The notes beneath the pieces were generated by a model. The model searched no databases. It was not told the DNA's origin and saw only the letters and a program-made list of their open reading frames with translations. A DNA stretch of 64,000 nucleotides, taken from the NCBI GenBank assembly GCA_018700525.1, contig JABITN010000093.1, forward strand, positions 1 to 64,000, written 5' to 3'. This DNA comes from Opitutales bacterium. Lineage in GTDB: Bacteria; Verrucomicrobiota; Verrucomicrobiia; Opitutales; Opitutaceae. This document shows, piece by piece, positions 1 to 64,000 of this stretch (the stretch's first letter is position 1; each line of letters starts with the position of its first letter). The translations under genes and the position numbers were made by a program.

Positions 1-2654
1 CCGGCTACTTGTCCTAATCCACCACCCAGGTTTGTCCGGTCGTTGGCGAGTGCCGTTTCGAAATCGTTGTAGCGAATCGAAAGTTTGCCCTCAAACAGGG
101 TCATCTGAATACCCTGCTCTTTCGTTGTGCCCAATGGCGAAGCCAACGGCTGGTTAAGCAGATTCACGGAAACACCCGCCGGTTGGAAACTGTCCGCTTC
201 ATACCAGTGAGCTTGAAGATCCATGCCAAAAGGCAATTCGAAGAGAAGCTCTTCAGGAAACTTCACGACCAAACTCTTCGTGCTGGTATCGCCCGAATTA
301 ATGGCGCTAGGAGCGTCTTCGAAGTACATCAGATCCGTATTATAAGTACCGTCTATTTCGTTGGTACCGGGTAAATCCAATCTTGTAGCTCCATCACGAC
401 CAGCTGCACCATAACCGCCAGGATTAGGTGCAAGCCATGATTCCTGCGTATCCGACCGTTCAGCATAGAGTGCAACGATATTACCATTTAGGAAAGTACT
501 CTGAAGCGAGAAGGCTTCTGACTCGAGAACACTCTTACTGTAGTTCGCTGGATTCTCGTTTTGAATAATACGCCAAATCGCTTGCTTGTCAGTCTTCTCA
601 GCATTGTCGAAGTACCAGATGCCGTATTCGTCGCCGACCTTCGGAAACGGAGTTGTAATGCCCCCGTCGATACGCACTTGGTCCGCACTGGTAAAGCCGC
701 GAGCATCCGGTCCTACGAAGACCTGGGTCTTTACGATCCGGCGGAAGTTGTCGCTCAAACCATTGGAGATTGCTGCTTCGCCCGGGTGTTTGCTATTGTC
801 CGCCCACCAGGAACCGCGATATTGACGGGTCAGGTTGACGTTTTCGCGCTCCTCATACAAACCGGTTACGGTGTGCTTACCGAGAATCTTCCCCCATCTA
901 TCATTTTTGATGACATCGGCGAAGTCCAATGATGCGAATGCTGTGGCACGAACCGTATCCTGCTCGTTTGTTCTAAAGCGTTCCCAATTGTCGCCCCAAA
1001 AGACGACAGGACGACCCAAGTTTTCGTTAGCCAAACGATCGGCAAAACTATCGAAGTCACTGTCGCCGGGAGATTGATGCGTCGTGATTTCCAAATTGAT
1101 TGCCTTATCATTGCCCGTGTCGAATGGAGTGAATTCGTATTGACTGCGAGTTTGCGAGTCCATCGCGACCTCGAGACCCGCATTGCCATCCCAGAATTCT
1201 TGAACGAAGAACACCTGGTTCATGTCGAATTCGGTGTTTACGTTGTTGGTTGTCCCCATCCAAAGGTTGTTGTGATAATCAAATACATCACGATTCCGGA
1301 TAGAAGCTGGCGTAAAGCCCGTACCGCCCGTCGCCGCTGATGTCCATTGCATATCCTGCGTGTTGAAACCTCTGGGACGCCAGCGAGCCATGATACCTTG
1401 GATACCGTAACCGTCTAGAGCATTCGCCAAAAGCGGATCATCCCAGCCAGGAGTTTGAGCAGTATGGGAATTGAAGCTGATCGCTGGATATAGGAAGTAT
1501 GGATGTCTACTTACCTGGCTATTGCGACCACCCATCGTTGGATCGTCTTTGTTCGGGTTGCCCCACTTGAATCGGTCGATTGTCGTACGCGGTACGAATT
1601 GGCCTTCCGTGGCGATGAAATCATCGCGAGTATATGTATCAGAGAGAACGCCATCCGGAATCGTTTCGATGCCGGAATCTAAGACACTGCGAACTTGAGC
1701 CTGAGTCAAAGCCCCGTTATTTATATCATTGAGGTCTGTGCCTGGCACGCTGAGGATGCGATTCACGTCTTCCTGCGTTCCCAGGCCGTTCCACCAAGAG
1801 GAGTACAAGTCCGACGGGGGGATGACGTCTGGGGGATTAGAGTTGATTTCGCCCGTCTCGAAGCTTCCGCGCATCGAAGTGCGACCGAGGAAGTTAGAGT
1901 TTTCGTTCTTAGACAACGTCAAGTCCCAGGCTGCATAGAATCTTTCATCTTCCGTGAAGGCAGGATCCTGCTTGTACTTGGTTTCTTCCATCAAGCCCGC
2001 AATTCGGATCGCAAGACGATCATCAATTACAGTCCGACCGATATCGAAAGTGCCGCGAGTCGATCCGCGGTGCCCGAAACGAACCGAGAACTCGTTAGTG
2101 TCTTGACCGATGTAAGCTCGCTTTAAGCCATTGTTGATCACGCCACCAGGAGATCCCAATCCAAACAGAATCGAGTTCGGTCCACGGTTGATCGTGACGC
2201 GAGACGTATTGTAGGAGTCGAAAGGAATGTCCGTCTGGAAGTAATCACGAGTCAAGTTAGCACTGACCAAACCGCGTACGCGTTGGCCTCTCTGCGGGTT
2301 GACGCGAGACTCGACGGTTCCATTACCGCCATCGCTGTTGGAAAAATTTCCGAGAACGCCGCCGACTTCCATACTACCTACGAACGAAAGCAAGGACTCG
2401 CCGTCGGTAGCGCCGGTGTCTTCCATGAACTCCTCTGTGATAACAGCAATAGATGCCCCAAGATCGCCGATATTCGAGCGAACGCGCGAACCAGCTAGAG
2501 TTGTTGTAGCCCGATAGCCGACATCATCGGCAGCGGTTACCGCAAATGGAGACAATTCGAAGACTTCATCTTCGCCGTCATCCTGAGCGTGCACAAGCAG
2601 CCCCGTAGTTAAAATGCCGACTAGCGCCAGCTTAAGTATGTTCATTTTCATCAT
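1..2654 (-). CDS. TonB-dependent outer-membrane receptor (3' end beyond window)
   Basis: The minus frame stays open from 2654 to the left edge, about 884 codons, so the ORF track missed it for lack of a stop. It begins MMKMNILKLALVGI, a short signal peptide ending near VHAQ, followed by an acidic stretch and VFELSPFAV, the mature N-terminus typical of Opitutae TonB receptors. A plug domain follows (GYRATTTLAGSRVR, then INRGPNSILFGLGSPGG near residue 155) and then barrel-like sequence. Such receptors import large ligands across the outer membrane with TonB-ExbBD energy; the ligand cannot be read here. Two further in-frame ATGs lie within four codons. It is divergent from a decayed sulfatase gene, which suggests a glycan substrate, but that is inference. 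No strong ribosome binding site is visible. Confidence 0.88.
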   Translation of the reverse strand, partial: MMKMNILKLALVGILTTGLLVHAQDDGEDEVFELSPFAVTAADDVGYRATTTLAGSRVRSNIGDLGASIAVITEEFMEDTGATDGESLLSFVGSMEVGGVLGNFSNSDGGNGTVESRVNPQRGQRVRGLVSANLTRDYFQTDIPFDSYNTSRVTINRGPNSILFGLGSPGGVINNGLKRAYIGQDTNEFSVRFGHRGSTRGTFDIGRTVIDDRLAIRIAGLMEETKYKQDPAFTEDERFYAAWDLTLSKNENSNFLGRTSMRGSFETGEINSNPPDVIPPSDLYSSWWNGLGTQEDVNRILSVPGTDLNDINNGALTQAQVRSVLDSGIETIPDGVLSDTYTRDDFIATEGQFVPRTTIDRFKWGNPNKDDPTMGGRNSQVSRHPYFLYPAISFNSHTAQTPGWDDPLLANALDGYGIQGIMARWRPRGFNTQDMQWTSAATGGTGFTPASIRNRDVFDYHNNLWMGTTNNVNTEFDMNQVFFVQEFWDGNAGLEVAMDSQTRSQYEFTPFDTGNDKAINLEITTHQSPGDSDFDSFADRLANENLGRPVVFWGDNWERFRTNEQDTVRATAFASLDFADVIKNDRWGKILGKHTVTGLYEERENVNLTRQYRGSWWADNSKHPGEAAISNGLSDNFRRIVKTQVFVGPDARGFTSADQVRIDGGITTPFPKVGDEYGIWYFDNAEKTDKQAIWRIIQNENPANYSKSVLESEAFSLQSTFLNGNIVALYAERSDTQESWLAPNPGGYGAAGRDGATRLDLPGTNEIDGTYNTDLMYFEDAPSAINSGDTSTKSLVVKFPEELLFELPFGMDLQAHWYEADSFQPAGVSVNLLNQPLASPLGTTKEQGIQMTLFEGKLSIRYNDFETALANDRTNLGGGLGQVA

Positions 2655-2679
2655 TGTTTGTGGGTTCTAGGTGAGTTTT

Positions 2680-2693
2680 GCTCACATGTGAGC
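2680..2693. promoter_or_regulatory. 14-bp perfect palindrome upstream of the TonB receptor
   Basis: GCTCACATGTGAGC is a perfect palindrome 26 bp upstream of the receptor start codon. Its half-sites resemble LacI- or CRP-type operators (TGTGA/TCACA), but no regulator is adjacent. It would sit in the 5' leader or close to the promoter. The rest of 2655-3097 between the divergent genes is AT-rich and shows no other gene or convincing motif. Confidence 0.4.
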
Positions 2694-3097
2694 GTATTAA
2701 AGGGGTTCTGTATCTGGTAGACTTGAAAAAACGGAGCGGGTTTGCGATCCTAAGAAGCAAATCGAGAGTAAACCCTGAAAGTAGTGAAGCGACTACTAGA
2801 TCAGAATACTTCCGATACACCAGAACAAAATTTTGTTTACTGCACACAATGTCAATAAATCATTGAAACTAATCCCAGAGTAATTTTCGTACAAACGCCG
2901 GAAATGTGATCTCGTGCTTTAGAATGGCCTTCAAATAGCTCTCGCGAACAAACCAAACTTGGAAGCTCTCCCTAAAAGCCTCCAACGTATTTTATTGTAT
3001 ATCAACGAGAAACCTATACAAGCCAAAACTCAAAGTCTTCGTTTCGTCCCTTTTTTGACACACCGACTCTAATCATCCCAAAATCGATCGAACTCCC

Positions 3098-3957
3098 GTG
3101 ATTCGTCCGCTACTCGTCGCAGCCTCATTGCTAATTTCAATAAACGGCTTCGCCAGCCAACCCAATGTGCTCTTCATCGCCATTGACGATCTGAATGACT
3201 GGATCGGTTGGATGGAAGGGCATCCTCAGACAAAGACGCCCAATATCGATCGTCTCGCCGAACGTGGAACACTCTTCACCAACGCTCACTGCCAAGCTCC
3301 TATTTGCGGCCCCAGTCGCGGCTCTTTTCTATCCGGGCGGTACCCGCATGAAACAGGGCTCTACAATCAGCCGTCGGGCAACAGCCTAGCCGACGACGCC
3401 ACCCACTTCGACAATCAGCTCTTGCCTCAATACTTCGCCGCCAATGGCTATTCGACTTTCGGCGTCGGCAAGATCACTCACGGCTATCGAATTGAGGACA
3501 CCTTCCAGGCCCACGGCCCCGAGGGAAGCTCAGGCCCCAAACCGACGGACCCAAAGCTCCAAACGACGTTCGCTTTCAGTACCGGCCGAACTACGAACTT
3601 CCCTTCACCAGCACCCAAACCGATTGGGGAGCTTTTCCAGACCGCAAAGACCAAATGCCCGACTTTCAAACTGCCGATTGGATTATCCCGCAAATCCAAA
3701 AAAACACGATAAACCCTTTTTTCATGGCAGTCGGCTTTCATCGCCCGCACGTTCCATTCTACGCCCCACAAGAATGGTTCGACATGCATCTACTCGATCA
3801 AGTGATCGTTCCGGAGATTCCAAGCGATGATTTGGCTGACGCTCCTAAGATAGGTCGTCGGATTCACGGACTACCGCGCTACCCCGATATCGACTGGCTC
3901 AAAGAAAACAATGACGATCAGTTGAGACGATGCACCCCGCGTACGCCTCTCTTCTAG
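3098..3957 (+). pseudogene. Decayed S1 sulfatase (iduronate-2-sulfatase-like), frameshifted
   Basis: The first reading frame (3098-3712) has a signal peptide, the metal site AIDDLND and an intact formylglycine signature C70-G-P-S-R followed by SGRYPHETG. Homology then jumps frame: NYELPFTSTQTDWGAFPD and the following DFQTADWIIPQ are read in the frame of the second ORF (3655-3957), so a frameshift lies near 3535-3560. That second frame reaches KENNDDQLRR and shifts again into MHPAYASLLAR before falling apart by about 4050. The family is usually near 480-500 residues, so the C-terminal half is lost. Scattered matching words persist to about 4150. It is a dead copy in a sulfatase-rich genome. 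Confidence 0.85.
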
Positions 3958-4170
3958 CACGATTCCGTCTAGAACTTCCTGTCCAAGAAGCCCCATCAAA
4001 TCGTGGTTCGCTGAGCACTACAAGAAACAAGGCCTTCCAAAATAGACTACCGCATACCTAAAGCAATCCCACGCCGAGGGCTCGTCGTAGCTACGCCACA
4101 AGGCGACGTGATTGCTCTTCGACGTCACCTCACCGCCGTTCGAAGGTCAACCACATACCAATTAAACAAG

Positions 4171-5973
4171 TCACTCCGACTCGATGTACTCATCGACCAT
4201 TTGCTCTAACACCGTCAATGGCAGAGGACCGCCTCTCAGAATAACATCATGGAAAACGCGGATATCGAATCGGCTGCCCAATGCATTCTTCGCCTTCTCG
4301 CGCAACTCTAGGATCTTAAGCATCCCTATCTTGTACGCCGTTGCTTGCGACGCCATTACTATATGACGCTCCACCATTCGAATGCAATCGCGTTCCGTAT
4401 CCGGAGTATTATTACGATAATACGCGATCCCCTGCTCGCGCGTCCAACGCTTCGCATGAATACCCGTATCCACAACTAAGCGACACGCTCGCCATAACTC
4501 CATACTGAGCCTGCCGAAATCGGAATACGGATCCTTGTACAAACCCATTTCCTTAGGAATCTGTTCGCAATAAAGCCCCCACCCTTCGATGTACGCCGTG
4601 TAACCGCCGAGCTTTCTGAATTTCGGAATCCCCTCCAACTGCTGGGCCAAAGCCAATTGCATATGGTGCCCCGGAATTCCCTCGTGATAAGCCAATGCCT
4701 CCAACTTGTACTTCGGCATGTTCGCCGTGTTGTAAAGATTCGCATAGTAAATTCCCGGTCGGCTTCCATCCGGTGCGGGGCGCTGATAAAACGCCGTGCC
4801 TGCCGACTTCTCGCGAAATGCTTCCACCCGCTTCACGGTAAGCTCCGCCTTCGGCTTTGTTAAAAACAGCTGATCCAATCGTCCCTTCATATCATCGATC
4901 ACTTCGACTGCTCGATCCAGATAATCCTGCTTCCCCTCGTCATCGTTTGGATAATAGAATTGCTTATCGGTTCGCATGAACTCGAAAAAGGCCTGAAGGT
5001 TACCGCCGAACTCAACCGTTTTCATAATCCCGCGCATCTCATTATGGATACGGGCCACTTCCTTCAGCCCTATTTGATGAATTTCATCCGAAGAAAGTTT
5101 CGTGGTGGTAGTCAGCCGCAATGCCTGATCATAAAAAGCAGCTCCATCCTTGAATTTCCATACGCCATCTTCCGTCGTCGCTTTGGCTTCCTGCTTCTCA
5201 AGAAAGGCGATCAAACGATTATAAGCAGGTTTTACAACATCGACTAACGCTTCGCTCGCTTTCTTTTGGAGCATCACCTTCTGTGGCTCCTCCATATCGA
5301 GAGCTTGAAGCTTTTTTCTAAAATCTTCCCACAAAGCCGAGTCCTCCCCCGACTCGTCGAACGGCGCGCCGGAAATAATATTCCGACACGATTCTATCGC
5401 CATAGGAAATACGAACCTAGGCGGAACGACCCCCAGCTCTTCCCGCAACTTCAAGTTTTCCAGCAATTGCTCGAATACTGGCCCAACTCCATTCAATCGA
5501 GAAACATACGCCTCAGCATCGCTCGCTTCAGTTACTAGATGCATATTGATCAAAAACGAGGCCACGTCGGTGTGGCGACCAAACATCTGGTTCACCGGGT
5601 AGTTATAAAGGCGATACTTGAAACGATTAATTGCATCCTCCGCGTTCTGAAGAGCCAAGCGATAGCTAATCTTCGTCTGAAGATCCAGAAGATCATAGTC
5701 GATCGACGACTTCAGCCATTCCACATTCTCTTTGGTGAATTCCAATTCGCGCAGCTCGATCTCATCCGAATCGTTATTCCACTCCCCATAGTCCTTTTTG
5801 ATCCCGAGATAAGTCTGCCACTCCGGAAAGCGATCCACTTTTTCATTGTAGATTCGCTCGAAAAACGCGTTCGCCTTCTCGGATTCCGCCACTACCTTTG
5901 GGTCCAGCCCGGCATTAAGCAAAGCGGTTGACGATACTAGCAGCAACAGTGATAAAATTAGTACCCTTCTCAT
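4171..5973 (-). CDS. DUF885 family exported protein (putative metallopeptidase-like)
   Basis: This 600-residue protein has a signal peptide (MRRVLILSLLLLVSSTALLNA) and the DUF885 hallmark HEGIPGHHMQ near residue 430, a zincin-like His-rich motif. The length matches the family, which is annotated as DUF885 and sometimes linked to M32-like metallopeptidases; a substrate is not known to me. The C-terminus contains GGPLPLTVLEQMVDEYI, also typical. It is probably periplasmic. It lies 69 bp upstream of the convergently decayed sulfatase and is followed upstream by another sulfatase gene on the same strand, 69 bp away, so both may be cotranscribed. Nothing looks broken. Confidence 0.85.
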   Translation of the reverse strand: MRRVLILSLLLLVSSTALLNAGLDPKVVAESEKANAFFERIYNEKVDRFPEWQTYLGIKKDYGEWNNDSDEIELRELEFTKENVEWLKSSIDYDLLDLQTKISYRLALQNAEDAINRFKYRLYNYPVNQMFGRHTDVASFLINMHLVTEASDAEAYVSRLNGVGPVFEQLLENLKLREELGVVPPRFVFPMAIESCRNIISGAPFDESGEDSALWEDFRKKLQALDMEEPQKVMLQKKASEALVDVVKPAYNRLIAFLEKQEAKATTEDGVWKFKDGAAFYDQALRLTTTTKLSSDEIHQIGLKEVARIHNEMRGIMKTVEFGGNLQAFFEFMRTDKQFYYPNDDEGKQDYLDRAVEVIDDMKGRLDQLFLTKPKAELTVKRVEAFREKSAGTAFYQRPAPDGSRPGIYYANLYNTANMPKYKLEALAYHEGIPGHHMQLALAQQLEGIPKFRKLGGYTAYIEGWGLYCEQIPKEMGLYKDPYSDFGRLSMELWRACRLVVDTGIHAKRWTREQGIAYYRNNTPDTERDCIRMVERHIVMASQATAYKIGMLKILELREKAKNALGSRFDIRVFHDVILRGGPLPLTVLEQMVDEYIESE

Positions 5974-6042
5974 GCCCCTTTACCTATCAACGCCGCAGCC
6001 TCAGTCAAAAGCCTTTTTAGGAGACCCAAAGCTTCATCCGCT

Positions 6043-7449
6043 CTACTTCGATACAATTCCCGCTCGACGCGCGTCAGCGCTCATCTCTTCCTGAAACGTA
6101 ATTGCCATACCTCGAAGTTTGCGATTAATCACCTGATTGCGAACCGCCTTCGATTCACCCGGATCCGCTTCCAAATCATACAGCTTCAGCGTCGGGTTCA
6201 AAACAAGCTTCCACTTGTTCCAACGGACCGCCGCCAAGGCGCCATGGCTACCGTGATAGAAAAACGCCTGTAAATACTCATCGCGATCAAATGAATCCGA
6301 CCACTCGCCCGCCTGATCCCAGGAGCGCCGCAACGGCACGTCCGCATTGAGCGATAAGCCAGCTGACGGAGAAGGCACAAAATCCGTTTCCCCAGACAAC
6401 AAAGGGCTAATATCCCGTCCATCAATCACCCGATCTTCCGGCACGCGAATTCCCGCAAAAGAAGCCAAAGTCGGATACCAATCCATCGCAGCCACGACCT
6501 TGGAAGACTCGTACCCCGAACGGATTCCTGCACCGGGTCCCCACACGATCGCCGGTACACGGAGCCCGCCCTCGTAGGTCGACAGCTTCCGTCCCTGAAT
6601 CGGTTGATTCTTCGTCCTTCCGGGTCCTCGACCATTGTCCGACGCATACACCACGATCGTATTGTCTTCGATGCCCAACCGCTTCAAAGCATCGAATATA
6701 CGACCCACATGAAAGTCCATCTCCTGAATAGCATCTCCGTATTCGCCAAACTCCGACGACCCCTTAAACGGATCGCTCACTCCCAGCGGATTATGCAACA
6801 TCGTATGCGGAAGGTAGAGAAAGAACGGGTCATCGCCTTGACGTTCCATAAAAGCGATCGCCTCATCCGTATAAATCTTTGTCAATTCTGCAGGATCCGC
6901 AGGACGCTTCACCACCTTATCGCCGCGTATCAAAGGAACGCCGCCCACTTTATCGAAGTAAACGATCTCAACCGGATCCAAATTATGCAGCAACCCGAAA
7001 TAAAAATCGAATCCTTGCTGTTCAGGTAAAAACTGCGGATGAAATCCTAAATGCCATTTCCCTATGCACGTCGTGTTGTATCCGTTTTTCTGAAACAATT
7101 CCCCTAGAGTCAATTCACTCGGATGCAAGCCGCGACGCGAATCTGCCCGATGCACCCACGTTTCCATTCCTACGCGTCGGGGATAGCTTCCCGTAAGCAA
7201 CCCCGCACGCGAAGGACTGCAAATCGGAGCCGCCGCGTAGTAGTCCGTAAACCGCACGCCCTCTTTTGCCATCGCATCGATTCTCGGCGTCTTGAATTCC
7301 GTCGCCCCATAACATCCCAAGTCATAATAACCCTGATCGTCCACGAAGATGAAAACGATGTTGGGACGATTAAGCTCCGTCTGCTGACCAAAACAAGAGA
7401 GAAGAGCAATCAATGAAAATAGAAAGAAAGGAGTACGCTTCGAATTCAT
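6043..7449 (-). CDS. S1-family sulfatase, arylsulfatase A-like, probable lipoprotein
   Basis: This 468-residue sulfatase hydrolyses sulfate esters, probably on glycans. The N-terminus has a lipobox-like ALLSC, so it may be lipid-anchored. The metal site FIFVDDQGYYD (about residues 33-43) and the formylglycine signature C77-S-P-S-R-A-G are intact, with GKWHLG, VYASDNGRGPG and the C-terminal KLYDLEADPGE in the expected order. The Cys-type signature needs a formylglycine-generating enzyme or anaerobic maturase, neither of which is visible here. It probably shares a transcript with the DUF885 gene. The exact substrate subfamily cannot be assigned by eye. Confidence 0.93.
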   Translation of the reverse strand: MNSKRTPFFLFSLIALLSCFGQQTELNRPNIVFIFVDDQGYYDLGCYGATEFKTPRIDAMAKEGVRFTDYYAAAPICSPSRAGLLTGSYPRRVGMETWVHRADSRRGLHPSELTLGELFQKNGYNTTCIGKWHLGFHPQFLPEQQGFDFYFGLLHNLDPVEIVYFDKVGGVPLIRGDKVVKRPADPAELTKIYTDEAIAFMERQGDDPFFLYLPHTMLHNPLGVSDPFKGSSEFGEYGDAIQEMDFHVGRIFDALKRLGIEDNTIVVYASDNGRGPGRTKNQPIQGRKLSTYEGGLRVPAIVWGPGAGIRSGYESSKVVAAMDWYPTLASFAGIRVPEDRVIDGRDISPLLSGETDFVPSPSAGLSLNADVPLRRSWDQAGEWSDSFDRDEYLQAFFYHGSHGALAAVRWNKWKLVLNPTLKLYDLEADPGESKAVRNQVINRKLRGMAITFQEEMSADARRAGIVSK

Positions 7450-7669
7450 GATTCAAGAACCAACAGTCATTTCGTCTCCTATATCAAATCAAATCCAAAC
7501 ATCCGCCGAGAAAGCCAGCTCAATATCAAAACGATCGCGCAACATTGCGAACATAAGCAGAATACGACTCGATCAAGCATCATTCAGTTTTCGAAGAGCA
7601 CCCCGATTCAAACGCGCCGCCAAGCATTCGCGCTTCACTCGTCCGGCAATATGCGCTTCATTAAATACC

Positions 7670-8002
7670 ATGACCCCCGCTCAACTCGCCAAGATTCGTA
7701 CAATTGTCGAAGAGCGTATTAAGGAAATCGAGACCTTCCTCGCCCAGAAAGATCCCGAGTCTCAACCCGTATCCCCCGACGTCGCCATTGGACGACTCTC
7801 TCGGCTTGATTCAATGCAGGCTCAGCAAATGCTACTCGCCCAGCAGCGACGCCAACGCGAAGAACTCGAACACCTCCAAAGTGCCCTCGATCGAATCAAC
7901 AATGGGAGCTACGGGAACTGCGCCTATTGCCTTTCTCCAATCGCCTACGAACGACTTGAAGCCATGCCCGATGCAGTCGTCTGTATAAGCTGTGCTCGAT
8001 AG
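7670..8002 (+). CDS. DksA/TraR-type C4 zinc-finger protein
   Basis: The ORF track begins at 7448, but the extra N-terminus is basic and unstructured and overlaps the divergent sulfatase start. ATG at 7670 gives a 110-residue protein (MTPAQLAKIRTIVEERI) of normal shape. A helical, coiled-coil-like segment of about 70 residues precedes a C4 zinc finger, CAYC then CISC near the C-terminus. DksA/TraR proteins bind the RNA polymerase secondary channel and modulate transcription with ppGpp. At 110 residues it is between TraR (about 70) and DksA (about 150), so its role may differ from canonical DksA. Confidence 0.85.
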   Translation: MTPAQLAKIRTIVEERIKEIETFLAQKDPESQPVSPDVAIGRLSRLDSMQAQQMLLAQQRRQREELEHLQSALDRINNGSYGNCAYCLSPIAYERLEAMPDAVVCISCAR

Positions 8003-8520
8003 GACCGAGACGCTTTCCCCTAAAAGCGAAAATAGAACGTGCTAAGCCACTCGCCACCTAGCTGAATGACGAAGGCTATTGCTTGATGGGCCATAACAAT
8101 AACTCAAAAGACAATTTGATAAGTTCTCTTGAAGGTCTTGTGCCGCAAATTACGTTGCCCCAGCTAAGCCTCAGGCCAACCGCCGATGCACGCTAGAAAA
8201 TGCAAAGTCATTTCCCTCGTACAGCGACCTCCAGACTTCGACCGCCGCTTTTCCACGAATAAAGGGCATAGGTCAAAACCAAGACGGCAACCAAGTAACC
8301 TACCAGGATCTTCTAATCCGTTGTCAGCGACAGACGCCGCAATGCAAACACCTGAAAGAGCAAGAGAACCAAGAAGAGAATTTTGCTGTCACGCATATTG
8401 ATCGATCAAACAGTACGAAAAGCTTCCCATCAGATGTAGAGCCGGCACTTGCACCATGCCCATACAATCAATCGACAATCCAATCTCCGTTCCTTCGTGT
8501 CCTCCGTGGTTTGAAAACTC
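8003..8520. other. Intergenic stretch, no gene recognised
   Basis: This 518-bp gap lies between the convergent zinc-finger and PhoD-like genes. A weak hairpin, CGCTTT...AAAGCG, lies just after the upstream stop but has no T-run. Short ORFs here (for example 8186-8401) have shadow-like composition. I see no RNA gene or repeat. Confidence 0.5.
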
Positions 8521-10437
8521 CTATCTCACCGATATCGTCAGCTTCTTCTTACTACCAGCGGAAACCGACTGAACGCCACTCACTGATTTCAAAATCGGAC
8601 GTCCTTCTCCCACGCGAATCGTGTAATTACCCTTTGCATACACCTTAGGACGGTAACTCTTACCTTGCACCCGAGTCGTATAAAGTTCTTCGCCAGTCGC
8701 TTCATTGACAACCTGAACGACTGGATTCGAAATTCCCTTGAATGACAACTCCGGAAGATAAGCGACAGCCTCGCGACCGTCATTCTGGCTCATGTTGAAT
8801 TTCATCGGCCAGCCGGGATACTGTCCCGCATCGCCTTTGCTCAAATCGGCAAACCGTGACCAACATTCGAATACAACGGTTTGAGCTTTTTTATCGAAAC
8901 GCACCAGACCGTATCCGTCCGCCCAGTCTTCATTGGGATCGCGTTTGCCGCGACGAGTCGATTCCGGATCTGGATTCGCATAAGCGATCATGGTAATCTT
9001 GTTTCCAAGTCCATCAAGGTAATCGCCTGTCCACGGCAATGGGCTGTCTTCAATCGGATTCGCCCCAGCTTCGCCGCCTTCCGGCCACCACCAGCGCGAA
9101 TAGTAATTATTGATGAGAGCCGGACTAACGAAGGTCACCGGTCCATCGCGGAAGTTCTCGATCCCGTGATGCGTTACTACCGAAAGGTGCTGATCGCCCG
9201 CTAAGTGAAACGCCATCGCCTTACGCATTTTGCGCAGGGCATTGTTGCGGCCCGTCTGCGGCCAGCCATTGCTATCGAGATCCGCTAACAAACGATCTTC
9301 GAATCGTCCGTGCAAGTGTACCGCCCCCGCAAAATTCGTTTGAGACAATACGCACTTCATATCCGCTCCAGACCAGTCTTCCGACCAATTCTCGAGAAAC
9401 GAAAGCTGGCGATCCCCCAAAAGTTTCAAACCAGGCACGTCTACCGCCGAGCGCTTGTAAGTAGGCTCGTTGATATGATCCGGACGCGGCCCCATTTTAG
9501 GAATCTCTCCATTAGGACCCGTCTTGAATTTACGATCTTCAATGATCGCAAAGTCGATTCCGCCCACATTGTAGCTTGTATAATAAACGCCAATACCTTG
9601 GGCGATCGCAGCCGGGTCAAACGCGTCCGGCAAATGCCACGTTTGGCAACGCTCAACCATTCGAACGTAATCCGCAGGATAATAATAACCGCCATCGTTG
9701 CCCGCTTTGATCAAGGCACGCACTCCGCCTTCGCCCCAAAGATTGCCTTGGCCTATATCGTGATCGTCAGGAATCGCCACTACAGGCCGATCTTTGATAA
9801 TTTCGCGAAACTGCAATCCCCACAATAGCCAACCCGCAGTATGCTCGGTGTGATCGTAAGTTTGGTCGCCCGCAAAAAAAAGCATATCAGGATCCTGCTT
9901 TTTCAAGTTGGCAACCATAGCATCGCGATCCCCTCGGTCCTGATTCGAATTACAAGAGAGCGAACCGATAACGATGTCATTCTTGTCATGAGGATTGCGA
10001 CGAACCAATCCTTCGAAAACCGCATCCTTTCCATGACGCACGCGATAAGGAACGCTCTGACTTTCATCCCAGTCTTCCAAACGGAAATGAGCCGACCAAC
10101 CGAGCTCGTAAACCCGAGCCGTTGCCACCTCTTGCCACTGACCGCCGACCTTTAGTTCGAGGCGAGCCAATCGAGCCTCGTCAGGCCGTAACGGAAACAA
10201 CTGAGCCGTCATCTTAAGCGTCCCGCGATCCACCGTATACACAGCGAACGCCATCACTTCATCGCGCGGCACTTTGACCATTTCCAGCCATGCTTGCCGT
10301 CCTTCGTATTTCTTGTTCCACCACTCGCCAGTAGATGCCGAGTCGAGGGCTTTCCAATCAGGACCGAAATCCGCAGCAAACATAGCGACCGAGCCCAACA
10401 AGACGATTAAGAGACAAATAAGAGTGTTCAATTTCAT
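8521..10437 (-). CDS. PhoD-like metallophosphatase, exported
   Basis: The 638-residue product has a clear signal peptide (MKLNTLICLLIVLLGSVAMFA). It carries calcineurin-like metal-site motifs in PhoD order: DIVIGSLSCNSNQ, FFAGDQTYDH (about residue 190), AIPDDHDIGQGN and FHLAGDQHLS (about residue 410). A long insert and a C-terminal beta-rich segment follow. PhoD enzymes are Ca/Fe-dependent phosphodiesterase or alkaline phosphatase enzymes acting in the periplasm on phosphate esters. The gene stands alone with a 246-bp AT-rich upstream gap, and no Pho box was recognised. The family call is firm; the substrate is not. Confidence 0.88.
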   Translation of the reverse strand: MKLNTLICLLIVLLGSVAMFAADFGPDWKALDSASTGEWWNKKYEGRQAWLEMVKVPRDEVMAFAVYTVDRGTLKMTAQLFPLRPDEARLARLELKVGGQWQEVATARVYELGWSAHFRLEDWDESQSVPYRVRHGKDAVFEGLVRRNPHDKNDIVIGSLSCNSNQDRGDRDAMVANLKKQDPDMLFFAGDQTYDHTEHTAGWLLWGLQFREIIKDRPVVAIPDDHDIGQGNLWGEGGVRALIKAGNDGGYYYPADYVRMVERCQTWHLPDAFDPAAIAQGIGVYYTSYNVGGIDFAIIEDRKFKTGPNGEIPKMGPRPDHINEPTYKRSAVDVPGLKLLGDRQLSFLENWSEDWSGADMKCVLSQTNFAGAVHLHGRFEDRLLADLDSNGWPQTGRNNALRKMRKAMAFHLAGDQHLSVVTHHGIENFRDGPVTFVSPALINNYYSRWWWPEGGEAGANPIEDSPLPWTGDYLDGLGNKITMIAYANPDPESTRRGKRDPNEDWADGYGLVRFDKKAQTVVFECWSRFADLSKGDAGQYPGWPMKFNMSQNDGREAVAYLPELSFKGISNPVVQVVNEATGEELYTTRVQGKSYRPKVYAKGNYTIRVGEGRPILKSVSGVQSVSAGSKKKLTISVR

Positions 10438-10683
10438 GTGTTGTATTTTTGGAGAGCGAGAACCGAAATCGCCACTTTCAAGGGGATTTCATACACTTTC
10501 CTTTGCATCGAAATAGACTCGTTATGTCAAAAGCGTTTCGTGACATATTGGCCGCAAAATCGCGAAACAATTATTCGCTTACCATTACTGATCGAAATCT
10601 TAATAAATATGATCGATTCCCGTCATCTCTAAACTTGGCCACTAACATGAAGACACGCTAAGAACCCAATTATCCACCCACTT

Positions 10684-11358
10684 ATGAATCGCATCGCTAC
10701 ACTCATTTTCCTCGTTCACGCCGTTACCCTCACCCTCGGAGCTCAAAATGAACTCAGCCACGAGGCCCTATTCGTCTCGAATAAAACCTTTCCCTAATTT
10801 AAGGCGACTTCGCTGACCCACAATGCTCCCGAAGATCCTTTCGACCTCAAAACCGCCCTTTTTCTAGCTCAGGCTAACCTGCTATCCTACTTCAAAGAAA
10901 CCGAATTCACCAAAGTCCAGTTGATCGAATCGGACTCCGAGGACGTCCGGTTTTTCGACAAGGACGGAACTTTCGCACTTCTGGCAATTCGCGACTACAC
11001 GCTCGTGCTCGTATTCCGAGGAACTGAAACCGGAGACCAACGCGACTACGTCACTGACAACAAAATCATCCAAGAATCTTTTCTCGATTACAGCACAGCT
11101 CACCAAGGATTCATTCAAGCCCTCGACACGATCGATAATGACATCGACGCGACAATCGCAACCCACCTAGCCCAAAACTCGCGCCCGTTCTGGGTCAGCG
11201 GACACAGTCTCGGCGGAGCCCTCGCAACGCTTTATGCACTCCGCCATCCAGAACAGGCGACCGCTGTTTACGCAACGGGAGCACCCCGAATCGGCGGCTT
11301 CAAATTCGCTAAAAACGCAGAAGCCCTAGCCCAAATCGAATCCGTTCCAACCCAATAG
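10684..11358 (+). pseudogene. Lipase class 3 gene interrupted by a TAA and C-terminally short
   Basis: ATG at 10684 opens a signal peptide (MNRIATLIFLVHAVTLTLGA), but codon 38 is TAA (10795-10797). The same frame then continues without change through FDLKTALFLAQANLLSY, LVLVFRGTE and the nucleophile elbow GHSLGGALATLYA, the GxSxG signature of fungal-type class 3 lipases, to APRIGGFKFAK. It ends soon afterwards at IESVPTQ, where family members normally continue through the catalytic Asp and His region. The gene has therefore lost both continuity and its C-terminus. The ORF track shows only the fragment from 10921. Confidence 0.82.
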
Positions 11359-11359
11359 T

Positions 11360-11373
11360 TTCACCATTCACCA
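11360..11373. repeat. Two tandem TTCACCA heptamers
   Basis: TTCACCATTCACCA follows the lipase-relic stop by one base. A longer array of the same heptamer type lies at 14494-14535. Function unknown. Confidence 0.5.
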
Positions 11374-11417
11374 TTTCCGAGCATCGCTCGAAACACTAGC
11401 ACCCTTCTCTTCAAAAC

Positions 11418-11431
11418 TTGATCTGGATCAT
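11418..11431. promoter_or_regulatory. FNR/Dnr-type binding site upstream of nnrS
   Basis: TTGATCTGGATCAT matches the FNR/Dnr/NnrR consensus TTGAT-N4-ATCAA at 9 of 10 positions and lies 36 bp upstream of the nnrS start. The adjacent Crp/Fnr regulator is the obvious candidate to bind it, though binding is inferred. Confidence 0.65.
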
Positions 11432-11466
11432 GCCCAGAACGGAATGAATACCCTAAGGTATCTCCG

Positions 11467-12663
11467 ATGACGCTTGACTGTTCTCAACGAAACAAATCCA
11501 GAATCGAAGAGCCCTACCGCTTTTTTTTTCCAACCGGAATGATCATCGGGGTGATCGGCGTACTACTATGGCCACTATTTCACGCGGGGTGGCTGCCCTA
11601 CTACCCAAACTTCGCTCATACGCGACTAATGGTCGATGGATTCGCTGGTTTATTCGTATTCGGGTTTCTAATGACAGCCGGACCGCGTCTCCTCGGCGTA
11701 CCCGCCTTCTCGCGCCCGGTCGTCACCACAATTTTCAGCCTCTGCTGTGCCGCTTGCCTTGCCCATCTCGTCAATCGACTCGCACTGGGCGACTTCCTCT
11801 TTAGCCTAACCACCGGAGTGGTCATCGTAAACGCGATCAGTGCCTTCCGCGTTCGCAGCGACGTTCCGCCTCCCGGATTTCCACTGGCCGCCCTCGGCCT
11901 GCTTTGCGCTTGCGTCGGAAGCCTTCTCCTCGGCCTCTCCACCATTATTTGGCCCAACTCGACCGCTTTCGAACTCGGAAAGATCCTCCTCTACCAAGGG
12001 TTCACCCTTTTGCCAATTGTAGGCGTAGGAGCCTTTTTCTTTCCCAAAATCCTCGGAGGGCGCAACACCCACGCCTTCCCCGAAATGCGCCTGCCCAATC
12101 AAGCATGGAAGCGGCGATTCACTCATAGTCTCTTCGTTGCACTCGGATTTTTCGCCTCCGTCATCGTCGAACTAAGCGGCCAAACCACATTGGCCTACAT
12201 CCTACGCCTCGGAGCGCTCGGCATCTACTGCGTCGCCGAAATTCCATTCACCGAATTTCGTAAAGAACAAAGCATGCACGGACGACAGCTACTCTTCACC
12301 CTCTCCACAATCGCTGTAGGATTCATCGGAGCAGCCATCTTTCCCTCCTACAAAACCGCCTGGCTACATGCCTACTTCGTTGTTGGACTGACCGGAATTA
12401 TCTTTCTCGTTTCCCTCCGCGTCGTTTTCGGCCACGCCTCCCGACCTCAACTCATCCGAAAGAGCGTCCGCCCCTCAGCCTGGATAATCGGAGTCCTCGC
12501 CCTGGCCGCCGCCACACGAATCTTCGCCGATTTCCGTCCAAGTCTTCAAATTAGCCACTACCTCTACGCCGCCGCGGCCTGGATCATTTGCAGCCTGGTC
12601 TGGATCGTATATGTCGCCCCACACACGAGGGCTTCCAAACCTGGCCCCGGCACCTCTTGCTAG
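11467..12663 (+). CDS. nnrS: NnrS family membrane protein
   Basis: The 398-residue protein is almost entirely transmembrane, with about 12 segments by eye. The family signature EPYRFFFPTG lies at about residues 15-24 and HTRLMVDGFAGLFVFGFLMTAGPR at about 60-80. NnrS proteins are haem- and copper-containing membrane proteins that protect against nitric oxide and dinitrosyl-iron stress; the exact chemistry is unsettled. An FNR/Dnr-like box lies upstream and a Crp/Fnr regulator gene follows after 114 bp on the same strand. No denitrification enzyme genes are in this window, so the role is likely defence rather than respiration. Confidence 0.9.
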   Translation: MTLDCSQRNKSRIEEPYRFFFPTGMIIGVIGVLLWPLFHAGWLPYYPNFAHTRLMVDGFAGLFVFGFLMTAGPRLLGVPAFSRPVVTTIFSLCCAACLAHLVNRLALGDFLFSLTTGVVIVNAISAFRVRSDVPPPGFPLAALGLLCACVGSLLLGLSTIIWPNSTAFELGKILLYQGFTLLPIVGVGAFFFPKILGGRNTHAFPEMRLPNQAWKRRFTHSLFVALGFFASVIVELSGQTTLAYILRLGALGIYCVAEIPFTEFRKEQSMHGRQLLFTLSTIAVGFIGAAIFPSYKTAWLHAYFVVGLTGIIFLVSLRVVFGHASRPQLIRKSVRPSAWIIGVLALAAATRIFADFRPSLQISHYLYAAAAWIICSLVWIVYVAPHTRASKPGPGTSC

Positions 12664-12777
12664 GGAAAACCCGAACCGATAAACCAAAGCGAGAATGAAA
12701 CCTATCTGGTAATTGAGGTTGCGGTGCGAGACGAAGGAGATAGCTTTACATAAAAGCTCCTCTCACCTTCTCCGCAA

Positions 12778-13503
12778 ATGACTCAATCCCAGTACTCGAA
12801 AGCTCGTGCAAACCTTCTAAAGATCGAAGCCATAAAGAGTACTCTACGCCAATGCTCCCTCTTCGCCAAACTGGACGAAGCGACCCTTGAAGCAGCGGCC
12901 GACACCTGCGTGACCAAACGTCTCGACAAAGGCGAAACCCTCTTTCACGAAGGCTCGCCCTCCCAGGGCTTCTACATCGTGCAAAGCGGAACCATCTGCC
13001 TCAGCCGCCTCAGCCAGGAGGGCAAGGAACAGGTGATAAGCATTTTCAAGCCCTTCAACTGCTTTGCCGAAGCCACGCTCAGCGCCCTCGAAAACTATCC
13101 GGCCAACGCGGTTGCCGTCGAATCGAGTCAAGTTATCCTCGTGCGCAAAGACCGCTTTCGCGAGATCATCAAAGAAAACCCCGATCTAGCTCTCACCATG
13201 CTATCGTCGATGAGTATTCATCTAAAGCACCTCGTGCAAATGATCGACGATTTGAAATTTAAGCAAATCGAATGCCGCCTAGCCAATTGGCTTTCCTGCA
13301 ACGCCACAGCCTCAGCCGACCCGAATCAAGCCATCGCCGAATTGCCGATGAGCAAAAAACTGCTCGCCAGCCAACTAGGCGTCACCAGCGAAACCCTTTC
13401 CCGAGCCTTCGCTCGTTTTCGTAATGAAAATATCATTACAGTAGAAGGGCGCCACATAACGATCATCGACATCAAAGCTCTCGCCAAATACCGCAACAAG
13501 TAA
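12778..13503 (+). CDS. Crp/Fnr-family transcription regulator (Dnr/NnrR-like)
   Basis: The 241-residue protein has a cyclic-nucleotide-binding-type beta-roll in the first 130 residues (GETLFHEGSPSQGFYIVQSG), a dimerisation helix, and a Crp-type winged helix (LPMSKKLLASQLGVTSETLSRAFARF, about 186-213) whose recognition helix carries the S-E-T-x-S-R pattern of FNR/Dnr proteins. It lacks the N-terminal Cys cluster of oxygen-sensing FNR, so a Dnr/NnrR-like NO sensor or another effector is more likely. Its position just after nnrS and the FNR-like box suggest it controls nnrS. The effector is inferred, not seen. Confidence 0.85.
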   Translation: MTQSQYSKARANLLKIEAIKSTLRQCSLFAKLDEATLEAAADTCVTKRLDKGETLFHEGSPSQGFYIVQSGTICLSRLSQEGKEQVISIFKPFNCFAEATLSALENYPANAVAVESSQVILVRKDRFREIIKENPDLALTMLSSMSIHLKHLVQMIDDLKFKQIECRLANWLSCNATASADPNQAIAELPMSKKLLASQLGVTSETLSRAFARFRNENIITVEGRHITIIDIKALAKYRNK

Positions 13504-13807
13504 GAGGTAAAGACTGCAAACGTCGAAACACCCGTTTCCCGCAACTACGCGAGGAACTCACGTGAAAAAAAAGGAGGAGGAATAGAGAGATTGAGAAAAG
13601 AATTCGAAAAATGTTTTGGAGGCGGCTCTACTAAAGATATTCCGGATGATGTATTCGATCGGATTTCAGAAGGAATCCTGAAAGTCAAAACCGGTGAATA
13701 TTTCCAAAGAAAGAGTTCGATAAGCACTACGATCTTCTGTTGAAACAGAAACAACGCTTAAGATCCTATTCCCTGGAATAGTACAAATAGGGAAAGATAC
13801 GGTGTTC
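13504..13807. other. Gap containing no recognisable gene
   Basis: This 304-bp stretch contains overlapping short ORFs on the minus strand with no recognisable sequence. It probably holds the decayed 3' part of the phospholipase-D-like relic next to it. Confidence 0.4.
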
Positions 13808-14215
13808 TTAAGAAGATCGCATGATTTCGGAGACCTTTCCGCAAACCACGATATCCCGGTCCTTGAAATTAAACTTCTCATCCCAATCGTAATATACGGT
13901 TTGATAGTTCCGCCCACCGACGATTGCCAATTGCCCATCCATCAAGAAGAGCTTATTGTGCATCCGCCTCTTAAACTTCGAGAAATCCGTCAGTGCCACG
14001 GATGCCAAAACCCCTAGACCATTAATCGCGAATTCCGAGATTGGCTTGAAGTACCGGATCTCAATATTCCGATGAGCGATCACAAAGGCCGCCAAATCCT
14101 GCAATTCCGAAGCGATTGGCCCTACTTAAGCAGGACCACCGTCTACCGCCTCAGCCTGAAGTCCTTTCAATGAAAGAAAGGAAACAGCGAACAGGCCAAT
14201 CAGTTGAAGACGAGT
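13808..14215 (-). pseudogene. Relic of an exported phospholipase D-like protein
   Basis: The visible fragment has one HKD motif in the form MHNKLFLMDGQLAIVGGRN, followed by YDWDEKFNFKDRDIVVCG, as in PLD-superfamily enzymes such as cardiolipin synthase-like proteins. In the same frame upstream there is a signal peptide-like segment (LIGLFAVSFLSLKGLQAEA) that ends in an in-frame TAA (14126-14128). No start codon remains before it because a stop precedes the hydrophobic segment. A PLD enzyme needs two HKD motifs over about 400 residues, so the gene has lost its N-terminal domain by deletion and most of its C-terminus. Confidence 0.72.
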
Positions 14216-14493
14216 TTAGCGATTAATAACGAGGTGATTGAAGGTCTCATATCGGCTCTTGTTTCCAAAAGAGCAATGAACCCGCAAAAAGGTCATTGCT
14301 CTGGATATACTTACCGAATACTATAAAGACCGTAAACGTCACAAGCTGTCGTCAACCCTTCCCCAAAGCTTAGAGCAGCATCGCGGAAACCGCAGTGCAG
14401 CCCATCAAGACACGACTTAAACAACCAATCTTAAAACTCAAAAAATCTCCGCTCACTTTTCAACCACCGAACGACCCAATCAATCCCCACCAT
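14216..14493. other. Intergenic stretch, nothing recognised
   Basis: About 280 bp of AT-rich sequence upstream of the permease gene. I see no ORF, terminator or RNA gene in it. It passes directly into the heptamer array. Confidence 0.4.
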
Positions 14494-14535
14494 TTCAACC
14501 TTCACTCTTCACCATTCAACATTCACTATTCAAAA
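14494..14535. repeat. Six degenerate tandem TTCAMNN heptamers
   Basis: Six units in register (TTCAACC, TTCACTC, TTCACCA, TTCAACA, TTCACTA, TTCAAAA) end 2 bp before the ATG of the permease gene. They therefore form its 5' leader and replace a normal ribosome binding site. The same heptamer occurs twice at 11360-11373. Confidence 0.7.
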
Positions 14536-14537
14536 AT

Positions 14538-15800
14538 ATGGACCTTCTGCAGAACTATCTTTCGGAGACCTGGCTCCTCATTGCCGAGATGGGGCCCTAC
14601 TTGCTCTTGGGGTTTCTCGTTGCAGGGGCCTTGCATCGCTGGATTCGCGAGGGTTGGATTCAATCTAAACTCGGTAAGCCAGGCCTCAAGTCCATCGTTC
14701 TAGCTTCGCTCGTCGGCGTTCCCATGCCGCTCTGCTCCTGCGGCGTCATTCCCGTCACCGCCAGTCTGCGCGACAAAGGAGCCAGCAGGGGTGCAGCAGC
14801 CTCCTTCCTCACCTCCACACCGCAAACCGGAGTTGATAGCATCCTGGCGACCTACGGAATGCTTGGACCGGTTTTCGCTCTCTATCGCGTAATCGTCGCC
14901 CTCATCTCCGGTTTCGCTGTCGGAACCCTTATCGATCGCTTCGGAGTGCAAGACGATGCTCCAACGTCCGCCAAATCAATCCCCAGCGACTCCAAACCTA
15001 CTTGGACCGAAAGCCTCCGCTACGGCATCCTGACCATGCCGGCCGACATCGCCGCTTCGCTAACCATCGGATTTCTGCTCGCCGGCCTCATCAGCGCCCT
15101 GTCCCCCGACAATCTCCTAGCCAATCTGCCTGGCGGTGTCTACGCGAGTATCCTGCTCACCACAGCAATCGCCATTCCTTTCTATATCTGCTCGACTGGA
15201 TCTATCCCCCTAGCTCTCGCCCTCATCGCAAGCGGACTGCCCGTTTCAGCTGCTCTCGTCCTACTCATCGCCGGACCGGCCACTAATATCGCGACAATCG
15301 CCACCATGCGCAAAACGCTTGGAGGACGGGAAACCACGATCTACGTTGGCAGCGTGATAGTGACATCCTGGATAGCCGCACTCCTATTCCACCAATTCCT
15401 GGATACAGGTGCCTTCGCCGGCCAACACCTCCACGAAATGGAAACCGGCCTATGGAAACACACCTCCGGCGTTGCCCTCGTCGGCATCCTCGTATTCGCC
15501 TACTGGTCTGCAAACCGCCCCTCCTCAGCCGTAGCGTCCAACGAATCCATCAGCCCCGATCCGAATTCCGAAAACGCAACGCTAAGCATCAAAGGAATGA
15601 CCTGCAGCCATTGCCAAGCATCGGCTCTCGATGGTCTGAAAAGCCTACCCTTCGCCCAACACGTCGACGTCGATCTAAAGTCCGGCCAAGCCCACATCAA
15701 CGGACCCACACTCGACCGCGATACTATAGCCCGAAAGCTTGACTCCCTAGGATTCACCCTCAGCGATTTCTCGCTCCAATCCAACGAACCCTCCCAGTGA
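14538..15800 (+). CDS. SO_0444-type Cu/Zn efflux permease with C-terminal HMA domain
   Basis: The first 330 residues are a DUF318/YraQ-like permease with eight or more membrane segments and the conserved loop VPMPLCSCGVIPV (about residues 59-71), plus SFLTSTPQTGVDS. A linker is followed by a heavy-metal-associated domain with GMTCSHC at about residue 353. The fusion matches the SO_0444 family of copper/zinc exporters, where the HMA domain binds or delivers the metal. The stop overlaps the GTG start of the next gene in GTGA, so the two are probably translationally coupled. The six-heptamer array lies directly before the ATG. Confidence 0.87.
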   Translation: MDLLQNYLSETWLLIAEMGPYLLLGFLVAGALHRWIREGWIQSKLGKPGLKSIVLASLVGVPMPLCSCGVIPVTASLRDKGASRGAAASFLTSTPQTGVDSILATYGMLGPVFALYRVIVALISGFAVGTLIDRFGVQDDAPTSAKSIPSDSKPTWTESLRYGILTMPADIAASLTIGFLLAGLISALSPDNLLANLPGGVYASILLTTAIAIPFYICSTGSIPLALALIASGLPVSAALVLLIAGPATNIATIATMRKTLGGRETTIYVGSVIVTSWIAALLFHQFLDTGAFAGQHLHEMETGLWKHTSGVALVGILVFAYWSANRPSSAVASNESISPDPNSENATLSIKGMTCSHCQASALDGLKSLPFAQHVDVDLKSGQAHINGPTLDRDTIARKLDSLGFTLSDFSLQSNEPSQ

Positions 15801-16279
15801 AGCCCTACCAAACAATAACAAGAGTCATCCCATCCTCCCTTCTTCTCTCTCTCTCTCTCTCCCTCTCTCTCCCACCCGCCAACGCCAACGCCAACGAGGT
15901 CGTCTACCAAAACCTAAAAGGCCAAACCGTAACGATCTCGCACTGGCCAGCATTCATCATCACTTCCCAATCCCAGGAGGATCTAAAAGACGCCCTACGC
16001 TGCGCGACCCAAGTAAGCAGTCTCTCCCAAAAACCGCACTGGCTCATTGACTTCGCCTGGCCGCATTCAACTGCTGTCAAACGTCGCATCGCCAAAACCA
16101 GGATCGAAAGCGCCTTCATGAAAACGCATAGTGCCATTCTAGAAAATTCTCCTTCAAACGATTCCCTTATCATCCTGATCGATAACCAAAACAACGTCCT
16201 GTGGAACTCCCGTACGTATCCAAGCGGCGATGACTGGAAAAAAGCGCTCGACATTATCGATGCGTCCCGCGCCGAATAG
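15797..16279 (+). CDS. Small exported protein of unknown function
   Basis: A GTG start overlapping the permease stop gives 160 residues. The signal peptide core is LLLSLSLSLSLPP, encoded by a TC dinucleotide run, followed by NANANE encoded by three near-identical GCCAAC units. The rest has no motif I recognise; DSLIILIDNQNNVLWNS may be a beta strand and turn, giving a weak thioredoxin-like impression. Coupling to a metal exporter suggests a periplasmic partner in metal handling, but there is no Cys or His cluster to support this. Length changes in the TC run would frameshift the gene. Confidence 0.62.
   Translation: MKPYQTITRVIPSSLLLSLSLSLSLPPANANANEVVYQNLKGQTVTISHWPAFIITSQSQEDLKDALRCATQVSSLSQKPHWLIDFAWPHSTAVKRRIAKTRIESAFMKTHSAILENSPSNDSLIILIDNQNNVLWNSRTYPSGDDWKKALDIIDASRAE
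15844..15870. repeat. TC dinucleotide microsatellite inside a signal peptide
   Basis: An uninterrupted run of about 8.5 TC units (15844-15860) is followed, after a CC break, by four more CT units. It encodes alternating Leu-Ser in the signal peptide. Such runs are prone to slipped-strand mispairing, so it is a candidate phase-variation site. Confidence 0.8.
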
Positions 16280-16283
16280 CCGT

Positions 16284-19200
16284 ATGCAAGGCAAGTCGAA
16301 AACAGACGCGAAAGGACCTGTTCCTTTCCCATGGGATAGCCATCCCATTGCCTATCCCAAAGAGCTCCCCATATCCAAACGGAGAGAGGACATCATCGCG
16401 GCTATCCGGAAACATCCCGTCATAATCCTCTCCGGCGAAACTGGCTCGGGCAAAACGACCCAACTCCCTAAAATGTGCCTCGATGCGGGACGAGGGCGAA
16501 AGCGCCGCATCGCCTGCACACAGCCTCGACGCGTAGCCGCCCTCTCCATTGCCAAGCGCGTATCTGAAGAACTTGGTGTCGAATACGGCCAAGAGGTCGG
16601 CAGCAAAATTCGCTTCGCCGACCAAACGAGCAAGCGAACCCGCATTAAATTCATGACCGACGGTATGCTACTCTCCGAAATCCAATCGGACCCAAGCATG
16701 CGCGAATACGATACGGTCATAATCGACGAAGCTCACGAAAGAAGCCTCAACATTGATTTCCTCCTAGGCCACCTCAATCAACTCCGCCTAAAACGACCGG
16801 ATCTCAAAATTATCGTCACGTCGGCCACCATCGACATCGAAAAATTCTCCCAAGCATTCGACGACGCTCCTGTCATTGAAGTCTCCGGGCGCGTCTATCC
16901 TGTCGACATAATCTACGCCCCGCTGGACGAACTCCTAGAAGATAGCGGCGACTTCACTATCATCGACGGGGTCGCCGAATCCGTAGACCGCATCCTTGAC
17001 GAATTCGGCCAAGGCGATATTCTAGCCTTCCTCCCAACCGAAAAGGACATTCGCGAAACAATGGACCTTCTCGAAGGTCGACTCGGCAACCAAATCGCGA
17101 TTCTCCCCTGCTTCGGCCGGCTCTCCAACGCCGATCAACAACGCATATTCTCCCGATCGCCGAAAAGGAAAATCGTACTCGCAACCAATATCGCCGAAAC
17201 GTCCCTCACCATTCCCGGCATTCGCTTCGTCATCGACACTGGCCTGGCCCGCATCAGCCGCTACAATCCTCGTGGCCGTACTAAGCGCCTACCCATCGAA
17301 GACATTTCCCAAAGCAGCGCCAACCAACGAAAAGGCCGTTGCGGTCGCGTGCAAGACGGGATTTGTATTCGCCTGTATTCGGAAAAGAACTTCGAAAAAC
17401 GCGTCATCTTTGCTATTCCGGAAATCCAACGAGCCAACCTAGCCGAAGTCATCCTGCGTATGATGGCCTCCCGACTGGGCGACATAGAGACCTTCCCCTT
17501 CATCGATCCACCGACCCCTGTAGCCATCAAGTCCGGATACGCGCTCCTCGAGGAATTAGGAGCCATCGATCCCCAACGACGGCTCACTCCCATCGGACGC
17601 AAACTCGCAAGACTCCCTATCGACCCCACCGCTGGACGCATGCTCCTGCAAGCGAAAAACGAGGGCGTTGTCGATCAACTCCTTGTCATTGCATCCGCCC
17701 TATCGATACAAGATCCGAGAGAACGCCCTCTCGGAAAAGAAGAACTCGCTCGCGCCGCCCACAAACGCTTTGTTCACCGCGAATCCGACTTCCTTACCTT
17801 GCTCAACATCTGGGAAGGCGTGTACGACCAAACCGAAAGGCTCTCCCAAAGCAGACTCCGAAAATTCTGTAAATCCCACTTCCTCTCATACCTTCGCTTG
17901 CGAGAATGGATGGATGTCAAAAAGCAATTAACCCAATCGCTAGCGGATTTCGAACGATCCCAAAAAATCAAACACGAGCCGCCTCGCTACAAAACTCCCG
18001 AAGAAAAATTCGACCTGCGTAAGTACGGCGGAGTCGAATACCGTTCGATTCACCACTGCCTCGCGGCCGGACTCCTAGCCAACCCTGCCCGAAAAGAAGA
18101 ACCTAATCTCTACCGGGCCACCGGCGACCGTAAAACGCTTATCTTCCCAGGCTCCGGGCTTTTCAATCGAAAAGCCCAGCACGCCAAAACAAAGAGGCAG
18201 AAACAAGAACTCGCAACCAAAACGCCCAGCCCTGGATGGATCCTTGCTGGCGAGATCGTGGAAACCAATCGACTCTACGCACGCACTGTCGCTGTAATCG
18301 ATCCCACTTGGCTGCTCCAAATCGGGAGCCATATTCTCAAATACTCCCATAGCCAACCTAGTTTCGAAGTCGACCAAGGACGCGTCACTTGCTTGGAAAG
18401 TATTCGTATCCACGGACTGGAGCTCCAAAGGAAAAACGTTTCCTACCTAAAAGTCGACCCCGTCAAAGCCACCGAAATTTTCATTCGAGAAGCCCTTCTG
18501 AATGAAGACTTCGAAGCGAACTACGAATTCCTTGACGCTAACCGGAAACTCAAAAACCGGATGCAGAACGCTCAAACGATCGCCAAGATGCAAAGCTGGA
18601 TCGGGATCGAAGAGTCGGCCTACCGGTTCTATTGCAAGCGACTCAAAGGGATCGCCTCCCTTGGCGATCTGAACCAATGGCTCAAGGAGAAAGCCGGCCG
18701 TGCAGGCGAACCGCTCTTCATGAGCGAAACCGATCTCACGCCAGTAAGCGACGAACCCATCGACCTCGCAGCCTTCCCGGAAACCGCTCGACTCGAAAAC
18801 GCCGCCCTCCCCATCGTCTACCAATACAAGCCAGGCGAAGCGAACGACGGCGTCACCCTCAAAGTCCCCTACGCCAAAGCAAAAGCGCTCGACGGCCCTA
18901 TGCTCGATTGGCTAGTGCCCGGCCACCTGGAGACCAAAATCCTTCATTTGATCAAAGCGCTCCCCAAAGACCATCGGCGACCCCTCCAACCGCTCGCTGA
19001 AACCGCCACCGAGATCTCACGGAAACTTCGCCCCACTCACAACAGCCTGTGCCAATCGCTAGCCGAGTATCTCAAAAATCACTACGCTATTGAAACCTAC
19101 GCAAGCGATTGGAATGAAGAAGCCATTCCAACACACCTCCAAGTTCGGATCGATGTACACGACTCAAAAGGGCAAACCATCATCGAAGGCCGTTCCGCGA

Positions 19201-20234
19201 AATCCGTTCAAGACGCTCTACGCGAACACGAATCAAAAGCGCCTCAAGGTAATCAGGGACAGGTCGAGGCCATTTGGAAAAAAGCCCGTCAGCAATGGAA
19301 CCGCCCCATCGACGGACTCGACCAGCTCGAACCCCAATCTGAGAAAATTCAAATCGGCGAACACAACGGAGTCCCCATCTTTGGGTATCCCGCCCTGTGC
19401 TTCTTCGGAGACCAACTAAAACTCTCGATTTTTAAAACGCCTACCGAAGCGCAAGTAGCCAACAAATCCGGCATTGGCGCCCTCATCGAATATGAGCTGC
19501 GACGGGAACTTGCCTGGATCCAAGAAGACCTGCGCGACTTTTCGAAGCTCGGCCCCGTCGCAATAGCCTTCGCCCCGCTCGATGATTTGAAACAACAAGG
19601 GTTCGTTCATATGAAGGGACTCCTACGCACGCATGGGATCAACACGATCGACACCAAGGAAATCACCCGAATAGTCGGCAAAGCCAAAACCGACGCTCGA
19701 GGCCTTACCTATAAACTCATCGATCTGATTAAAGCGACCCTCGATGCCCGCCAATCTCTCAAGATCAAAACTAATCTGCCGACCGACCTTCAAGCGGAAG
19801 TCGATCGTCTCGTCCCTGCTGATTTCATAGTCCGCACCCCTCACTGGGCCCTAAAGCGAATTCCAACCTATCTTAGAGGTATCGAACTTCGCTCCCGCAA
19901 TCGACAAACCGACCCCCAACGAGACCAACGCCGCCAAGAGGAAATCGATGCCCTTAAATCCCGCCTTAAATCCCTTTTCGCTCCCCAAGAAACCATCGAA
20001 GAAATATCCTGGACCATAGAAGAATACGCACTCTCCCTTTTTGCTCAAAAACTCGGCACAGCATTCCCCGTCTCGGCCAAACGCATCAGCGAAAAATTCA
20101 CCAAAGCCGGAGCGGCTCCTGCAGCCTTCCCCAAAAACCTGAAAGCTCAACCAGCCAAAGCCGTTCCCAAAACCACTGGCGACAAGCCAACTCAATCCGA
20201 CCTCCAAAAGCTCCAGTCCTTCTTTAATAAATAG
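16284..20234 (+). CDS. hrpA: ATP-dependent RNA helicase HrpA
   Basis: The protein is about 1316 residues, matching E. coli HrpA (1300). It has Walker A GETGSGKTT (about residues 51-59), the DEAH box IIDEAHERS, motif III TSATID and motif VI QRKGRCGR, followed by helicase-associated and OB-fold regions and a long HrpA-specific C-terminal domain. It is a DEAH-box 3'-5' RNA helicase; E. coli HrpA is linked to mRNA processing and rescue of stalled ribosomes. The track start at 16230 overlaps the upstream gene by 50 bp; ATG at 16284 lies 4 bp after that stop and I prefer it, with 16260 a third option. Confidence 0.93.
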   Translation: MQGKSKTDAKGPVPFPWDSHPIAYPKELPISKRREDIIAAIRKHPVIILSGETGSGKTTQLPKMCLDAGRGRKRRIACTQPRRVAALSIAKRVSEELGVEYGQEVGSKIRFADQTSKRTRIKFMTDGMLLSEIQSDPSMREYDTVIIDEAHERSLNIDFLLGHLNQLRLKRPDLKIIVTSATIDIEKFSQAFDDAPVIEVSGRVYPVDIIYAPLDELLEDSGDFTIIDGVAESVDRILDEFGQGDILAFLPTEKDIRETMDLLEGRLGNQIAILPCFGRLSNADQQRIFSRSPKRKIVLATNIAETSLTIPGIRFVIDTGLARISRYNPRGRTKRLPIEDISQSSANQRKGRCGRVQDGICIRLYSEKNFEKRVIFAIPEIQRANLAEVILRMMASRLGDIETFPFIDPPTPVAIKSGYALLEELGAIDPQRRLTPIGRKLARLPIDPTAGRMLLQAKNEGVVDQLLVIASALSIQDPRERPLGKEELARAAHKRFVHRESDFLTLLNIWEGVYDQTERLSQSRLRKFCKSHFLSYLRLREWMDVKKQLTQSLADFERSQKIKHEPPRYKTPEEKFDLRKYGGVEYRSIHHCLAAGLLANPARKEEPNLYRATGDRKTLIFPGSGLFNRKAQHAKTKRQKQELATKTPSPGWILAGEIVETNRLYARTVAVIDPTWLLQIGSHILKYSHSQPSFEVDQGRVTCLESIRIHGLELQRKNVSYLKVDPVKATEIFIREALLNEDFEANYEFLDANRKLKNRMQNAQTIAKMQSWIGIEESAYRFYCKRLKGIASLGDLNQWLKEKAGRAGEPLFMSETDLTPVSDEPIDLAAFPETARLENAALPIVYQYKPGEANDGVTLKVPYAKAKALDGPMLDWLVPGHLETKILHLIKALPKDHRRPLQPLAETATEISRKLRPTHNSLCQSLAEYLKNHYAIETYASDWNEEAIPTHLQVRIDVHDSKGQTIIEGRSAKSVQDALREHESKAPQGNQGQVEAIWKKARQQWNRPIDGLDQLEPQSEKIQIGEHNGVPIFGYPALCFFGDQLKLSIFKTPTEAQVANKSGIGALIEYELRRELAWIQEDLRDFSKLGPVAIAFAPLDDLKQQGFVHMKGLLRTHGINTIDTKEITRIVGKAKTDARGLTYKLIDLIKATLDARQSLKIKTNLPTDLQAEVDRLVPADFIVRTPHWALKRIPTYLRGIELRSRNRQTDPQRDQRRQEEIDALKSRLKSLFAPQETIEEISWTIEEYALSLFAQKLGTAFPVSAKRISEKFTKAGAAPAAFPKNLKAQPAKAVPKTTGDKPTQSDLQKLQSFFNK

Positions 20235-20269
20235 CCAGGATCGTAACCAACTTTACCCTACAACCTAAA

Positions 20270-20301
20270 AACAATAAAGCCGCCCCTGCTAAGCGGCGGC
20301 T
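20270..20301 (-). terminator. Rho-independent terminator of the 5-oxoprolinase gene
   Basis: On the minus strand AGCCGCC pairs with GGCGGCT around a 10-nt loop and is followed by TTTATTGTTTTT. It lies 230 bp beyond the oxoprolinase stop. It may also slow plus-strand transcription from hrpA, but that side lacks a T-run. Confidence 0.7.
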
Positions 20302-20530
20302 CCCAATCGAGTGCTGCTGCAAAATTATGACTTCATGAGAAATCAAAATTCGTCTGAATTCAAACGATTTTCGATATCCGATAATCAAAGAGCGGAAATG
20401 AAGAAATAGTTAATTTTTCTGAACCTATTCATCCCATAATTGAGCTAGCTTTTCAGAGATTCTCACAATCTACGTAGAGCTGCGAAGTTATATCAAGCTC
20501 GAATGACCCAGCACGGCACAAGCGCTGGCC

Positions 20531-23500
20531 CTAGAGGTTACATTTTCCGAACCCGCCGCCGCCTGGCGTTTCGATCTCTATCGATTCTCCCGCCTCCAAG
20601 GACAAAGACTGATTCCCCGACAATGGAATTTGGTTTCCTACACAGTCTATCTTCCACTGTTTCCCAACATCCCCTGGCGCACCACCTGCAACTCCGTACG
20701 GAGCGATTTTACGATGCTGCATGAGCATCGAAATCGTTACCGGTTCCAAAAACCGAATACGCCTCCGAACACCATCTCCTCCCGAGTGGACTCCTTTACC
20801 CCCTGAACCACAGCGGATTTCAAAACACTCCAACCTAACCGGAAAGCGGTACTCCAAAATTTCGGGATCCGTGATAGCCGTATTCGTCATATGCGTATGA
20901 ACAGCGCTAGCGCCCGATCTATTTGACGTTGCACCCTCGCCTCCTGCTATCGTCTCGTAGTAGCTCACTCGCTCATTACCGAAGATTACATTATTCATAG
21001 TTCCTTGACTGCAAGCCGCCAACCCGAAGGCCCTTAACAAGGCATCGACGATACGCTGGCTTATTTCCACGTTCCCCGCGACAACCGGCGGACAATGGGC
21101 CGGATCCGGATCGAATCGCGGATTCAGCATTCCCTCAGGAATCCGAATATCCACTACATCCAAAAATCCCTCGTTTAGCGGTATTGATTCATTTGCTAAC
21201 AATCGCAAAGCGTAAATCGTCGCGCTCGTGACGATTGCAGGCGTCGCATTGTAGTTCGACGCTTGCATCGCCGCGCTCCCCGAAAAATCGACCAACCACT
21301 TCGAATCGGATCGATCTATTCGAACAACGATCTCCGCTCCGTTATCCAAGCGCTCGACCACATTTTCATCTGAGAGAGACAAATTCTCCAACGACGTCCG
21401 CAAGGCCAACTCAGCCCGAGTTTTCAGTCCCGTCATGAAATGGCTTATTGTGTCCGATCCTTCTCGAAGCACCAATACCCCTAACTCGCGTTCCCCAAAC
21501 CGAATTGACGCCAACTGCGCCGCCAAGTCCGAAAGATTCTCCTCCAAACGACGAGTCGGATAAGATCCCCTAATCAAAATCTCGGTAATACCCTTCCAAT
21601 CAACTTCGCCATTCCGAACCAAATAAGTCGGAGCAATCACGACGCCTTCTTCTTCAAGCGATTGAGCATTCGGCGGCATCGACCCCGGCGAGATCCCGCC
21701 CAGTTCAGCATGATGCGCACGATTCGCAACATAGCCAACGCACCGACCGTCATCCGCGAACACCGGCGCCACCAAGGTCACATCCGGTAGATGGGAACCA
21801 CCGAAACCGGGATGATTCGTTATCGCAACATCCCCAGGACCCAACTCAATCAACTTGCTCAAAGTTCGGACGCACACTCCGAGTGCTCCCAGATGAACGG
21901 GAATATGAGGGGCATTCGCGATTAAGTAACCATCCGCATCAAGCAAAGCACAACTATAGTCCTTACGCTCCTTGACGTTCGTTGAAAAAGCAGACCGCTC
22001 CAGTAGCTTCCCCATTTCCTCGACCAACGAAAGAAAACGATTCGTATGCAGTTCAAGCTCCACTGCTTCCAGATTAGGCCGAACCTCCTCGCCAATTGAA
22101 ACGTCATCGCGAATCAACTTCAACGTTCCGAGATCCCCTACAACGGCACACCAACCCTGATCTACGAAAACCGTACTAAACCGATCCTGAACCACGACCG
22201 GTCCTTCCAATCGGTAACCAGCGCTCAAGCACTCTCGCGAACAAAACGTTCCCGAACTTTGCCCTATCTTTCCTCCTAGCTGAAACGCTTCTTCCCTACT
22301 ATCCGGCTCGCGAGCCACAACCGAAACCTTAAGCGACACGACCTCAATCGGCTGATCTGGGACAAAGCCATATTGCGCCTCGAAGGCATTCTTAAAAGCG
22401 CTCTCCACGTTTTCGACAGTCCCCAGATCGATCAGCAACCCGGATTCCTGCCCCAGAAATCGCGCTTCGACTTGCGAGGTCTGAACCTCTAAACGCCTAG
22501 CATCCTCCCCTTCCTCAACCAACGCATCGGTCGCCGCCTTCGCGAGCGAGATCTCCCATGCTTTTAGCGATTCGGAGCAATCTTCGAGCAAACATAAAAT
22601 TTGCCGCTCCTGAAACCCTTCGGCTCGAGCTTTCTGCAAACCGAACGCGCTCAACAGTCCTGCATCCAACGGAAAGAGTACCGTATCCACCTCTAGAATA
22701 TCCGCTATCGCACAAGCATGCATTCCACCCGCCCCGCCAAATGCTACCAAGGCATGGCGTGCCGGCGAATACCCCTCGCGGAGAGAAATCCCCCGAATCG
22801 CGTCCGCCATCCGCTCATTGGCAATGCCAAGCAAGCCCAGAAGTGCGTCCGACTCTACAACCGCTTCGCCTGTGGCCTTTTCCACCGATTTGACGAGTTC
22901 CCCAAAACGCAATGCCGATGCCTCTGGAAAGACCGGTATTCCGAATTCCGAAGAATTCAGGCGCCCCAAAAGCAAATTGACATCGGTAATCGTCAGCGGT
23001 CCACCCGCGCCGTAACACGCCGGTCCTGGCGAGGCCCCTGCGCTCGCTGGCCCCACTCTCAAAGCAGATCCATCGAACCAACAAATCGAGCCTCCACCCG
23101 CCGCCACGGTCTCGATACGTAGCGCCGGAGCAAATACATGGGCTCCCCCAATCTCCTGCTCGAATTGATAGTCGAACCGGCCATCGAATCGCGAAACATC
23201 CGTACTCGTCCCACCCATATCGAATGCGATACTACGATCATAACCGGCCTGTCTACCCACGTAAGCAGCGCCCACAACACCGCCAGCCGGACCGCTTAAA
23301 AGACTGTCCTTAGGACGATACTTTCGTCGTGACACAAGCCCACCTGCGCTGGTCATTATCCTCAAAGCCTTTTCAGGCAAACCCGCTTGCACCGAATCGA
23401 GATAAGCTTCCATGATGGGGGCCAAGTAAGCATCCACGACCGCCGTTTCCGCTCGGGGCAGAAATTTTATCATTGGCGACAAGGCGCTCGATAGAGAAAC

Positions 23501-24262
23501 GCGTTCGATACCCGCTTGCCTCAAGATCCCCTCCAAGCGCTCCTCATGATTCGGGTTTGAAAAGCTATGAAGGAGCGCAACCGCAACCGCTTCGATCCCC
23601 TCGCCAATGCACTGCTCGGCAAAAAGCCTAGCTTCCGCTTCGTCGAAGGCCTCCAGTTCTCGACCACCCGAATCCAAGCGACCGCCAATTTCGAAAACCA
23701 ATGAATGCAGTGGCTCCCGTTTTCGAATACCCAGCTCGAACAGGTCCGGCCTCTGTTGATTGCCTATTCGCAACAAATCTCCAAATCCTCGATTCACGAA
23801 AAACGCGATTTTCGCACCTTTTCCCTCGAGCAAGGCATTCGTTCCGCGGGTAGTCGCAAGACGCATTTCCAAGGGAGGGAGCGCTTCATCCAACCGTTTT
23901 CCCGTCAACAGCCTCGCCGCCAATAGAGGAGGCTCTTCCGGAGACTGAAACGAACACAACATCCCAACGCAATCTTCGGGAAAATCCGTGCTCAAACGGA
24001 CTACCCCTTCCCTCCCCGACCATCCAACAACCTGAATCGGTTCCGACTCAAACCCATGTAATTGTAGTTCATACCCAACGAAAAAGTCGTCTCCAGTTTC
24101 CACCGACAACTCCACTCGAGCTGCCCGCATCCCCAAACGTTCCACGATCCGTCCTCGAATCGCTCCATTCGAAAGCACCTTGGCCCGCAACTCGCTACCA
24201 TCGGGTGCTCTTGCCAAACAATCCGTAAACGTTCCGCCCGTATCTATCCAAAACTGCCACAT
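20531..24262 (-). CDS. 5-oxoprolinase / hydantoinase A-B fusion
   Basis: The 1243-residue protein fuses HyuA and HyuB halves, as in eukaryotic-type ATP-hydrolysing 5-oxoprolinase (about 1290 residues). The HyuA half has DTGGTFTDC at residues 7-15 and the phosphate-binding FDMGGTSTDVSRF near residue 346. The HyuB half begins near residue 735 and has TNHPGFGGSHLPDVT near 820, ending with ETPGGGGFG. 5-Oxoprolinase opens 5-oxo-L-proline to glutamate with ATP in the cytosol; hydantoin substrates remain possible. An ABC transporter gene lies 73 bp upstream on the same strand. The frame is intact and a strong terminator follows. Confidence 0.9.
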   Translation of the reverse strand: MWQFWIDTGGTFTDCLARAPDGSELRAKVLSNGAIRGRIVERLGMRAARVELSVETGDDFFVGYELQLHGFESEPIQVVGWSGREGVVRLSTDFPEDCVGMLCSFQSPEEPPLLAARLLTGKRLDEALPPLEMRLATTRGTNALLEGKGAKIAFFVNRGFGDLLRIGNQQRPDLFELGIRKREPLHSLVFEIGGRLDSGGRELEAFDEAEARLFAEQCIGEGIEAVAVALLHSFSNPNHEERLEGILRQAGIERVSLSSALSPMIKFLPRAETAVVDAYLAPIMEAYLDSVQAGLPEKALRIMTSAGGLVSRRKYRPKDSLLSGPAGGVVGAAYVGRQAGYDRSIAFDMGGTSTDVSRFDGRFDYQFEQEIGGAHVFAPALRIETVAAGGGSICWFDGSALRVGPASAGASPGPACYGAGGPLTITDVNLLLGRLNSSEFGIPVFPEASALRFGELVKSVEKATGEAVVESDALLGLLGIANERMADAIRGISLREGYSPARHALVAFGGAGGMHACAIADILEVDTVLFPLDAGLLSAFGLQKARAEGFQERQILCLLEDCSESLKAWEISLAKAATDALVEEGEDARRLEVQTSQVEARFLGQESGLLIDLGTVENVESAFKNAFEAQYGFVPDQPIEVVSLKVSVVAREPDSREEAFQLGGKIGQSSGTFCSRECLSAGYRLEGPVVVQDRFSTVFVDQGWCAVVGDLGTLKLIRDDVSIGEEVRPNLEAVELELHTNRFLSLVEEMGKLLERSAFSTNVKERKDYSCALLDADGYLIANAPHIPVHLGALGVCVRTLSKLIELGPGDVAITNHPGFGGSHLPDVTLVAPVFADDGRCVGYVANRAHHAELGGISPGSMPPNAQSLEEEGVVIAPTYLVRNGEVDWKGITEILIRGSYPTRRLEENLSDLAAQLASIRFGERELGVLVLREGSDTISHFMTGLKTRAELALRTSLENLSLSDENVVERLDNGAEIVVRIDRSDSKWLVDFSGSAAMQASNYNATPAIVTSATIYALRLLANESIPLNEGFLDVVDIRIPEGMLNPRFDPDPAHCPPVVAGNVEISQRIVDALLRAFGLAACSQGTMNNVIFGNERVSYYETIAGGEGATSNRSGASAVHTHMTNTAITDPEILEYRFPVRLECFEIRCGSGGKGVHSGGDGVRRRIRFLEPVTISMLMQHRKIAPYGVAGGAPGDVGKQWKIDCVGNQIPLSGNQSLSLEAGESIEIETPGGGGFGKCNL

Positions 24263-24335
24263 AACTAAAAATGAAAGCGAGACATCTCAATAGACCCAGT
24301 TTCGATTTCGTCGCAAATCGTTGCGCTCCATTCCT

Positions 24336-26081
24336 CTAGAACGCACTTTCCTCGATTAGATCCGTTTGCGTCTGCCAGAGCTTCGCGTAATGGCCATTTA
24401 ATTCGATTAGCTCGTCGTGAGTACCTTTTTCGATAATTCGCCCTTTATCCAAGACAACGATTTGATCGGCTTGGCGGACGGTTGAAAGACGATGCGCGAT
24501 AACCAAGGTCGTTCGCTCTTTCACCAATGCGTTAACCGCTTGCTGAATCTTCGCTTCGGTGAGCGTGTCGACGCTCGAAGTGGCCTCATCGAGAATTACC
24601 AATGGTGGATTTCTCAAAATCACTCGGGCTATCGTCAGACGCTGCTTCTCGCCCATACTCAACCGAATGCCTCGCTCTCCGATACGCGTATCCATTTTGT
24701 CAGGAAGATCCGAGACGAATCCCCAAGCGCTCGCTCCCTTTAACGCTGCGACGAGCTCGTCCTCGGTCGCATCGTCCTTTGCGAGAATCAAATTTTCCTT
24801 TACGGTTCCATCGAATAGAAACGGATCCTGCGCCACCACGCCTATACGTTTTCTTAAATCGAGCAAATCGAACTCGCGAACATCGACCCCGCTGATAGAT
24901 ACCGTACCGGACGTGACGTCGTAGTACCGCTGCAGCAAATTAGCTACCGTCGATTTACCGGCTCCCGTGTGCCCGACCAGGGCAGTGACTTTGCCTTTCG
25001 ACAATGTCAACGAAAACTCGGACAGCAAATCGTCGCGACCCTCGTAGCCGAATCCCACTGAATTGAAATCCACCTCCAGTAATCCCATGGGAAACGCGGT
25101 CGGCGTATCCGGGCTTTTGATATCCACCGGATAATCCAGCATCTCGAAAACACGTTCGCCGGAAGCCTTTCCCGTCGCCAGCAGATTATTGAGTCCATTC
25201 AATTGGCTCAAGGGCATGTAAAGCATGGCGCAAAACTGGAAAAACATCAAGAAATCGCCGGCCGCGAAACGCTCCGGTTGGGTAGCGAATAAAAAGCCGC
25301 CATAACCCACAACCGATACCGTGCCCAAGCTCACCACGAAGTTCGTCGCCGGTCCGTGGATCGACCAACGGAACATCGATTTCAAGGTATAGTCGCGTAG
25401 TTCGAGCGATCGCTGCTCGAAACGCTTTTTCTCCTGATTCTTCAATGCGAACGAATTGATCAGCCGGTTGCCTTGAATATCCTCGATAAGGAGGGAATTA
25501 AGCTCCCCTGCCGACGTCCGTACCTTGCGCCAATTCTTAGATTGGGCTTTGAAATGAAAACGCGACATCACCAGCATGATCGGAATCGGCAGAATCATCA
25601 AGGTCGCCAAAGTCGGCTCGAAATAAAACAGAACGCTCGCCGTTCCAATAATCGTCAGGAGCGCTGTACTCCCTTGCTCAGTACCATCCAAGATTACTCG
25701 CTCGACGCTTTGCACGTCTTCAATGACGCGCGACGCGATATCGCCCGACTTGCGACTATCGAAATAACCTATCGGCAACTCCATGAGCTTGTCATGCAAA
25801 TCGCGCCGAAGATCGATCAGCACTTTTTGTTCTAGCGTATTATTGACCCGAATACGCATTGAGTTGAACAGCTCTCGAAAGAAAAAGCATCCCGCGATCG
25901 CTCCGACCGCCCACCATAAGTTCGACAACTCCTTTTCCGGCAATACCTCATTCACAACATACCGCGTTACGAGCGGAATCACCATCATGAAGAGCGTGCT
26001 GGCGATCGCCAAACCGATGGTCAGCCAAAACAAAGGCTTATAGCGAAAAAGGTAACTCGATACTCTCCAAATGGTCTTCAT
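24336..26081 (-). CDS. ABC exporter, fused membrane and ATPase domains (MsbA-like)
   Basis: The 581-residue half-transporter has about six membrane segments in residues 1-310, then an ATPase domain with Walker A GHTGAGKST (about 368), the signature LSMGEKQR, Walker B LVILDEATSSVD and the H-loop IAHRLSTV. This is the type IV exporter fold, working as a homodimer or with a partner. No second half-transporter gene is adjacent. Lipid, drug or peptide cargo cannot be told from the sequence. It is the first gene before the 5-oxoprolinase and its promoter faces the Rsm22-like gene across a gap with two palindromes. Confidence 0.9.
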   Translation of the reverse strand: MKTIWRVSSYLFRYKPLFWLTIGLAIASTLFMMVIPLVTRYVVNEVLPEKELSNLWWAVGAIAGCFFFRELFNSMRIRVNNTLEQKVLIDLRRDLHDKLMELPIGYFDSRKSGDIASRVIEDVQSVERVILDGTEQGSTALLTIIGTASVLFYFEPTLATLMILPIPIMLVMSRFHFKAQSKNWRKVRTSAGELNSLLIEDIQGNRLINSFALKNQEKKRFEQRSLELRDYTLKSMFRWSIHGPATNFVVSLGTVSVVGYGGFLFATQPERFAAGDFLMFFQFCAMLYMPLSQLNGLNNLLATGKASGERVFEMLDYPVDIKSPDTPTAFPMGLLEVDFNSVGFGYEGRDDLLSEFSLTLSKGKVTALVGHTGAGKSTVANLLQRYYDVTSGTVSISGVDVREFDLLDLRKRIGVVAQDPFLFDGTVKENLILAKDDATEDELVAALKGASAWGFVSDLPDKMDTRIGERGIRLSMGEKQRLTIARVILRNPPLVILDEATSSVDTLTEAKIQQAVNALVKERTTLVIAHRLSTVRQADQIVVLDKGRIIEKGTHDELIELNGHYAKLWQTQTDLIEESAF

Positions 26082-26143
26082 TACTGCGTTATTAGGTGTG
26101 CTCTTCCCCTAACATGACAAGCCAATAAGCCGAATTGCGCCTT

Positions 26144-26174
26144 AGGTCATGACCTGGATCGAATTCCTCGATCC
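26144..26174. promoter_or_regulatory. Two adjacent palindromes in a divergent promoter region
   Basis: AGGTCATGACCT (26144-26155) is a perfect 12-bp palindrome and is followed immediately by GGATCGA-N5-TCGATCC (26156-26174), a perfect 7-bp inverted repeat. Both lie between the divergent ABC exporter and methyltransferase genes. They look like operator sites; no regulator is adjacent. Confidence 0.45.
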
Positions 26175-26223
26175 ACTCTGAATTGACTCGGACCAAATTT
26201 GAGACAAAGACGAAGATGATCCT

Positions 26224-27231
26224 ATGAATATCGACACTGTAGACTGGAATACCTTGGAGCGCCTACGCAGCGAATTTCTCGCCGCCAAAGGCAATACCGG
26301 CGTCTACTGGAAGTCCCCCTCTGACCTAGCCCACTACCAACGATTTTTTGCCGCCCGAATTGGCTGGAAATGGGACGCCGCGCTTTTGCAGGCCCGCCAA
26401 GCCGGCTGGCAGTTGCAGTCTAGGCGTCTCCTCGATTGGGGATGCGGCTCCGGGATAGCTACTTTACGATTCCTCGATACATTCGGAACCGATTGCCTCG
26501 ACGAAGTGGTTTTGTGGGACCATTCGACCCTCGCCTGCGAATTCGCTCGGAACGCAATACTCGAACGCCATCCCCAAATCGCCGTTTCAATCGCCAATCC
26601 CAGCTCCCTAGACTCGCTTGACGATACGATCTGCCTGATTAGCCACGTATTGAACGAACTTTCCCTCGACGCGCGAGCAGAACTGACCGAGCTCGCCTGC
26701 TCCGCCAAGCAAGTCTTTTGGGTCGAACCAGGAAGTCACTTGAGCAGTCGCTTGTTGCTGAATCAACGCGAAGCCATGCTTGAACGATTCCATCCAATCG
26801 CTCCTTGCGTCTGTGCTAAAGCATGCCCGATGCGAAACGATGACAATCTTCGCCACTGGTGCCATTTCTTCGCAAAAACGCCCATGGAAGCTTTTATGGA
26901 TGGCGATTGGGCGCAATTCGCTAAAATCATGGAAATCGATCTGCGCAGTCTCCCCTACAGTTTCATTTGCATGGACGCCCAATCGCTCGCTTCCGTTCCT
27001 AAACTCGACGGTCATTCCAGAGTCCTAGGTCGACCCCGGCAATTCAAAGGGTACTCGAAAGTTTTCTCCTGCGACGCCAACGGACTCAGCGATTACGAAC
27101 TTCAAAAACGCGATGACAAACCCCTTTGGAAAAGCATCAAAAAAGGCAAAGACGGCAGCCTCTACCAATGGACTGATATCGATTCCGGGCGCATTCGCTC
27201 TGGAAACTCTGCAAAAGAAAAATGCTCTTGA
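26224..27231 (+). CDS. Rsm22-like SAM-dependent methyltransferase family protein
   Basis: The 335-residue protein has a class I methyltransferase core with the SAM-binding motif LLDWGCGSGIATLRFL (about residues 69-84). A Cys-rich segment follows (C195, C197, C201, then HWCHF with C213) like that of the Rsm22/METTL17 family. Family members associate with the small ribosomal subunit and carry an iron-sulfur cluster in that segment. The bacterial role is poorly known; small-subunit assembly or rRNA methylation is the family-based guess. The C-terminal part after residue 245 is basic. ATG is preceded by a purine-rich AAGATGAT. Confidence 0.75.
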   Translation: MNIDTVDWNTLERLRSEFLAAKGNTGVYWKSPSDLAHYQRFFAARIGWKWDAALLQARQAGWQLQSRRLLDWGCGSGIATLRFLDTFGTDCLDEVVLWDHSTLACEFARNAILERHPQIAVSIANPSSLDSLDDTICLISHVLNELSLDARAELTELACSAKQVFWVEPGSHLSSRLLLNQREAMLERFHPIAPCVCAKACPMRNDDNLRHWCHFFAKTPMEAFMDGDWAQFAKIMEIDLRSLPYSFICMDAQSLASVPKLDGHSRVLGRPRQFKGYSKVFSCDANGLSDYELQKRDDKPLWKSIKKGKDGSLYQWTDIDSGRIRSGNSAKEKCS

Positions 27232-27251
27232 GAAAGCAATCCCGCTAGGTG

Positions 27252-27318
27252 CCCTCGGGTCAGCTTAACTGAAAAATCGCCTTTGTCCATACCACCCTGG
27301 GTCACAGCTACCCGAGGG
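27252..27318 (+). other. Long imperfect hairpin after the Rsm22-like gene
   Basis: CCCTCGGGTcAGC pairs with GCTACCCGAGGG over 12 bp with a single bulged C, closing a loop of about 42 nt. There is no T-run, so it is not a standard terminator. It may be a structured 3' end or a processing signal. The remaining sequence to 27483 shows no gene. Confidence 0.4.
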
Positions 27319-27483
27319 ACTCGCGGATCTTGCAATTGATTATACCGCTTTGCCTTGAGTTAGCAACCATGTGCGTAGCAGAAAAACAGCCAATCAAAAC
27401 GAATGCTGACTCACGCAAAAACGCTAAGACGCAAAGATCAACCGTAGCAAAGAGTCGCTTCGACGACTCGGAATCAAAAATGA

Positions 27484-28227
27484 ATGGGGCCAGCAAAAAG
27501 GTTCAATAAACTTCTTCTCTCCGCATTCGCGCTTCTGGCCCTACTACCCGCGATGGCTTTTGCAGGTTCGAACATTGTTCGCCCGATCGAGAAAACCTTC
27601 GACCTGGATGGGATTTCCAGAATCGTCGTCTACACTCAAGGTGGCTTCATCAATGTGACCGGCGAAACTCGATCGAATGGGCGCGTAACGATTGAACAAG
27701 TATTTCGCAACGCATCGAATTCCGAGGCCGACTACCTCGAAGCCCGGATCGAAAAAACGATGGAAAAACGCGGCAACGCTCTACACATAGAATTCAAAAT
27801 CAATCAGTCTCGCCGCTTGTGGAGCTTTTTCAGTGGCAAACCTTCCGTCCAGTTTAACGCAACCATTGAAACCCCCAAAGAAATCGATGTCGAACTGCAC
27901 ACCTCGGGCGGACCGATCGAAGTCGCCACCCTTAACGGCCACGTCCAAGCCAATACTTCAGGCGGTCGTATGAAATTCCGCGATATCGAAGGCTCGATAA
28001 AATGGCACACCAGCCGAGATCCAATCGAGGCACGGAACATAAACGGCGATGTCAATCTCTCGACTTCAGTGGGACTTATTTCCGTATCATCTATCACCGG
28101 ACAAACGAAATTGAGCACATCGGGAGGTGGGATGCATGCACATCACATGCAATGCCCAGTCAACGGCGGAGGCCCGATCCTGGAACTGAAGACCTCCGGC
28201 CGAGGCATCGCGATCAAGTATCTTTAA
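27484..28227 (+). CDS. DUF4097-like exported beta-repeat protein
   Basis: The 247-residue protein has a signal peptide (LLLSAFALLALLPAMAFA) and then a repetitive beta-strand pattern: ELHTSGGPIEVATLNGHV, ANTSGGRMKFRDIEG, LSTSVGLISVSSITG, LSTSGGGMHAHHM. These are the SGG-type turns of DUF4097 adhesin-like beta-solenoids. The family is surface or periplasmic and has no firmly known activity. A strong terminator follows, so it is a single-gene unit. The start could lie a few codons either way; ATG at 27484 gives a normal signal peptide. Confidence 0.78.
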   Translation: MGPAKRFNKLLLSAFALLALLPAMAFAGSNIVRPIEKTFDLDGISRIVVYTQGGFINVTGETRSNGRVTIEQVFRNASNSEADYLEARIEKTMEKRGNALHIEFKINQSRRLWSFFSGKPSVQFNATIETPKEIDVELHTSGGPIEVATLNGHVQANTSGGRMKFRDIEGSIKWHTSRDPIEARNINGDVNLSTSVGLISVSSITGQTKLSTSGGGMHAHHMQCPVNGGGPILELKTSGRGIAIKYL

Positions 28228-28286
28228 AAACAAGATCCTGAACAATTTTAGAGGGTTAACTGGGATAGTTAAATACCGCATAGGAG

Positions 28287-28319
28287 GACCCGCGTCGTTG
28301 GGAGACGCGGGTCTTTTTT
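28287..28319 (+). terminator. Strong rho-independent terminator
   Basis: GACCCGCGTC pairs perfectly with GACGCGGGTC around GTTGGGA, followed by six T residues. It ends the DUF4097 transcript. Confidence 0.95.
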
Positions 28320-28390
28320 GTTTGCTTTCGGCCCACGCAAATCAAGCGTTTGCCGTCTAACGTTCCAACACGACAGATTCTCCTTCAACA

Positions 28391-29203
28391 TTGGCCGCTC
28401 GGCCTGCGTCGACGCAGTTAAGCGAAGACGTGAGATCACCCCTACCACTTCTTCGCTTGAATACATCCGAAATCGACTCTCTTCCAATCCTGTACCAGGA
28501 TGATCACTACATAGCGATTAACAAACCGCCTGGCCTAATTGTACATCGAAGCGGTATTGACGCTAAAGAAACTCGATTCGCCATTCAATTGTTACGCGAT
28601 CAAATAGGCCGACGCGTCTACCCCGTTCACCGACTCGACAAACCCACCTCCGGCGTGCTGCTCTTCGCCATCGACGAAATCGCCCTGGTCGAAATGAAAC
28701 GCCAATTCGAAGGCCGCCAGGTCGACAAACGCTACCAAGCCATCACCCGCGGTTTCACCCCCGACAATGGAACGATCGATCACCCGTTGCGCAAAATGCT
28801 AGATCGTGGCCCCAAAGCCAAAAGCGATGAAGCGCAAGAAGCGCAGACCCAATACGAAACGCTTTCCCGAATAGAACACGCCTTTCCGACGGGTCGATAC
28901 GACACGACACGCTATTCGCACGTGGAGCTCTTTCCCCGAACCGGCCGTCGTCATCAACTGCGGCGTCATATGAGCCATATCGATTGTCCTATAATCGGTG
29001 ATACGAAACACGGCGACACCCGCCAGAATCACGCATTCCTCGAACACTTCGGCTTTTGCCGAATGTTTCTCCATGCCACTCAGTTAACCTTCGAGCACCC
29101 AATTACCCACAAACCCCTCAGCATCAACGCCCCTCTCTGGCCTGATTTCCAACAAGCCTTAGAAACGACCAAACTCGCCTCTTCTCCGACAGCCACCCCA
29201 TAG
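28391..29203 (+). CDS. RluA-family pseudouridine synthase (TruC-like)
   Basis: The protein of about 250-270 residues carries the catalytic-loop motif HRLDKPTSGVLLFA with the catalytic Asp, the N-terminal substrate motif INKPPGLIVH, and the C-terminal RTGRRHQLRRHM. It isomerises uridine in tRNA or rRNA; lack of an S4 domain and the RLDKPTSG form favour a TruC-like enzyme (tRNA U65). The start is uncertain: the track uses TTG at 28391, another TTG lies at 28457, and no ATG precedes the catalytic domain. I keep the longer form. The gene begins 71 bp after the upstream terminator. Confidence 0.87.
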   Translation: MAARPASTQLSEDVRSPLPLLRLNTSEIDSLPILYQDDHYIAINKPPGLIVHRSGIDAKETRFAIQLLRDQIGRRVYPVHRLDKPTSGVLLFAIDEIALVEMKRQFEGRQVDKRYQAITRGFTPDNGTIDHPLRKMLDRGPKAKSDEAQEAQTQYETLSRIEHAFPTGRYDTTRYSHVELFPRTGRRHQLRRHMSHIDCPIIGDTKHGDTRQNHAFLEHFGFCRMFLHATQLTFEHPITHKPLSINAPLWPDFQQALETTKLASSPTATP

Positions 29204-29236
29204 CTCCACCCCTGTAATCGTCGAATCCTTTTGCCC

Positions 29237-29262
29237 TTAAAACTACAACGTTGTAATTTTAA
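29237..29262. other. 26-bp near-perfect AT-rich palindrome between convergent genes
   Basis: TTAAAAC-TACAACGTTGTA-ATTTTAA is palindromic except for one C/A pair, with a perfect 12-bp core TACAACGTTGTA. It follows the pseudouridine synthase stop by 33 bp and is A/T-flanked, so it may end that transcript or be a protein-binding site. Confidence 0.5.
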
Positions 29263-29327
29263 AGGTAGAGGAGCTCTAGACCCATTCCGAGCAAATCGGT
29301 CTAATTCCCCGTTTTCGACGACAACAA

Positions 29328-29358
29328 AAGGCCCGAAGCGATAATCGCTCCCGGCCTT
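29328..29358 (-). terminator. Terminator of the EF-hand gene
   Basis: On the minus strand AAGGCC and AGCGAT pair with ATCGCT and GGCCTT, with a small internal loop, and are followed by TTGTTGTCG. It lies 30 bp beyond the EF-hand gene stop. Confidence 0.65.
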
Positions 29359-29388
29359 AGTATACCCCTTTTACCCACAAATTTTTGC

Positions 29389-29715
29389 TTACGACCTGCC
29401 AGCCAATGGAGCCCGAGTGCCCAAGTCGAGTTTGCGAAGCGAACTTACGGTGTCGAGAAACTCAGCGGCCTCTAGAAGCTGGTCATTATTCGTGTCGCCA
29501 CCCTTCATCGTAATCGCTGCCGCATCTTCGGGCATCAGCCTTAGAGTGATAATTCCCTTCGAGCGTTCAGCGGCAGAGATACCCCCCTCGCTCACTAGAT
29601 TATCGCGGAAATCGATGGTCGCTTCTTGACGCATACCATAGCGACTCTCGATCGAATTCGCTAGCTCCGCGCTATCAAGGGCTCCGCCGTTGTTGATATC
29701 GTGACCCCCGAACAT
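29389..29715 (-). CDS. Small EF-hand-like protein, possibly N-terminally truncated
   Basis: The 108-residue protein has two EF-hand-like loops, DINNGGALDSAEL near the start and DTNNDQLLEAAEF near residue 75, with Asp/Asn at calcium-liganding positions and Glu at position 12. Bacterial proteins of this type usually bind calcium outside the cell, but no signal peptide is present and a stop lies 8 codons upstream in frame. Its first codons (ATGTTCGGGGGTC) repeat at the downstream-of-stop ATG of the next gene, so the start may be secondary. It may be a remnant of a longer exported protein. Confidence 0.55.
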   Translation of the reverse strand: MFGGHDINNGGALDSAELANSIESRYGMRQEATIDFRDNLVSEGGISAAERSKGIITLRLMPEDAAAITMKGGDTNNDQLLEAAEFLDTVSSLRKLDLGTRAPLAGRS

Positions 29716-29716
29716 T
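29700..29716. repeat. CGTGACCCCCGAACATT repeat, copy 1
   Basis: This 17-bp sequence recurs with one mismatch at 30448-30464, where each copy covers the MFGG start of a minus-strand ORF. Its first 11 bp also occur inverted (CGGGGGTCACG) at 29910-29920. The sequence from 29716 to 30004 is otherwise AT-rich or G-rich and shows no gene. Confidence 0.6.
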
Positions 29717-30004
29717 GAATATAATTCTCTTATATATTATTTAAAATACTGTTAGACAGGAGTTTATAATTATTTTAGGGTCATATTTAAGCGAGGCAAT
29801 AAATGCTTAATGCCGTATAGCTGCCACTAAAAACTTTCTGCCAGCACTCTGATGTTGGTCTTCTGTAAAAGCTGATCTTGCTGAAGCGTACCAACCGACA
29901 ACAGCGGGGCGGGGGTCACGGGGGGCGGCGTGCATCGCAATGTATATGCATCAACTGCCCCCAGAAAAAATTGCTGCCCTAAGGACTTCTGAAGCTAGGA
30001 ATCC

Positions 30005-30586
30005 TTATCCCAATCTCCGCCTAGCAGCGGCTAGCACAAATACACCCACTCCAAGAAGAGCTGCTGTGGAGCCTGTGTCGGGAACGGGAGGTGCTGTTCC
30101 AACTAGAACATTTACTGTTTCAGAAACTCCGTTATACGTCCATGTGCCTGACATGTTGGTCTGGTAAATTCCCATATTTGAAAGAAGCGTGTTGGTGTAA
30201 ACAGCGTAACTATTAATTAGGCTTCCTGAAACGTAGTTGGTATCTACTTGCAGATCTTGAAAATCCGCATAGAAAGCGAACCTTGATCCTGTGTATGTTC
30301 CAATATTATTGATTCCACTCAGCGGCGATCCAAACTGTGTTACTCCGCTGTAGTCGTCCGATTCCAAAATCGCAATTTCGCCAGTAGCCGAGTTACTTAT
30401 TCCTTGCCAATTAACTCGCGAATCATCGTATGCGGAAGATGATTTGTCGCGACCCCCGAACATTAGAATGGCGACTTCCTGGGGCTGCAGGCGAGATTCA
30501 AACCCTCTGTACTAATTGTCAGCAAATGAAACTGCGCTGACGATACTAGCAGCGATTGAGGCGATGATAATTTTCGATGTTTTCAT
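30005..30586 (-). pseudogene. VPDTG-CTERM surface protein interrupted by an in-frame TAG
   Basis: ATG at 30586 opens a 24-residue signal peptide (MKTSKIIIASIAASIVSA...) that ends in TAG (30512-30514). The same frame continues through YRGFESRLQPQEVAIL into the ORF listed from 30463 and ends with VPDTGSTAALLGVGVFVLAAARRRLG. That tail is the tripartite VPDSG/VPDTG-CTERM sorting signal of Verrucomicrobia: motif, hydrophobic helix, basic end, normally processed by an exosortase-type system. No exosortase gene is in the window. The middle is Asn/Ser/Thr/Tyr-rich and unrecognised. It is a one-stop pseudogene, a sequencing error or a readthrough candidate. Confidence 0.75.
30448..30464. repeat. CGCGACCCCCGAACATT repeat, copy 2
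   Basis: It matches the copy at 29700-29716 in 16 of 17 bases and lies at the internal ATG of the interrupted VPDTG-CTERM gene. Confidence 0.6.
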
Positions 30587-30806
30587 AATAAATATTCTCA
30601 GATTGTTCAGGTTTTTCAAAAGGTTGAAGAAAGATTCTTCGTTTCGTATGCGCCTCGTAAACCACAGGAAAATTACAGAATGAATGCGCCTTCACTACGT
30701 TTTTATAATTTTGGGGCTTTAGGGCGAAAAAAGGTCGTTTTACTCCCGCTTCCACCAATACGGGTTGGACACGCCTGCCAGGCATAGCGAAACTCGCCGC
30801 CGTCCT

Positions 30807-31526
30807 ATGAAATGGCCCATCACTACCATAGGTCTCGATGCTGACGATACGCTTTGGCACAATGAGAACCTCTTCGAAGACCACCATCGGAAATACTGCG
30901 AGCTGCTTTCCGACTACCACGATCCTAAAACCGTGGAACGCGTCCTCTACGAAACCGAGATGAACAATCTCGAACTCTTCGGCTACGGAGTGAAGGGCTT
31001 CACCCTTTCGTGCATAGAGACCGCTATCAGCTTAACTGACGGAGCGATCAAAGCGGAAGAAATCAGGCGCATCATCGACCACTGCCGTCAAATGCTTCTC
31101 CATCCAGTCGAACTGCTCGAAGGAGTCGAAAGCGTACTGCAAGGCCTCGATCAACGCTTTCGCCTCCTACTGATCACCAAAGGCGACCTGCGCGACCAAG
31201 AGCGCAAGATAGCGAAATCCGGCATAGCCCATCACTTCAGCCACACCGAAGTCGTTTCCGACAAAACCGTCGAAGCCTACGCCAGAGTTCTCCAACGAAA
31301 CAAGATCCACTCCGAGCAATTCCTTATGGTAGGTAATTCGCTAAAATCCGACATCCTTCCCGTCCTCGATCTCGGTGGTCATGGCGTTCACATCCCTTAC
31401 CGAATCACCTGGGAACACGAAAACGTTCAATCTCCGCCGCACGATCACGACAATTTCTATCAGCTCGAATCCATCCAGCAACTACCTGACCTCATCGACG
31501 CGATTGTCTTGGGCAACAATCCCTAG
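30807..31526 (+). CDS. HAD-superfamily hydrolase
   Basis: ATG at 30807 (MKWPITTIGLDADDTLWH) fits the family better than the track start at 30765, whose extra 14 residues are basic. The 239-residue protein has motif I DADDTLW, motif II LLITKGD, and motifs III/IV around SDKTV and MVGNSLKSDILPVL, with a helical cap between residues 20 and 100. HAD enzymes are Mg-dependent phosphatases acting through the first Asp; the cytosolic substrate is unknown. The GH20 gene starts 5 bp downstream, so the pair is an operon and the phosphatase may act on an amino-sugar phosphate. That link is inference. Confidence 0.85.
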   Translation: MKWPITTIGLDADDTLWHNENLFEDHHRKYCELLSDYHDPKTVERVLYETEMNNLELFGYGVKGFTLSCIETAISLTDGAIKAEEIRRIIDHCRQMLLHPVELLEGVESVLQGLDQRFRLLLITKGDLRDQERKIAKSGIAHHFSHTEVVSDKTVEAYARVLQRNKIHSEQFLMVGNSLKSDILPVLDLGGHGVHIPYRITWEHENVQSPPHDHDNFYQLESIQQLPDLIDAIVLGNNP

Positions 31527-31531
31527 AACCC

Positions 31532-33316
31532 ATGCGCCTCTCCCCCATCCCCAAGTCCGTAGAACCTCTACCCGGAACCTTCGGTTCGATCTCTTCGCTA
31601 TCAGTCGACCTTGACTTTACGCCAAGCCAACGATTCGGGACAGCCCTTAGAATAGTCCCCACCCTCAACCTCCAGGCGACCAATCCAAACGCAGGCGGCA
31701 TAAAGCTGATTCTCGCCCCCGAAATTTGCGGACTAGAAGCCTACCGTCTCGCGATCTATCCTGAATCCATCACAATCGAAGCTTCCACCGAAACGGGTCT
31801 TTACCGTGGATTAACCACTCTTCAGCATATTTCCAACAAAGCACCCAAAACGCTGCCATGCCTAAAAATCGAGGATAGCCCTGATCTAGAAGTGCGTGGA
31901 TACATGCTCGATATCAGTCGTTGCAAAGTCCCTACGCTCGAAACGCTTTACGATTTAATCGACCAGCTTACATCGCTCAAGTACAACCAGCTTCAACTCT
32001 ATACCGAACACACCTTCGCCTACCAAAACCATGCCTGCGTTTGGAAAGACGTCTCGCCCCTAACAGCCGAAGACATTCGTTCACTCGATTCGTATTGTCA
32101 TAACAGATACATCGAACTTGTTCCCAATCAAAATTCGTTCGGCCACATGGAGCGATGGCTCCGTCACGATGACTACAAACATCTCGCCGAATGCCCAGAC
32201 GGGTACATTCACCCCATCCTTGGCAAACGCGATGCGGGCGGCACGCTAAAGCCCAATCAAGCCTCCCTCAATTTCATGAGCGAACTCTACGACGAGCTCT
32301 TACCCAATTTCCGAAGTAATCAAGTCAACATTGGCGGCGACGAACCCTGGGAGCTCGGGCAAGGCTGGAGTGCAGAAGAGACCAAGTCGAAAGGCAAACA
32401 CCGCGTCTATCTCGACCACCTTCTATCAATTCACCGCCTCGTCGCAGAACGCGACAAGACAACGCAATTCTGGGGCGACATCATACTCGAATCGCCCGAG
32501 CTTTCTGCTGAACTGCCCAACGACTCGATTGGAATCATTTGGGGCTACGAAGCCGACCATCCCTTCGAATCCCAATGCGCCGCGTTCGCCGAATCCGGCA
32601 TTCCTTTCTACGTTGCACCCGGCACCTCCGCCTGGAACACAATCGGCGGACGCTACGCGAATGCTGTCGCGAATATCAAAGCGGCGACCCGCCAAGCAAT
32701 CGAGCACGGAGCGAAAGGGATGCTTCTAACTGACTGGGGAGACTTCGGCCACCACCATTTCCCACCAATAAGCTACCCCGCTCTTGTCTGGGCATCCACT
32801 CTCTCATGGAACCACGATTCGGAGGAGAACTTCGACGATATCCACGCTATCAATACGATCTTCTTCGATGGAGAATCCGAGATTCTCGCTCAAGCAATCG
32901 TTTCGCTCAGCGAATCGATAAATACATTTTCGCATAAACCGGTAAACCGAACAGTCCTCAACGATGTACTTTTCTGCAACCAAGAAAAACTCCAAGAGCA
33001 CCTCGAAAAGACAACTTCCAAGGAACTGGATTCCTGTTGCATCGCGCTCACGAAATTGCATCGCCATCTTGCCGATAAACGCTTCCGAACAAAGAACGCA
33101 TCTCAATCGAATCAAGAGTTGCTGCTCACGATCAAATTGCTTCTTTTCGCAATCAACAAAGGCCTTGCCAATATCGGCACCCAATCTCCTGAATACGACC
33201 AACTCGAATCGGAGCTCAATGCTTTCACGGAAGAATACCACAAACTTTGGCTTGTTCGCAACCGTATCGGCGGATTGGAAGAGAGCCTAACCTACCTTAC
33301 GAAATCACTGCAGTAG
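31532..33316 (+). CDS. Glycoside hydrolase family 20 beta-N-acetylhexosaminidase
   Basis: The 594-residue protein has the GH20 N-terminal alpha/beta domain (EASTETGLYRGLTTLQHI, about 84-100) and a catalytic barrel starting at VRGYMLDISRCKVP (about 121). The catalytic Asp-Glu pair is NIGGDEPWELG (D270-E271). GH20 enzymes release terminal N-acetylglucosamine or N-acetylgalactosamine by substrate-assisted catalysis. There is no signal peptide, so it probably works in the cytosol on imported oligosaccharides. It follows the HAD hydrolase by 5 bp. The C-terminal 150 residues are helical. This fits use of chitin-like or glycosaminoglycan-derived sugars. Confidence 0.88.
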   Translation: MRLSPIPKSVEPLPGTFGSISSLSVDLDFTPSQRFGTALRIVPTLNLQATNPNAGGIKLILAPEICGLEAYRLAIYPESITIEASTETGLYRGLTTLQHISNKAPKTLPCLKIEDSPDLEVRGYMLDISRCKVPTLETLYDLIDQLTSLKYNQLQLYTEHTFAYQNHACVWKDVSPLTAEDIRSLDSYCHNRYIELVPNQNSFGHMERWLRHDDYKHLAECPDGYIHPILGKRDAGGTLKPNQASLNFMSELYDELLPNFRSNQVNIGGDEPWELGQGWSAEETKSKGKHRVYLDHLLSIHRLVAERDKTTQFWGDIILESPELSAELPNDSIGIIWGYEADHPFESQCAAFAESGIPFYVAPGTSAWNTIGGRYANAVANIKAATRQAIEHGAKGMLLTDWGDFGHHHFPPISYPALVWASTLSWNHDSEENFDDIHAINTIFFDGESEILAQAIVSLSESINTFSHKPVNRTVLNDVLFCNQEKLQEHLEKTTSKELDSCCIALTKLHRHLADKRFRTKNASQSNQELLLTIKLLLFAINKGLANIGTQSPEYDQLESELNAFTEEYHKLWLVRNRIGGLEESLTYLTKSLQ

Positions 33317-33339
33317 CTCCAACCTGAGCTCACTGATTG

Positions 33340-33939
33340 CTAGAGCGATCTACCAGGCACCGGATCATCTTTTTTAACCAACAACGTTGCCACACCTCCT
33401 GGCTTGATCACTGAAATATTGGGGACAAGCCCCTTTAATATGTCTCTAAAAACAACGGTGTCATTGTCACTAGCAAGGAGCAGTCCACCTACATGCTCAA
33501 TTCGATTGCCTATATTTTTGTAAATAGATCTCTGTGATTCATTTTTGAGCGTAACGGAATAAAACAATCCTTCTGTTGTCGATGAAAACGGATCGAATCG
33601 GATGCTTTTGTAATCAAAGTCCAAGTCCCTCAGGAGCAACTGGGCGCGGTTCGATCCAATCCACTCTAACTGGGCATAACCTCCATATCGCACGGGAAGA
33701 CTCGGATCTGTCTCCAGAAATCGGGTTTTGAATACCCCCGTTCCGGGAGAACTAAAACCGGGAAAGGAATACAAATCCCATGTCATTGATCCACCACCAG
33801 TGACCGATGACCCCGAGACAATCATTAGCTCGACCGTTACTGCTCCTACTTCGGAATCGGGGTTCTACTCTTTAACAAGAGAAGGGAGGACAGTTACTAG
33901 AAACAATAAAACGCACGAAGACAGGCGGACGACTGTCAA
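33340..33939 (-). pseudogene. Exported protein of unknown function interrupted by an in-frame TAG
   Basis: The ORF track lists 161 residues from ATG at 33825. The same frame continues upstream without a break through NPDSEVGAVTVEL to a TAG (33865-33867) and, beyond it, a hydrophobic segment LSSCVLLFLVTVLPSLVKE that resembles a signal peptide and could start at TTG 33937. The body is beta-rich (SMTWDLYSFPGFSS, GGYAQLEWIGSN) and matches no family I know. It is the same arrangement as the VPDTG-CTERM gene. The upstream start is uncertain; downstream-only translation would leave the protein in the cytosol. Confidence 0.5.
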
Positions 33940-34185
33940 CTGATAACATAGGACCAGATTAAACAGAATATTTAGTATGCGTAGAGCACCAATCTAGGGC
34001 AGAAAAGCCGACCCTTTCTCCCGGCCTCGCAACAGCACTTTCCGCAACCGTTAATATATCAAACTGAACATCGCCCAAAACAGCATTCACCCCCCCGACA
34101 ACACAATCAAACGCCAACCACACTCAAGTAATCACCATTATCCAACTAGATATTTGAAATAGCCTCATACTATGGCACAAAAGAC

Positions 34186-34201
34186 AGGCGGTCCCCCGCC
34201 T
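34186..34201 (-). terminator. Terminator of the glycine-zipper lipoprotein gene
   Basis: On the minus strand AGGCGG-GGGA-CCGCCT is followed by GTCTTTTG. It lies 36 bp past the lipoprotein stop. The remaining sequence back to 33940 has no recognisable gene. Confidence 0.6.
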
Positions 34202-34236
34202 CTTCTTAATTTCCCCCCAAATAACAGCACTAAAAA

Positions 34237-34728
34237 TTAAAACTGATTTGTAGTGTAATCTTCATGACGCACGCGGGCGTCGCCGCCACGAGTTCCCAGG
34301 ACGCTCACTCGATCCCCTGAATTGAACGCTGGATCCTTCAGCTCCTGCACCACGACAACCGTTCGTCCATCGTCCAACTCAATCGTCATTTCTTGAGCCA
34401 GTTTCGCTGTAAGCGCCTTTTCGATCTTCTTCCCGACAATCGCACCAGCCACAGCGCCTCCCGCACTCGCCAACACGCTACCATCGCCACGACCAACCGT
34501 CGACCCGACTGCGCTTCCCAAAATGCCGCCTCCATAAAGACCAAGCTGGCTGCTCTCGCCTTCGATCTTCACCGTTCGCGTCGCCACCACAGTTCCGAGG
34601 TCAATCGACTGCGTCGTTCCTGCTGTACGATTCGGAACGGTATCATAACCTCCAGATGCGCACCCTAAAATCAGCACTAGCGCCAACAACCCCACTATCC
34701 CCGAAATCGTCTTTTTGTTCGTCTTCAT
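34237..34728 (-). CDS. Glycine-zipper (SlyB/YMGG-like) outer-membrane lipoprotein
   Basis: ATG at 34728 (MKTNKKTISGIVGLLALVLILGC) gives a proper lipoprotein signal with lipobox LILGC, so the 26 extra residues of the track ORF are discarded. The 163-residue protein has the glycine-zipper hairpin GGGILGSAVGSTVGRG and ASAGGAVAGAIVGKKIEKAL, then a small C-terminal beta domain (IELDDGRTVVVVQ). It resembles SlyB/Pcp-type lipoproteins that support outer-membrane integrity. It is monocistronic with its own terminator. Confidence 0.85.
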   Translation of the reverse strand: MKTNKKTISGIVGLLALVLILGCASGGYDTVPNRTAGTTQSIDLGTVVATRTVKIEGESSQLGLYGGGILGSAVGSTVGRGDGSVLASAGGAVAGAIVGKKIEKALTAKLAQEMTIELDDGRTVVVVQELKDPAFNSGDRVSVLGTRGGDARVRHEDYTTNQF

Positions 34729-35222
34729 ACATTCGTCTTTGGTTATCCTTCTAGTTCGGACAAAAACGAACAACGGATTCAAAGACTTCGGGTTTACATC
34801 CCCCAAGACGAACAGCCAGTGTCGTTTCGCTCGTCGATCACAACATCATAAAATCTATAATCCCACCATTCTCATCAAGAATGAGCCACACCGATCGAAG
34901 CAATTGAATGTCGAGCATGAGTGCCGAAAATTATACCGCAACCTTTCGAAATTACGGCGGAAACGACCCTTGAAAACACCACTGAAAAGAATGCGATAGT
35001 TTCTATCGAACGCGGGCTAGAAGATTCTGGATCTTCCCTGCTACAATCGAAAAATTAACTCAATCCCCTCTACTATACTCATATCATACTTAAGTAGATT
35101 AAATCAGCAAACGTTTAATAAAAATGGGGACTGTCGCCTCAAAAACAACTCCTGCCAGCCGATAATGAATACGAATAGATTTCTCGGAAATCTAAGATTA
35201 ACCCCCAAGCCCTTATGTCCCA
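34729..35222. other. Intergenic stretch, nothing recognised
   Basis: About 490 bp between the lipoprotein gene and a small candidate ORF. Short ORFs here have no recognisable features and look random. No hairpin or RNA gene was found by eye. Confidence 0.4.
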
Positions 35223-35423
35223 ATGAACACTTCTCCCCGAAAAATAGACGTATTCCAATACAACCCACCCCTTAGGGTCCTTTCATCATACTTCAGCGAC
35301 AAGGCATTAGCCGTGGAAGTTTTTAAATTTGCCCTCCCAAAACTCAAACGCCAGATTACCCACGATCGCGTATCGCGCTACTTTCTGAGATCAGGAAATC
35401 AAGTTCACTCTCAACTTGACTAA
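35223..35423 (+). CDS. Possible small protein gene (66 aa) or ncRNA ahead of a terminator
   Basis: The ORF encodes a basic 66-residue peptide (FKFALPKLKRQITHDRVSRYF) with no known motif. Its only support is a strong plus-strand terminator 27 bp after the stop, with no other plus-strand gene upstream to use it. The transcript could equally be a small RNA. Confidence 0.3.
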   Translation: MNTSPRKIDVFQYNPPLRVLSSYFSDKALAVEVFKFALPKLKRQITHDRVSRYFLRSGNQVHSQLD

Positions 35424-35450
35424 TAACGGCGAACCATAATTGAATTTTCA

Positions 35451-35479
35451 AGTCGGACTCAATAGGAGTCCGGCTTTTC
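35451..35479 (+). terminator. Rho-independent terminator
   Basis: AGTCGGACTC pairs with GAGTCCGGCT (one G-T pair) around AATAG, followed by TTTTCATTTG. It lies upstream of the ACT-domain gene and must end a transcript starting before 35450. Confidence 0.85.
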
Positions 35480-35544
35480 ATTTGTCGGAACTTGCAGGAC
35501 ACCCCCCTCAATCCGCATCTCCCACAACAATTCAATTTTTCCCT

Positions 35545-35964
35545 ATGTCCATGAAGCACGAGATCGAAACGCAACTATCGGTCACCATAGAAAACGAACC
35601 CGGACAAATCGCTTGCATAAGCGAATTGCTCTCGAAGTCCAACGTCCACATCAATGCGGTATCGATCTCAGATAGTATCGATGGAGGACACTTTCGCTTC
35701 ATCGCCGATACTCCCAGAGACGCCAAGGCCGTGCTCGTCGAAAAGGGTTTCGAGGTGAAAGTCGAATCCGTACTGACTATTCGACTAAACGACAGCCGAG
35801 GCCGCTTAGCAGGCATTACCTTGGCTCTAGCTCAAGCAAGTATCAACATCGACTACGTCTACGCTTCCGTAGACCAAACAGGATCCTCCACGAGACTCGT
35901 CCTCAAAGTCGAAAACATCCTGCTCGCCATTCGTATTCTCGAAGAAATGGAAGTAGCAGCCTAG
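35545..35964 (+). CDS. Tandem ACT-domain protein
   Basis: The track ORF starts at 35440, inside a terminator hairpin, so ATG at 35545 (or 35551) is chosen, giving 139 residues. Two ACT domains are visible: QLSVTIENEPGQIACISELL and VLTIRLNDSRGRLAGITLALAQASINIDYVYAS. ACT pairs bind amino acids and are common as stand-alone regulators. The sensed ligand and partner are not evident; no amino-acid biosynthesis gene is adjacent. Confidence 0.8.
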   Translation: MSMKHEIETQLSVTIENEPGQIACISELLSKSNVHINAVSISDSIDGGHFRFIADTPRDAKAVLVEKGFEVKVESVLTIRLNDSRGRLAGITLALAQASINIDYVYASVDQTGSSTRLVLKVENILLAIRILEEMEVAA

Positions 35965-35996
35965 GGGGCACCTTCTCACACCCCGAATCCACGTCT

Positions 35997-37370
35997 TTAA
36001 ATTCCGTCACCGCCACGCGATTCCTTTTCAGGAGTTAACCACGATTCTCCGTCAGCCAAGGTCGCCCGAATCCTCTCGCCTTCCGTCAAATCCTCGACCG
36101 ATGCGATCACCGAGCCATCCTCCTGCGCCAATATCGAGTATCCGCGTTTCAATGTAGCAGCAGGACCAATAGCCCTCAACTCAGTCCCCAGCTCTACAAA
36201 CCTCTGCTTCAATAAAGCCAAACGGCGATCCATCTCATGGCGGCTCCGCTCGCCCAACAACCGCAAACGCTGACGCCGATCAGACAAGGTCCGCTCCGGA
36301 TGCAGCCCTCCAAACGATCCTCGAGAATTCGCATAACGCCGACGTGCCTTCGAAATCTCGCGAGTCATCGTCGTTTCGATACGACTCGCCATTTCATCCA
36401 ATTTCAATTTGGCGAACTCTAATCGCCTCTCCGGAGCTACCGCTCGCATACGAGCCTTCCAATCACGCAATTCGCGACGATAATCCAGCAAACGTTTCTC
36501 CCAACGCTCATCCAGCGATTCTCCAGCGAGACCGATACGATTTACGCAATCGAGATAAGAACTGCTTATCAGCTCCGCTGCGGCCGAAGGTGTTTCAGCC
36601 CTTAAATCGACAGCGAAATCCGACAAAGTAAAATCGATCTCGTGCCCCACAGCCGAAATCACCGGAACCGCCGAAGCCGCTAACGCCCGAACCAAGCGTT
36701 CCTCATTAAAGCACCAAAGATCCTCCAAACTACCGCCGCCTCTTCCCACCACAATTACATCAAAGCAATTCAATTTTTCAGCAATAGCCAAACCCTTCAA
36801 TATAGTATCCGCTGCATCTGCTCCCTGCACCTTCGCCGGCAACACGACTAAGCGTCCCACCCATCCCCGGCGCTTTAGGATACGCATAAAATCCTGCACG
36901 GCCGCTCCTGTTGGCGAAGTAATAAACGCAATCGAACGTGGGGCCATCGGTAGCTCCCGTTTGCGATCCTTGTCGAACAGACCTTCCTCAAGCAACTTGC
37001 GTTTCAGTCGCTCGAATTCGCGATGCAATTTCCCATGCCCCGATTGCGTCGCGGCCCGAGCGATCAATTGATACCGGCCATGCGGCTCGTACACGCTAAT
37101 CTCCCCATACACGAGAATCTCCACACCATTGTCCAACTCGAAATCGAGACCAGCGGCATTTCCGCGAAAGATGACCACCGGAAGCTGGGCCGATTCGTCT
37201 TTCAACGAAAAATAAAGATGTCCGCTAGCCTGTCTTCTGAAATTGGATACTTCACCTTTTATCCAACCAGCCTCAATCGAGCCTTCCAAAAGCCGCTTTA
37301 TCTCGCGAGTGAAACTCGAAACGGTATGCGCTTCCTCCTCGCCAAATTGCAATCCTAAGGAACGGTTCAC
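35997..37370 (-). CDS. xseA: Exodeoxyribonuclease VII large subunit
   Basis: The 457-residue protein has the N-terminal OB fold (WIKGEVSNFRRQASGHLYFSLKD, about 38-60) and the XseA catalytic core with TSPTGAAVQDFMRIL, VVGRGGGSLEDLWCFNEE and AVGHEIDFTLSDFAVDLRAETPSAAAEL. A long coiled-coil region and the C-terminal LKRGYSIL follow. Exonuclease VII degrades single-stranded DNA in both directions with XseB; I see no xseB in this window. It overlaps the membrane-protein gene upstream by 4 bp, which suggests cotranscription. Confidence 0.93.
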   Translation of the reverse strand: MNRSLGLQFGEEEAHTVSSFTREIKRLLEGSIEAGWIKGEVSNFRRQASGHLYFSLKDESAQLPVVIFRGNAAGLDFELDNGVEILVYGEISVYEPHGRYQLIARAATQSGHGKLHREFERLKRKLLEEGLFDKDRKRELPMAPRSIAFITSPTGAAVQDFMRILKRRGWVGRLVVLPAKVQGADAADTILKGLAIAEKLNCFDVIVVGRGGGSLEDLWCFNEERLVRALAASAVPVISAVGHEIDFTLSDFAVDLRAETPSAAAELISSSYLDCVNRIGLAGESLDERWEKRLLDYRRELRDWKARMRAVAPERRLEFAKLKLDEMASRIETTMTREISKARRRYANSRGSFGGLHPERTLSDRRQRLRLLGERSRHEMDRRLALLKQRFVELGTELRAIGPAATLKRGYSILAQEDGSVIASVEDLTEGERIRATLADGESWLTPEKESRGGDGI

Positions 37371-38068
37371 TCCGACTCCTCGGCTAATGATTTAAGCTTC
37401 AAACGAGCCCGCACCTGACGGACAATCAAGCCCAATACGACAAAGAGAGCAACAGCCAATATCACCACCGTTTTATTGCCTTTCAAAATCGCATCGCTGA
37501 AAATAATGATGCTGCTCGCCATCGCCAATGTCAGCGGAACGGAGATGGCCATGTACCAACCAAACGGCATTTTCGCTAAGCCCAGCAAGTAATTCTGCAA
37601 CGGAAAAGGCAAACCAGGCGTAATACGCAGCAAGACCGCGATAGGAATCATCGTCTTAGACGTAATCTCCGGAACGCTATATCCGAAACGATGAACTAAC
37701 CGCTCGAACGCCGGACGGAAAAGCTTTCCTGCCAACAGCCATGAAAGCGCCATATTAGTCGCCAAGGCCAAACCACATCCGCCAAGAGCGATCGGGAGGT
37801 CGTAAGCAGCCCCAGCCACGATCAAAAATGGCGATACTGGAGCCCACAACGAGGGCAAGATAGCCATTGCCGCGAAAAATGGAATCGGCCCGAAAGCCTT
37901 AATCCGCTCAACCATCACTCGAACGTCGATTCCCCGGATCTCCTCCTGGAATTGCCATACCAGCAATCCGCCGACTAGCAATCCGGCAATCGCCAAGCCC
38001 GCCATCACTTTTACTTTACTAGGAGTCACGACCACAGGATCTCGGTCAGCCCAAGAATAGCAAAACAA
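37367..38068 (-). CDS. TVP38/TMEM64 (VTT-domain) membrane protein
   Basis: The 233-residue protein has about five membrane segments and the VTT/SNARE-associated pattern: FFAAMAILPSLWAPVSPFLIVAGAAY, a re-entrant-like region, and RITPGLPFPLQNYLLGLAKM. DedA/VTT proteins are proposed lipid scramblases or transporters. The first 20 residues before the first helix may be too long, and an internal start near MAGLAIAG is possible. It overlaps xseA by 4 bp. Confidence 0.85.
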   Translation of the reverse strand: MFCYSWADRDPVVVTPSKVKVMAGLAIAGLLVGGLLVWQFQEEIRGIDVRVMVERIKAFGPIPFFAAMAILPSLWAPVSPFLIVAGAAYDLPIALGGCGLALATNMALSWLLAGKLFRPAFERLVHRFGYSVPEITSKTMIPIAVLLRITPGLPFPLQNYLLGLAKMPFGWYMAISVPLTLAMASSIIIFSDAILKGNKTVVILAVALFVVLGLIVRQVRARLKLKSLAEESE

Positions 38069-38249
38069 ATTACAGCCACTAGACTCGCGACTCTAATCGC
38101 GAAATGCATTGCCGTATTGGCATCCCCAAGACACGCTCGCGACTACATACCTCCATCACGACATCTAAAGAAAAGAAACCTTTCACCATCTACTTGTCGG
38201 GTTTCCCATTGCATTTCAGCCGACAATTCATCAACCTGCTCTAGAATTA

Positions 38250-38660
38250 ATGCCTTACACGATCCAAAAAACGATATTGATCATCGACGACGACGAAAGC
38301 CTTCGAAACCTATTGCAGATCATTCTGGAGACCGCGGACATCCAAACCATCAGAGCTGCGAATGCTGGCGAAGCGCTGACTGCGCTTCACGACCATAGCA
38401 AATCCATCCAAGGTGTGCTGCTCGACCTGAACCTCAATCAGCTAAAAGGCGAAGACTTCTACGATGTAATCGTAGCCATCGATCCCGGTATAGCCATCTT
38501 CCCGATGAGCGGCTGCATAACCGAAGAAATCGAAGAACGATTCGCGGGCAAAGCAATCGCCGGAATCATAACAAAGCCGTTTTCACCGGCAAGTCTCATG
38601 GAAACGATCACCGAGGGATTTGCCCGAAAACCAAACGAAAACATTCCGAAAGTCGTCTAG
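38250..38660 (+). CDS. Stand-alone response-regulator receiver protein
   Basis: The 136-residue protein is a single receiver domain: acidic pocket IIDDDES near residue 12, phospho-acceptor Asp in LLDLNLN near 56, a Ser in MSG near 82, and the conserved Lys in ITKPF near 104. There is no output domain. Its form resembles the receivers fused to hybrid kinases, so it may be a phosphotransfer component. No histidine kinase is next to it. Confidence 0.87.
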   Translation: MPYTIQKTILIIDDDESLRNLLQIILETADIQTIRAANAGEALTALHDHSKSIQGVLLDLNLNQLKGEDFYDVIVAIDPGIAIFPMSGCITEEIEERFAGKAIAGIITKPFSPASLMETITEGFARKPNENIPKVV

Positions 38661-38692
38661 AAAAGCTTGGCTTCGCTCAACCCGCAGCCGCT

Positions 38693-39007
38693 TTAGGCCA
38701 AAGTATTGAGGTGCTTGCCAGAAGGACCTCCTGCGTAGGGTATTTCGAAATACAAAGACGCGTCATCGGAATTTCCACCCTCCCCGAATTCATCATCTTC
38801 AAGTTCGTGACCCGTGTTCATCGGAGATTGCTTTTCATCCTTCTCGCGGCGTTCGCGATAGTAGGGAAAAGACTGTTCTAGTGTATTTTGTATGCGGAGC
38901 GGGTCCATTCTCGGTGCTTTTAGCTTCCCTTCATTAAGGATCTGTTCGCCTAAATGGAGAAATCGACGGCCCCAAACGGATCTGTATTCCTTATCCGTTT
39001 TTTGCAT
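38693..39007 (-). CDS. Hypothetical protein (104 aa)
   Basis: The protein is charged, starts MQKTDKEYRSVWGRRFLHLG, and has an acidic, probably disordered C-terminal half. I recognise no family. Its ATG follows AAAAAGAG, a weak ribosome binding site, and its N-terminal helix-like composition is protein-like. It lies convergent to the receiver gene and divergent from the SirB1-like gene. Confidence 0.5.
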   Translation of the reverse strand: MQKTDKEYRSVWGRRFLHLGEQILNEGKLKAPRMDPLRIQNTLEQSFPYYRERREKDEKQSPMNTGHELEDDEFGEGGNSDDASLYFEIPYAGGPSGKHLNTLA

Positions 39008-39281
39008 CTCTTTTTATAATTGTTTTTCTTAAAGTTATGAAAACAGAAGCTTAAGTAAATTGTCATTTCCGTTACAAAAAGCCAAGAGTCCTCAATTCAC
39101 ACTCGCCCCTAGGGAATCGCGTTCATCCCTTATAAAGCCGCTAATCCAGTCAATTCCTACAAGGCAAAACCAGACATCAATCCGTCTTGATAAAGAGACC
39201 TGCAGCAACCTACTGAAAATCGAGACCGATATTCACGTCTTCGCTATTGCGATCCCCTCATCGATCTGCATTCTTTCAACC

Positions 39282-40145
39282 GTGCCAAACGACCGGATTA
39301 CAAAGGAAGAAAAAGACGCGCTTCTTAGTCTTCTTGACGATCCCAGCCCCATTGTTCGGAAGACGATTTTGAGAACCCTAGACCAAATGGGCGGCGACGG
39401 GCTAGACCTGCTAGGGAAAACGATTAAAGGCTCCAACCGCTTCCTGAGCTGGCATGCCAGTCGCTATCTTTCGGAATTGCAAAGCGCATCCCCTGCAGCC
39501 GAATTCAGAGCCTTCATTCGCTCTATGAATTACGAGCTCGAATCCGGCTGGATAATGATCAGCCGAGTAGCCTACCCGGATATCGACGTGGGCAAGATTT
39601 TCCAAGAACTCGACGAAATCGCTAATCGGTGTCGCGAACTCATCGCCCGCCCCGCCAGTTATCGTGAACAATGTCTCGTAGTCAACCGAGTGCTCTTTCA
39701 CGAGTACGGCTTCCGCGGAAACAAGGAAAACTACAACGATCCGGACAACAGCTTTATCAATAGCCTTCTCCAAACGCGCAAAGGCCTGCCCATCACCCTT
39801 TCCGTACTCTATCTACTCGTTGCCAGTCGACTCGGTATTCCTATCGAGCCGATCGGAGTGCCAGGGCATTTCGTCATCGGTTGCTTCGAAGAAAGCGTTC
39901 CTTTCTACATAGACTCTTTCGAGCGCGGCAAGCTCCTCGACGCAGGACAATTGCTCAAGCGCGTGGAAGCCGTTTGCATAGAACCCAACCTGGGGCACCT
40001 CGCTCCTGTTTCCACCCAAGAAACGCTCTCTCGCATCTGCCGAAACCTTGTTCCTCACTTCTCGAACTCCAGACAAGAATCCATGTCCAAACTCTTCCAA
40101 GGTTTTCTTCAAGACTTCAAGGAAACCTACGAGAAACACGTATAA
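39282..40145 (+). CDS. SirB1/Transglut_core2 family protein
   Basis: The track ORF starts at TTG 39060, but the first 74 residues are not protein-like. GTG at 39282 (VPNDRITKEEKDALLSLLDD) gives a normal 288-residue SirB1-type protein. Family signatures are present: VNRVLFHEYGFRGNKENYNDPDNSFINSLL, RKGLPITLSVLYLLVASRLG and GVPGHFVIGC, with transglutaminase-like fold residues. The N-terminus has a HEAT-like helix pair. The family is widespread and its function is not established. It is followed after 57 bp by aroE. Confidence 0.82.
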   Translation: MPNDRITKEEKDALLSLLDDPSPIVRKTILRTLDQMGGDGLDLLGKTIKGSNRFLSWHASRYLSELQSASPAAEFRAFIRSMNYELESGWIMISRVAYPDIDVGKIFQELDEIANRCRELIARPASYREQCLVVNRVLFHEYGFRGNKENYNDPDNSFINSLLQTRKGLPITLSVLYLLVASRLGIPIEPIGVPGHFVIGCFEESVPFYIDSFERGKLLDAGQLLKRVEAVCIEPNLGHLAPVSTQETLSRICRNLVPHFSNSRQESMSKLFQGFLQDFKETYEKHV

Positions 40146-40202
40146 TTTCTTCCAATATTTATCTCGCCCAAAGCCGGGCAACCCAATTCGCTCCCTCCCA
40201 AC

Positions 40203-41123
40203 ATGGATAGCTTCCATTCCGAAGAAACCTACACTCTAGACGATCTCTCCCACTGGCAACGCACTGGCACCAGCCTCGCCGTACTCGGTTATCCAGTACG
40301 TCACTCCATCAGCCCGGCTATGCACAACGCCGCTTTGGAGGAACTCGTTCGAGACCAACCTCAATACGTAGACTGGAAGTATTTCCGATTCGAGGTCAAA
40401 CCCGAGCAACTCTTAGATACGCTTCCCCTTTTCCATAAAAAAGGATTCTTTGGACTTAACTTAACCGTGCCGCACAAAGAGATAGCCTTACCCGCTTTGC
40501 CGCGCGTCGATCCCGCCGCAAAAGAGATCGGGGCAGTCAACACCTTGAAGCGCACGGAAACCGGCTACACTGGCTTTAACACCGACGGCTTTGGACTAGA
40601 AACAGGCATTCGCCTAGAGCTCGGACGCGAACTCGCCGACAGCGACGTCATAATTCTAGGAGCTGGCGGAGCTGGTCGAGCTGCGGCCGCACAAGCCCTA
40701 CGCAGCGCCTGTCGCTCGCTCACCATCGTCAACCGAAACCCCGAAAGGCTGGCTAACCTCATCGAAGCCATAAACCCCATCGCCCAGGAACGAAAAATTC
40801 CGCTGCTCGGGAAAGCCCCAAATGATCCATCGCTCGAAATTCCCCAGGGCTCCTTGCTGGTCAACGCCACTTCACTCGGACTAAAACCGGACGACCCGCT
40901 TCCAATCCCCGCAAACGCACTCCCTGAATCGCTGGCGCTGTACGACATGATCTACAATCCGCCATGCACGAAACTAATGCAGAAGATTCAATCCCTCGAT
41001 GGCCAGACTGCCAACGGACTTTCGATGCTCGTCTACCAGGGCGTCCGAGCCCTAGAGATTTGGACGGACCAAACCATCAATCCTGCCACAATGGACCGCG
41101 CCGCAAGAAGCGCGATAGCCTAA
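40203..41123 (+). CDS. aroE: Shikimate dehydrogenase
   Basis: The 306-residue protein has GYPVRHSISPAMHNAAL (substrate-binding Ser pair), NLTVPHKE with the catalytic Lys, FNTDGFG with the catalytic Asp, and the dinucleotide loop GAGGAGRAAAAQAL. It reduces 3-dehydroshikimate to shikimate with NADPH in the cytosol. An N-terminal extension of about 25 residues is slightly long for the family. The prepilin peptidase gene starts 14 bp after it, so the two share a transcript. Confidence 0.93.
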   Translation: MDSFHSEETYTLDDLSHWQRTGTSLAVLGYPVRHSISPAMHNAALEELVRDQPQYVDWKYFRFEVKPEQLLDTLPLFHKKGFFGLNLTVPHKEIALPALPRVDPAAKEIGAVNTLKRTETGYTGFNTDGFGLETGIRLELGRELADSDVIILGAGGAGRAAAAQALRSACRSLTIVNRNPERLANLIEAINPIAQERKIPLLGKAPNDPSLEIPQGSLLVNATSLGLKPDDPLPIPANALPESLALYDMIYNPPCTKLMQKIQSLDGQTANGLSMLVYQGVRALEIWTDQTINPATMDRAARSAIA

Positions 41124-41136
41124 CTCCCGTTACGCC

Positions 41137-42048
41137 ATGCTCTCCGACTTCAAAGCCATCGATCAGGAATTCCCCGCTTTTTTCGCGTCCATGATATTCA
41201 TTTTCGGAGCGATCGTCGGAAGTTTCCTAAACGTATGCATCTATCGGATACCTGACAAAAAATCTATCGTTCATCCCGGATCCACTTGTGCTTGCGGAAA
41301 ACCAATCAGCTGGTACGACAACATCCCAATCTTCAGCTGGTTCATTCTCCGAGGCAAAGCGCGCTGCTGCAATGCTCCCTATAGCTTTCGCTATCCATTT
41401 ATCGAGTCCCTAACCGCAGGACTCTTTCTCGCCGCGTGGCTTCAACACCCGCACGCCAAAGCCGCTTGCTTGCTTCTGTTTATTTCACTGATGATCTGCG
41501 CCACTTTCATCGACTTCGACCACATGGAAATTCCGGATAGATTTTCCTACGGAGCAGCGCTTTTCGGCACGATCCTTTCTGTAGCCGTTCCTTCCTTACA
41601 CGGATTTCAAGATCTCCCCCCAATAATCACCCCGATTAAAGGTTTCTTCGAAGCCATCATTGGTATTATGATCGGCTCCGGGCTCATCCTTTGGATCGCG
41701 CTCGCATCCGAAGCGATTCTCAGAAAAGAAGCCATGGGGTTCGGCGACGTAAAACTCCTCGGCGGAATCGGAGCGTTCGCCGGCTGGCAAGGTGCTGTGT
41801 TCGCCCTATTCGGAGGTGCCGTCATCGGTACCATCGGACTCGGATTATGGCTCATGATCAAAGCCATCGTCCCAAGTCTTCGAAAAAAGACCGTCGACAA
41901 CAGCGAGAAGAACGGTGGTGGACTTGTCGGCAAGCAAATGCCCTTTGGGCCTATGCTCGCCGCAGGCGCGTTGCTCTACCTGCTTCTCCTTGAAAAAGAA
42001 GTCGACCAGTATTTCGCCATAGCCATCGACCTCGTTCAGCAGCAATAG
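41137..42048 (+). CDS. Prepilin peptidase (GspO/PilD family)
   Basis: The 303-residue membrane protein has the N-terminal cytosolic zinc loop (CACGKPISWYDNIPIFSW... CC) with two Cys pairs, the first catalytic Asp in FIDFDHMEIPD, and the second in GFGDVKLLGGIGA. It cleaves and often methylates type IV pilin-like and type II secretion precursors at the inner membrane. About eight membrane segments are visible. The preceding linkage to aroE recalls the usual loose prepilin-peptidase neighbourhoods. No pilin genes are in this window. Confidence 0.92.
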   Translation: MLSDFKAIDQEFPAFFASMIFIFGAIVGSFLNVCIYRIPDKKSIVHPGSTCACGKPISWYDNIPIFSWFILRGKARCCNAPYSFRYPFIESLTAGLFLAAWLQHPHAKAACLLLFISLMICATFIDFDHMEIPDRFSYGAALFGTILSVAVPSLHGFQDLPPIITPIKGFFEAIIGIMIGSGLILWIALASEAILRKEAMGFGDVKLLGGIGAFAGWQGAVFALFGGAVIGTIGLGLWLMIKAIVPSLRKKTVDNSEKNGGGLVGKQMPFGPMLAAGALLYLLLLEKEVDQYFAIAIDLVQQQ

Positions 42049-42226
42049 AGATCCCAGACCAAGCAAGGACGTTCCCGATGATAGGAAGCACTTGTTATCG
42101 ACCCCTACTTGTCCGGACCCGATCCGTTTAGGGTCATTTAAATTAATCGAAAATCGATCTGCCTGTAATTATTAGGTTGCGGGCCCAAACCCCATCGCCA
42201 GTTCCATTTTCGGAATAGAAAGAACA

Positions 42227-42560
42227 TTAAATCACATCGTAATCCCAAAGCTTGCGGATAGGTCTCGAGATGGTTGCGACGACGTCTTTTTAGCCAACGA
42301 ATTCTTCCTTCTTCGGGTTGCATTTGACTTTCCGAGCCAATCGAACGGCGGATACTCCAAGGTGACAAATGGTTGCGGACTTGTGGCCGATTTCCGCATC
42401 ACAGATCGTTTTTCTGCGAGAGCGAACGGATTCGACGAAATTAGTCATGTGATTATTGCTCTTGTAGAATCGCTCCACGTTTGAGGGGAGCTGCGTCCCC
42501 AAAATATCAGGATCGCTCGCTTCGATGGCTCCGTGCTGAAGCAGAATGTGAAGTGGACCC
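42227..42560 (-). pseudogene. C-terminal relic of a Gfo/Idh/MocA oxidoreductase
   Basis: The minus-strand sequence reads GAIEASDPDILGTQLP, then SNNHMTNFVESVRSRRKTICDAEIGHKSATICHLG and KCNPKKEEFVG, which is the C-terminal domain of the exported-type Gfo/Idh/MocA family common in Planctomycetes and Verrucomicrobia. A TAA at 42290-42292 interrupts, after which ISRPIRKLW continues in frame to a second stop. The NAD-binding N-terminal half is absent. The flanking sequence on both sides (42049-42226 and 42561-42813) holds nothing recognisable. Confidence 0.75.
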
Positions 42561-42813
42561 CGAAAACTGGACAGGTGGCTTAGTTGGATAGATATTATTC
42601 GATATTCGGCCGCTTGTTTCATCGTTCGCGGATATTCGATTTTCTCGACCCGTTTATTTCCGCAGATATGCAACAGCCTTTAAAAGACAATACAGACAGA
42701 CCAAGTCTTTCGCCCCCACCAAACCGAAGCCTCTTGACGAGCTCAGGGCTTACGACAGTCCCCAGGATGATAGACCAAAAATGAAATAAACCTCTACCAC
42801 TAATCCCCGAAAG

Positions 42814-43983
42814 CTACAAGGACGCCAACTCGAGCACACGGGCTCCATCCGCTATACGGCATCGAATAACCTGCGGCGATTCGCCAAAATAGCCGCGATA
42901 AGCTGACGCCACAGACTCCGCATACGTCTCGGTAAAAGCTTCGCCTGCCAAGGCCATAGCAGCACCACCGAAACCACCACCCGTCAATCGAGCGCCGACG
43001 ACATCAGGCATAGACTCCAAAATCCTAACAAGATAGTCGAGTTCCTCCACGCTATTCTCAAACAAATCGCGCGAACTTGCGTGCGATTCGGAAAGCAACT
43101 TGCCCACCCCAATCGGCTTGCCTTCCGCCAGCAAAGCTTGAACGCGCTTAACTCGATCGATCTCATAGATCACATGCTCTGCTCGCTTTGAAATAACCGT
43201 ATCTAAAATCTCCTTATTGGATTCGAATTCTTCCGTAGTAACATCCGCTAAGTACTCGATATCCAACCCCGTTGACTTTAACTGCTCGACCGCTTGCCGA
43301 CATTCATCATGGCGCTGCGAATACATGGACTCAACCAAGGAATGCTTCTTATGCGTATTGAATATCCATATACTGAAATCGTCACCTAGAGGTATCGTCG
43401 AAAATTTCAATTCTCGACAATCGATATGCACAAGGTGCCCCGCCTTACCGCAAGCCGAAACCCCCTGATCCAAAATCCCGCAAGGCACACCAACGAATTC
43501 ATTTTCCGCTTCGCGCCCCACTGCTGCTAGCTCATCCGAACCGATAGCCAATCCATACGCTTCGCTAAACGCTTTGCCTGTCGCTAGCTCCAGTGCAGCG
43601 CTGCTGCTCAAGCCCGCCCCAGAAGGCACGTCCGACTCAACCGACATTTCGAATCCACCGCTAGGCTTCAATCCGCGCTGTATCAAAGCATTGTATACGC
43701 CAAGAGGATAATTCAGCCATGAGGCTTCACCTCGCTGCCGCTGGCTTGAATCCGAAATCTCGAACACCGAAGATCCCGCGCTCGAAAATCTAAATACCGA
43801 TTCATCGACTCTTCTCAAGGCCACCAAAACCCCTCGGTCGATAGCCGCGCCGATCACCGGACCTTGATTGTAGTCCGTGTGATTTCCGATCACCTCCACG
43901 CGCCCAGGAGCCGCAGCTATAACAACAGGATCTGCCTGATAATTGCTTTTAAAGCGTTCCTTTAAGCATTTAATCATACTCAT
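42814..43983 (-). CDS. galK: Galactokinase
   Basis: The 389-residue GHMP kinase has GRVEVIGNHTDYNQG (the galactokinase signature, about residues 27-41), the phosphate-binding loop DVPSGAGLSSSAALE and the C-terminal GARLTGGGFGGAAMA. It phosphorylates galactose at C1 with ATP for the Leloir pathway. No galT or galE is nearby. It lies 73 bp after the HU gene on the same strand, separated from it by a terminator, so it has its own promoter in that gap. Confidence 0.93.
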   Translation of the reverse strand: MSMIKCLKERFKSNYQADPVVIAAAPGRVEVIGNHTDYNQGPVIGAAIDRGVLVALRRVDESVFRFSSAGSSVFEISDSSQRQRGEASWLNYPLGVYNALIQRGLKPSGGFEMSVESDVPSGAGLSSSAALELATGKAFSEAYGLAIGSDELAAVGREAENEFVGVPCGILDQGVSACGKAGHLVHIDCRELKFSTIPLGDDFSIWIFNTHKKHSLVESMYSQRHDECRQAVEQLKSTGLDIEYLADVTTEEFESNKEILDTVISKRAEHVIYEIDRVKRVQALLAEGKPIGVGKLLSESHASSRDLFENSVEELDYLVRILESMPDVVGARLTGGGFGGAAMALAGEAFTETYAESVASAYRGYFGESPQVIRCRIADGARVLELASL

Positions 43984-44004
43984 CGACGAATCTTAAAAAC
44001 GAAA

Positions 44005-44030
44005 ATCCCACAGCCGTAAAGCTGCGGGAT
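44005..44030 (-). terminator. Terminator of the HU gene
   Basis: On the minus strand ATCCCGCAGC pairs with GCTGTGGGAT around TTTACG and is followed by TTTCGTTTTT. It lies just beyond the HU stop and before galK. Confidence 0.9.
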
Positions 44031-44056
44031 CAGAATTATTAATCTCTAAAGAAATT

Positions 44057-44371
44057 CTAGAGCTGGTCCTTAAGACCTGCACCAACCTTGAACTTCACAG
44101 CTTTGCTGGCCTTGATCTTCAATGGAGCTTTAGTGAGTGGGTTGATACCAGAGCGAGCGTTGCGGCGTGTAACTGAGAACGTACCGAATCCAACGAGTTG
44201 AACCGCGACAGCTGGCTTTGCTTCTTTATCGCTGACCTTAACAGCCTTGCCTGCTTTTTTCACAGCGGTCTTGATTGAGCCCAAAACGGCACTCAATGCT
44301 TTTTCTGCATCCGCTTTAGAAGCGTCGCCAAGGTTCTTCTGAATTTCTGCTACAAGTTCTGCTTTAGTCAT
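44057..44371 (-). CDS. HU-family DNA-binding protein
   Basis: The 104-residue protein begins MTKAELVAEIQKNLG and carries GFGTFSVTRRNARSGINPLT, the beta-arm region of HU/IHF, followed by KIKASKAVKFKVGAGLK. An insert of about 12 residues (AVKVSDKEAKPAV) precedes the arm, making it slightly longer than the usual 90. HU dimers bend and compact DNA. It is a monocistronic unit with its own terminator. Confidence 0.94.
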   Translation of the reverse strand: MTKAELVAEIQKNLGDASKADAEKALSAVLGSIKTAVKKAGKAVKVSDKEAKPAVAVQLVGFGTFSVTRRNARSGINPLTKAPLKIKASKAVKFKVGAGLKDQL

Positions 44372-44475
44372 ATGTTTGGATCGTAATTAATTAGAGGTTG
44401 AAATCATTTCCTTTTGAAAACCTCTTGAGTCGAAGGACCTTAAACAACTGCGTCAAACGAAATGTACGCATTCCC

Positions 44476-44727
44476 TTAAAAATCGTCCTGGTCGCCGCAT
44501 TTAGGGGACTTTTGGCCCTCAAACCCCGGCGGAGTCGTGCCTTGCCGACCTGCCACGACTAGTTCTAACAAACCCTTCATCGCTTCAACGCGATTCATGC
44601 CACGCTCTTCGACCAACTGATCCGCCCGCTTTATAAGCTGCCCCGCCATTCGTTTCGCCTGATTCTCGGGCGACCCCCATTTTCGGCACAACGCTACTAA
44701 TTGAAAAAATTCCTCTTCAGACTTCAT
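44476..44727 (-). CDS. Hypothetical protein (83 aa) coupled to ygfZ
   Basis: The helical 83-residue protein (FFQLVALCRKWGSPENQAKRMA) has no family I can name. Its start overlaps the end of ygfZ by 11 bp on the same strand, which argues for a real, coupled gene. I considered an XseB (exonuclease VII small subunit), but the sequence lacks its pattern. Confidence 0.6.
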   Translation of the reverse strand: MKSEEEFFQLVALCRKWGSPENQAKRMAGQLIKRADQLVEERGMNRVEAMKGLLELVVAGRQGTTPPGFEGQKSPKCGDQDDF

Positions 44728-45655
44728 TCGCTCGTGCGGCCTTCATTTGAACTACAGAATGCACAATCACATCCGCTTGACCGTCAATCGAGCAAGCCCC
44801 CCCTGGGCGTGATCTCTTTAACATTGCCGACCCCACCAAGCCCCCACTACCCGAAAGAACTCGGCGCAATTCGCCAACACGTTTCCCATCGCTGTCCAAC
44901 AATTTCCAAGGACTCTCGCCCTCCGGATTACGCGAAACGGATACGCATTCAAGTTCCCGCCGAGCTTGCCCCATAGATTTCAACCTAGCCATCACCTCTT
45001 GCCCGATATAACAACCTTTTCGATACGAAACCGCACTATCGCCTAACCCAACCTCTTGAGGTAAATCAGATTCTAGAATATCTCGGCATAACTCGAAAAA
45101 CCGCGATTTCAATGCGATTAATCCAATTGTATTTGTATCCAATATACGAACACTAAAATTCTCCAAAACGATTTTTAAAGCTTCAGCTAATCCACTACTG
45201 AGCACAACAACCTCGAGATTCCGACTGTCCCCTCTTCGTCCCCAAAATGCAAATACATCTTTACTCGAGCTAAAGCCACCTTCCTTCGGTTCTTCCAATC
45301 CGAACCGATCCAAAACCGCTCCGATCGAATCCCCCCAAAGCGAAACGGACAAACCACCCGATCCAGTCGACCGCGTCTCCACCTCATCCATAATAATCCG
45401 ATTTTCTAGATTTTCCCGCATAACCCCCGTTTCAGTCGAATAGCTTATTGCCAAAAAACGTTGATCCGAGATTTTCAAAACAAAGCTGTCTCCCAAAATT
45501 TTGCCTTTTGAATTCAGCCACAATCCATAAGCGACTTCTTTATCCGAAATTCGAAGCTCTTGAGAGAACTGTCCCTGCAAAAATGTCGCTGAATCCTCGC
45601 CTTCAATAAAAAGAAGGCCATGTGGAGAATAATAATACGCTGCGGAACTTACCAT
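44717..45655 (-). CDS. ygfZ: YgfZ/GcvT-like folate-binding protein
   Basis: The 312-residue protein has the YgfZ hallmark KGCYIGQEV with its essential Cys (about residue 223), a GcvT-like N-terminal fold (FLQGQFSQEL, GLWLNSKGKIL) and a C-terminal barrel. YgfZ uses tetrahydrofolate and helps assemble or repair iron-sulfur enzymes such as MiaB. It is divergent from the DAHP synthase gene and overlaps the small hypothetical gene downstream. Confidence 0.88.
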   Translation of the reverse strand: MVSSAAYYYSPHGLLFIEGEDSATFLQGQFSQELRISDKEVAYGLWLNSKGKILGDSFVLKISDQRFLAISYSTETGVMRENLENRIIMDEVETRSTGSGGLSVSLWGDSIGAVLDRFGLEEPKEGGFSSSKDVFAFWGRRGDSRNLEVVVLSSGLAEALKIVLENFSVRILDTNTIGLIALKSRFFELCRDILESDLPQEVGLGDSAVSYRKGCYIGQEVMARLKSMGQARRELECVSVSRNPEGESPWKLLDSDGKRVGELRRVLSGSGGLVGSAMLKRSRPGGACSIDGQADVIVHSVVQMKAARANEV

Positions 45656-45750
45656 ATATCAATGAGTTGTGAAAAATTGAGATATTTTTTTGATAAATCC
45701 ATTGACAGACACCACTCAATTACTATCCCCAACGTCAATCACAAAGACTT

Positions 45751-45821
45751 TCCCGCCTAGCGGGATTTTGGGGTAACTAAGAAAACGAGATGGCGGGTAG
45801 CTTAGGGGTAGGCTACCCGCC
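45751..45821 (+). promoter_or_regulatory. Candidate attenuator leader of the DAHP synthase gene
   Basis: Two hairpins lie between divergent genes and point toward the DAHP synthase. Hairpin 1 (45751-45765) is TCCCGC-CTA-GCGGGA followed by TTTT; hairpin 2 (45792-45821) is GGCGGGTAGC paired with GCTACCCGCC, followed by TTATTTC. CCCGCC of hairpin 1 can pair instead with GGCGGG of hairpin 2, so the structures are mutually exclusive. A 32-codon ORF from 45662 contains Tyr-Phe-Phe and ends with TAG inside hairpin 1. No upstream plus-strand gene would need a terminator. The regulatory role is inferred. Confidence 0.45.
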
Positions 45822-45900
45822 TTATTTCTATCTAAATGACAGGCTTTTCTGCATCATTGTGCAAATTCGCAATTGAAATTCATCGAGCAGTCTTCCAACT

Positions 45901-46971
45901 ATGCGCCCTGTGAAGAAAACCTCCGACATCAACGTCACGCAGACCGTCACGCTTCCCGCGCCTCACGCCCTGATCGACGAAATTCCTAAATCAGAAGCCC
46001 AAGCGGATTTCATAAGTCAGTCACGGCAAGAGATACACCGCATCATATTCGGAAACGACAAGCGCCTGCTTCTGGTAGTAGGCCCCTGCTCTATTCACGA
46101 TATCGACGCCGGCATCGAATACGGCAAACGCCTCGCAGCACTGAGCGAACGGGTTAGCGATCGGATTTGCCTCGTAATGCGAGTCTACTTTGAAAAACCC
46201 CGCACCTCCCTCGGATGGAAAGGCCTTATCATGGACCCCGACCTCGACGGCACCGCCAACATCGATCAAGGCTTGCGGGTCGCCCGTAATTTTCTAAGAG
46301 ACATCATCGACCTCGGCGTGCCAACCGCAACCGAACTTCTCGATCCAATCACTCCGCAATACATTGCAGACCTCGTTTCCTGGGCTGCCATCGGAGCTCG
46401 CACCACCGAATCGCAGACGCATCGTCAGATGGCCTCAGGCCTCTCTATGCCCGTCGGCTTCAAAAACGGGATGGACGGCACCTGCCAAGTCGCGATCAAC
46501 GCGATCAAGGCCGCTAGCGGCGTCCAAACCTTCCTCGGTATCAATCACGACGGTCAAGCGTCAGCCGTCACCACAGCCGGCAACCAAAACTGCCACGTCG
46601 TTCTACGCGGCGGTAGCTCTGGCCCGAACTTCGATACCGACAGCGTCGCCCAAACCGTAGCCGACCTCCAGAACGCTGGTCTAAAGGAAGCAATCATGAT
46701 CGACTGCAGCCACGGCAACAGCAGCAAACAACCCGAGAAACAGCCCGAGGTTCTCGACGCCATCGTCGCTCAGGTCGAAGCCGGTAACGACGCGATCATC
46801 GGCGCCATGATCGAAAGCAATCTTAATAGGGGCAGCCAGAAATTCCCAGCTCCCAAGGAAGACCTCCAGTATGGCGTCTCCATAACCGATGGCTGCATCG
46901 ATTGGAAAGCAACAGAAACCTCCGTCCTCAAAGCCTACGACCGCCTAGCCGCTCGATTCGCGAACACGTAA
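45901..46971 (+). CDS. 3-deoxy-7-phosphoheptulonate synthase, class I (AroF/G/H type)
   Basis: The 356-residue protein has LLVVGPCSIHD, RVYFEKPRTSLGWKGLI, the HRQMASGLSMPVGFKNG segment and IMIDCSHGNSSKQPE with metal ligands. It condenses phosphoenolpyruvate and erythrose 4-phosphate in the first step of the shikimate pathway, feeding aroE found 5 kb to the left. This is the AroAI-alpha, feedback-inhibited form; the particular inhibitor (Phe, Tyr or Trp) cannot be told. An attenuator-like leader precedes it. The start is the first ATG after the leader. Confidence 0.94.
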   Translation: MRPVKKTSDINVTQTVTLPAPHALIDEIPKSEAQADFISQSRQEIHRIIFGNDKRLLLVVGPCSIHDIDAGIEYGKRLAALSERVSDRICLVMRVYFEKPRTSLGWKGLIMDPDLDGTANIDQGLRVARNFLRDIIDLGVPTATELLDPITPQYIADLVSWAAIGARTTESQTHRQMASGLSMPVGFKNGMDGTCQVAINAIKAASGVQTFLGINHDGQASAVTTAGNQNCHVVLRGGSSGPNFDTDSVAQTVADLQNAGLKEAIMIDCSHGNSSKQPEKQPEVLDAIVAQVEAGNDAIIGAMIESNLNRGSQKFPAPKEDLQYGVSITDGCIDWKATETSVLKAYDRLAARFANT

Positions 46972-47100
46972 AACCGAAAGCCGCCGAGTCGGACTACGCA
47001 TTACAGAACTTTTTCCCCTGCATAAGCGGGCGAGTTTCTCAAGATCACCAATGCGTTTTTAGTCGCATTAGATTCCGGCTGCCCTATTTTCTATCACTCT

Positions 47101-48084
47101 ATGAAAGCACCTGTTCATGTCGCAGTCACCGGCGCAGCCGGTCAAATTGGATATTCGCTGCTCGCACGCATCGCGTCGGGTCAGCTTCTCGGACCCGACC
47201 AACCCGTCGTCCTTCGCCTCATCGAGATCGAGCCCGCCATGCAGGCCCTCGAAGGCGTTGTCATGGAATTGCAAGATTGCGCATTTCCATTGCTCAACGA
47301 CATCGTCCCGACTTACGATCTCAACGAAGGCTTCAACAAGGCGAGCTGGGCCCTTCTCGTCGGCAGCGTACCGCGCAAAGCCGGCATGGAGCGTAAAGAT
47401 CTGCTAGGCATCAACGGCAAGATATTTACCAGCCAAAGCAAAGCCATTCAAGACAACGCCGCCTCCGACATTCGGACTCTCGTGGTGGGCAACCCTTGTA
47501 ACACCAATTGCCTCATCGCAATGAACAACGCTCCAGACATCCCCCATGATCGCTGGTTCGCGATGACCCGCCTCGACGAAAACCGCGCCAAAACTCAACT
47601 CGCAATCAAAGCGGGTGTGGAAGTCACCTCCGTCAAAAAGCTAGCGATCTGGGGGAATCACTCCGCTACGATGTATCCAAATTACTTCGACGCGACAATC
47701 GACGGTAAAGCAATCCCAGAGGTCATCACCGACGAAGCATGGTTCAAGAAAGACTTTATTCCTACCGTCCAGCAGCGCGGAGCAGCCATCATCAAGGCTC
47801 GCGGACTTTCATCGGCAGCCTCGGCAGCCAACGCAGCCATAGACACCGTTAAGTCGATCATCACTCCAACCCCCAGCGATGACTACTTCAGCGTCGCCGT
47901 GCATTCGAAAGGCGAATACGGAATCGAGCCAGGACTCATCTATTCCTACCCGATGCAAAGCGACGGCCAAAACCTGAGCATCATCGAAGGCCTAGATGTC
48001 AACGCTTTCAGCCAAGAAAAGATCAAGGCCACAGAAGCCGAACTCAGCGAAGAGAAGAGCATGGTCAGCGACCTGCTTCCATAA
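47101..48084 (+). CDS. mdh: Malate dehydrogenase
   Basis: The 327-residue protein has the NAD-binding loop [40 protein letters not shown], the catalytic-region motif TRLDENRAK and the His loop [11 protein letters not shown]. It is the cytosolic eukaryotic-like (MDH1-type) form seen in many bacteria and interconverts malate and oxaloacetate. It is monocistronic with a terminator behind it. Confidence 0.94.
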
Positions 48085-48110
48085 AAACGGAATACCGTTT
48101 ATTCGCCAAA

Positions 48111-48139
48111 GGGAGGACCCATTCGATCCTCTCTTTTTT
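48111..48139 (+). terminator. Terminator of mdh
   Basis: GGGAGGA pairs with TCCTCTC (one G-T pair) around CCCATTCGA and is followed by six T residues, 27 bp after the mdh stop. Confidence 0.9.
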
Positions 48140-48251
48140 GGACCTGCCTAACGAAAAATCTGGTAGCGGCCTTTCTCCCAACGGCCACAGTTTCTTATGC
48201 TTATCCAGCTGGCCGCTCGGAGATAGGCCGCTACCAGGAAATACAAATCCT

Positions 48252-49634
48252 CTATTCCCCCTTCGCTACGCGAACATCCAACGGTGGCATATCCTTGATA
48301 TGCAAATCGCGCTGCGGATAAGGGAACTCGATATCGTTGCTTTTGAAGAGATCCCAAATACGGATATAGAAAGCACTCCGAATATTTCCCAATCCATCCG
48401 TCGGATCGAGTATCCACGCTCTCAATTCGAAATCGACCGAGTTATCCCCGTACCCAGTCAACCGAACCGCCGCCGGCGGATCCGCCAATATACGCTTGTC
48501 CGCTCCCGCCGCTTCCAAGGCAAGATCCATAGCCTTATGAATATCCGAAGTATAAGAAACGCCAAATGGAATCTTTACCCGTACCTTGTCGTCGCTGAAC
48601 GACCAATTAACCACTTTTTCAGTGATCATCATTTCATTCGGAATCAAATGCTCCGTTCCATCCCGCGTAATCACCGACGTGTAGCGAGCGCCTAGCGTAT
48701 TGATCCAACCGTAGGTTTGATCGACCTCAATCACATCACCCGGCTTGATCGACCTATCCCCCAGCAAAATAACTCCGCTAATTAAATTTGAAATGACTTT
48801 TTGAAAGCCGAACCCCAGGCCCAGGCCAATCGCCCCGCCCATAAACGCGAAGGCCGATAAGTTTACGCCCAGAGAACCGATCACGAACAAGATCGCTCCC
48901 ACCGCGATAAATACCTTCAAAAACTTCGTCGCCAAAACCTGCAAGGCCGGTGAGACGTTCGGCATTCTGCCCACCCGCGAAGTCGAGGTTCTAATCAACC
49001 ATCCCGTCATTGGGATCAATATTGAAATCGCGATGATTCCCTTGAAGAGAGACAAAACAGTCACCTTCGTTTCGCCGGAAGAACCGGATACGGGAAAGAG
49101 CTTCATTCCATCGAGCCCATCTCGAATCACAACCCACACGCCAAGCAGATTAAGCACTAGCACGATCGCGAGTACGAAAAACAAGGTCTTAAAATACACC
49201 TGCTTCTTAATCGCCGCCGGCAAAGCAGCAGAGACCAGCCAAAGCGTCGCAATGCTGGCCACCGCTCGAACCAGGATATAGTTCATTCCTCCCGACACAG
49301 ACGAAGCATCCAAATACATCGAAATAGACCAAAGCAGCACGAACACCAAAATCCGGAAAAAATTATCACTTACCCAATCGACCGTGTCCTCTATCCAATC
49401 ATCCCTTTCCTCGATCGCATCAGTCACCTTTCGAAAAAGCGGGCTCAAACCCATCGCCACAATCCAAGCTATCAAAAATGCCGCCGCAATACCGCCTAAC
49501 TGGATCAAAAGATCCGGTCCCACGAACACCTGACGAAACGACTCCCACCAAGGATTAAGATAGCCACCCCAAATACGAACGAACCAAGAGCCTTCATCAA
49601 CAGCTAGAAACGGAGAGAGAAATACGGACATCAC
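48252..49634 (-). CDS. MscS-family mechanosensitive channel
   Basis: The 460-residue protein has several N-terminal membrane helices and the MscS pore and beta-domain sequence GLGFGFQKVISNLISGVILLGDRSIKPGDVIEV (about 275-308), then TRDGTEHLIPNEMMI. It is a larger MscS type with extra helices. Such channels open under membrane tension to release solutes in osmotic downshock. It lies between mdh and ssrA on the opposite strand. Confidence 0.92.
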   Translation of the reverse strand: MMSVFLSPFLAVDEGSWFVRIWGGYLNPWWESFRQVFVGPDLLIQLGGIAAAFLIAWIVAMGLSPLFRKVTDAIEERDDWIEDTVDWVSDNFFRILVFVLLWSISMYLDASSVSGGMNYILVRAVASIATLWLVSAALPAAIKKQVYFKTLFFVLAIVLVLNLLGVWVVIRDGLDGMKLFPVSGSSGETKVTVLSLFKGIIAISILIPMTGWLIRTSTSRVGRMPNVSPALQVLATKFLKVFIAVGAILFVIGSLGVNLSAFAFMGGAIGLGLGFGFQKVISNLISGVILLGDRSIKPGDVIEVDQTYGWINTLGARYTSVITRDGTEHLIPNEMMITEKVVNWSFSDDKVRVKIPFGVSYTSDIHKAMDLALEAAGADKRILADPPAAVRLTGYGDNSVDFELRAWILDPTDGLGNIRSAFYIRIWDLFKSNDIEFPYPQRDLHIKDMPPLDVRVAKGE

Positions 49635-49816
49635 TCCACACTAGAGAACTCCGATCTATGCTTTCAACCTTGATTTCTACAGAAAAACCACGGATAACCC
49701 CAACCTGTTCTTTGATTTGTCACAAACGATGCTAACGCATCCGACAAATCGACTCCGAATAACGGCAATCAAGGACTTCATCCTTCAGCCCTATTCCTTC
49801 AACCTTAGAATTTATG

Positions 49817-50186
<370 letters not shown>

Positions 50187-50205
<19 letters not shown>

Positions 50206-50570
50206 TTATCGTAGCCTGCCTCTTTAAAAAACCGGCCGAGGGTCAATTTGTCGGTATCAATTATTAGTTCTTTTGTATGGACCAAGGGGCCCCAGGATCC
50301 GCTTGTCCCCTGGCGAAAGGGATACTCCCCTGTCATTAGTCCATAGCGGGATGGCGTACAAACCGCCGAGGGCGAATGCGCGTCGAGGAAGCTACGGCCT
50401 TCCTTCGCTAGTCGATCTATATTAGGTGACTGCACCTTGGTGGCTCCGTAGCAACTCAAGTCGCCATAACCGAGATCATCCACGTAGATTAGCACTACAT
50501 TGGGTTGCTCGGCAGACACAGCCAATGTCGACAGACTCAATAGAAATAAAATAAATTTCTTCATCCTCAT
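50187..50570 (-). pseudogene. Truncated S1 sulfatase (N-terminal quarter only)
   Basis: The 127-residue fragment has a signal peptide and the sulfatase start: YVDDLGYGDLSCYG and C71-T-P-S-R-Y-G-L-M-T-G. It stops at AGYDNPITYC, where intact members read on into GKWHLG and another 300 residues. The break lies 15-33 bp from the tmRNA 3' end. Its ATG overlaps the stop of the upstream sulfatase in ATGA, so it was once the second gene of a two-sulfatase operon. Confidence 0.85.
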
Positions 50571-51928
50571 CGTTGCTTAATCGTTGCCTTGAACTGATCG
50601 AATTCCGCTTTTAGTTCGCTCACGGTCTCCGGATAAAGGTAAGCCAAATCCCAGCGCTCCGCAGGGTCCGCTTCGAGGTCGTATAACTCGTAGTTGTTCG
50701 TCCCGAAGTCCATCAGGTATCGGTGTGGCTGCTCGGGCTTTCGTCCCGGGAGAAGGAGCTTCCACTTTCCGCTGCGGATCCCTACCGGAAGACCATTGCT
50801 GGCCTGGCTATAGATGTAGGACGTTCGGTTTCCTACAGTAGACCTTCCCGCGATCAAATCCGTCTGATCGACTCCGTCAATGAGGCGATCGCTCGGAAGG
50901 TCGTATCCGGTCAGGGCTGCAAAGGTAGGGAAAAAATCGAGCGAAGCGAAGAGCGCGTCGGAAACTTGGCCTGCCGGAGCTTTGCCCGGCCAACGAATAA
51001 TGCAGGGCACGCGCGATCCCCCCTCGTAAGCGGAGCCCTTTCCACCGCGCAATCCTCCTGAGCTTCCCCAAAAGATGGAGTCCTTTTCCTGATACCATCC
51101 CTCTACGTGTTTCGCCGCTACCCCTTCTAAAAGTCCCATTTTATCCAAATAGTACCGAGGCTGGTTCCAAGGACCATTATCGGAGGTAAAAATGACCAAG
51201 GTACTTTCCCTTAGTCCCAGCGCGTCGAGCGAATCCAGCAAACGCCCGGTTTCGAAGTCAAACTCCTCAACCACGTCTCCGTAGAGGCCTCCCGCTGAAG
51301 TTCCCTCGAAGGCAGGCGAGGCGTCGATGACAGTATGCATCATCGTGTGAGCCATGTGGAGGAAGAATGGTTTGGCGGGATTGCGATGATTCCGCAAATA
51401 GTCGATCGCCTTATCGGTATAGAGTCGGGTGAGGATGCTCATATCCTTCGTTTCGCCAGCTCGCTCGTTGTTTTCGTGAAAACGAACCACCCCACCATCG
51501 TTGGCTCCCAAGGTGCCATAGTAATAGTCGAAACCCTGAGCCAGAGGCATTCGGTCGAAGATCTCCTTTCGGTTCGATGTATTCCACTTTCCGATACAAA
51601 TGGTTTCGTAACCAACAGACCGGAGACCTTCCGCAATAGTAATCTCCGCTGCCGGCATGCTATTACCCATGCTTCGCTGCGGGTCCCGTCCGGTCCAAAG
51701 AGCCGAACGAGACGGAGCACAAGTGGGCTGGGCATAAAATTGAGTGAAGCGAGTCCCCTCCTCTGCCAACTGATTAAGACGTGGCGTATTTATCAACTTA
51801 TTGCCATAACAACCCACATCTCCGTACCCTTGGTCGTCGGTAAATATGATTAAAACATTAGGGCGCTCTGCGGCCAAGCACGCTGCACTGATTAAAACAC
51901 TAAGAAGTTTGAGCACGATTCGTTTCAT
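50567..51928 (-). CDS. S1-family sulfatase
   Basis: The 453-residue protein has a signal peptide (VLISAACLA), the metal site FTDDQGYGDVGCYG and the formylglycine signature C70-A-P-S-R-S-A. Also present are GKW, a middle SDNG (TSDNGPWNQ) and the C-terminal YELYDLEADPAE. Length is normal. It hydrolyses sulfate esters in the periplasm after Cys to formylglycine conversion. It leads an operon whose second sulfatase is truncated at the island junction. The substrate subfamily is unassigned. Confidence 0.92.
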   Translation of the reverse strand: MKRIVLKLLSVLISAACLAAERPNVLIIFTDDQGYGDVGCYGNKLINTPRLNQLAEEGTRFTQFYAQPTCAPSRSALWTGRDPQRSMGNSMPAAEITIAEGLRSVGYETICIGKWNTSNRKEIFDRMPLAQGFDYYYGTLGANDGGVVRFHENNERAGETKDMSILTRLYTDKAIDYLRNHRNPAKPFFLHMAHTMMHTVIDASPAFEGTSAGGLYGDVVEEFDFETGRLLDSLDALGLRESTLVIFTSDNGPWNQPRYYLDKMGLLEGVAAKHVEGWYQEKDSIFWGSSGGLRGGKGSAYEGGSRVPCIIRWPGKAPAGQVSDALFASLDFFPTFAALTGYDLPSDRLIDGVDQTDLIAGRSTVGNRTSYIYSQASNGLPVGIRSGKWKLLLPGRKPEQPHRYLMDFGTNNYELYDLEADPAERWDLAYLYPETVSELKAEFDQFKATIKQR

Positions 51929-52371
51929 GAGTTTCGTTGTTTAGTCCGGCAAATTGCCATTGGCGTTTATTGACTTATTTTCAGATATTAGGGCCCGGCT
52001 AAAATAACCATCTAACAGCGAAGAAAAGCGTAAACGAGGTTCATGGATTGGGAAAAGAGAATCTAGGGTCGCTTTGACAGATTTTTCGGCAAGCCCGTGC
52101 CGGGAGGTGGAGGTGTTCTTAGCAGATCGACCATGGCTTCCCCGGGAGCTTCTTCCTTTGCCCAGCCTCGATGCTCGCATTAGTATTGTGTGTTTGATAC
52201 CTGAATGGACCCACGATGGTGCACATATCTTTCTTGATGGTAGATAGTGCTAGAAAAGTTAAATGCCTTGCAGGCAGTTGAATATTCAATGAATCAGTTT
52301 GTTGGATAAGAGGCAGGTCTCCCGCACAGCGCCAACGTGCTTTATTTTTAAAATCATTTTTATTTCTACCT
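51929..52371. other. Divergent intergenic region, no clear gene
   Basis: This 443-bp gap separates the divergent sulfatase and EamA genes. The minus ORF 51941-52180 is basic and Ser-rich and has no recognisable motif. The last 40 bp before the EamA start are T-rich and could hold its promoter. Confidence 0.4.
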
Positions 52372-53259
52372 ATGCAATCCTACTATATCTGGCCTTTTTT
52401 AGCGGCTGTAATCTACGCATTGGCGGCGATTTTGACTAAGCGTGCATTAGCAGAGGGTTGTGGTGTGATGCGTTTTACCGTTCTCTGCAATGCTACCTTC
52501 TTTGTCTCTTTTTTGATACCGGCAGCTGTTGTTTGGCAGCCTATTCATTGGGGGCAGATAGGGTGGCCTGCACTGGGTGGGTTGCTGTTTTTTCTTGGTC
52601 AAATTCTTACAGTGGCCGCAATTCGTGTTGGAGATGTCTCTATTCAATCACCTTTGATGGGATCAAAAGTTATTTTTGTAGCACTGATTTCATTAGGGAC
52701 TGGTGCGGAATCCGTCGTGCCAGGAGTCTGGTTGGGTGCCGCCTTAACAGCAGTCGCAGTTTTTCTTCTCGGCTATTCAAGCTGGGATTCTAGTCGCCGA
52801 ACATGGATTGGCGTGGGCCTAGCACTGGTAAGCTCGCTTGCTTTTGCCGCCAGCGATGTGTTAACAATTGCCAAGGCGTCAGGCAGTGGAGTTGAGAATT
52901 ATCTCGCAATTGTTATGGGAGTTCAGCTGTTGCTTTCATTGGTATTAATCCCCTTATTCAGAGAGAAGGTCAGGGATATTCCAAGAAATGCTTGGGCATG
53001 GCTGGCTGCAGCTAGCGGTCTGATGGCGCTGCAAGCGGTCATCCTCAATGTAGCGCTCGGTCATTTCAAACATGCTACCAGCTTCAATGTCATATACGGA
53101 TCGCGCGGATTGTGGAGTATACTCCTAATCTGGGGCTTTGGGCACTTGGTCGCTAATAGAGAGCTGCAAGGCGACCATCACGTTTTCATCAGGCGAGTGA
53201 CTGGTGCTACTCTTTTACTCGTCGCTGTATTTATGATACTGACAGGTAGTGCTAGCTGA
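52372..53259 (+). CDS. EamA/DMT-family transporter
   Basis: The 295-residue protein has about ten membrane segments and the two-EamA-repeat layout of DMT-superfamily permeases (FFLGQILTVAAIRVGDVSIQSPLMGSKVIF in the first half, LNVALGHFKHATSFNVIYGSRGLW in the second). Members export or import small metabolites; the substrate is unknown. Its T-rich third codon positions differ from the core genes to the left, consistent with acquisition. It stands alone with a repeat element after it. Confidence 0.83.
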   Translation: MQSYYIWPFLAAVIYALAAILTKRALAEGCGVMRFTVLCNATFFVSFLIPAAVVWQPIHWGQIGWPALGGLLFFLGQILTVAAIRVGDVSIQSPLMGSKVIFVALISLGTGAESVVPGVWLGAALTAVAVFLLGYSSWDSSRRTWIGVGLALVSSLAFAASDVLTIAKASGSGVENYLAIVMGVQLLLSLVLIPLFREKVRDIPRNAWAWLAAASGLMALQAVILNVALGHFKHATSFNVIYGSRGLWSILLIWGFGHLVANRELQGDHHVFIRRVTGATLLLVAVFMILTGSAS

Positions 53260-53392
53260 TATGAAGCGAGGGGACGTATACATTTTAATTATCAGATCCA
53301 GCTCACATCCAGAGAATTCATCATCGCATAGATGAGTTTGCAGGTATAATTTAATATCTGGTCAGTGTGAAATCCAGTCCAGCCTTCTTTTT

Positions 53393-53472
53393 GTTGATGG
53401 GAAATTGCTCCGCCATCTTCGCTCCGCTACGTCAATTGTTCCGACTGGATTCGGAGGGGAGGTTGATAGGAA
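53393..53472. repeat. GTTGATAGGAA family, long copy 1
   Basis: The unit begins GTTGATGGGAAATTGCTCC, contains CATCTTCGCTCCGCTACG, and ends TTCGGAGGGG; 69 bp after its start a second GTTGATAGGAA begins. It matches the copy at 60827-60893 at 63 of 67 bases. It lies between the EamA and large sulfatase genes. Confidence 0.8.
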
Positions 53473-53538
53473 GTGAAATGTCTGTATACACATCGTAATT
53501 AAAGGTGCTTATTGAGGCGAGTGACCTAAACATAGATT

Positions 53539-56500
53539 ATGATGAATTTTTCCCACAAGCTCTCTCGATCCTGCCAAATCAGCTTATTACTCGCGATATC
53601 CACTGTCTTTTGGGGGAGCGTTATCGCGGCACCGCGCCCTAATATCATCCTCGTCATGGCCGACGACATGGGCTGGGGCGATGTGAGCTACAATAGCAAC
53701 ACCGTCAGCTATCCCAATAACACCACCCTCTACCCGGTGAGAGCCGGTCAGCCTCACGAGGATCGAGGTTGGATTCACACGCCGGTCATGGACAGCATGG
53801 CAGCCAACGGAGTACGCTTTGATCGATTCTATTCCACCTCTGCCGTCTGCTCGCCCACTCGTTTCAGTTGCCTGACGGGGCGCCACCCGGTTCGAGGTGG
53901 CATTGGTGGTGCGAATACTGGCCGTCTCGACTTCGACGAAACTGCGCTCTCCGAAGTTCTTTCAGCCGAGGGGTATGCGACTGCTCACATGGGAAAGTGG
54001 CATCTTGGCATCCTGACCACGGAGAGACTCGATGGCAACAAAGGTGGCCTGCCCGATCATTTCGCGCGCTATAGCGGCCCATGGCACCACAGCTACGACA
54101 CCGTGTTTGCCACGGAATCCAAAGTGCCGACTTATAACCCTTATGGAAACTTCGACTATGACGGCGAAATGAATTTCACGAATGCTAACCTCTATAATGA
54201 CCATGGTACACGTTACTGGAAACTCCCCTACAGCGGCGACGAGATCTCTGGCGAAGGCACTCCAGTGGTTCCTGATGCACTACATACCATTGCCACCAAC
54301 TACGACACTCAGGATTATAACGGCGACGATTCGCAAATACTCGTTAATCGTGCCATTCCTTTCATGCAAGATGCTGTCGCCGATAACAAACCCTTCTTTC
54401 TGGTACTTTGGTTCCACACTCCACATAAACCGGTTAAAGATAAAGACGATCCCACTGCGTCTGCCAACTCGCAGGCTGGTCTCAAAAATTCGATTGAAGG
54501 CATGGATGCTGCCATTGGTCGTTTGCGAGCCGAGCTCGATACGCTCGGAGTGCGCGGCAACACGATGCTCTGGTTGACCAGTGACAACGGCCCTGAGAAT
54601 GGCATCGATTCGCCTACGGATGAATCGAACAATGAAGCTGACAAAATTTACCAACGCCCCATCCGTTCTGGCCGCTATCTAGACCGCAAAGGCTCACTCT
54701 ACGAAGGAGGTGTCATCGTGCCTGGTATCCTCGAATGGCCCAACGTCATCACGACCGGCAGCTCAACTGATATGCCTGCTGTTACGACAGATTATTACCC
54801 CACCATCCTCGATTACCTCCAACTGACCGTGCCGAATCAAAAACCGCTCGATGGCATCTCACTTCGTCCAGCGATCGAAGGAACTAGTCATACACGCTCC
54901 AAGCCCGTTATTTTCAGGCTCGGTGGCGACACCGCACTAAGGACCAATCAATATAAACTGGTAAATCAGAATATTGGCAATGACGTGTCTGGTGAGCTGC
55001 GCCTCTATGATATGGTCAACATTGCCGCTGGCGAGGAACCCGAGCAAACACCGCTCGCCACCGCCTCGGATTACACAACGAAATCACAAGCGATTCAAGA
55101 CCTCTATACTTCGTTGAAGGCCGAGCATGATACACTGCTCGCATCGGTCAACAATGACACCAACTACATCCATAGCTCACAGCCAACCATCAAACTCAGT
55201 ACTGATAGCAACACAGTAATCGCTCCATTTACAGTCACAGCCACCTTCAACGAGAGTGTCAGCCAGTTAAATGCAAACGAATTTGTGGTTAGTAATGGCA
55301 CACCCTCCGGTCTCTCCGGCAGCGGCACCACATGGACCGTTCTCGTGACACCGATTTTAAACGGCCCTGTCACTGTTGATCTACCATCTGGAGCAGTGAT
55401 TGATGTTGACGGAAACATCAACCCCTCCTCGAGTCAGTTAAGCGTCAATTACACTGGCAATTCGTCACCAAGTGTAACACTCACGACACTGAGCGATCCG
55501 GTTACATCCAGCTTCGTTGTGACCGCTACCTTCAACGAAGACGTTACCGGATTAATCGCGGACGACTTTGATGTCACCAACGGCACGGTCTCAGGTCTGA
55601 GTGGCGGTCCCGCGACCTACACCGTTACCATCAATCCAACAGCGGCTGGTAACGTATCGGTTTCTCTTCCTGCCTCATCCGCAGAGGACGGCGATACCAA
55701 TGGCAACAACGCCTCAAATCAACTCGCCCTTCTTTATCAAACAGGTCCCACACCGGCAGCCACCCTGACAGGTGTGGCGACCACCACTGGATCCTATTCG
55801 GTTTCCATCGCATTCAGTGAAAGCGTCACAGGCCTGAGTGACTCGGACTTCGCCGTGAGTAATGGTAGCGCCTCCAGCCTGTCGGGCAGCGGCGCAAGCT
55901 ATTCGGTGCTAATCACACCTGCTCTAGACGGGGATGTCACCGTTACTTTGCCCGCCAACACAGCGAGCACCCCGGATGATAGCCAAGGCAATACCGTTTC
56001 CAATGCACTGACCACTCTATACTCTACCGTTGGAGGAGGTGACGGCGGCGTCATTCATGAAGCGACGTTGACCGTAGGAGGTGGTAAAACGGTTGATAGT
56101 GATAATCTTGTTCCAGCACATGGATCCAATAATCAGGATAAATTTAATACCTCTGATGGAGCCCCGTATACTTCGACGTCCTTTGTTCGTGGCAGCAGTA
56201 ATTCTGCACGTAAAGTTCGAGCTTTTGTGAATTTCGATTTATCGGAACTCGCTGGTCAACCAGTGACCGCGGCGACCCTAGCCTTTAATGGTTATTCTTT
56301 GAATGGTAGTATCAACACGCATCTACAGGTAGTTGCCTTAGCCTCTGATTGGGTAGAAAGCGGCGACCCCAAACCGACATACAGCCATAATTCCTTCGGT
56401 AGCGTGATTGACGGGGGCGATATTTCAACCGGACGTGACGCAAATGGAGCCAAAGATTATAGCATCGATATCACAACGATGGTGCAAAATTGGAATAACG

Positions 56501-56856
56501 GGACATGGCCGAATTATGGTCTGCGTTTTCAACTTTCCGACCATAGCGTGAACAATGGACTTGGTATTCAACCCTCTGGGGAAGGTTCAATCAGTCTTGT
56601 CGTTGAGAGTGCTCCGCTCTTCATCACAGACTCTTTCATGCCTGATTCTGACGAGTTTACGATCGAATGGAACTCGGCGGCTGGACTTACCTATGGTATT
56701 GAGGCGAGCCCTAATTTGACAGCCCCATGGGAACCCATCATGAGTGTCCCTGGATCTAATTCCAGCACAAGTAGTTACACCATTCCTTCAGCAACGGGTG
56801 GCTTGAATAGACGTTTTTTCCGTGTGGTCTATCCGGTGCCTGAGGTTGCTGAATGA
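53539..56856 (+). CDS. Large multidomain sulfatase with Ig-like and DNRLRE-like modules
   Basis: The 1105-residue protein has a signal peptide and an S1 sulfatase domain (about 33-535) with the metal site VMADDMGWGDVSY, the formylglycine signature C104-S-P-T-R and LTSDNGPENG. Three Ig-like repeats follow (about 550-830), each with the strand pattern TATFNESVSxLxxxDFxVxNG and a closing VTVxLP. A DNRLRE-like module follows (FVNFDLSELAGQPVTAATLAFNG and SIDITTMVQNWNNGTWPNYGLRF, about 850-1025), and the end resembles the YGIEASPNLTAPWEP tails of Verrucomicrobia. It is a secreted or surface sulfatase with adhesive modules. Confidence 0.88.
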   Translation: MMNFSHKLSRSCQISLLLAISTVFWGSVIAAPRPNIILVMADDMGWGDVSYNSNTVSYPNNTTLYPVRAGQPHEDRGWIHTPVMDSMAANGVRFDRFYSTSAVCSPTRFSCLTGRHPVRGGIGGANTGRLDFDETALSEVLSAEGYATAHMGKWHLGILTTERLDGNKGGLPDHFARYSGPWHHSYDTVFATESKVPTYNPYGNFDYDGEMNFTNANLYNDHGTRYWKLPYSGDEISGEGTPVVPDALHTIATNYDTQDYNGDDSQILVNRAIPFMQDAVADNKPFFLVLWFHTPHKPVKDKDDPTASANSQAGLKNSIEGMDAAIGRLRAELDTLGVRGNTMLWLTSDNGPENGIDSPTDESNNEADKIYQRPIRSGRYLDRKGSLYEGGVIVPGILEWPNVITTGSSTDMPAVTTDYYPTILDYLQLTVPNQKPLDGISLRPAIEGTSHTRSKPVIFRLGGDTALRTNQYKLVNQNIGNDVSGELRLYDMVNIAAGEEPEQTPLATASDYTTKSQAIQDLYTSLKAEHDTLLASVNNDTNYIHSSQPTIKLSTDSNTVIAPFTVTATFNESVSQLNANEFVVSNGTPSGLSGSGTTWTVLVTPILNGPVTVDLPSGAVIDVDGNINPSSSQLSVNYTGNSSPSVTLTTLSDPVTSSFVVTATFNEDVTGLIADDFDVTNGTVSGLSGGPATYTVTINPTAAGNVSVSLPASSAEDGDTNGNNASNQLALLYQTGPTPAATLTGVATTTGSYSVSIAFSESVTGLSDSDFAVSNGSASSLSGSGASYSVLITPALDGDVTVTLPANTASTPDDSQGNTVSNALTTLYSTVGGGDGGVIHEATLTVGGGKTVDSDNLVPAHGSNNQDKFNTSDGAPYTSTSFVRGSSNSARKVRAFVNFDLSELAGQPVTAATLAFNGYSLNGSINTHLQVVALASDWVESGDPKPTYSHNSFGSVIDGGDISTGRDANGAKDYSIDITTMVQNWNNGTWPNYGLRFQLSDHSVNNGLGIQPSGEGSISLVVESAPLFITDSFMPDSDEFTIEWNSAAGLTYGIEASPNLTAPWEPIMSVPGSNSSTSSYTIPSATGGLNRRFFRVVYPVPEVAE

Positions 56857-56903
56857 ATTTGATCACCTCATCAAAACCACCCTGGCATCTATCCTTATTT
56901 TAT

Positions 56904-56943
56904 GTTGATAGGAAATCCCAAGGTTCCGCAGTTGAAGCAATTG
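56904..56943. repeat. GTTGATAGGAA family, short divergent copy
   Basis: GTTGATAGGAAATCCCAAGG with TTCCG further on shares the start of the long copies but differs in the middle. It lies 48 bp after the large sulfatase stop. Confidence 0.55.
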
Positions 56944-57020
56944 TATAGCATATATTGATGGAGGCTGTATTTTATTTATTGATCGTATCGATGCTCCCAC
57001 GCTACGTTCCTGAAGAGTAG

Positions 57021-57302
57021 TCAGCTCGTGGCATTCGTCCGCTCGAGCACGATGTGCTCGGAGCGGTAGTACAGAAAGATACACGCGAGGGCCGCCGCAC
57101 ACAAGAGATGCCATATAGCACGTGCCTGGAATATTGTGTCGGGGCCGGCTAGCGTCTGCGGGACGGTCGTGTCTCCAGTTGGCCTCTGATCCCAATGGTC
57201 CGATTTGATTCGGGGGTAGTTTAAAGGTTGACGTAGCGGTATCACGTTGGGATTCCCGTTCGACTGTTTTCTGGCGTATGCCGGTTCATGGCAGCTAACC
57301 AA
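57021..57302 (-). pseudogene. Possible C-terminal relic of a ceramidase-like membrane protein
   Basis: The fragment reads GPDTIFQARAIWHLLCAAALACIFLYYRSEH, which resembles the last helix of ceramidase-family (PF05875-type) proteins, where a conserved His-containing ALWHLL motif ends the protein. The upstream 60 residues are not convincingly related, and there are no other ceramidase helices. It is a short relic in a region of gene remnants. The identification rests on one motif. Confidence 0.4.
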
Positions 57303-57633
57303 TTAAATCTTAGTTCAATGGTCCTAGAGTACTGGTTGCCCCAAACGTTGTTGATAGGAAATTCAATTGTTCCGATTTGATGTAGGTTGATCGGCTATCA
57401 TCCGAATAAGCCACGTCGTTGGAGCTTTCATTTTGGGCTTTAGCTTGTGAAGATGAAGTAGTCATTTTAGGTCCGGACGTAAAGTTCGCCGGCAGCAATA
57501 CCGCGATGAGCAAAGATTAGATAGTTTATGAACCAAAAATAGAAGGGCAAATCCTGACTACTGACGTACTAGCTGTCGGGTGCAATGAATCTTGTTCGAT
57601 TTTTTAATTATTGGAATTTAGGAAGTCCGATAG
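57303..57633. other. Intergenic stretch with a short repeat copy
   Basis: It contains the GTTGATAGGAA copy at 57350. A minus ORF (57310-57513) begins with a signal-like MLIAVLLPANFTSG but reads through the repeat and looks like a remnant; I assign no function. Confidence 0.4.
57350..57394. repeat. GTTGATAGGAA family, short copy lacking the insert
   Basis: GTTGATAGGAAATTCAATTG, then TTCCGATTTGATG, is the long form without the 26-bp GCTCCGCC...GCTACGT segment. Another GTTGAT begins 36 bp later. Confidence 0.7.
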
Positions 57634-57957
57634 CAGGTAAAAAGCATTTCTATACGGCTCAAAATGATCGAGTACATCCAACGCAACATCGGCCAACGCT
57701 TTACGCTCAAAGAGCTCGCGGCCAACGCAAATATGAGTCCCAACTATTTCGGAGCCCTCTTCTTAAAACGCTTCAACAGTACTCCGATCGACTATTTCAA
57801 TCGCCTCAAAAACCAACGCGCCTGCGAACTGCTCACCACAACAGCACTTCCCGTAGGTTTAATAAGCGAGCAACTCGGCTACGCCGATTCCCTCTACTTC
57901 TCCCGCCTCTTCAAAAAGATTATGGGCGTATTTCCCCGTGGATGCAGGAAAGCGTAA
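57634..57957 (+). pseudogene. AraC-family DNA-binding domain fragment
   Basis: The 97-residue ORF from 57664 is an AraC/XylS C-terminal domain: FTLKELAANANMSPNYFGALFLKRF (first helix-turn-helix) and ISEQLGYADSLYFSRLFKKIMGVFP (second). In frame upstream only ten more codons precede a TAG at 57631. No ligand-binding domain is present. It may be a remnant of a sugar-responsive activator of the neighbouring genes, or a minimal regulator; I favour a remnant. Confidence 0.75.
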
Positions 57958-57973
57958 AAGTGCTCCAAACCAA

Positions 57974-60292
57974 TCACTCGCTCAAGTTCGCAATACCGGG
58001 TGTAGCTGTCATGAAATCGAATGTGTCTGAATCCTCAGGCAATCGGCCATAGGAAGTATCTGTAGTTTGAGCATCGAACTCGACTCGATCCAGCACGACA
58101 TTCAAATTCGCATCCGTATCCACAATCAGGATCTCCTCCCCACTGGCTGAGAGCTTGAAGTTAGCGTGAAGACCTTCCGTGTCTGAACCATCATCGTCCG
58201 CCCAGACAATCAGATAGCCGTTAGCGGAGATAGTGGTTCCTTGGGGAATCTCCCACTTCCTTGGATTGTCCGCGTTATCGGTGAGGAACATACCAGACAT
58301 ATCCAATTCCTCTGCGGAAAGATTCTTCAATTCGATCCAATCATCATAATCGCCCTGCGGGTCGACCAGTGTGGAATCATTTGATGCCATAAACTCGTTT
58401 ATCACGACCGAAGTCTCTACCGCATCTGTAGTTAGCACCTCAAACTTAAGCGGCTTCGACTCGGCACGTGCGGGTAAGTAACTCACCGTCTTATCGCTAT
58501 TTCCAGAAATCGCCTCCACGTAGTAGCATATCTTCTGCCCGGCCTGATAACCCGCAGTCACACCCCCGTACACGCCATCACCGGCAGCTCCGTCGTCGTG
58601 TAAACCATCGTCGAGCATCGCAACATCGGTGTATCCTCCCGCGTCTCCTACGCGGTAATACAAACGAACAGAACCAACTCCTTCAGATTCATGTTGGCTG
58701 ATCGACGCCGCAATAGAAGCTGGCTCTCCTGCAGTCGGTACCTCAAGCAGGTTTATGCTGCTTATGTTAGGTCCCGTTTTCGAAATATCCGCGTGTCCTC
58801 GCAAATAGTCATAGCGACTTTGGATGTGTGATTTCAAAGCAACGATGTCAGAACTGAACAAGCTGAAAGAGAATCCTCTCTTCGGATCATTTTCTAGTTC
58901 ATCCGAAATGACAGCCCGATAGGATTCGATAAGCGCATTCATGTAATCTGGATTGAAACGCTCATCTAAAATCGTCCTCAAGTGAGCACAGTAGCGCTGC
59001 TTCAATTCCGGATTGCTTAGGAACTTATCAATCACAGGACGGTTTGCATTCCCCAAGCCCTCGAAGGGACTAAGGGAAGATTGCGCCACGGTAAATGCCT
59101 CATTCCCATCGTGCTCTATGGGATGTAGGCGCCCCCCTTCTGGATCATAGTAGATCTGGTAGTCAGCCCCTTTGTGCCAATAGCTATCATCATCGGTAAA
59201 AATATTTTCCGCAGCCAAAAACCAAAGCCATTCATCGACTGCAAAAATTGTATCCATAGTTTCACGATATCCACTGTCTGAATTGTTCGTTTCGTCTAAA
59301 AACTTAGCTGCAGCGATCAGATTGGACCAGGCGACTCCTGTACCATCCTTCTTCAACTCGTAGAACCCTTCGTAGTCACTCGCATTATCGCCAAGGTAGC
59401 CTAAGGCCTTGTCAGCAGTGTCCCACTGCCCCCCACCTCCACCACCAGGACCTCCACCACCAGGGCCGCCGTTTTCGCCTCCTCCAGCACCCGTTCCACT
59501 TGGCGCTTTCCAACGGTCTCCGTCCGCATCATCAAACCACGTTTCAAGTAAGGTCTTATCCTGTTGTTGGGCATTCGAATAGAGTCCCCAATTTTCCCCA
59601 TTGATCTTAATCTTAATGAACCCTGCACTCGGAGTGATACAGTACTCTTTAATCGAATTAAAATAGAGAGCCTCTCTCATCAACGTTTCATCGTCGAAGG
59701 CATTGTTGAAGTTGAAATCATCGAAACCCATTATTTCCAAATCGGCATCGCCGTACTCCATATCGATCGCGATTGATTTTTTCTCTCCACTTCGAGTATA
59801 GGAAGTATTACCTTTATAACGTATCCCGATTTGTGGATACTCGAATCCATCATAGCTAACATCTCCGGCCAGGAAACTCGCATCGGCATAATTTCCTGCC
59901 AATATTGTACTCCAATCTGACTCGGCAAATTCGATACTAATCGTTTGCAGAAAAAACGGATCATAAAAACCCGGAATATTACGAGCTCGATAAAAAACAG
60001 TTTCACCATCGAAAGAAACAGAAATCGGGCCATGATCTGAATAAACCGAGGTCATCTCTGGGATCCGGTCCCAAGCCACCAAGTTTTGGGAGGTCTCAAG
60101 TACCCAAGCGTCGTCTTTATCCCCAATAACTTGCAAATCGATTGCATCATCATCGATCTCTATTTCTAATACACCGACAACATCACCATCAGCCCATAAT
60201 TGAACCACCCCAAACAACACCAACCAGCAACTCGCCATTTTCATAGCATCACCACACCTCATTCGTATATTATTTTTAATTACACTTATCAT
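57974..60292 (-). CDS. CotH-type kinase domain protein with lamin-tail domain
   Basis: The 772-residue protein has a signal sequence (track start at 60292; MKMASCWLVLFGVV at 60244 is an equally good start). A CotH domain (about 110-500) has IGIRYKGNTSY, GENWGLYSNAQQQDKTLL, the Gly-rich insert GGPGGGGPGGGGGG and the active-site-like DDDSYWHKGADYQIYYD...HPIEHDGNEAF. A beta domain and a lamin-tail domain (VINEFMASNDSTLVDPQGDYDDWIELKN, about 640-770) follow. CotH proteins are atypical kinases; the exported ones are often surface anchored. Convergent to the AraC relic. Confidence 0.87.
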   Translation of the reverse strand: MISVIKNNIRMRCGDAMKMASCWLVLFGVVQLWADGDVVGVLEIEIDDDAIDLQVIGDKDDAWVLETSQNLVAWDRIPEMTSVYSDHGPISVSFDGETVFYRARNIPGFYDPFFLQTISIEFAESDWSTILAGNYADASFLAGDVSYDGFEYPQIGIRYKGNTSYTRSGEKKSIAIDMEYGDADLEIMGFDDFNFNNAFDDETLMREALYFNSIKEYCITPSAGFIKIKINGENWGLYSNAQQQDKTLLETWFDDADGDRWKAPSGTGAGGGENGGPGGGGPGGGGGGQWDTADKALGYLGDNASDYEGFYELKKDGTGVAWSNLIAAAKFLDETNNSDSGYRETMDTIFAVDEWLWFLAAENIFTDDDSYWHKGADYQIYYDPEGGRLHPIEHDGNEAFTVAQSSLSPFEGLGNANRPVIDKFLSNPELKQRYCAHLRTILDERFNPDYMNALIESYRAVISDELENDPKRGFSFSLFSSDIVALKSHIQSRYDYLRGHADISKTGPNISSINLLEVPTAGEPASIAASISQHESEGVGSVRLYYRVGDAGGYTDVAMLDDGLHDDGAAGDGVYGGVTAGYQAGQKICYYVEAISGNSDKTVSYLPARAESKPLKFEVLTTDAVETSVVINEFMASNDSTLVDPQGDYDDWIELKNLSAEELDMSGMFLTDNADNPRKWEIPQGTTISANGYLIVWADDDGSDTEGLHANFKLSASGEEILIVDTDANLNVVLDRVEFDAQTTDTSYGRLPEDSDTFDFMTATPGIANLSE

Positions 60293-60307
60293 TTTGAATT
60301 CCCAAAT

Positions 60308-60484
60308 TTAGGACCTTTCTCCCACCGTTGATTCGAGCTCCAAACAAATACGAAACAGATTCTTTTTCCGCTTCAGGCTTTCTTCCTTAAAGAAGTGAAT
60401 CGCTTTGCGTGCGGACCAGGAGTCCGTCACTCCATCTCTAAACGTTTCGAGGTCAGACAAGCCTGAATTCAGATGACCGGACAC
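60308..60484 (-). CDS. Small helical ORF of unknown function, GTG start
   Basis: Not in the track. The minus frame reads LSDLETFRDGVTDSWSARKA then KEESLKRKKNLFRICLE, ending at TAA 60308-60310, and looks protein-like (58 residues from GTG 60484). A second minus frame just before it (stop 60496-60498, open to about 60660) reads WVDSVWQEMRRVIELEERID. The two could be a small gene pair or one frameshifted relic. No family recognised. Confidence 0.3.
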   Translation of the reverse strand: MSGHLNSGLSDLETFRDGVTDSWSARKAIHFFKEESLKRKKNLFRICLELESTVGERS

Positions 60485-60771
60485 GTCTCCACTAACTAAT
60501 CAATACGTTCTTCGAGTTCGATCACTCGTCTCATTTCCTGCCAAACACTATCCACCCATACGTTCGATTTCTTCAGAGCGATGGTCCACCCGATTAAAGA
60601 GTATTTTTCAAAATTACAGAAGTTTGCCCTCTGCCCATAATCATTACGAATTAAAGGTTAAGAAAGTTTCTTTTTTTTCGATAAATTTTCAGGCTTCTCG
60701 TAGCGATCTTCGGTTTGATTGCGTTGGCTTTCGAGAAGACTCTGCTTGTGCCGGTATTGGGCTAATCGCGT

Positions 60772-60831
60772 ATGAAAATTCTAGTTGTGGAAGATGATGG
60801 GAAGTTGTCGGATTTTATCCAAAAGGGTTGA
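60772..60831 (+). pseudogene. Response-regulator N-terminus cut by the repeat
   Basis: MKILVVEDDGKLSDFIQKG is the start of an OmpR-family receiver domain and then runs into TGA, exactly where the GTTGATAGG repeat begins (60827). The remaining two hundred residues of such a protein are missing. Confidence 0.72.
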
Positions 60832-60906
60832 TAGGAAATTGCTCCGCCATCTTCGCTCCGCTACGTCAATTGTCCCGATTTGATTCGGAGGGGTTGTTGA
60901 TAGGTG
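60827..60906. repeat. GTTGATAGGAA family, long copy 2
   Basis: The unit matches copy 1 at 63 of 67 bases and again is followed by GTTGATAGG after 69 bp. Its first bases truncate the receiver gene. From 60907 to 61076 the sequence is AT-rich and holds no gene before the lyase. Confidence 0.8.
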
Positions 60907-61076
60907 TCGCAATTGCTAGATCTTTGAATCGTCAAGGTAATGCTACTCTCCAATATGAAGATTGGGTTTGTGCAGGTAACTATAGCTGCAAACGGCATAG
61001 ATGCTTCATGTTTTAGATTATTTAGAATCTTGCAATTAGACTCGCATGTCGCTACGTTAATGACATCCAGAGGGGC

Positions 61077-64000
61077 ATGCACTTGGTCTTTAATAGACTA
61101 CCAGTTTACATTCGCGTTTCAGTAGGCCTGAGTTGTTTTTTATCGTCTGCTGCCCTGGCTGACCAGGCGGCAGATCTAGTGTCAATATCGAGTCGCTACA
61201 AGGGTATCGTTATGGGTGGCGCTCCGAGTAACGACAACGCTGTCGCGGGGTATCTCTCGCTCCTGAGCGGCAGCGGGCGCTTTACAGACATCAGTTACGG
61301 CGCTACTGATCGGGATTCCGGATTTGATGTTGCGGTGCACCTGGAGCGCACTCGTTATATGGCTCAGGCATATGTAAGGACTGGCGGGTCATACAATGGT
61401 GACGCTGATCTGCGCAGTAAGATCTTTTCTTGTATCAGCGGCTGGTTGAATGGCACGCCCAACAATGTCAACTGGTGGTGGAGTACGATTGGCTGGCCGA
61501 AAACATCCTCTGAGATAGGAGTGCTAATGAAGGAGGCCCTGACGACTCACAATACTGGTCTGCGGAGCAGTCTGGTCTCATACCTGATATCATCCAGCTG
61601 GAGCAAAATCGTTAACCAAGCAGGTGCCAATGCTACCGACGTGCAACTGGTGGGACTGGCAGCCGGAGCAATATCCGATGATTATTCCCTCTGTTCCACG
61701 GTTGTGAATTCAATGCTTTCCACAGTCGCATACAAGTCAGGCAATAATGACGGTATGATGACGGATGCTTCATTTACTCAGCACAATATACACGGGCGGC
61801 AGCTGTATCATAACGGATACGCCAATGTTTACCTGTTTGGCTTTATCAACATTGCGAACGTCGTAAAGGGTTCCAGTCTCCAGGTTCCTTCCTCAAAGGA
61901 CGCTCTGATTGAAGACTTCTTTCTCAACGGCATCCAGAATCTGATCTATGGACCACACTATAGTGATGTTCTGGTATCTGGTCGGGGATTTGCCGGGAAT
62001 CCTAACTCGATGCCTAATTCAGCGAGATGGCGCTGGCCGCTGGAAGCTTTCATCGCTTACGCACCGTCAAGAAAAGCGGAGCTGGAAGTCCTTCATGATC
62101 GGATGATGGGGGTTACAAGCGAAACGACAGTCGCAAATAAGATGTTTTGGCATACTGACTTCATGACCCATATACGTCCCACCTACTACACGAGCGTCAG
62201 AGGAACATCAAATCGCACGGTAGGGAACGAGTCGCTCAAAGGTGCAGGCAAGTTAAGCTACCACATGGGTGATGGTGTGAATATGGTTCTGCATCATGGC
62301 GACGAGTATGCCACAATCCTTCCTGTATGGAATTGGCGTCGACTGCCCGGAACGACTATAGAGCAGCGCACCGATGCTCTGCCACTTGTCGAAGGCGGAA
62401 CCGGCGGTGCCGGCGGAACAAGCTATGCCGGTGGAGTATCGGATGGTAGATATGGTGCATATGGTTTCATCTTCAACGAAAACGGGAGTCAGAACAGTAA
62501 TGTAGACGCATATAAAGCCCATTTCTTTTTTGATGATGAGTTTGTCGCCTTGGGAGCGGGCGTATCGGCACCTGGTGCGGCTAACTCCGTAGTCACGACA
62601 ATCAACCAGACTTTGCATAAGAGCAATTTCACGGTGGGCGGCAGTTCTCCACAACAGGCCTATTCCGGAGGGCAGGCCGTGCTGGCCGAAAACGATTGGG
62701 TACACCACTACGATATCGGCTATATGATGTTAGGTCATTACGGCACCGCTTCCGCAAGTGTAGCTGTACAACAGGGCCGCTGCAGCGATATAGGTGACGG
62801 GCTAAGTACCGACTTGCTGAGCGAAAGTGTGTTCAGCGTCGGAATTGACCATGGCAAAGGCTTTAGCGGCAAGAACTATGCGTACGTAGTCGTGCCGGGT
62901 GTAAGTGTTTCGCAGATGGATAGCTATGCGGCCGATAAACCCGTTCGTATACTCTCCAATTCGACAACTGTCCAGGCAGTGCATCATGATGACCTGGATA
63001 TGACCGGTGCTGCATTCTATAGCTCAGGCAGTTTTACAATGGCTGATGGAACCACTCTTACCAGCGATAAGGCGGTATGCCTGCTTGTGAGGAAGGTCGG
63101 GGCCTTTGTCTTAATATCAGCAGCAAATCCGCAGTATCAGGCACTGACAGTTAAGGTCACAATGGAGGATATGCTGTCAGGAGACGGTGTGATCTTCGAC
63201 GAATCTACCGGGATCTCAACTGTTACGATCAGCCTTGCCGGCGGAAATGACAGTGGTGATACAGTAACTGTCGCTCTGAGCGATTTGTCTTCCGGAACTG
63301 GTCAGGGCGAGGTGTTTAACGGTTCGTTTGAATACGGTCTTGCTGGCTGGGGCAACTGGAACAGTCCAACCATTACCGGCGATGCAGTCGACGGCAGTTC
63401 TGCCCTGAAAATGTTCGATGCCGGTTCCGCGAACCAGATGGTAACCGTGGCTCCTAATACCACCTATACCGTCTCCGCCTATGTAAAAATCAGTGATGGC
63501 GCAAAACGATTAGTTTTCGGTGTAAATGATGGCGATGATAACCCGCTTCAGTTGATGGATGTGTTCAATACGTCATACAGTCTAAAGAGTCATACTTTTA
63601 CCACCGATGCGAATACGACCTCGGTTAAGGTATGGTTCTGGCAGCCGCCAAGTGATGGGGCTTCTGCATATATCGATAATGTACAGATGACAAGCGGGCC
63701 ACCCGATACCACACCGCCGACACCTGATCCGGCATCATTCTCGTCAGCGCCCGCAGCTACAAGTGATACTGTCATTACAATGACAGCGACACTGGGAACG
63801 GATGCATCTGGAACCGTTGAATATCTATTTACTGAGACGACTGGCAGGGCAGGGGCCACTGACGGCACCTGGCAGACGAGCCGGATTTATACGGATTCCG
63901 GGCTCTCACCCGAGACGACTTATGCTTTTACGGTCCAGATGCGCGACGGCGAGGGCAATGTAGGTACAGCTTCAGCAACGAAAAGCGCCACAACAGACGC
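61077..64000 (+). CDS. Polysaccharide lyase family 8 enzyme with C-terminal modules (3' end beyond window)
   Basis: The frame is open from ATG 61077 to the edge, about 974 codons, and was absent from the track. A signal peptide (VSVGLSCFLSSAALA) precedes an alpha/alpha-toroid catalytic domain with NVNWWWSTIGWPK and the catalytic His/Tyr segment TQHNIHGRQLYHNGY, then PNSARWRWPLEAF. The beta-sandwich region follows (GGVSDGRYGAYGF, HHYDIGYMMLG). Near residue 745 a CBM4/9-like module begins (FNGSFEYGLAGWGNW), and after DTTPPTPDP a fibronectin III-like module. PL8 enzymes cleave chondroitin, hyaluronan, xanthan or related uronides by beta-elimination. The substrate is not determined. Confidence 0.87.
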   Translation, partial: MHLVFNRLPVYIRVSVGLSCFLSSAALADQAADLVSISSRYKGIVMGGAPSNDNAVAGYLSLLSGSGRFTDISYGATDRDSGFDVAVHLERTRYMAQAYVRTGGSYNGDADLRSKIFSCISGWLNGTPNNVNWWWSTIGWPKTSSEIGVLMKEALTTHNTGLRSSLVSYLISSSWSKIVNQAGANATDVQLVGLAAGAISDDYSLCSTVVNSMLSTVAYKSGNNDGMMTDASFTQHNIHGRQLYHNGYANVYLFGFINIANVVKGSSLQVPSSKDALIEDFFLNGIQNLIYGPHYSDVLVSGRGFAGNPNSMPNSARWRWPLEAFIAYAPSRKAELEVLHDRMMGVTSETTVANKMFWHTDFMTHIRPTYYTSVRGTSNRTVGNESLKGAGKLSYHMGDGVNMVLHHGDEYATILPVWNWRRLPGTTIEQRTDALPLVEGGTGGAGGTSYAGGVSDGRYGAYGFIFNENGSQNSNVDAYKAHFFFDDEFVALGAGVSAPGAANSVVTTINQTLHKSNFTVGGSSPQQAYSGGQAVLAENDWVHHYDIGYMMLGHYGTASASVAVQQGRCSDIGDGLSTDLLSESVFSVGIDHGKGFSGKNYAYVVVPGVSVSQMDSYAADKPVRILSNSTTVQAVHHDDLDMTGAAFYSSGSFTMADGTTLTSDKAVCLLVRKVGAFVLISAANPQYQALTVKVTMEDMLSGDGVIFDESTGISTVTISLAGGNDSGDTVTVALSDLSSGTGQGEVFNGSFEYGLAGWGNWNSPTITGDAVDGSSALKMFDAGSANQMVTVAPNTTYTVSAYVKISDGAKRLVFGVNDGDDNPLQLMDVFNTSYSLKSHTFTTDANTTSVKVWFWQPPSDGASAYIDNVQMTSGPPDTTPPTPDPASFSSAPAATSDTVITMTATLGTDASGTVEYLFTETTGRAGATDGTWQTSRIYTDSGLSPETTYAFTVQMRDGEGNVGTASATKSATTD

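Follow-up and report, generated by a model that had tools for sequence, protein, structure and literature searches.

A dispersed repeat with one fixed end and replication-linked orientation in an Opitutaceae genus

A short dispersed repeat found in the window, a 64,000-nt stretch of an Opitutales bacterium genome, may be a genus-restricted, non-autonomous small mobile element (MITE- or REP-like in the broad sense) whose insertion is one-ended and coupled to the replication fork; the chances that this reading is right are judged to be about even. The near-uniform facing of the copies relative to replication suggests a small parasitic element slipping in at forks between sugar-degrading genes. 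The original prediction of a new REP/MITE-like family with nested long and short forms held up, in that the repeat occurs in tens of copies per genome, is essentially confined to one genus and has no Rfam match, either for the window region or for a 240-nt form.

The 11-mer GTTGATAGGAA has 27 exact matches in the genome, compared with 1 for the reversed control, and the adjoining core CAATTGTTCCGATTTGA has 46 matches at ≤2 mismatches, compared with 0. Within the window, the 11-mer matches 8 times at ≤1 mismatch against 1.2 expected. The window's copies thus belong to a real dispersed family. Given these controls, it is scarcely credible that they resemble one another by chance or form one end of a known insertion sequence, and nothing was found in favor of it; in addition, no transposase was found among 30 neighboring genes scanned, and the only Y1 transposases of the genome lie on repeat-free contigs.

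The core was present (≤3 mismatches) in 10 of the genus's 11 genomes, while a stricter repeat pattern was found in five genomes of the genus and in none of 27 outside it. Copies are mostly intergenic, non-coding, small (most are 35–69 nt) and numerous, as is typical of MITEs. The exact 35-nt consensus accounts for 38 of 142 distinct copies, so that the spread is partly recent; other copies are orthologous between species and hence old. A search of viral contigs gave no match. Matches were seen in MAGs named Porticoccaceae, Planctomycetes and Alphaproteobacteria. Transfer across phyla was not accepted as the explanation, mis-binning being likelier: one such contig has 0.9 kb at 99% in common with sister genome G010, the long form in another matches at 98%, and the alphaproteobacterial MAG carries a name, ANT-99, that hints at a common series with the Opitutaceae MAG ANT-100.

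The copies in the window are listed in the table below. As first described, the long copies at 53393 and 60827 agree at 63 of 67 positions (4 mismatches in the first 67, 6 of 78 overall), and a second GTTGATAGG follows 69 nt after the start of each. The copy at 57350 was likewise correctly described as the long form minus the 26-nt block. The other proposed short copy, at 56904, proved to be no more than a remnant of the left end; a right-half copy stands apart from it, some 290 bp to the right. Left of the tmRNA gene, where no copies had been noticed, there are just lone 11-mers at 5981, 21594 and 42077, each with 1 mismatch and at about chance level. Three further copies lie shortly past the window (contig C30:64647, 65801 and 67344).

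Table. Repeat copies and associated genes in the window.
Feature	Position	Strand	Detail
tmRNA gene	49816–50172	+	left of every repeat copy
Long copy	53393–53461	+	left end GTTGATGGGAAATT (53393–53406); 'sense' strand (ending CCTATCAAC) is minus
26-nt block of long copy	53407–53432	+	GCTCCGCCATCTTCGCTCCGCTACGT
Right half of long copy 53393	53433–53461	+	CAATTGTTCCGACTGGATTCGGAGGGGAG
Second copy, adjoining long copy	53462–53472	+	cut after 11 nt (GTTGATAGGAA)
Sulfatase with bacterial Ig-like domains	53539–56856	+	module gene; Pfam
Left-end remnant	56904–56916	+	GTTGATAGGAAAT; right half missing
Far part of long form	57140–57200	+	piece about 409–469 nt from the GTTGATAGG end; 87% identity with long copy on contig C62
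Right-half copy	57192–57222	+	CAATGGTCCGATTTGATTCGGGGGTAG; lacks the GTTGATAGG end
Short copy	57350–57383	+	GTTGATAGGAAATTCAATTGTTCCGATTTGAT; lacks internal block; GTTGAT next
CotH-kinase/lamin-tail-domain protein	57974–60292	−	module gene; Pfam
Long copy	60827–60895	+	26-nt block at 60841–60866
Adjoining copy	60896–60904	+	cut after 9 nt (GTTGATAGG)
Polysaccharide lyase family 8	61077–63998	+	module gene; Pfam; extends past window, 1145 aa on contig (L093:1078–4512)

The unit is about 43 nt long, plus optional inserts. One end is fixed at GTTGATAGG and is usually preceded by TT, with T at −2 in 107 and at −1 in 93 of 142 copies. The opposite end is ragged and nested; most copies end after 35–46 nt, the long forms extending to about 490 bp. 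The raggedness could in part reflect decay after insertion. A single internal position holds blocks of discrete lengths (0, 20–22, 26, 54 or 86 nt), so the 26-bp block noted earlier is one among several, and the idea of a short unit with an insertion stands insofar as these blocks share one slot. Neighboring copies are arranged head-to-tail, some of them core-to-core with no gene between.

The 240-nt form was rejected as the full element: further copies run to about 467–493 nt and then into other shared pieces, so that no complete autonomous element was found. A peptide read across the far part of the long form (WDQTPRYWSDTPLGQWAIEANRWDG...) had no Pfam match. By inspection, short forms lack inverted ends, while some long forms carry GTTGATAGG together with an inverted CCCTATCAAG near nt 61–70, as an internal pair. 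No conserved hairpin was detected: each pair of the candidate stem TCCGA/TCGGA is broken on one side in 12–28 of 82 distinct rows, with 0–2 compensating, and the search for subterminal hairpins at both ends is limited by the undefined second end. As RNA or DNA, the 240-nt form folds like its shuffles, and most subtypes fold no better than theirs. Target-site duplications were absent, flank matches of ≥4 nt occurring in 3 of 126 cases against 3.9 expected from shuffled pairs. GTTGAT is found within 16 nt after the unit in 35 of 142 copies, compared with 1–6 in later intervals. It always abuts the repeat with no duplication seen, and empty sites are too few to separate target from element.

Orientation was compared with the direction of replication in two single-contig genomes. 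In one, the GTTGATAGG strand is the lagging-strand template for 20/20 copies at ≤2 mismatches and 26/29 at ≤3, and in the other for 9/9, as inferred from GC skew sampled in 20-kb pieces rather than from a mapped origin. Because certain copies and clusters go back to a common ancestor, these counts are not fully independent; taken by cluster, they become 9/9 in the first genome (11/13 plus one mixed at ≤3 mismatches) and 4/4 in the second. Among the contigs of the window's genome, 11 follow this polarity, 2 run against it and 1 is mixed. The island in the window itself violates it, having a skew of −0.157 and four sense-minus copies. The polarity, the strongest feature of the repeat, could not be seen from the window alone.

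Strand polarity, a fixed 3′ end with a variable 5′ end, the TT preference and the head-to-tail junctions would all be produced by retroposition. In that case a small RNA (the sense strand, with 3′ end CCUAUCAAC) would be reverse-transcribed at replication forks; truncation would then vary on the 5′ side, priming would use a two-base homology (TT/AA), and template jumping would leave copies head-to-tail. Nevertheless, neither the window's genome nor sister genome G010, which has 29 copies of the repeat, contains reverse transcriptase PF00078; elsewhere in the genus there are few such genes, some fragmentary. The lack of target duplications, of an Rfam match and of unusual folding also argues against this route, which is considered unlikely.

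Genome-wide enzyme searches covered three families, and the neighbor scan covered 30 genes. A link to a RAYT or transposase was not borne out, as the two Y1 matches of the window's genome are on other contigs. REP/RAYT mobilization was rejected on the same grounds, the intact Y1 gene carrying REP-like hairpins of its own. For integron integrase, TIGR02249 stayed below cut-off in the window's genome, where just XerC/D-like matches were obtained.

Genes for sulfatases, lyases and glycosyltransferases are set apart by repeat copies, and several of the points at which homology between species breaks off lie at or within the repeat. The suggestion of a recombination scar delimiting island modules was borne out to that extent; it does not extend to other copies, which are orthologous and stable. 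Two roughly 93%-identical orthologous regions of sister species show a clean 43-nt difference, which favors the mobile-element reading. It is located where an older, truncated copy ends, so that unequal recombination or slippage could also have produced it. The copies may instead be immobile: old short repeats, now mere scars, spread with the islands by horizontal transfer and homologous recombination. The many copies in islands and near tRNA or tmRNA genes, the persistence of orthologous copies between species and the coincidence of breakpoints with repeats are all consistent with this. It leaves unexplained the chromosome-wide polarity, the TT preference and the 38 exact consensus copies across five genomes, and is regarded as rather unlikely.

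Some loci resemble gene cassettes. In a sister genome, a one-direction array of single genes separated by repeats lies beside tRNA-Lys, with repeats 12–60 nt upstream of several start codons. At L134/L314, two species agree through the left flank and the repeat, and their sequences part precisely at the CAAC end. Together with the core-to-core repeats, these loci would fit an integron-like recombination site used by an unrecognized recombinase, in which each cassette would consist of one gene with one repeat and be exchanged at the ...CCTATCAAC end. Against this, the array-bearing genome yielded just XerC, XerD and a single broken tyrosine recombinase, genes point both ways relative to the repeats (60 with, 36 against), the far ends are not precise but ragged, and other breakpoints fall inside the repeat. 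Inspection of 71 copies did not reveal attC architecture (paired R and L boxes, GTTRRRY crossover); the R″/R′ inverse core and a conserved fold are missing. The cassette interpretation is thus distinctly unlikely. Its more specific version, an exchange site of an unrecognized Opitutales cassette system that has no integron integrase and swaps single sulfatase, lyase or glycosyltransferase genes at forks, is very unlikely. Integron arrays and CALINs resemble some of the repeat loci in having co-directional sites between single genes; they differ in their IntI and attC architecture and in gene orientation, which is mixed here.

Small dispersed repeats are common in bacteria, and the mechanism that mobilizes them is seldom known. 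Like Correia/NEMIS, ERIC, RUP and CIR elements, the repeat is intergenic and non-autonomous, with tens of copies, most below 200 bp. Correia elements also come in two forms, of about 107 and 155 bp, that are a 50-bp internal block apart, and CIR elements lack terminal inverted repeats (PMC2229807). Unlike these families, it has no detected target duplication or conserved hairpin, one ragged end and a strong replication polarity. The BOX elements of pneumococcus are similarly modular; their internal modules are optional and their sizes vary widely, from 67 to 637 bp (PMC3049150), but they have defined modules at both ends, whereas the repeat has one ragged end and holds its blocks at one position between two halves. 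REP/BIME-RAYT systems are also short dispersed repeats, and a RAYT-like Y1 gene does exist in the window's genome; it does not lie near the repeat and is surrounded by other hairpin-rich repeats.

In orientation the repeat is like IS200/IS605 elements and their miniature derivatives. IS200/IS605 insertions recapitulate the direction of replication, the strand that transposes lying on the lagging-strand template (PMC5371812). The repeat follows the same rule in the two single-contig genomes and partly violates it in the window's genome. ISDra2 inserts 3′ of TTGAT (PMC2806898), which the start of the repeat, GTTGAT|AGG, resembles. The repeat differs in lacking a conserved subterminal hairpin and a linked tnpA, in its ragged second end and in an additional upstream TT preference.

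On the mobile-element reading, each copy would arise at a replication fork through a one-ended reaction, initiated on single-stranded DNA at the GTTGATAGG end and halting at variable points. By analogy, the nearest precedent for the enzyme would be an IS200/IS605-type (Y1 HUH) single-strand transposase acting in trans; a reverse transcriptase is the alternative. Copies would persist chiefly in the spaces that separate accessory polysaccharide genes and, once established, may serve as short homologies or breakpoints for the exchange of gene modules.

The repeat sharply constrains its mechanism, combining a fixed end, a ragged end, no target duplication and, in two single-contig genomes, an orientation set by replication. 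It also marks breakpoints in sulfatase and polysaccharide lyase islands, whose genes serve the degradation of sulfated polysaccharides in these bacteria.

The original prediction, a dispersed repeat with nested long and short forms, was borne out. Its coordinates for the window copies were correct: the long copies are identical at 72 of 78 bases, a second GTTGATAGG lies 69 nt on in each case, and the short copy corresponds to the long form minus precisely the 26-nt block. The window makes up bases 1–64000 of contig C30 in a genome of 4.8 Mb and 268 contigs, where pattern counts were far above reversed controls, with 27 exact matches to GTTGATAGGAA versus one to the reversed pattern and, at up to two mismatches, 46 to CAATTGTTCCGATTTGA versus none; an 80-nt BLAST query matched 43 places. 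The repeat family is real. With up to three mismatches to CGAATCAAATCGGAACAATTG, the core read on the other strand, copies were found in 10 of 11 genomes of the genus, at 1 to 44 per genome, and the control matched none. A stricter pattern was present in 5 of the 11 genus genomes compared with 0 of 27 from other genera, families and orders. Scanning of 84,980 species genomes detected the repeat in MAGs of Opitutaceae and Opitutales, in a single 'Verrucomicrobiales' MAG and on a few contigs from MAGs named for Planctomycetes (L190), Porticoccaceae (L171), Planctomycetota (L174) and Alphaproteobacteria (L188). Because at least one such contig has 0.9 kb in common, at 99%, with Opitutales genome G010, these occurrences under the names of other phyla are likely to reflect mis-binning.

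In the plus orientation of the window, the unit consists of GTTGATAGGAAATT, an optional block and CAATTGTTCCGATTTGATTCGGAGGGGAG. The block is missing from 107 of 142 distinct copies and measures 20–22 nt in 16, 26 nt in 10, 54 nt in 4 and 86 nt in 2, with three odd lengths found once each. Correia elements likewise have short and long forms set apart by an internal block, and the modular build resembles that of BOX elements (PMC2229807, PMC3049150). The left end is sharply defined, with TT before it (T at −2 in 107/142 and at −1 in 93/142), and bases further out have a background-like composition. The far end is ragged, the consensus being lost 35–46 nt from the left end in most copies and at many other points in the rest. 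Long forms reach 240 nt, and at least five copies go past this, to about 467–493 nt. GTTGAT occurs at most 16 nt behind the unit in 35/142 copies versus 1–6 in later windows, so head-to-tail copies are common; among them are the 9- and 11-nt remnants that follow the long copies in the window.

Either strand of the 240-nt form folded no better than shuffles. In the best local stem, TCCGA/TCGGA, each pair was broken on one side in 12–28 of 82 distinct rows and compensated in 0–2, and an Rfam search gave no match for the repeat. These results make a structured RNA or a hairpin under conservation less likely, yet most copies may be dead and past selection.

One G010 copy and its G005 counterpart lie in regions that are 93% identical and differ by exactly 43 nt beside an older truncated copy, with no flank duplication. 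The flanks of 126 copies likewise showed no target duplication above shuffled pairs. Exact matches to the 35-nt consensus, in 38/142 copies, are a sign of recent spread, while orthologues of several copies exist in other species. Among loci picked for holding repeats, several between-species homology breaks fell at or inside the repeat. L135 and L190 have a common right flank (99%), a repeat cut at about 22 nt and different left flanks; L206 and L093 have a common right flank and differ in repeat subtype and left flank. In L134/L314 the left flank and repeat are common and divergence starts exactly at the CAAC end, while L205/L315 and L324/L314 diverge within the repeat. At L135, a nucleotidyltransferase gene runs into the repeat at its 3' end and its frame stops inside (...LIGNSIVPI), so that the repeat provides a new C-terminus.

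Coordinates of the repeat copies and other features
Feature	Locus	Coordinates
Long copy	window	53393
Long copy	window	60827
Short copy	window	57350
Nucleotidyltransferase gene	L135	7081-7860
tRNA-Lys island of G010	L134	768-4840
RAYT-like Y1 transposase gene	L092	G000:C126:212-721
Low-GC island	L265	G007:C1:4600000-4619999
65-nt GGATGGGGCATGCAGCGCATG segment	L228	G000:C62, about 73.05-73.12 kb

Past the CAAC end, the next gene has the sense orientation at 60 of 104 copies and the opposite one at 36. Flanking genes include those for sulfatases, polysaccharide lyase family 8, GH88, esterases, a sulfotransferase, a glycosyltransferase, an FkbM methyltransferase, CotH and metallo-beta-lactamase-fold proteins. 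The 30 neighbouring proteins scanned included no transposase, integrase or reverse transcriptase. Genome-wide searches covered three enzyme families. The linked RAYT or transposase that the original prediction suggested looking for did not emerge, as neither of two Y1 transposase matches in the window's genome is close to the repeat. The intact one, the RAYT-like gene at L092, has REP-like hairpin repeats of its own on its flanks (CAGCTGACGGGTCAGCGCCCCGTCCTACAA...), which have no relation to the family described here. Retroposition is possible at a lower probability, and no reverse transcriptase was found in the window's genome or G010. A cassette system is also among the less probable possibilities: no integron integrase match exceeded the cut-off in the window's genome, and the tyrosine recombinases of G010 are XerC-like, XerD-like and one broken.

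Other elements were observed in these genomes. An array of the repeat sits within an island adjoining tRNA-Lys in G010; the far side of this island holds a partial copy of tRNA-Lys and the remnant of an integrase. A 20-kb segment of G007 is a foreign low-GC island (29.7% G+C versus about 52% for the chromosome). The 65-nt GGATGGGGCATGCAGCGCATG segment (sense strand), found at L228 and elsewhere in at least seven genus genomes, some nearly devoid of the GTTGATAGG repeat, is apparently another dispersed repeat.

Orientation was compared with GC skew, taken from samples of the genomes as a stand-in for a mapped origin. G010 (one contig, 4.09 Mb) has mostly negative skew except between about 0.4 and 2.2 Mb, where it is positive apart from local exceptions. 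The sense strand (...CCTATCAAC) lies opposite the G-rich strand in 20/20 G010 copies at up to two mismatches and 26/29 at up to three, and the same polarity holds for 9/9 copies in G007 (one contig, 4.85 Mb), kinship among copies lowering these effective counts. Counted per cluster, agreement is 9/9 in G010 (up to two mismatches) and 4/4 in G007; with three-mismatch copies included, 11 of 13 G010 clusters agree, plus one mixed. By local skew over 7–64 kb, 11 contigs of the window's genome agree, two disagree, including C30 with the window, and one is mixed. The leading strand is usually the G-rich one; if so here, the GTTGATAGG strand serves as the template for lagging-strand synthesis. In the window, copies in the island right of the tmRNA run counter to the polarity seen elsewhere, and this exception may reflect an island inserted whole, for example near the tmRNA.

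The clearest precedent for replication polarity is provided by IS200/IS605 elements (PMC5371812), of which ISDra2 inserts 3' of TTGAT (PMC2806898), a target resembling GTTGAT|AGG of the repeat. Subterminal hairpins, expected in IS200/IS605, were tested for in the repeat and not found, and membership was therefore set aside. Taken together, the features fit a mobile repeat that is small and non-autonomous and is inserted in a fork-coupled manner; its mobilising enzyme may have been lost from these genomes or may rarely be active.
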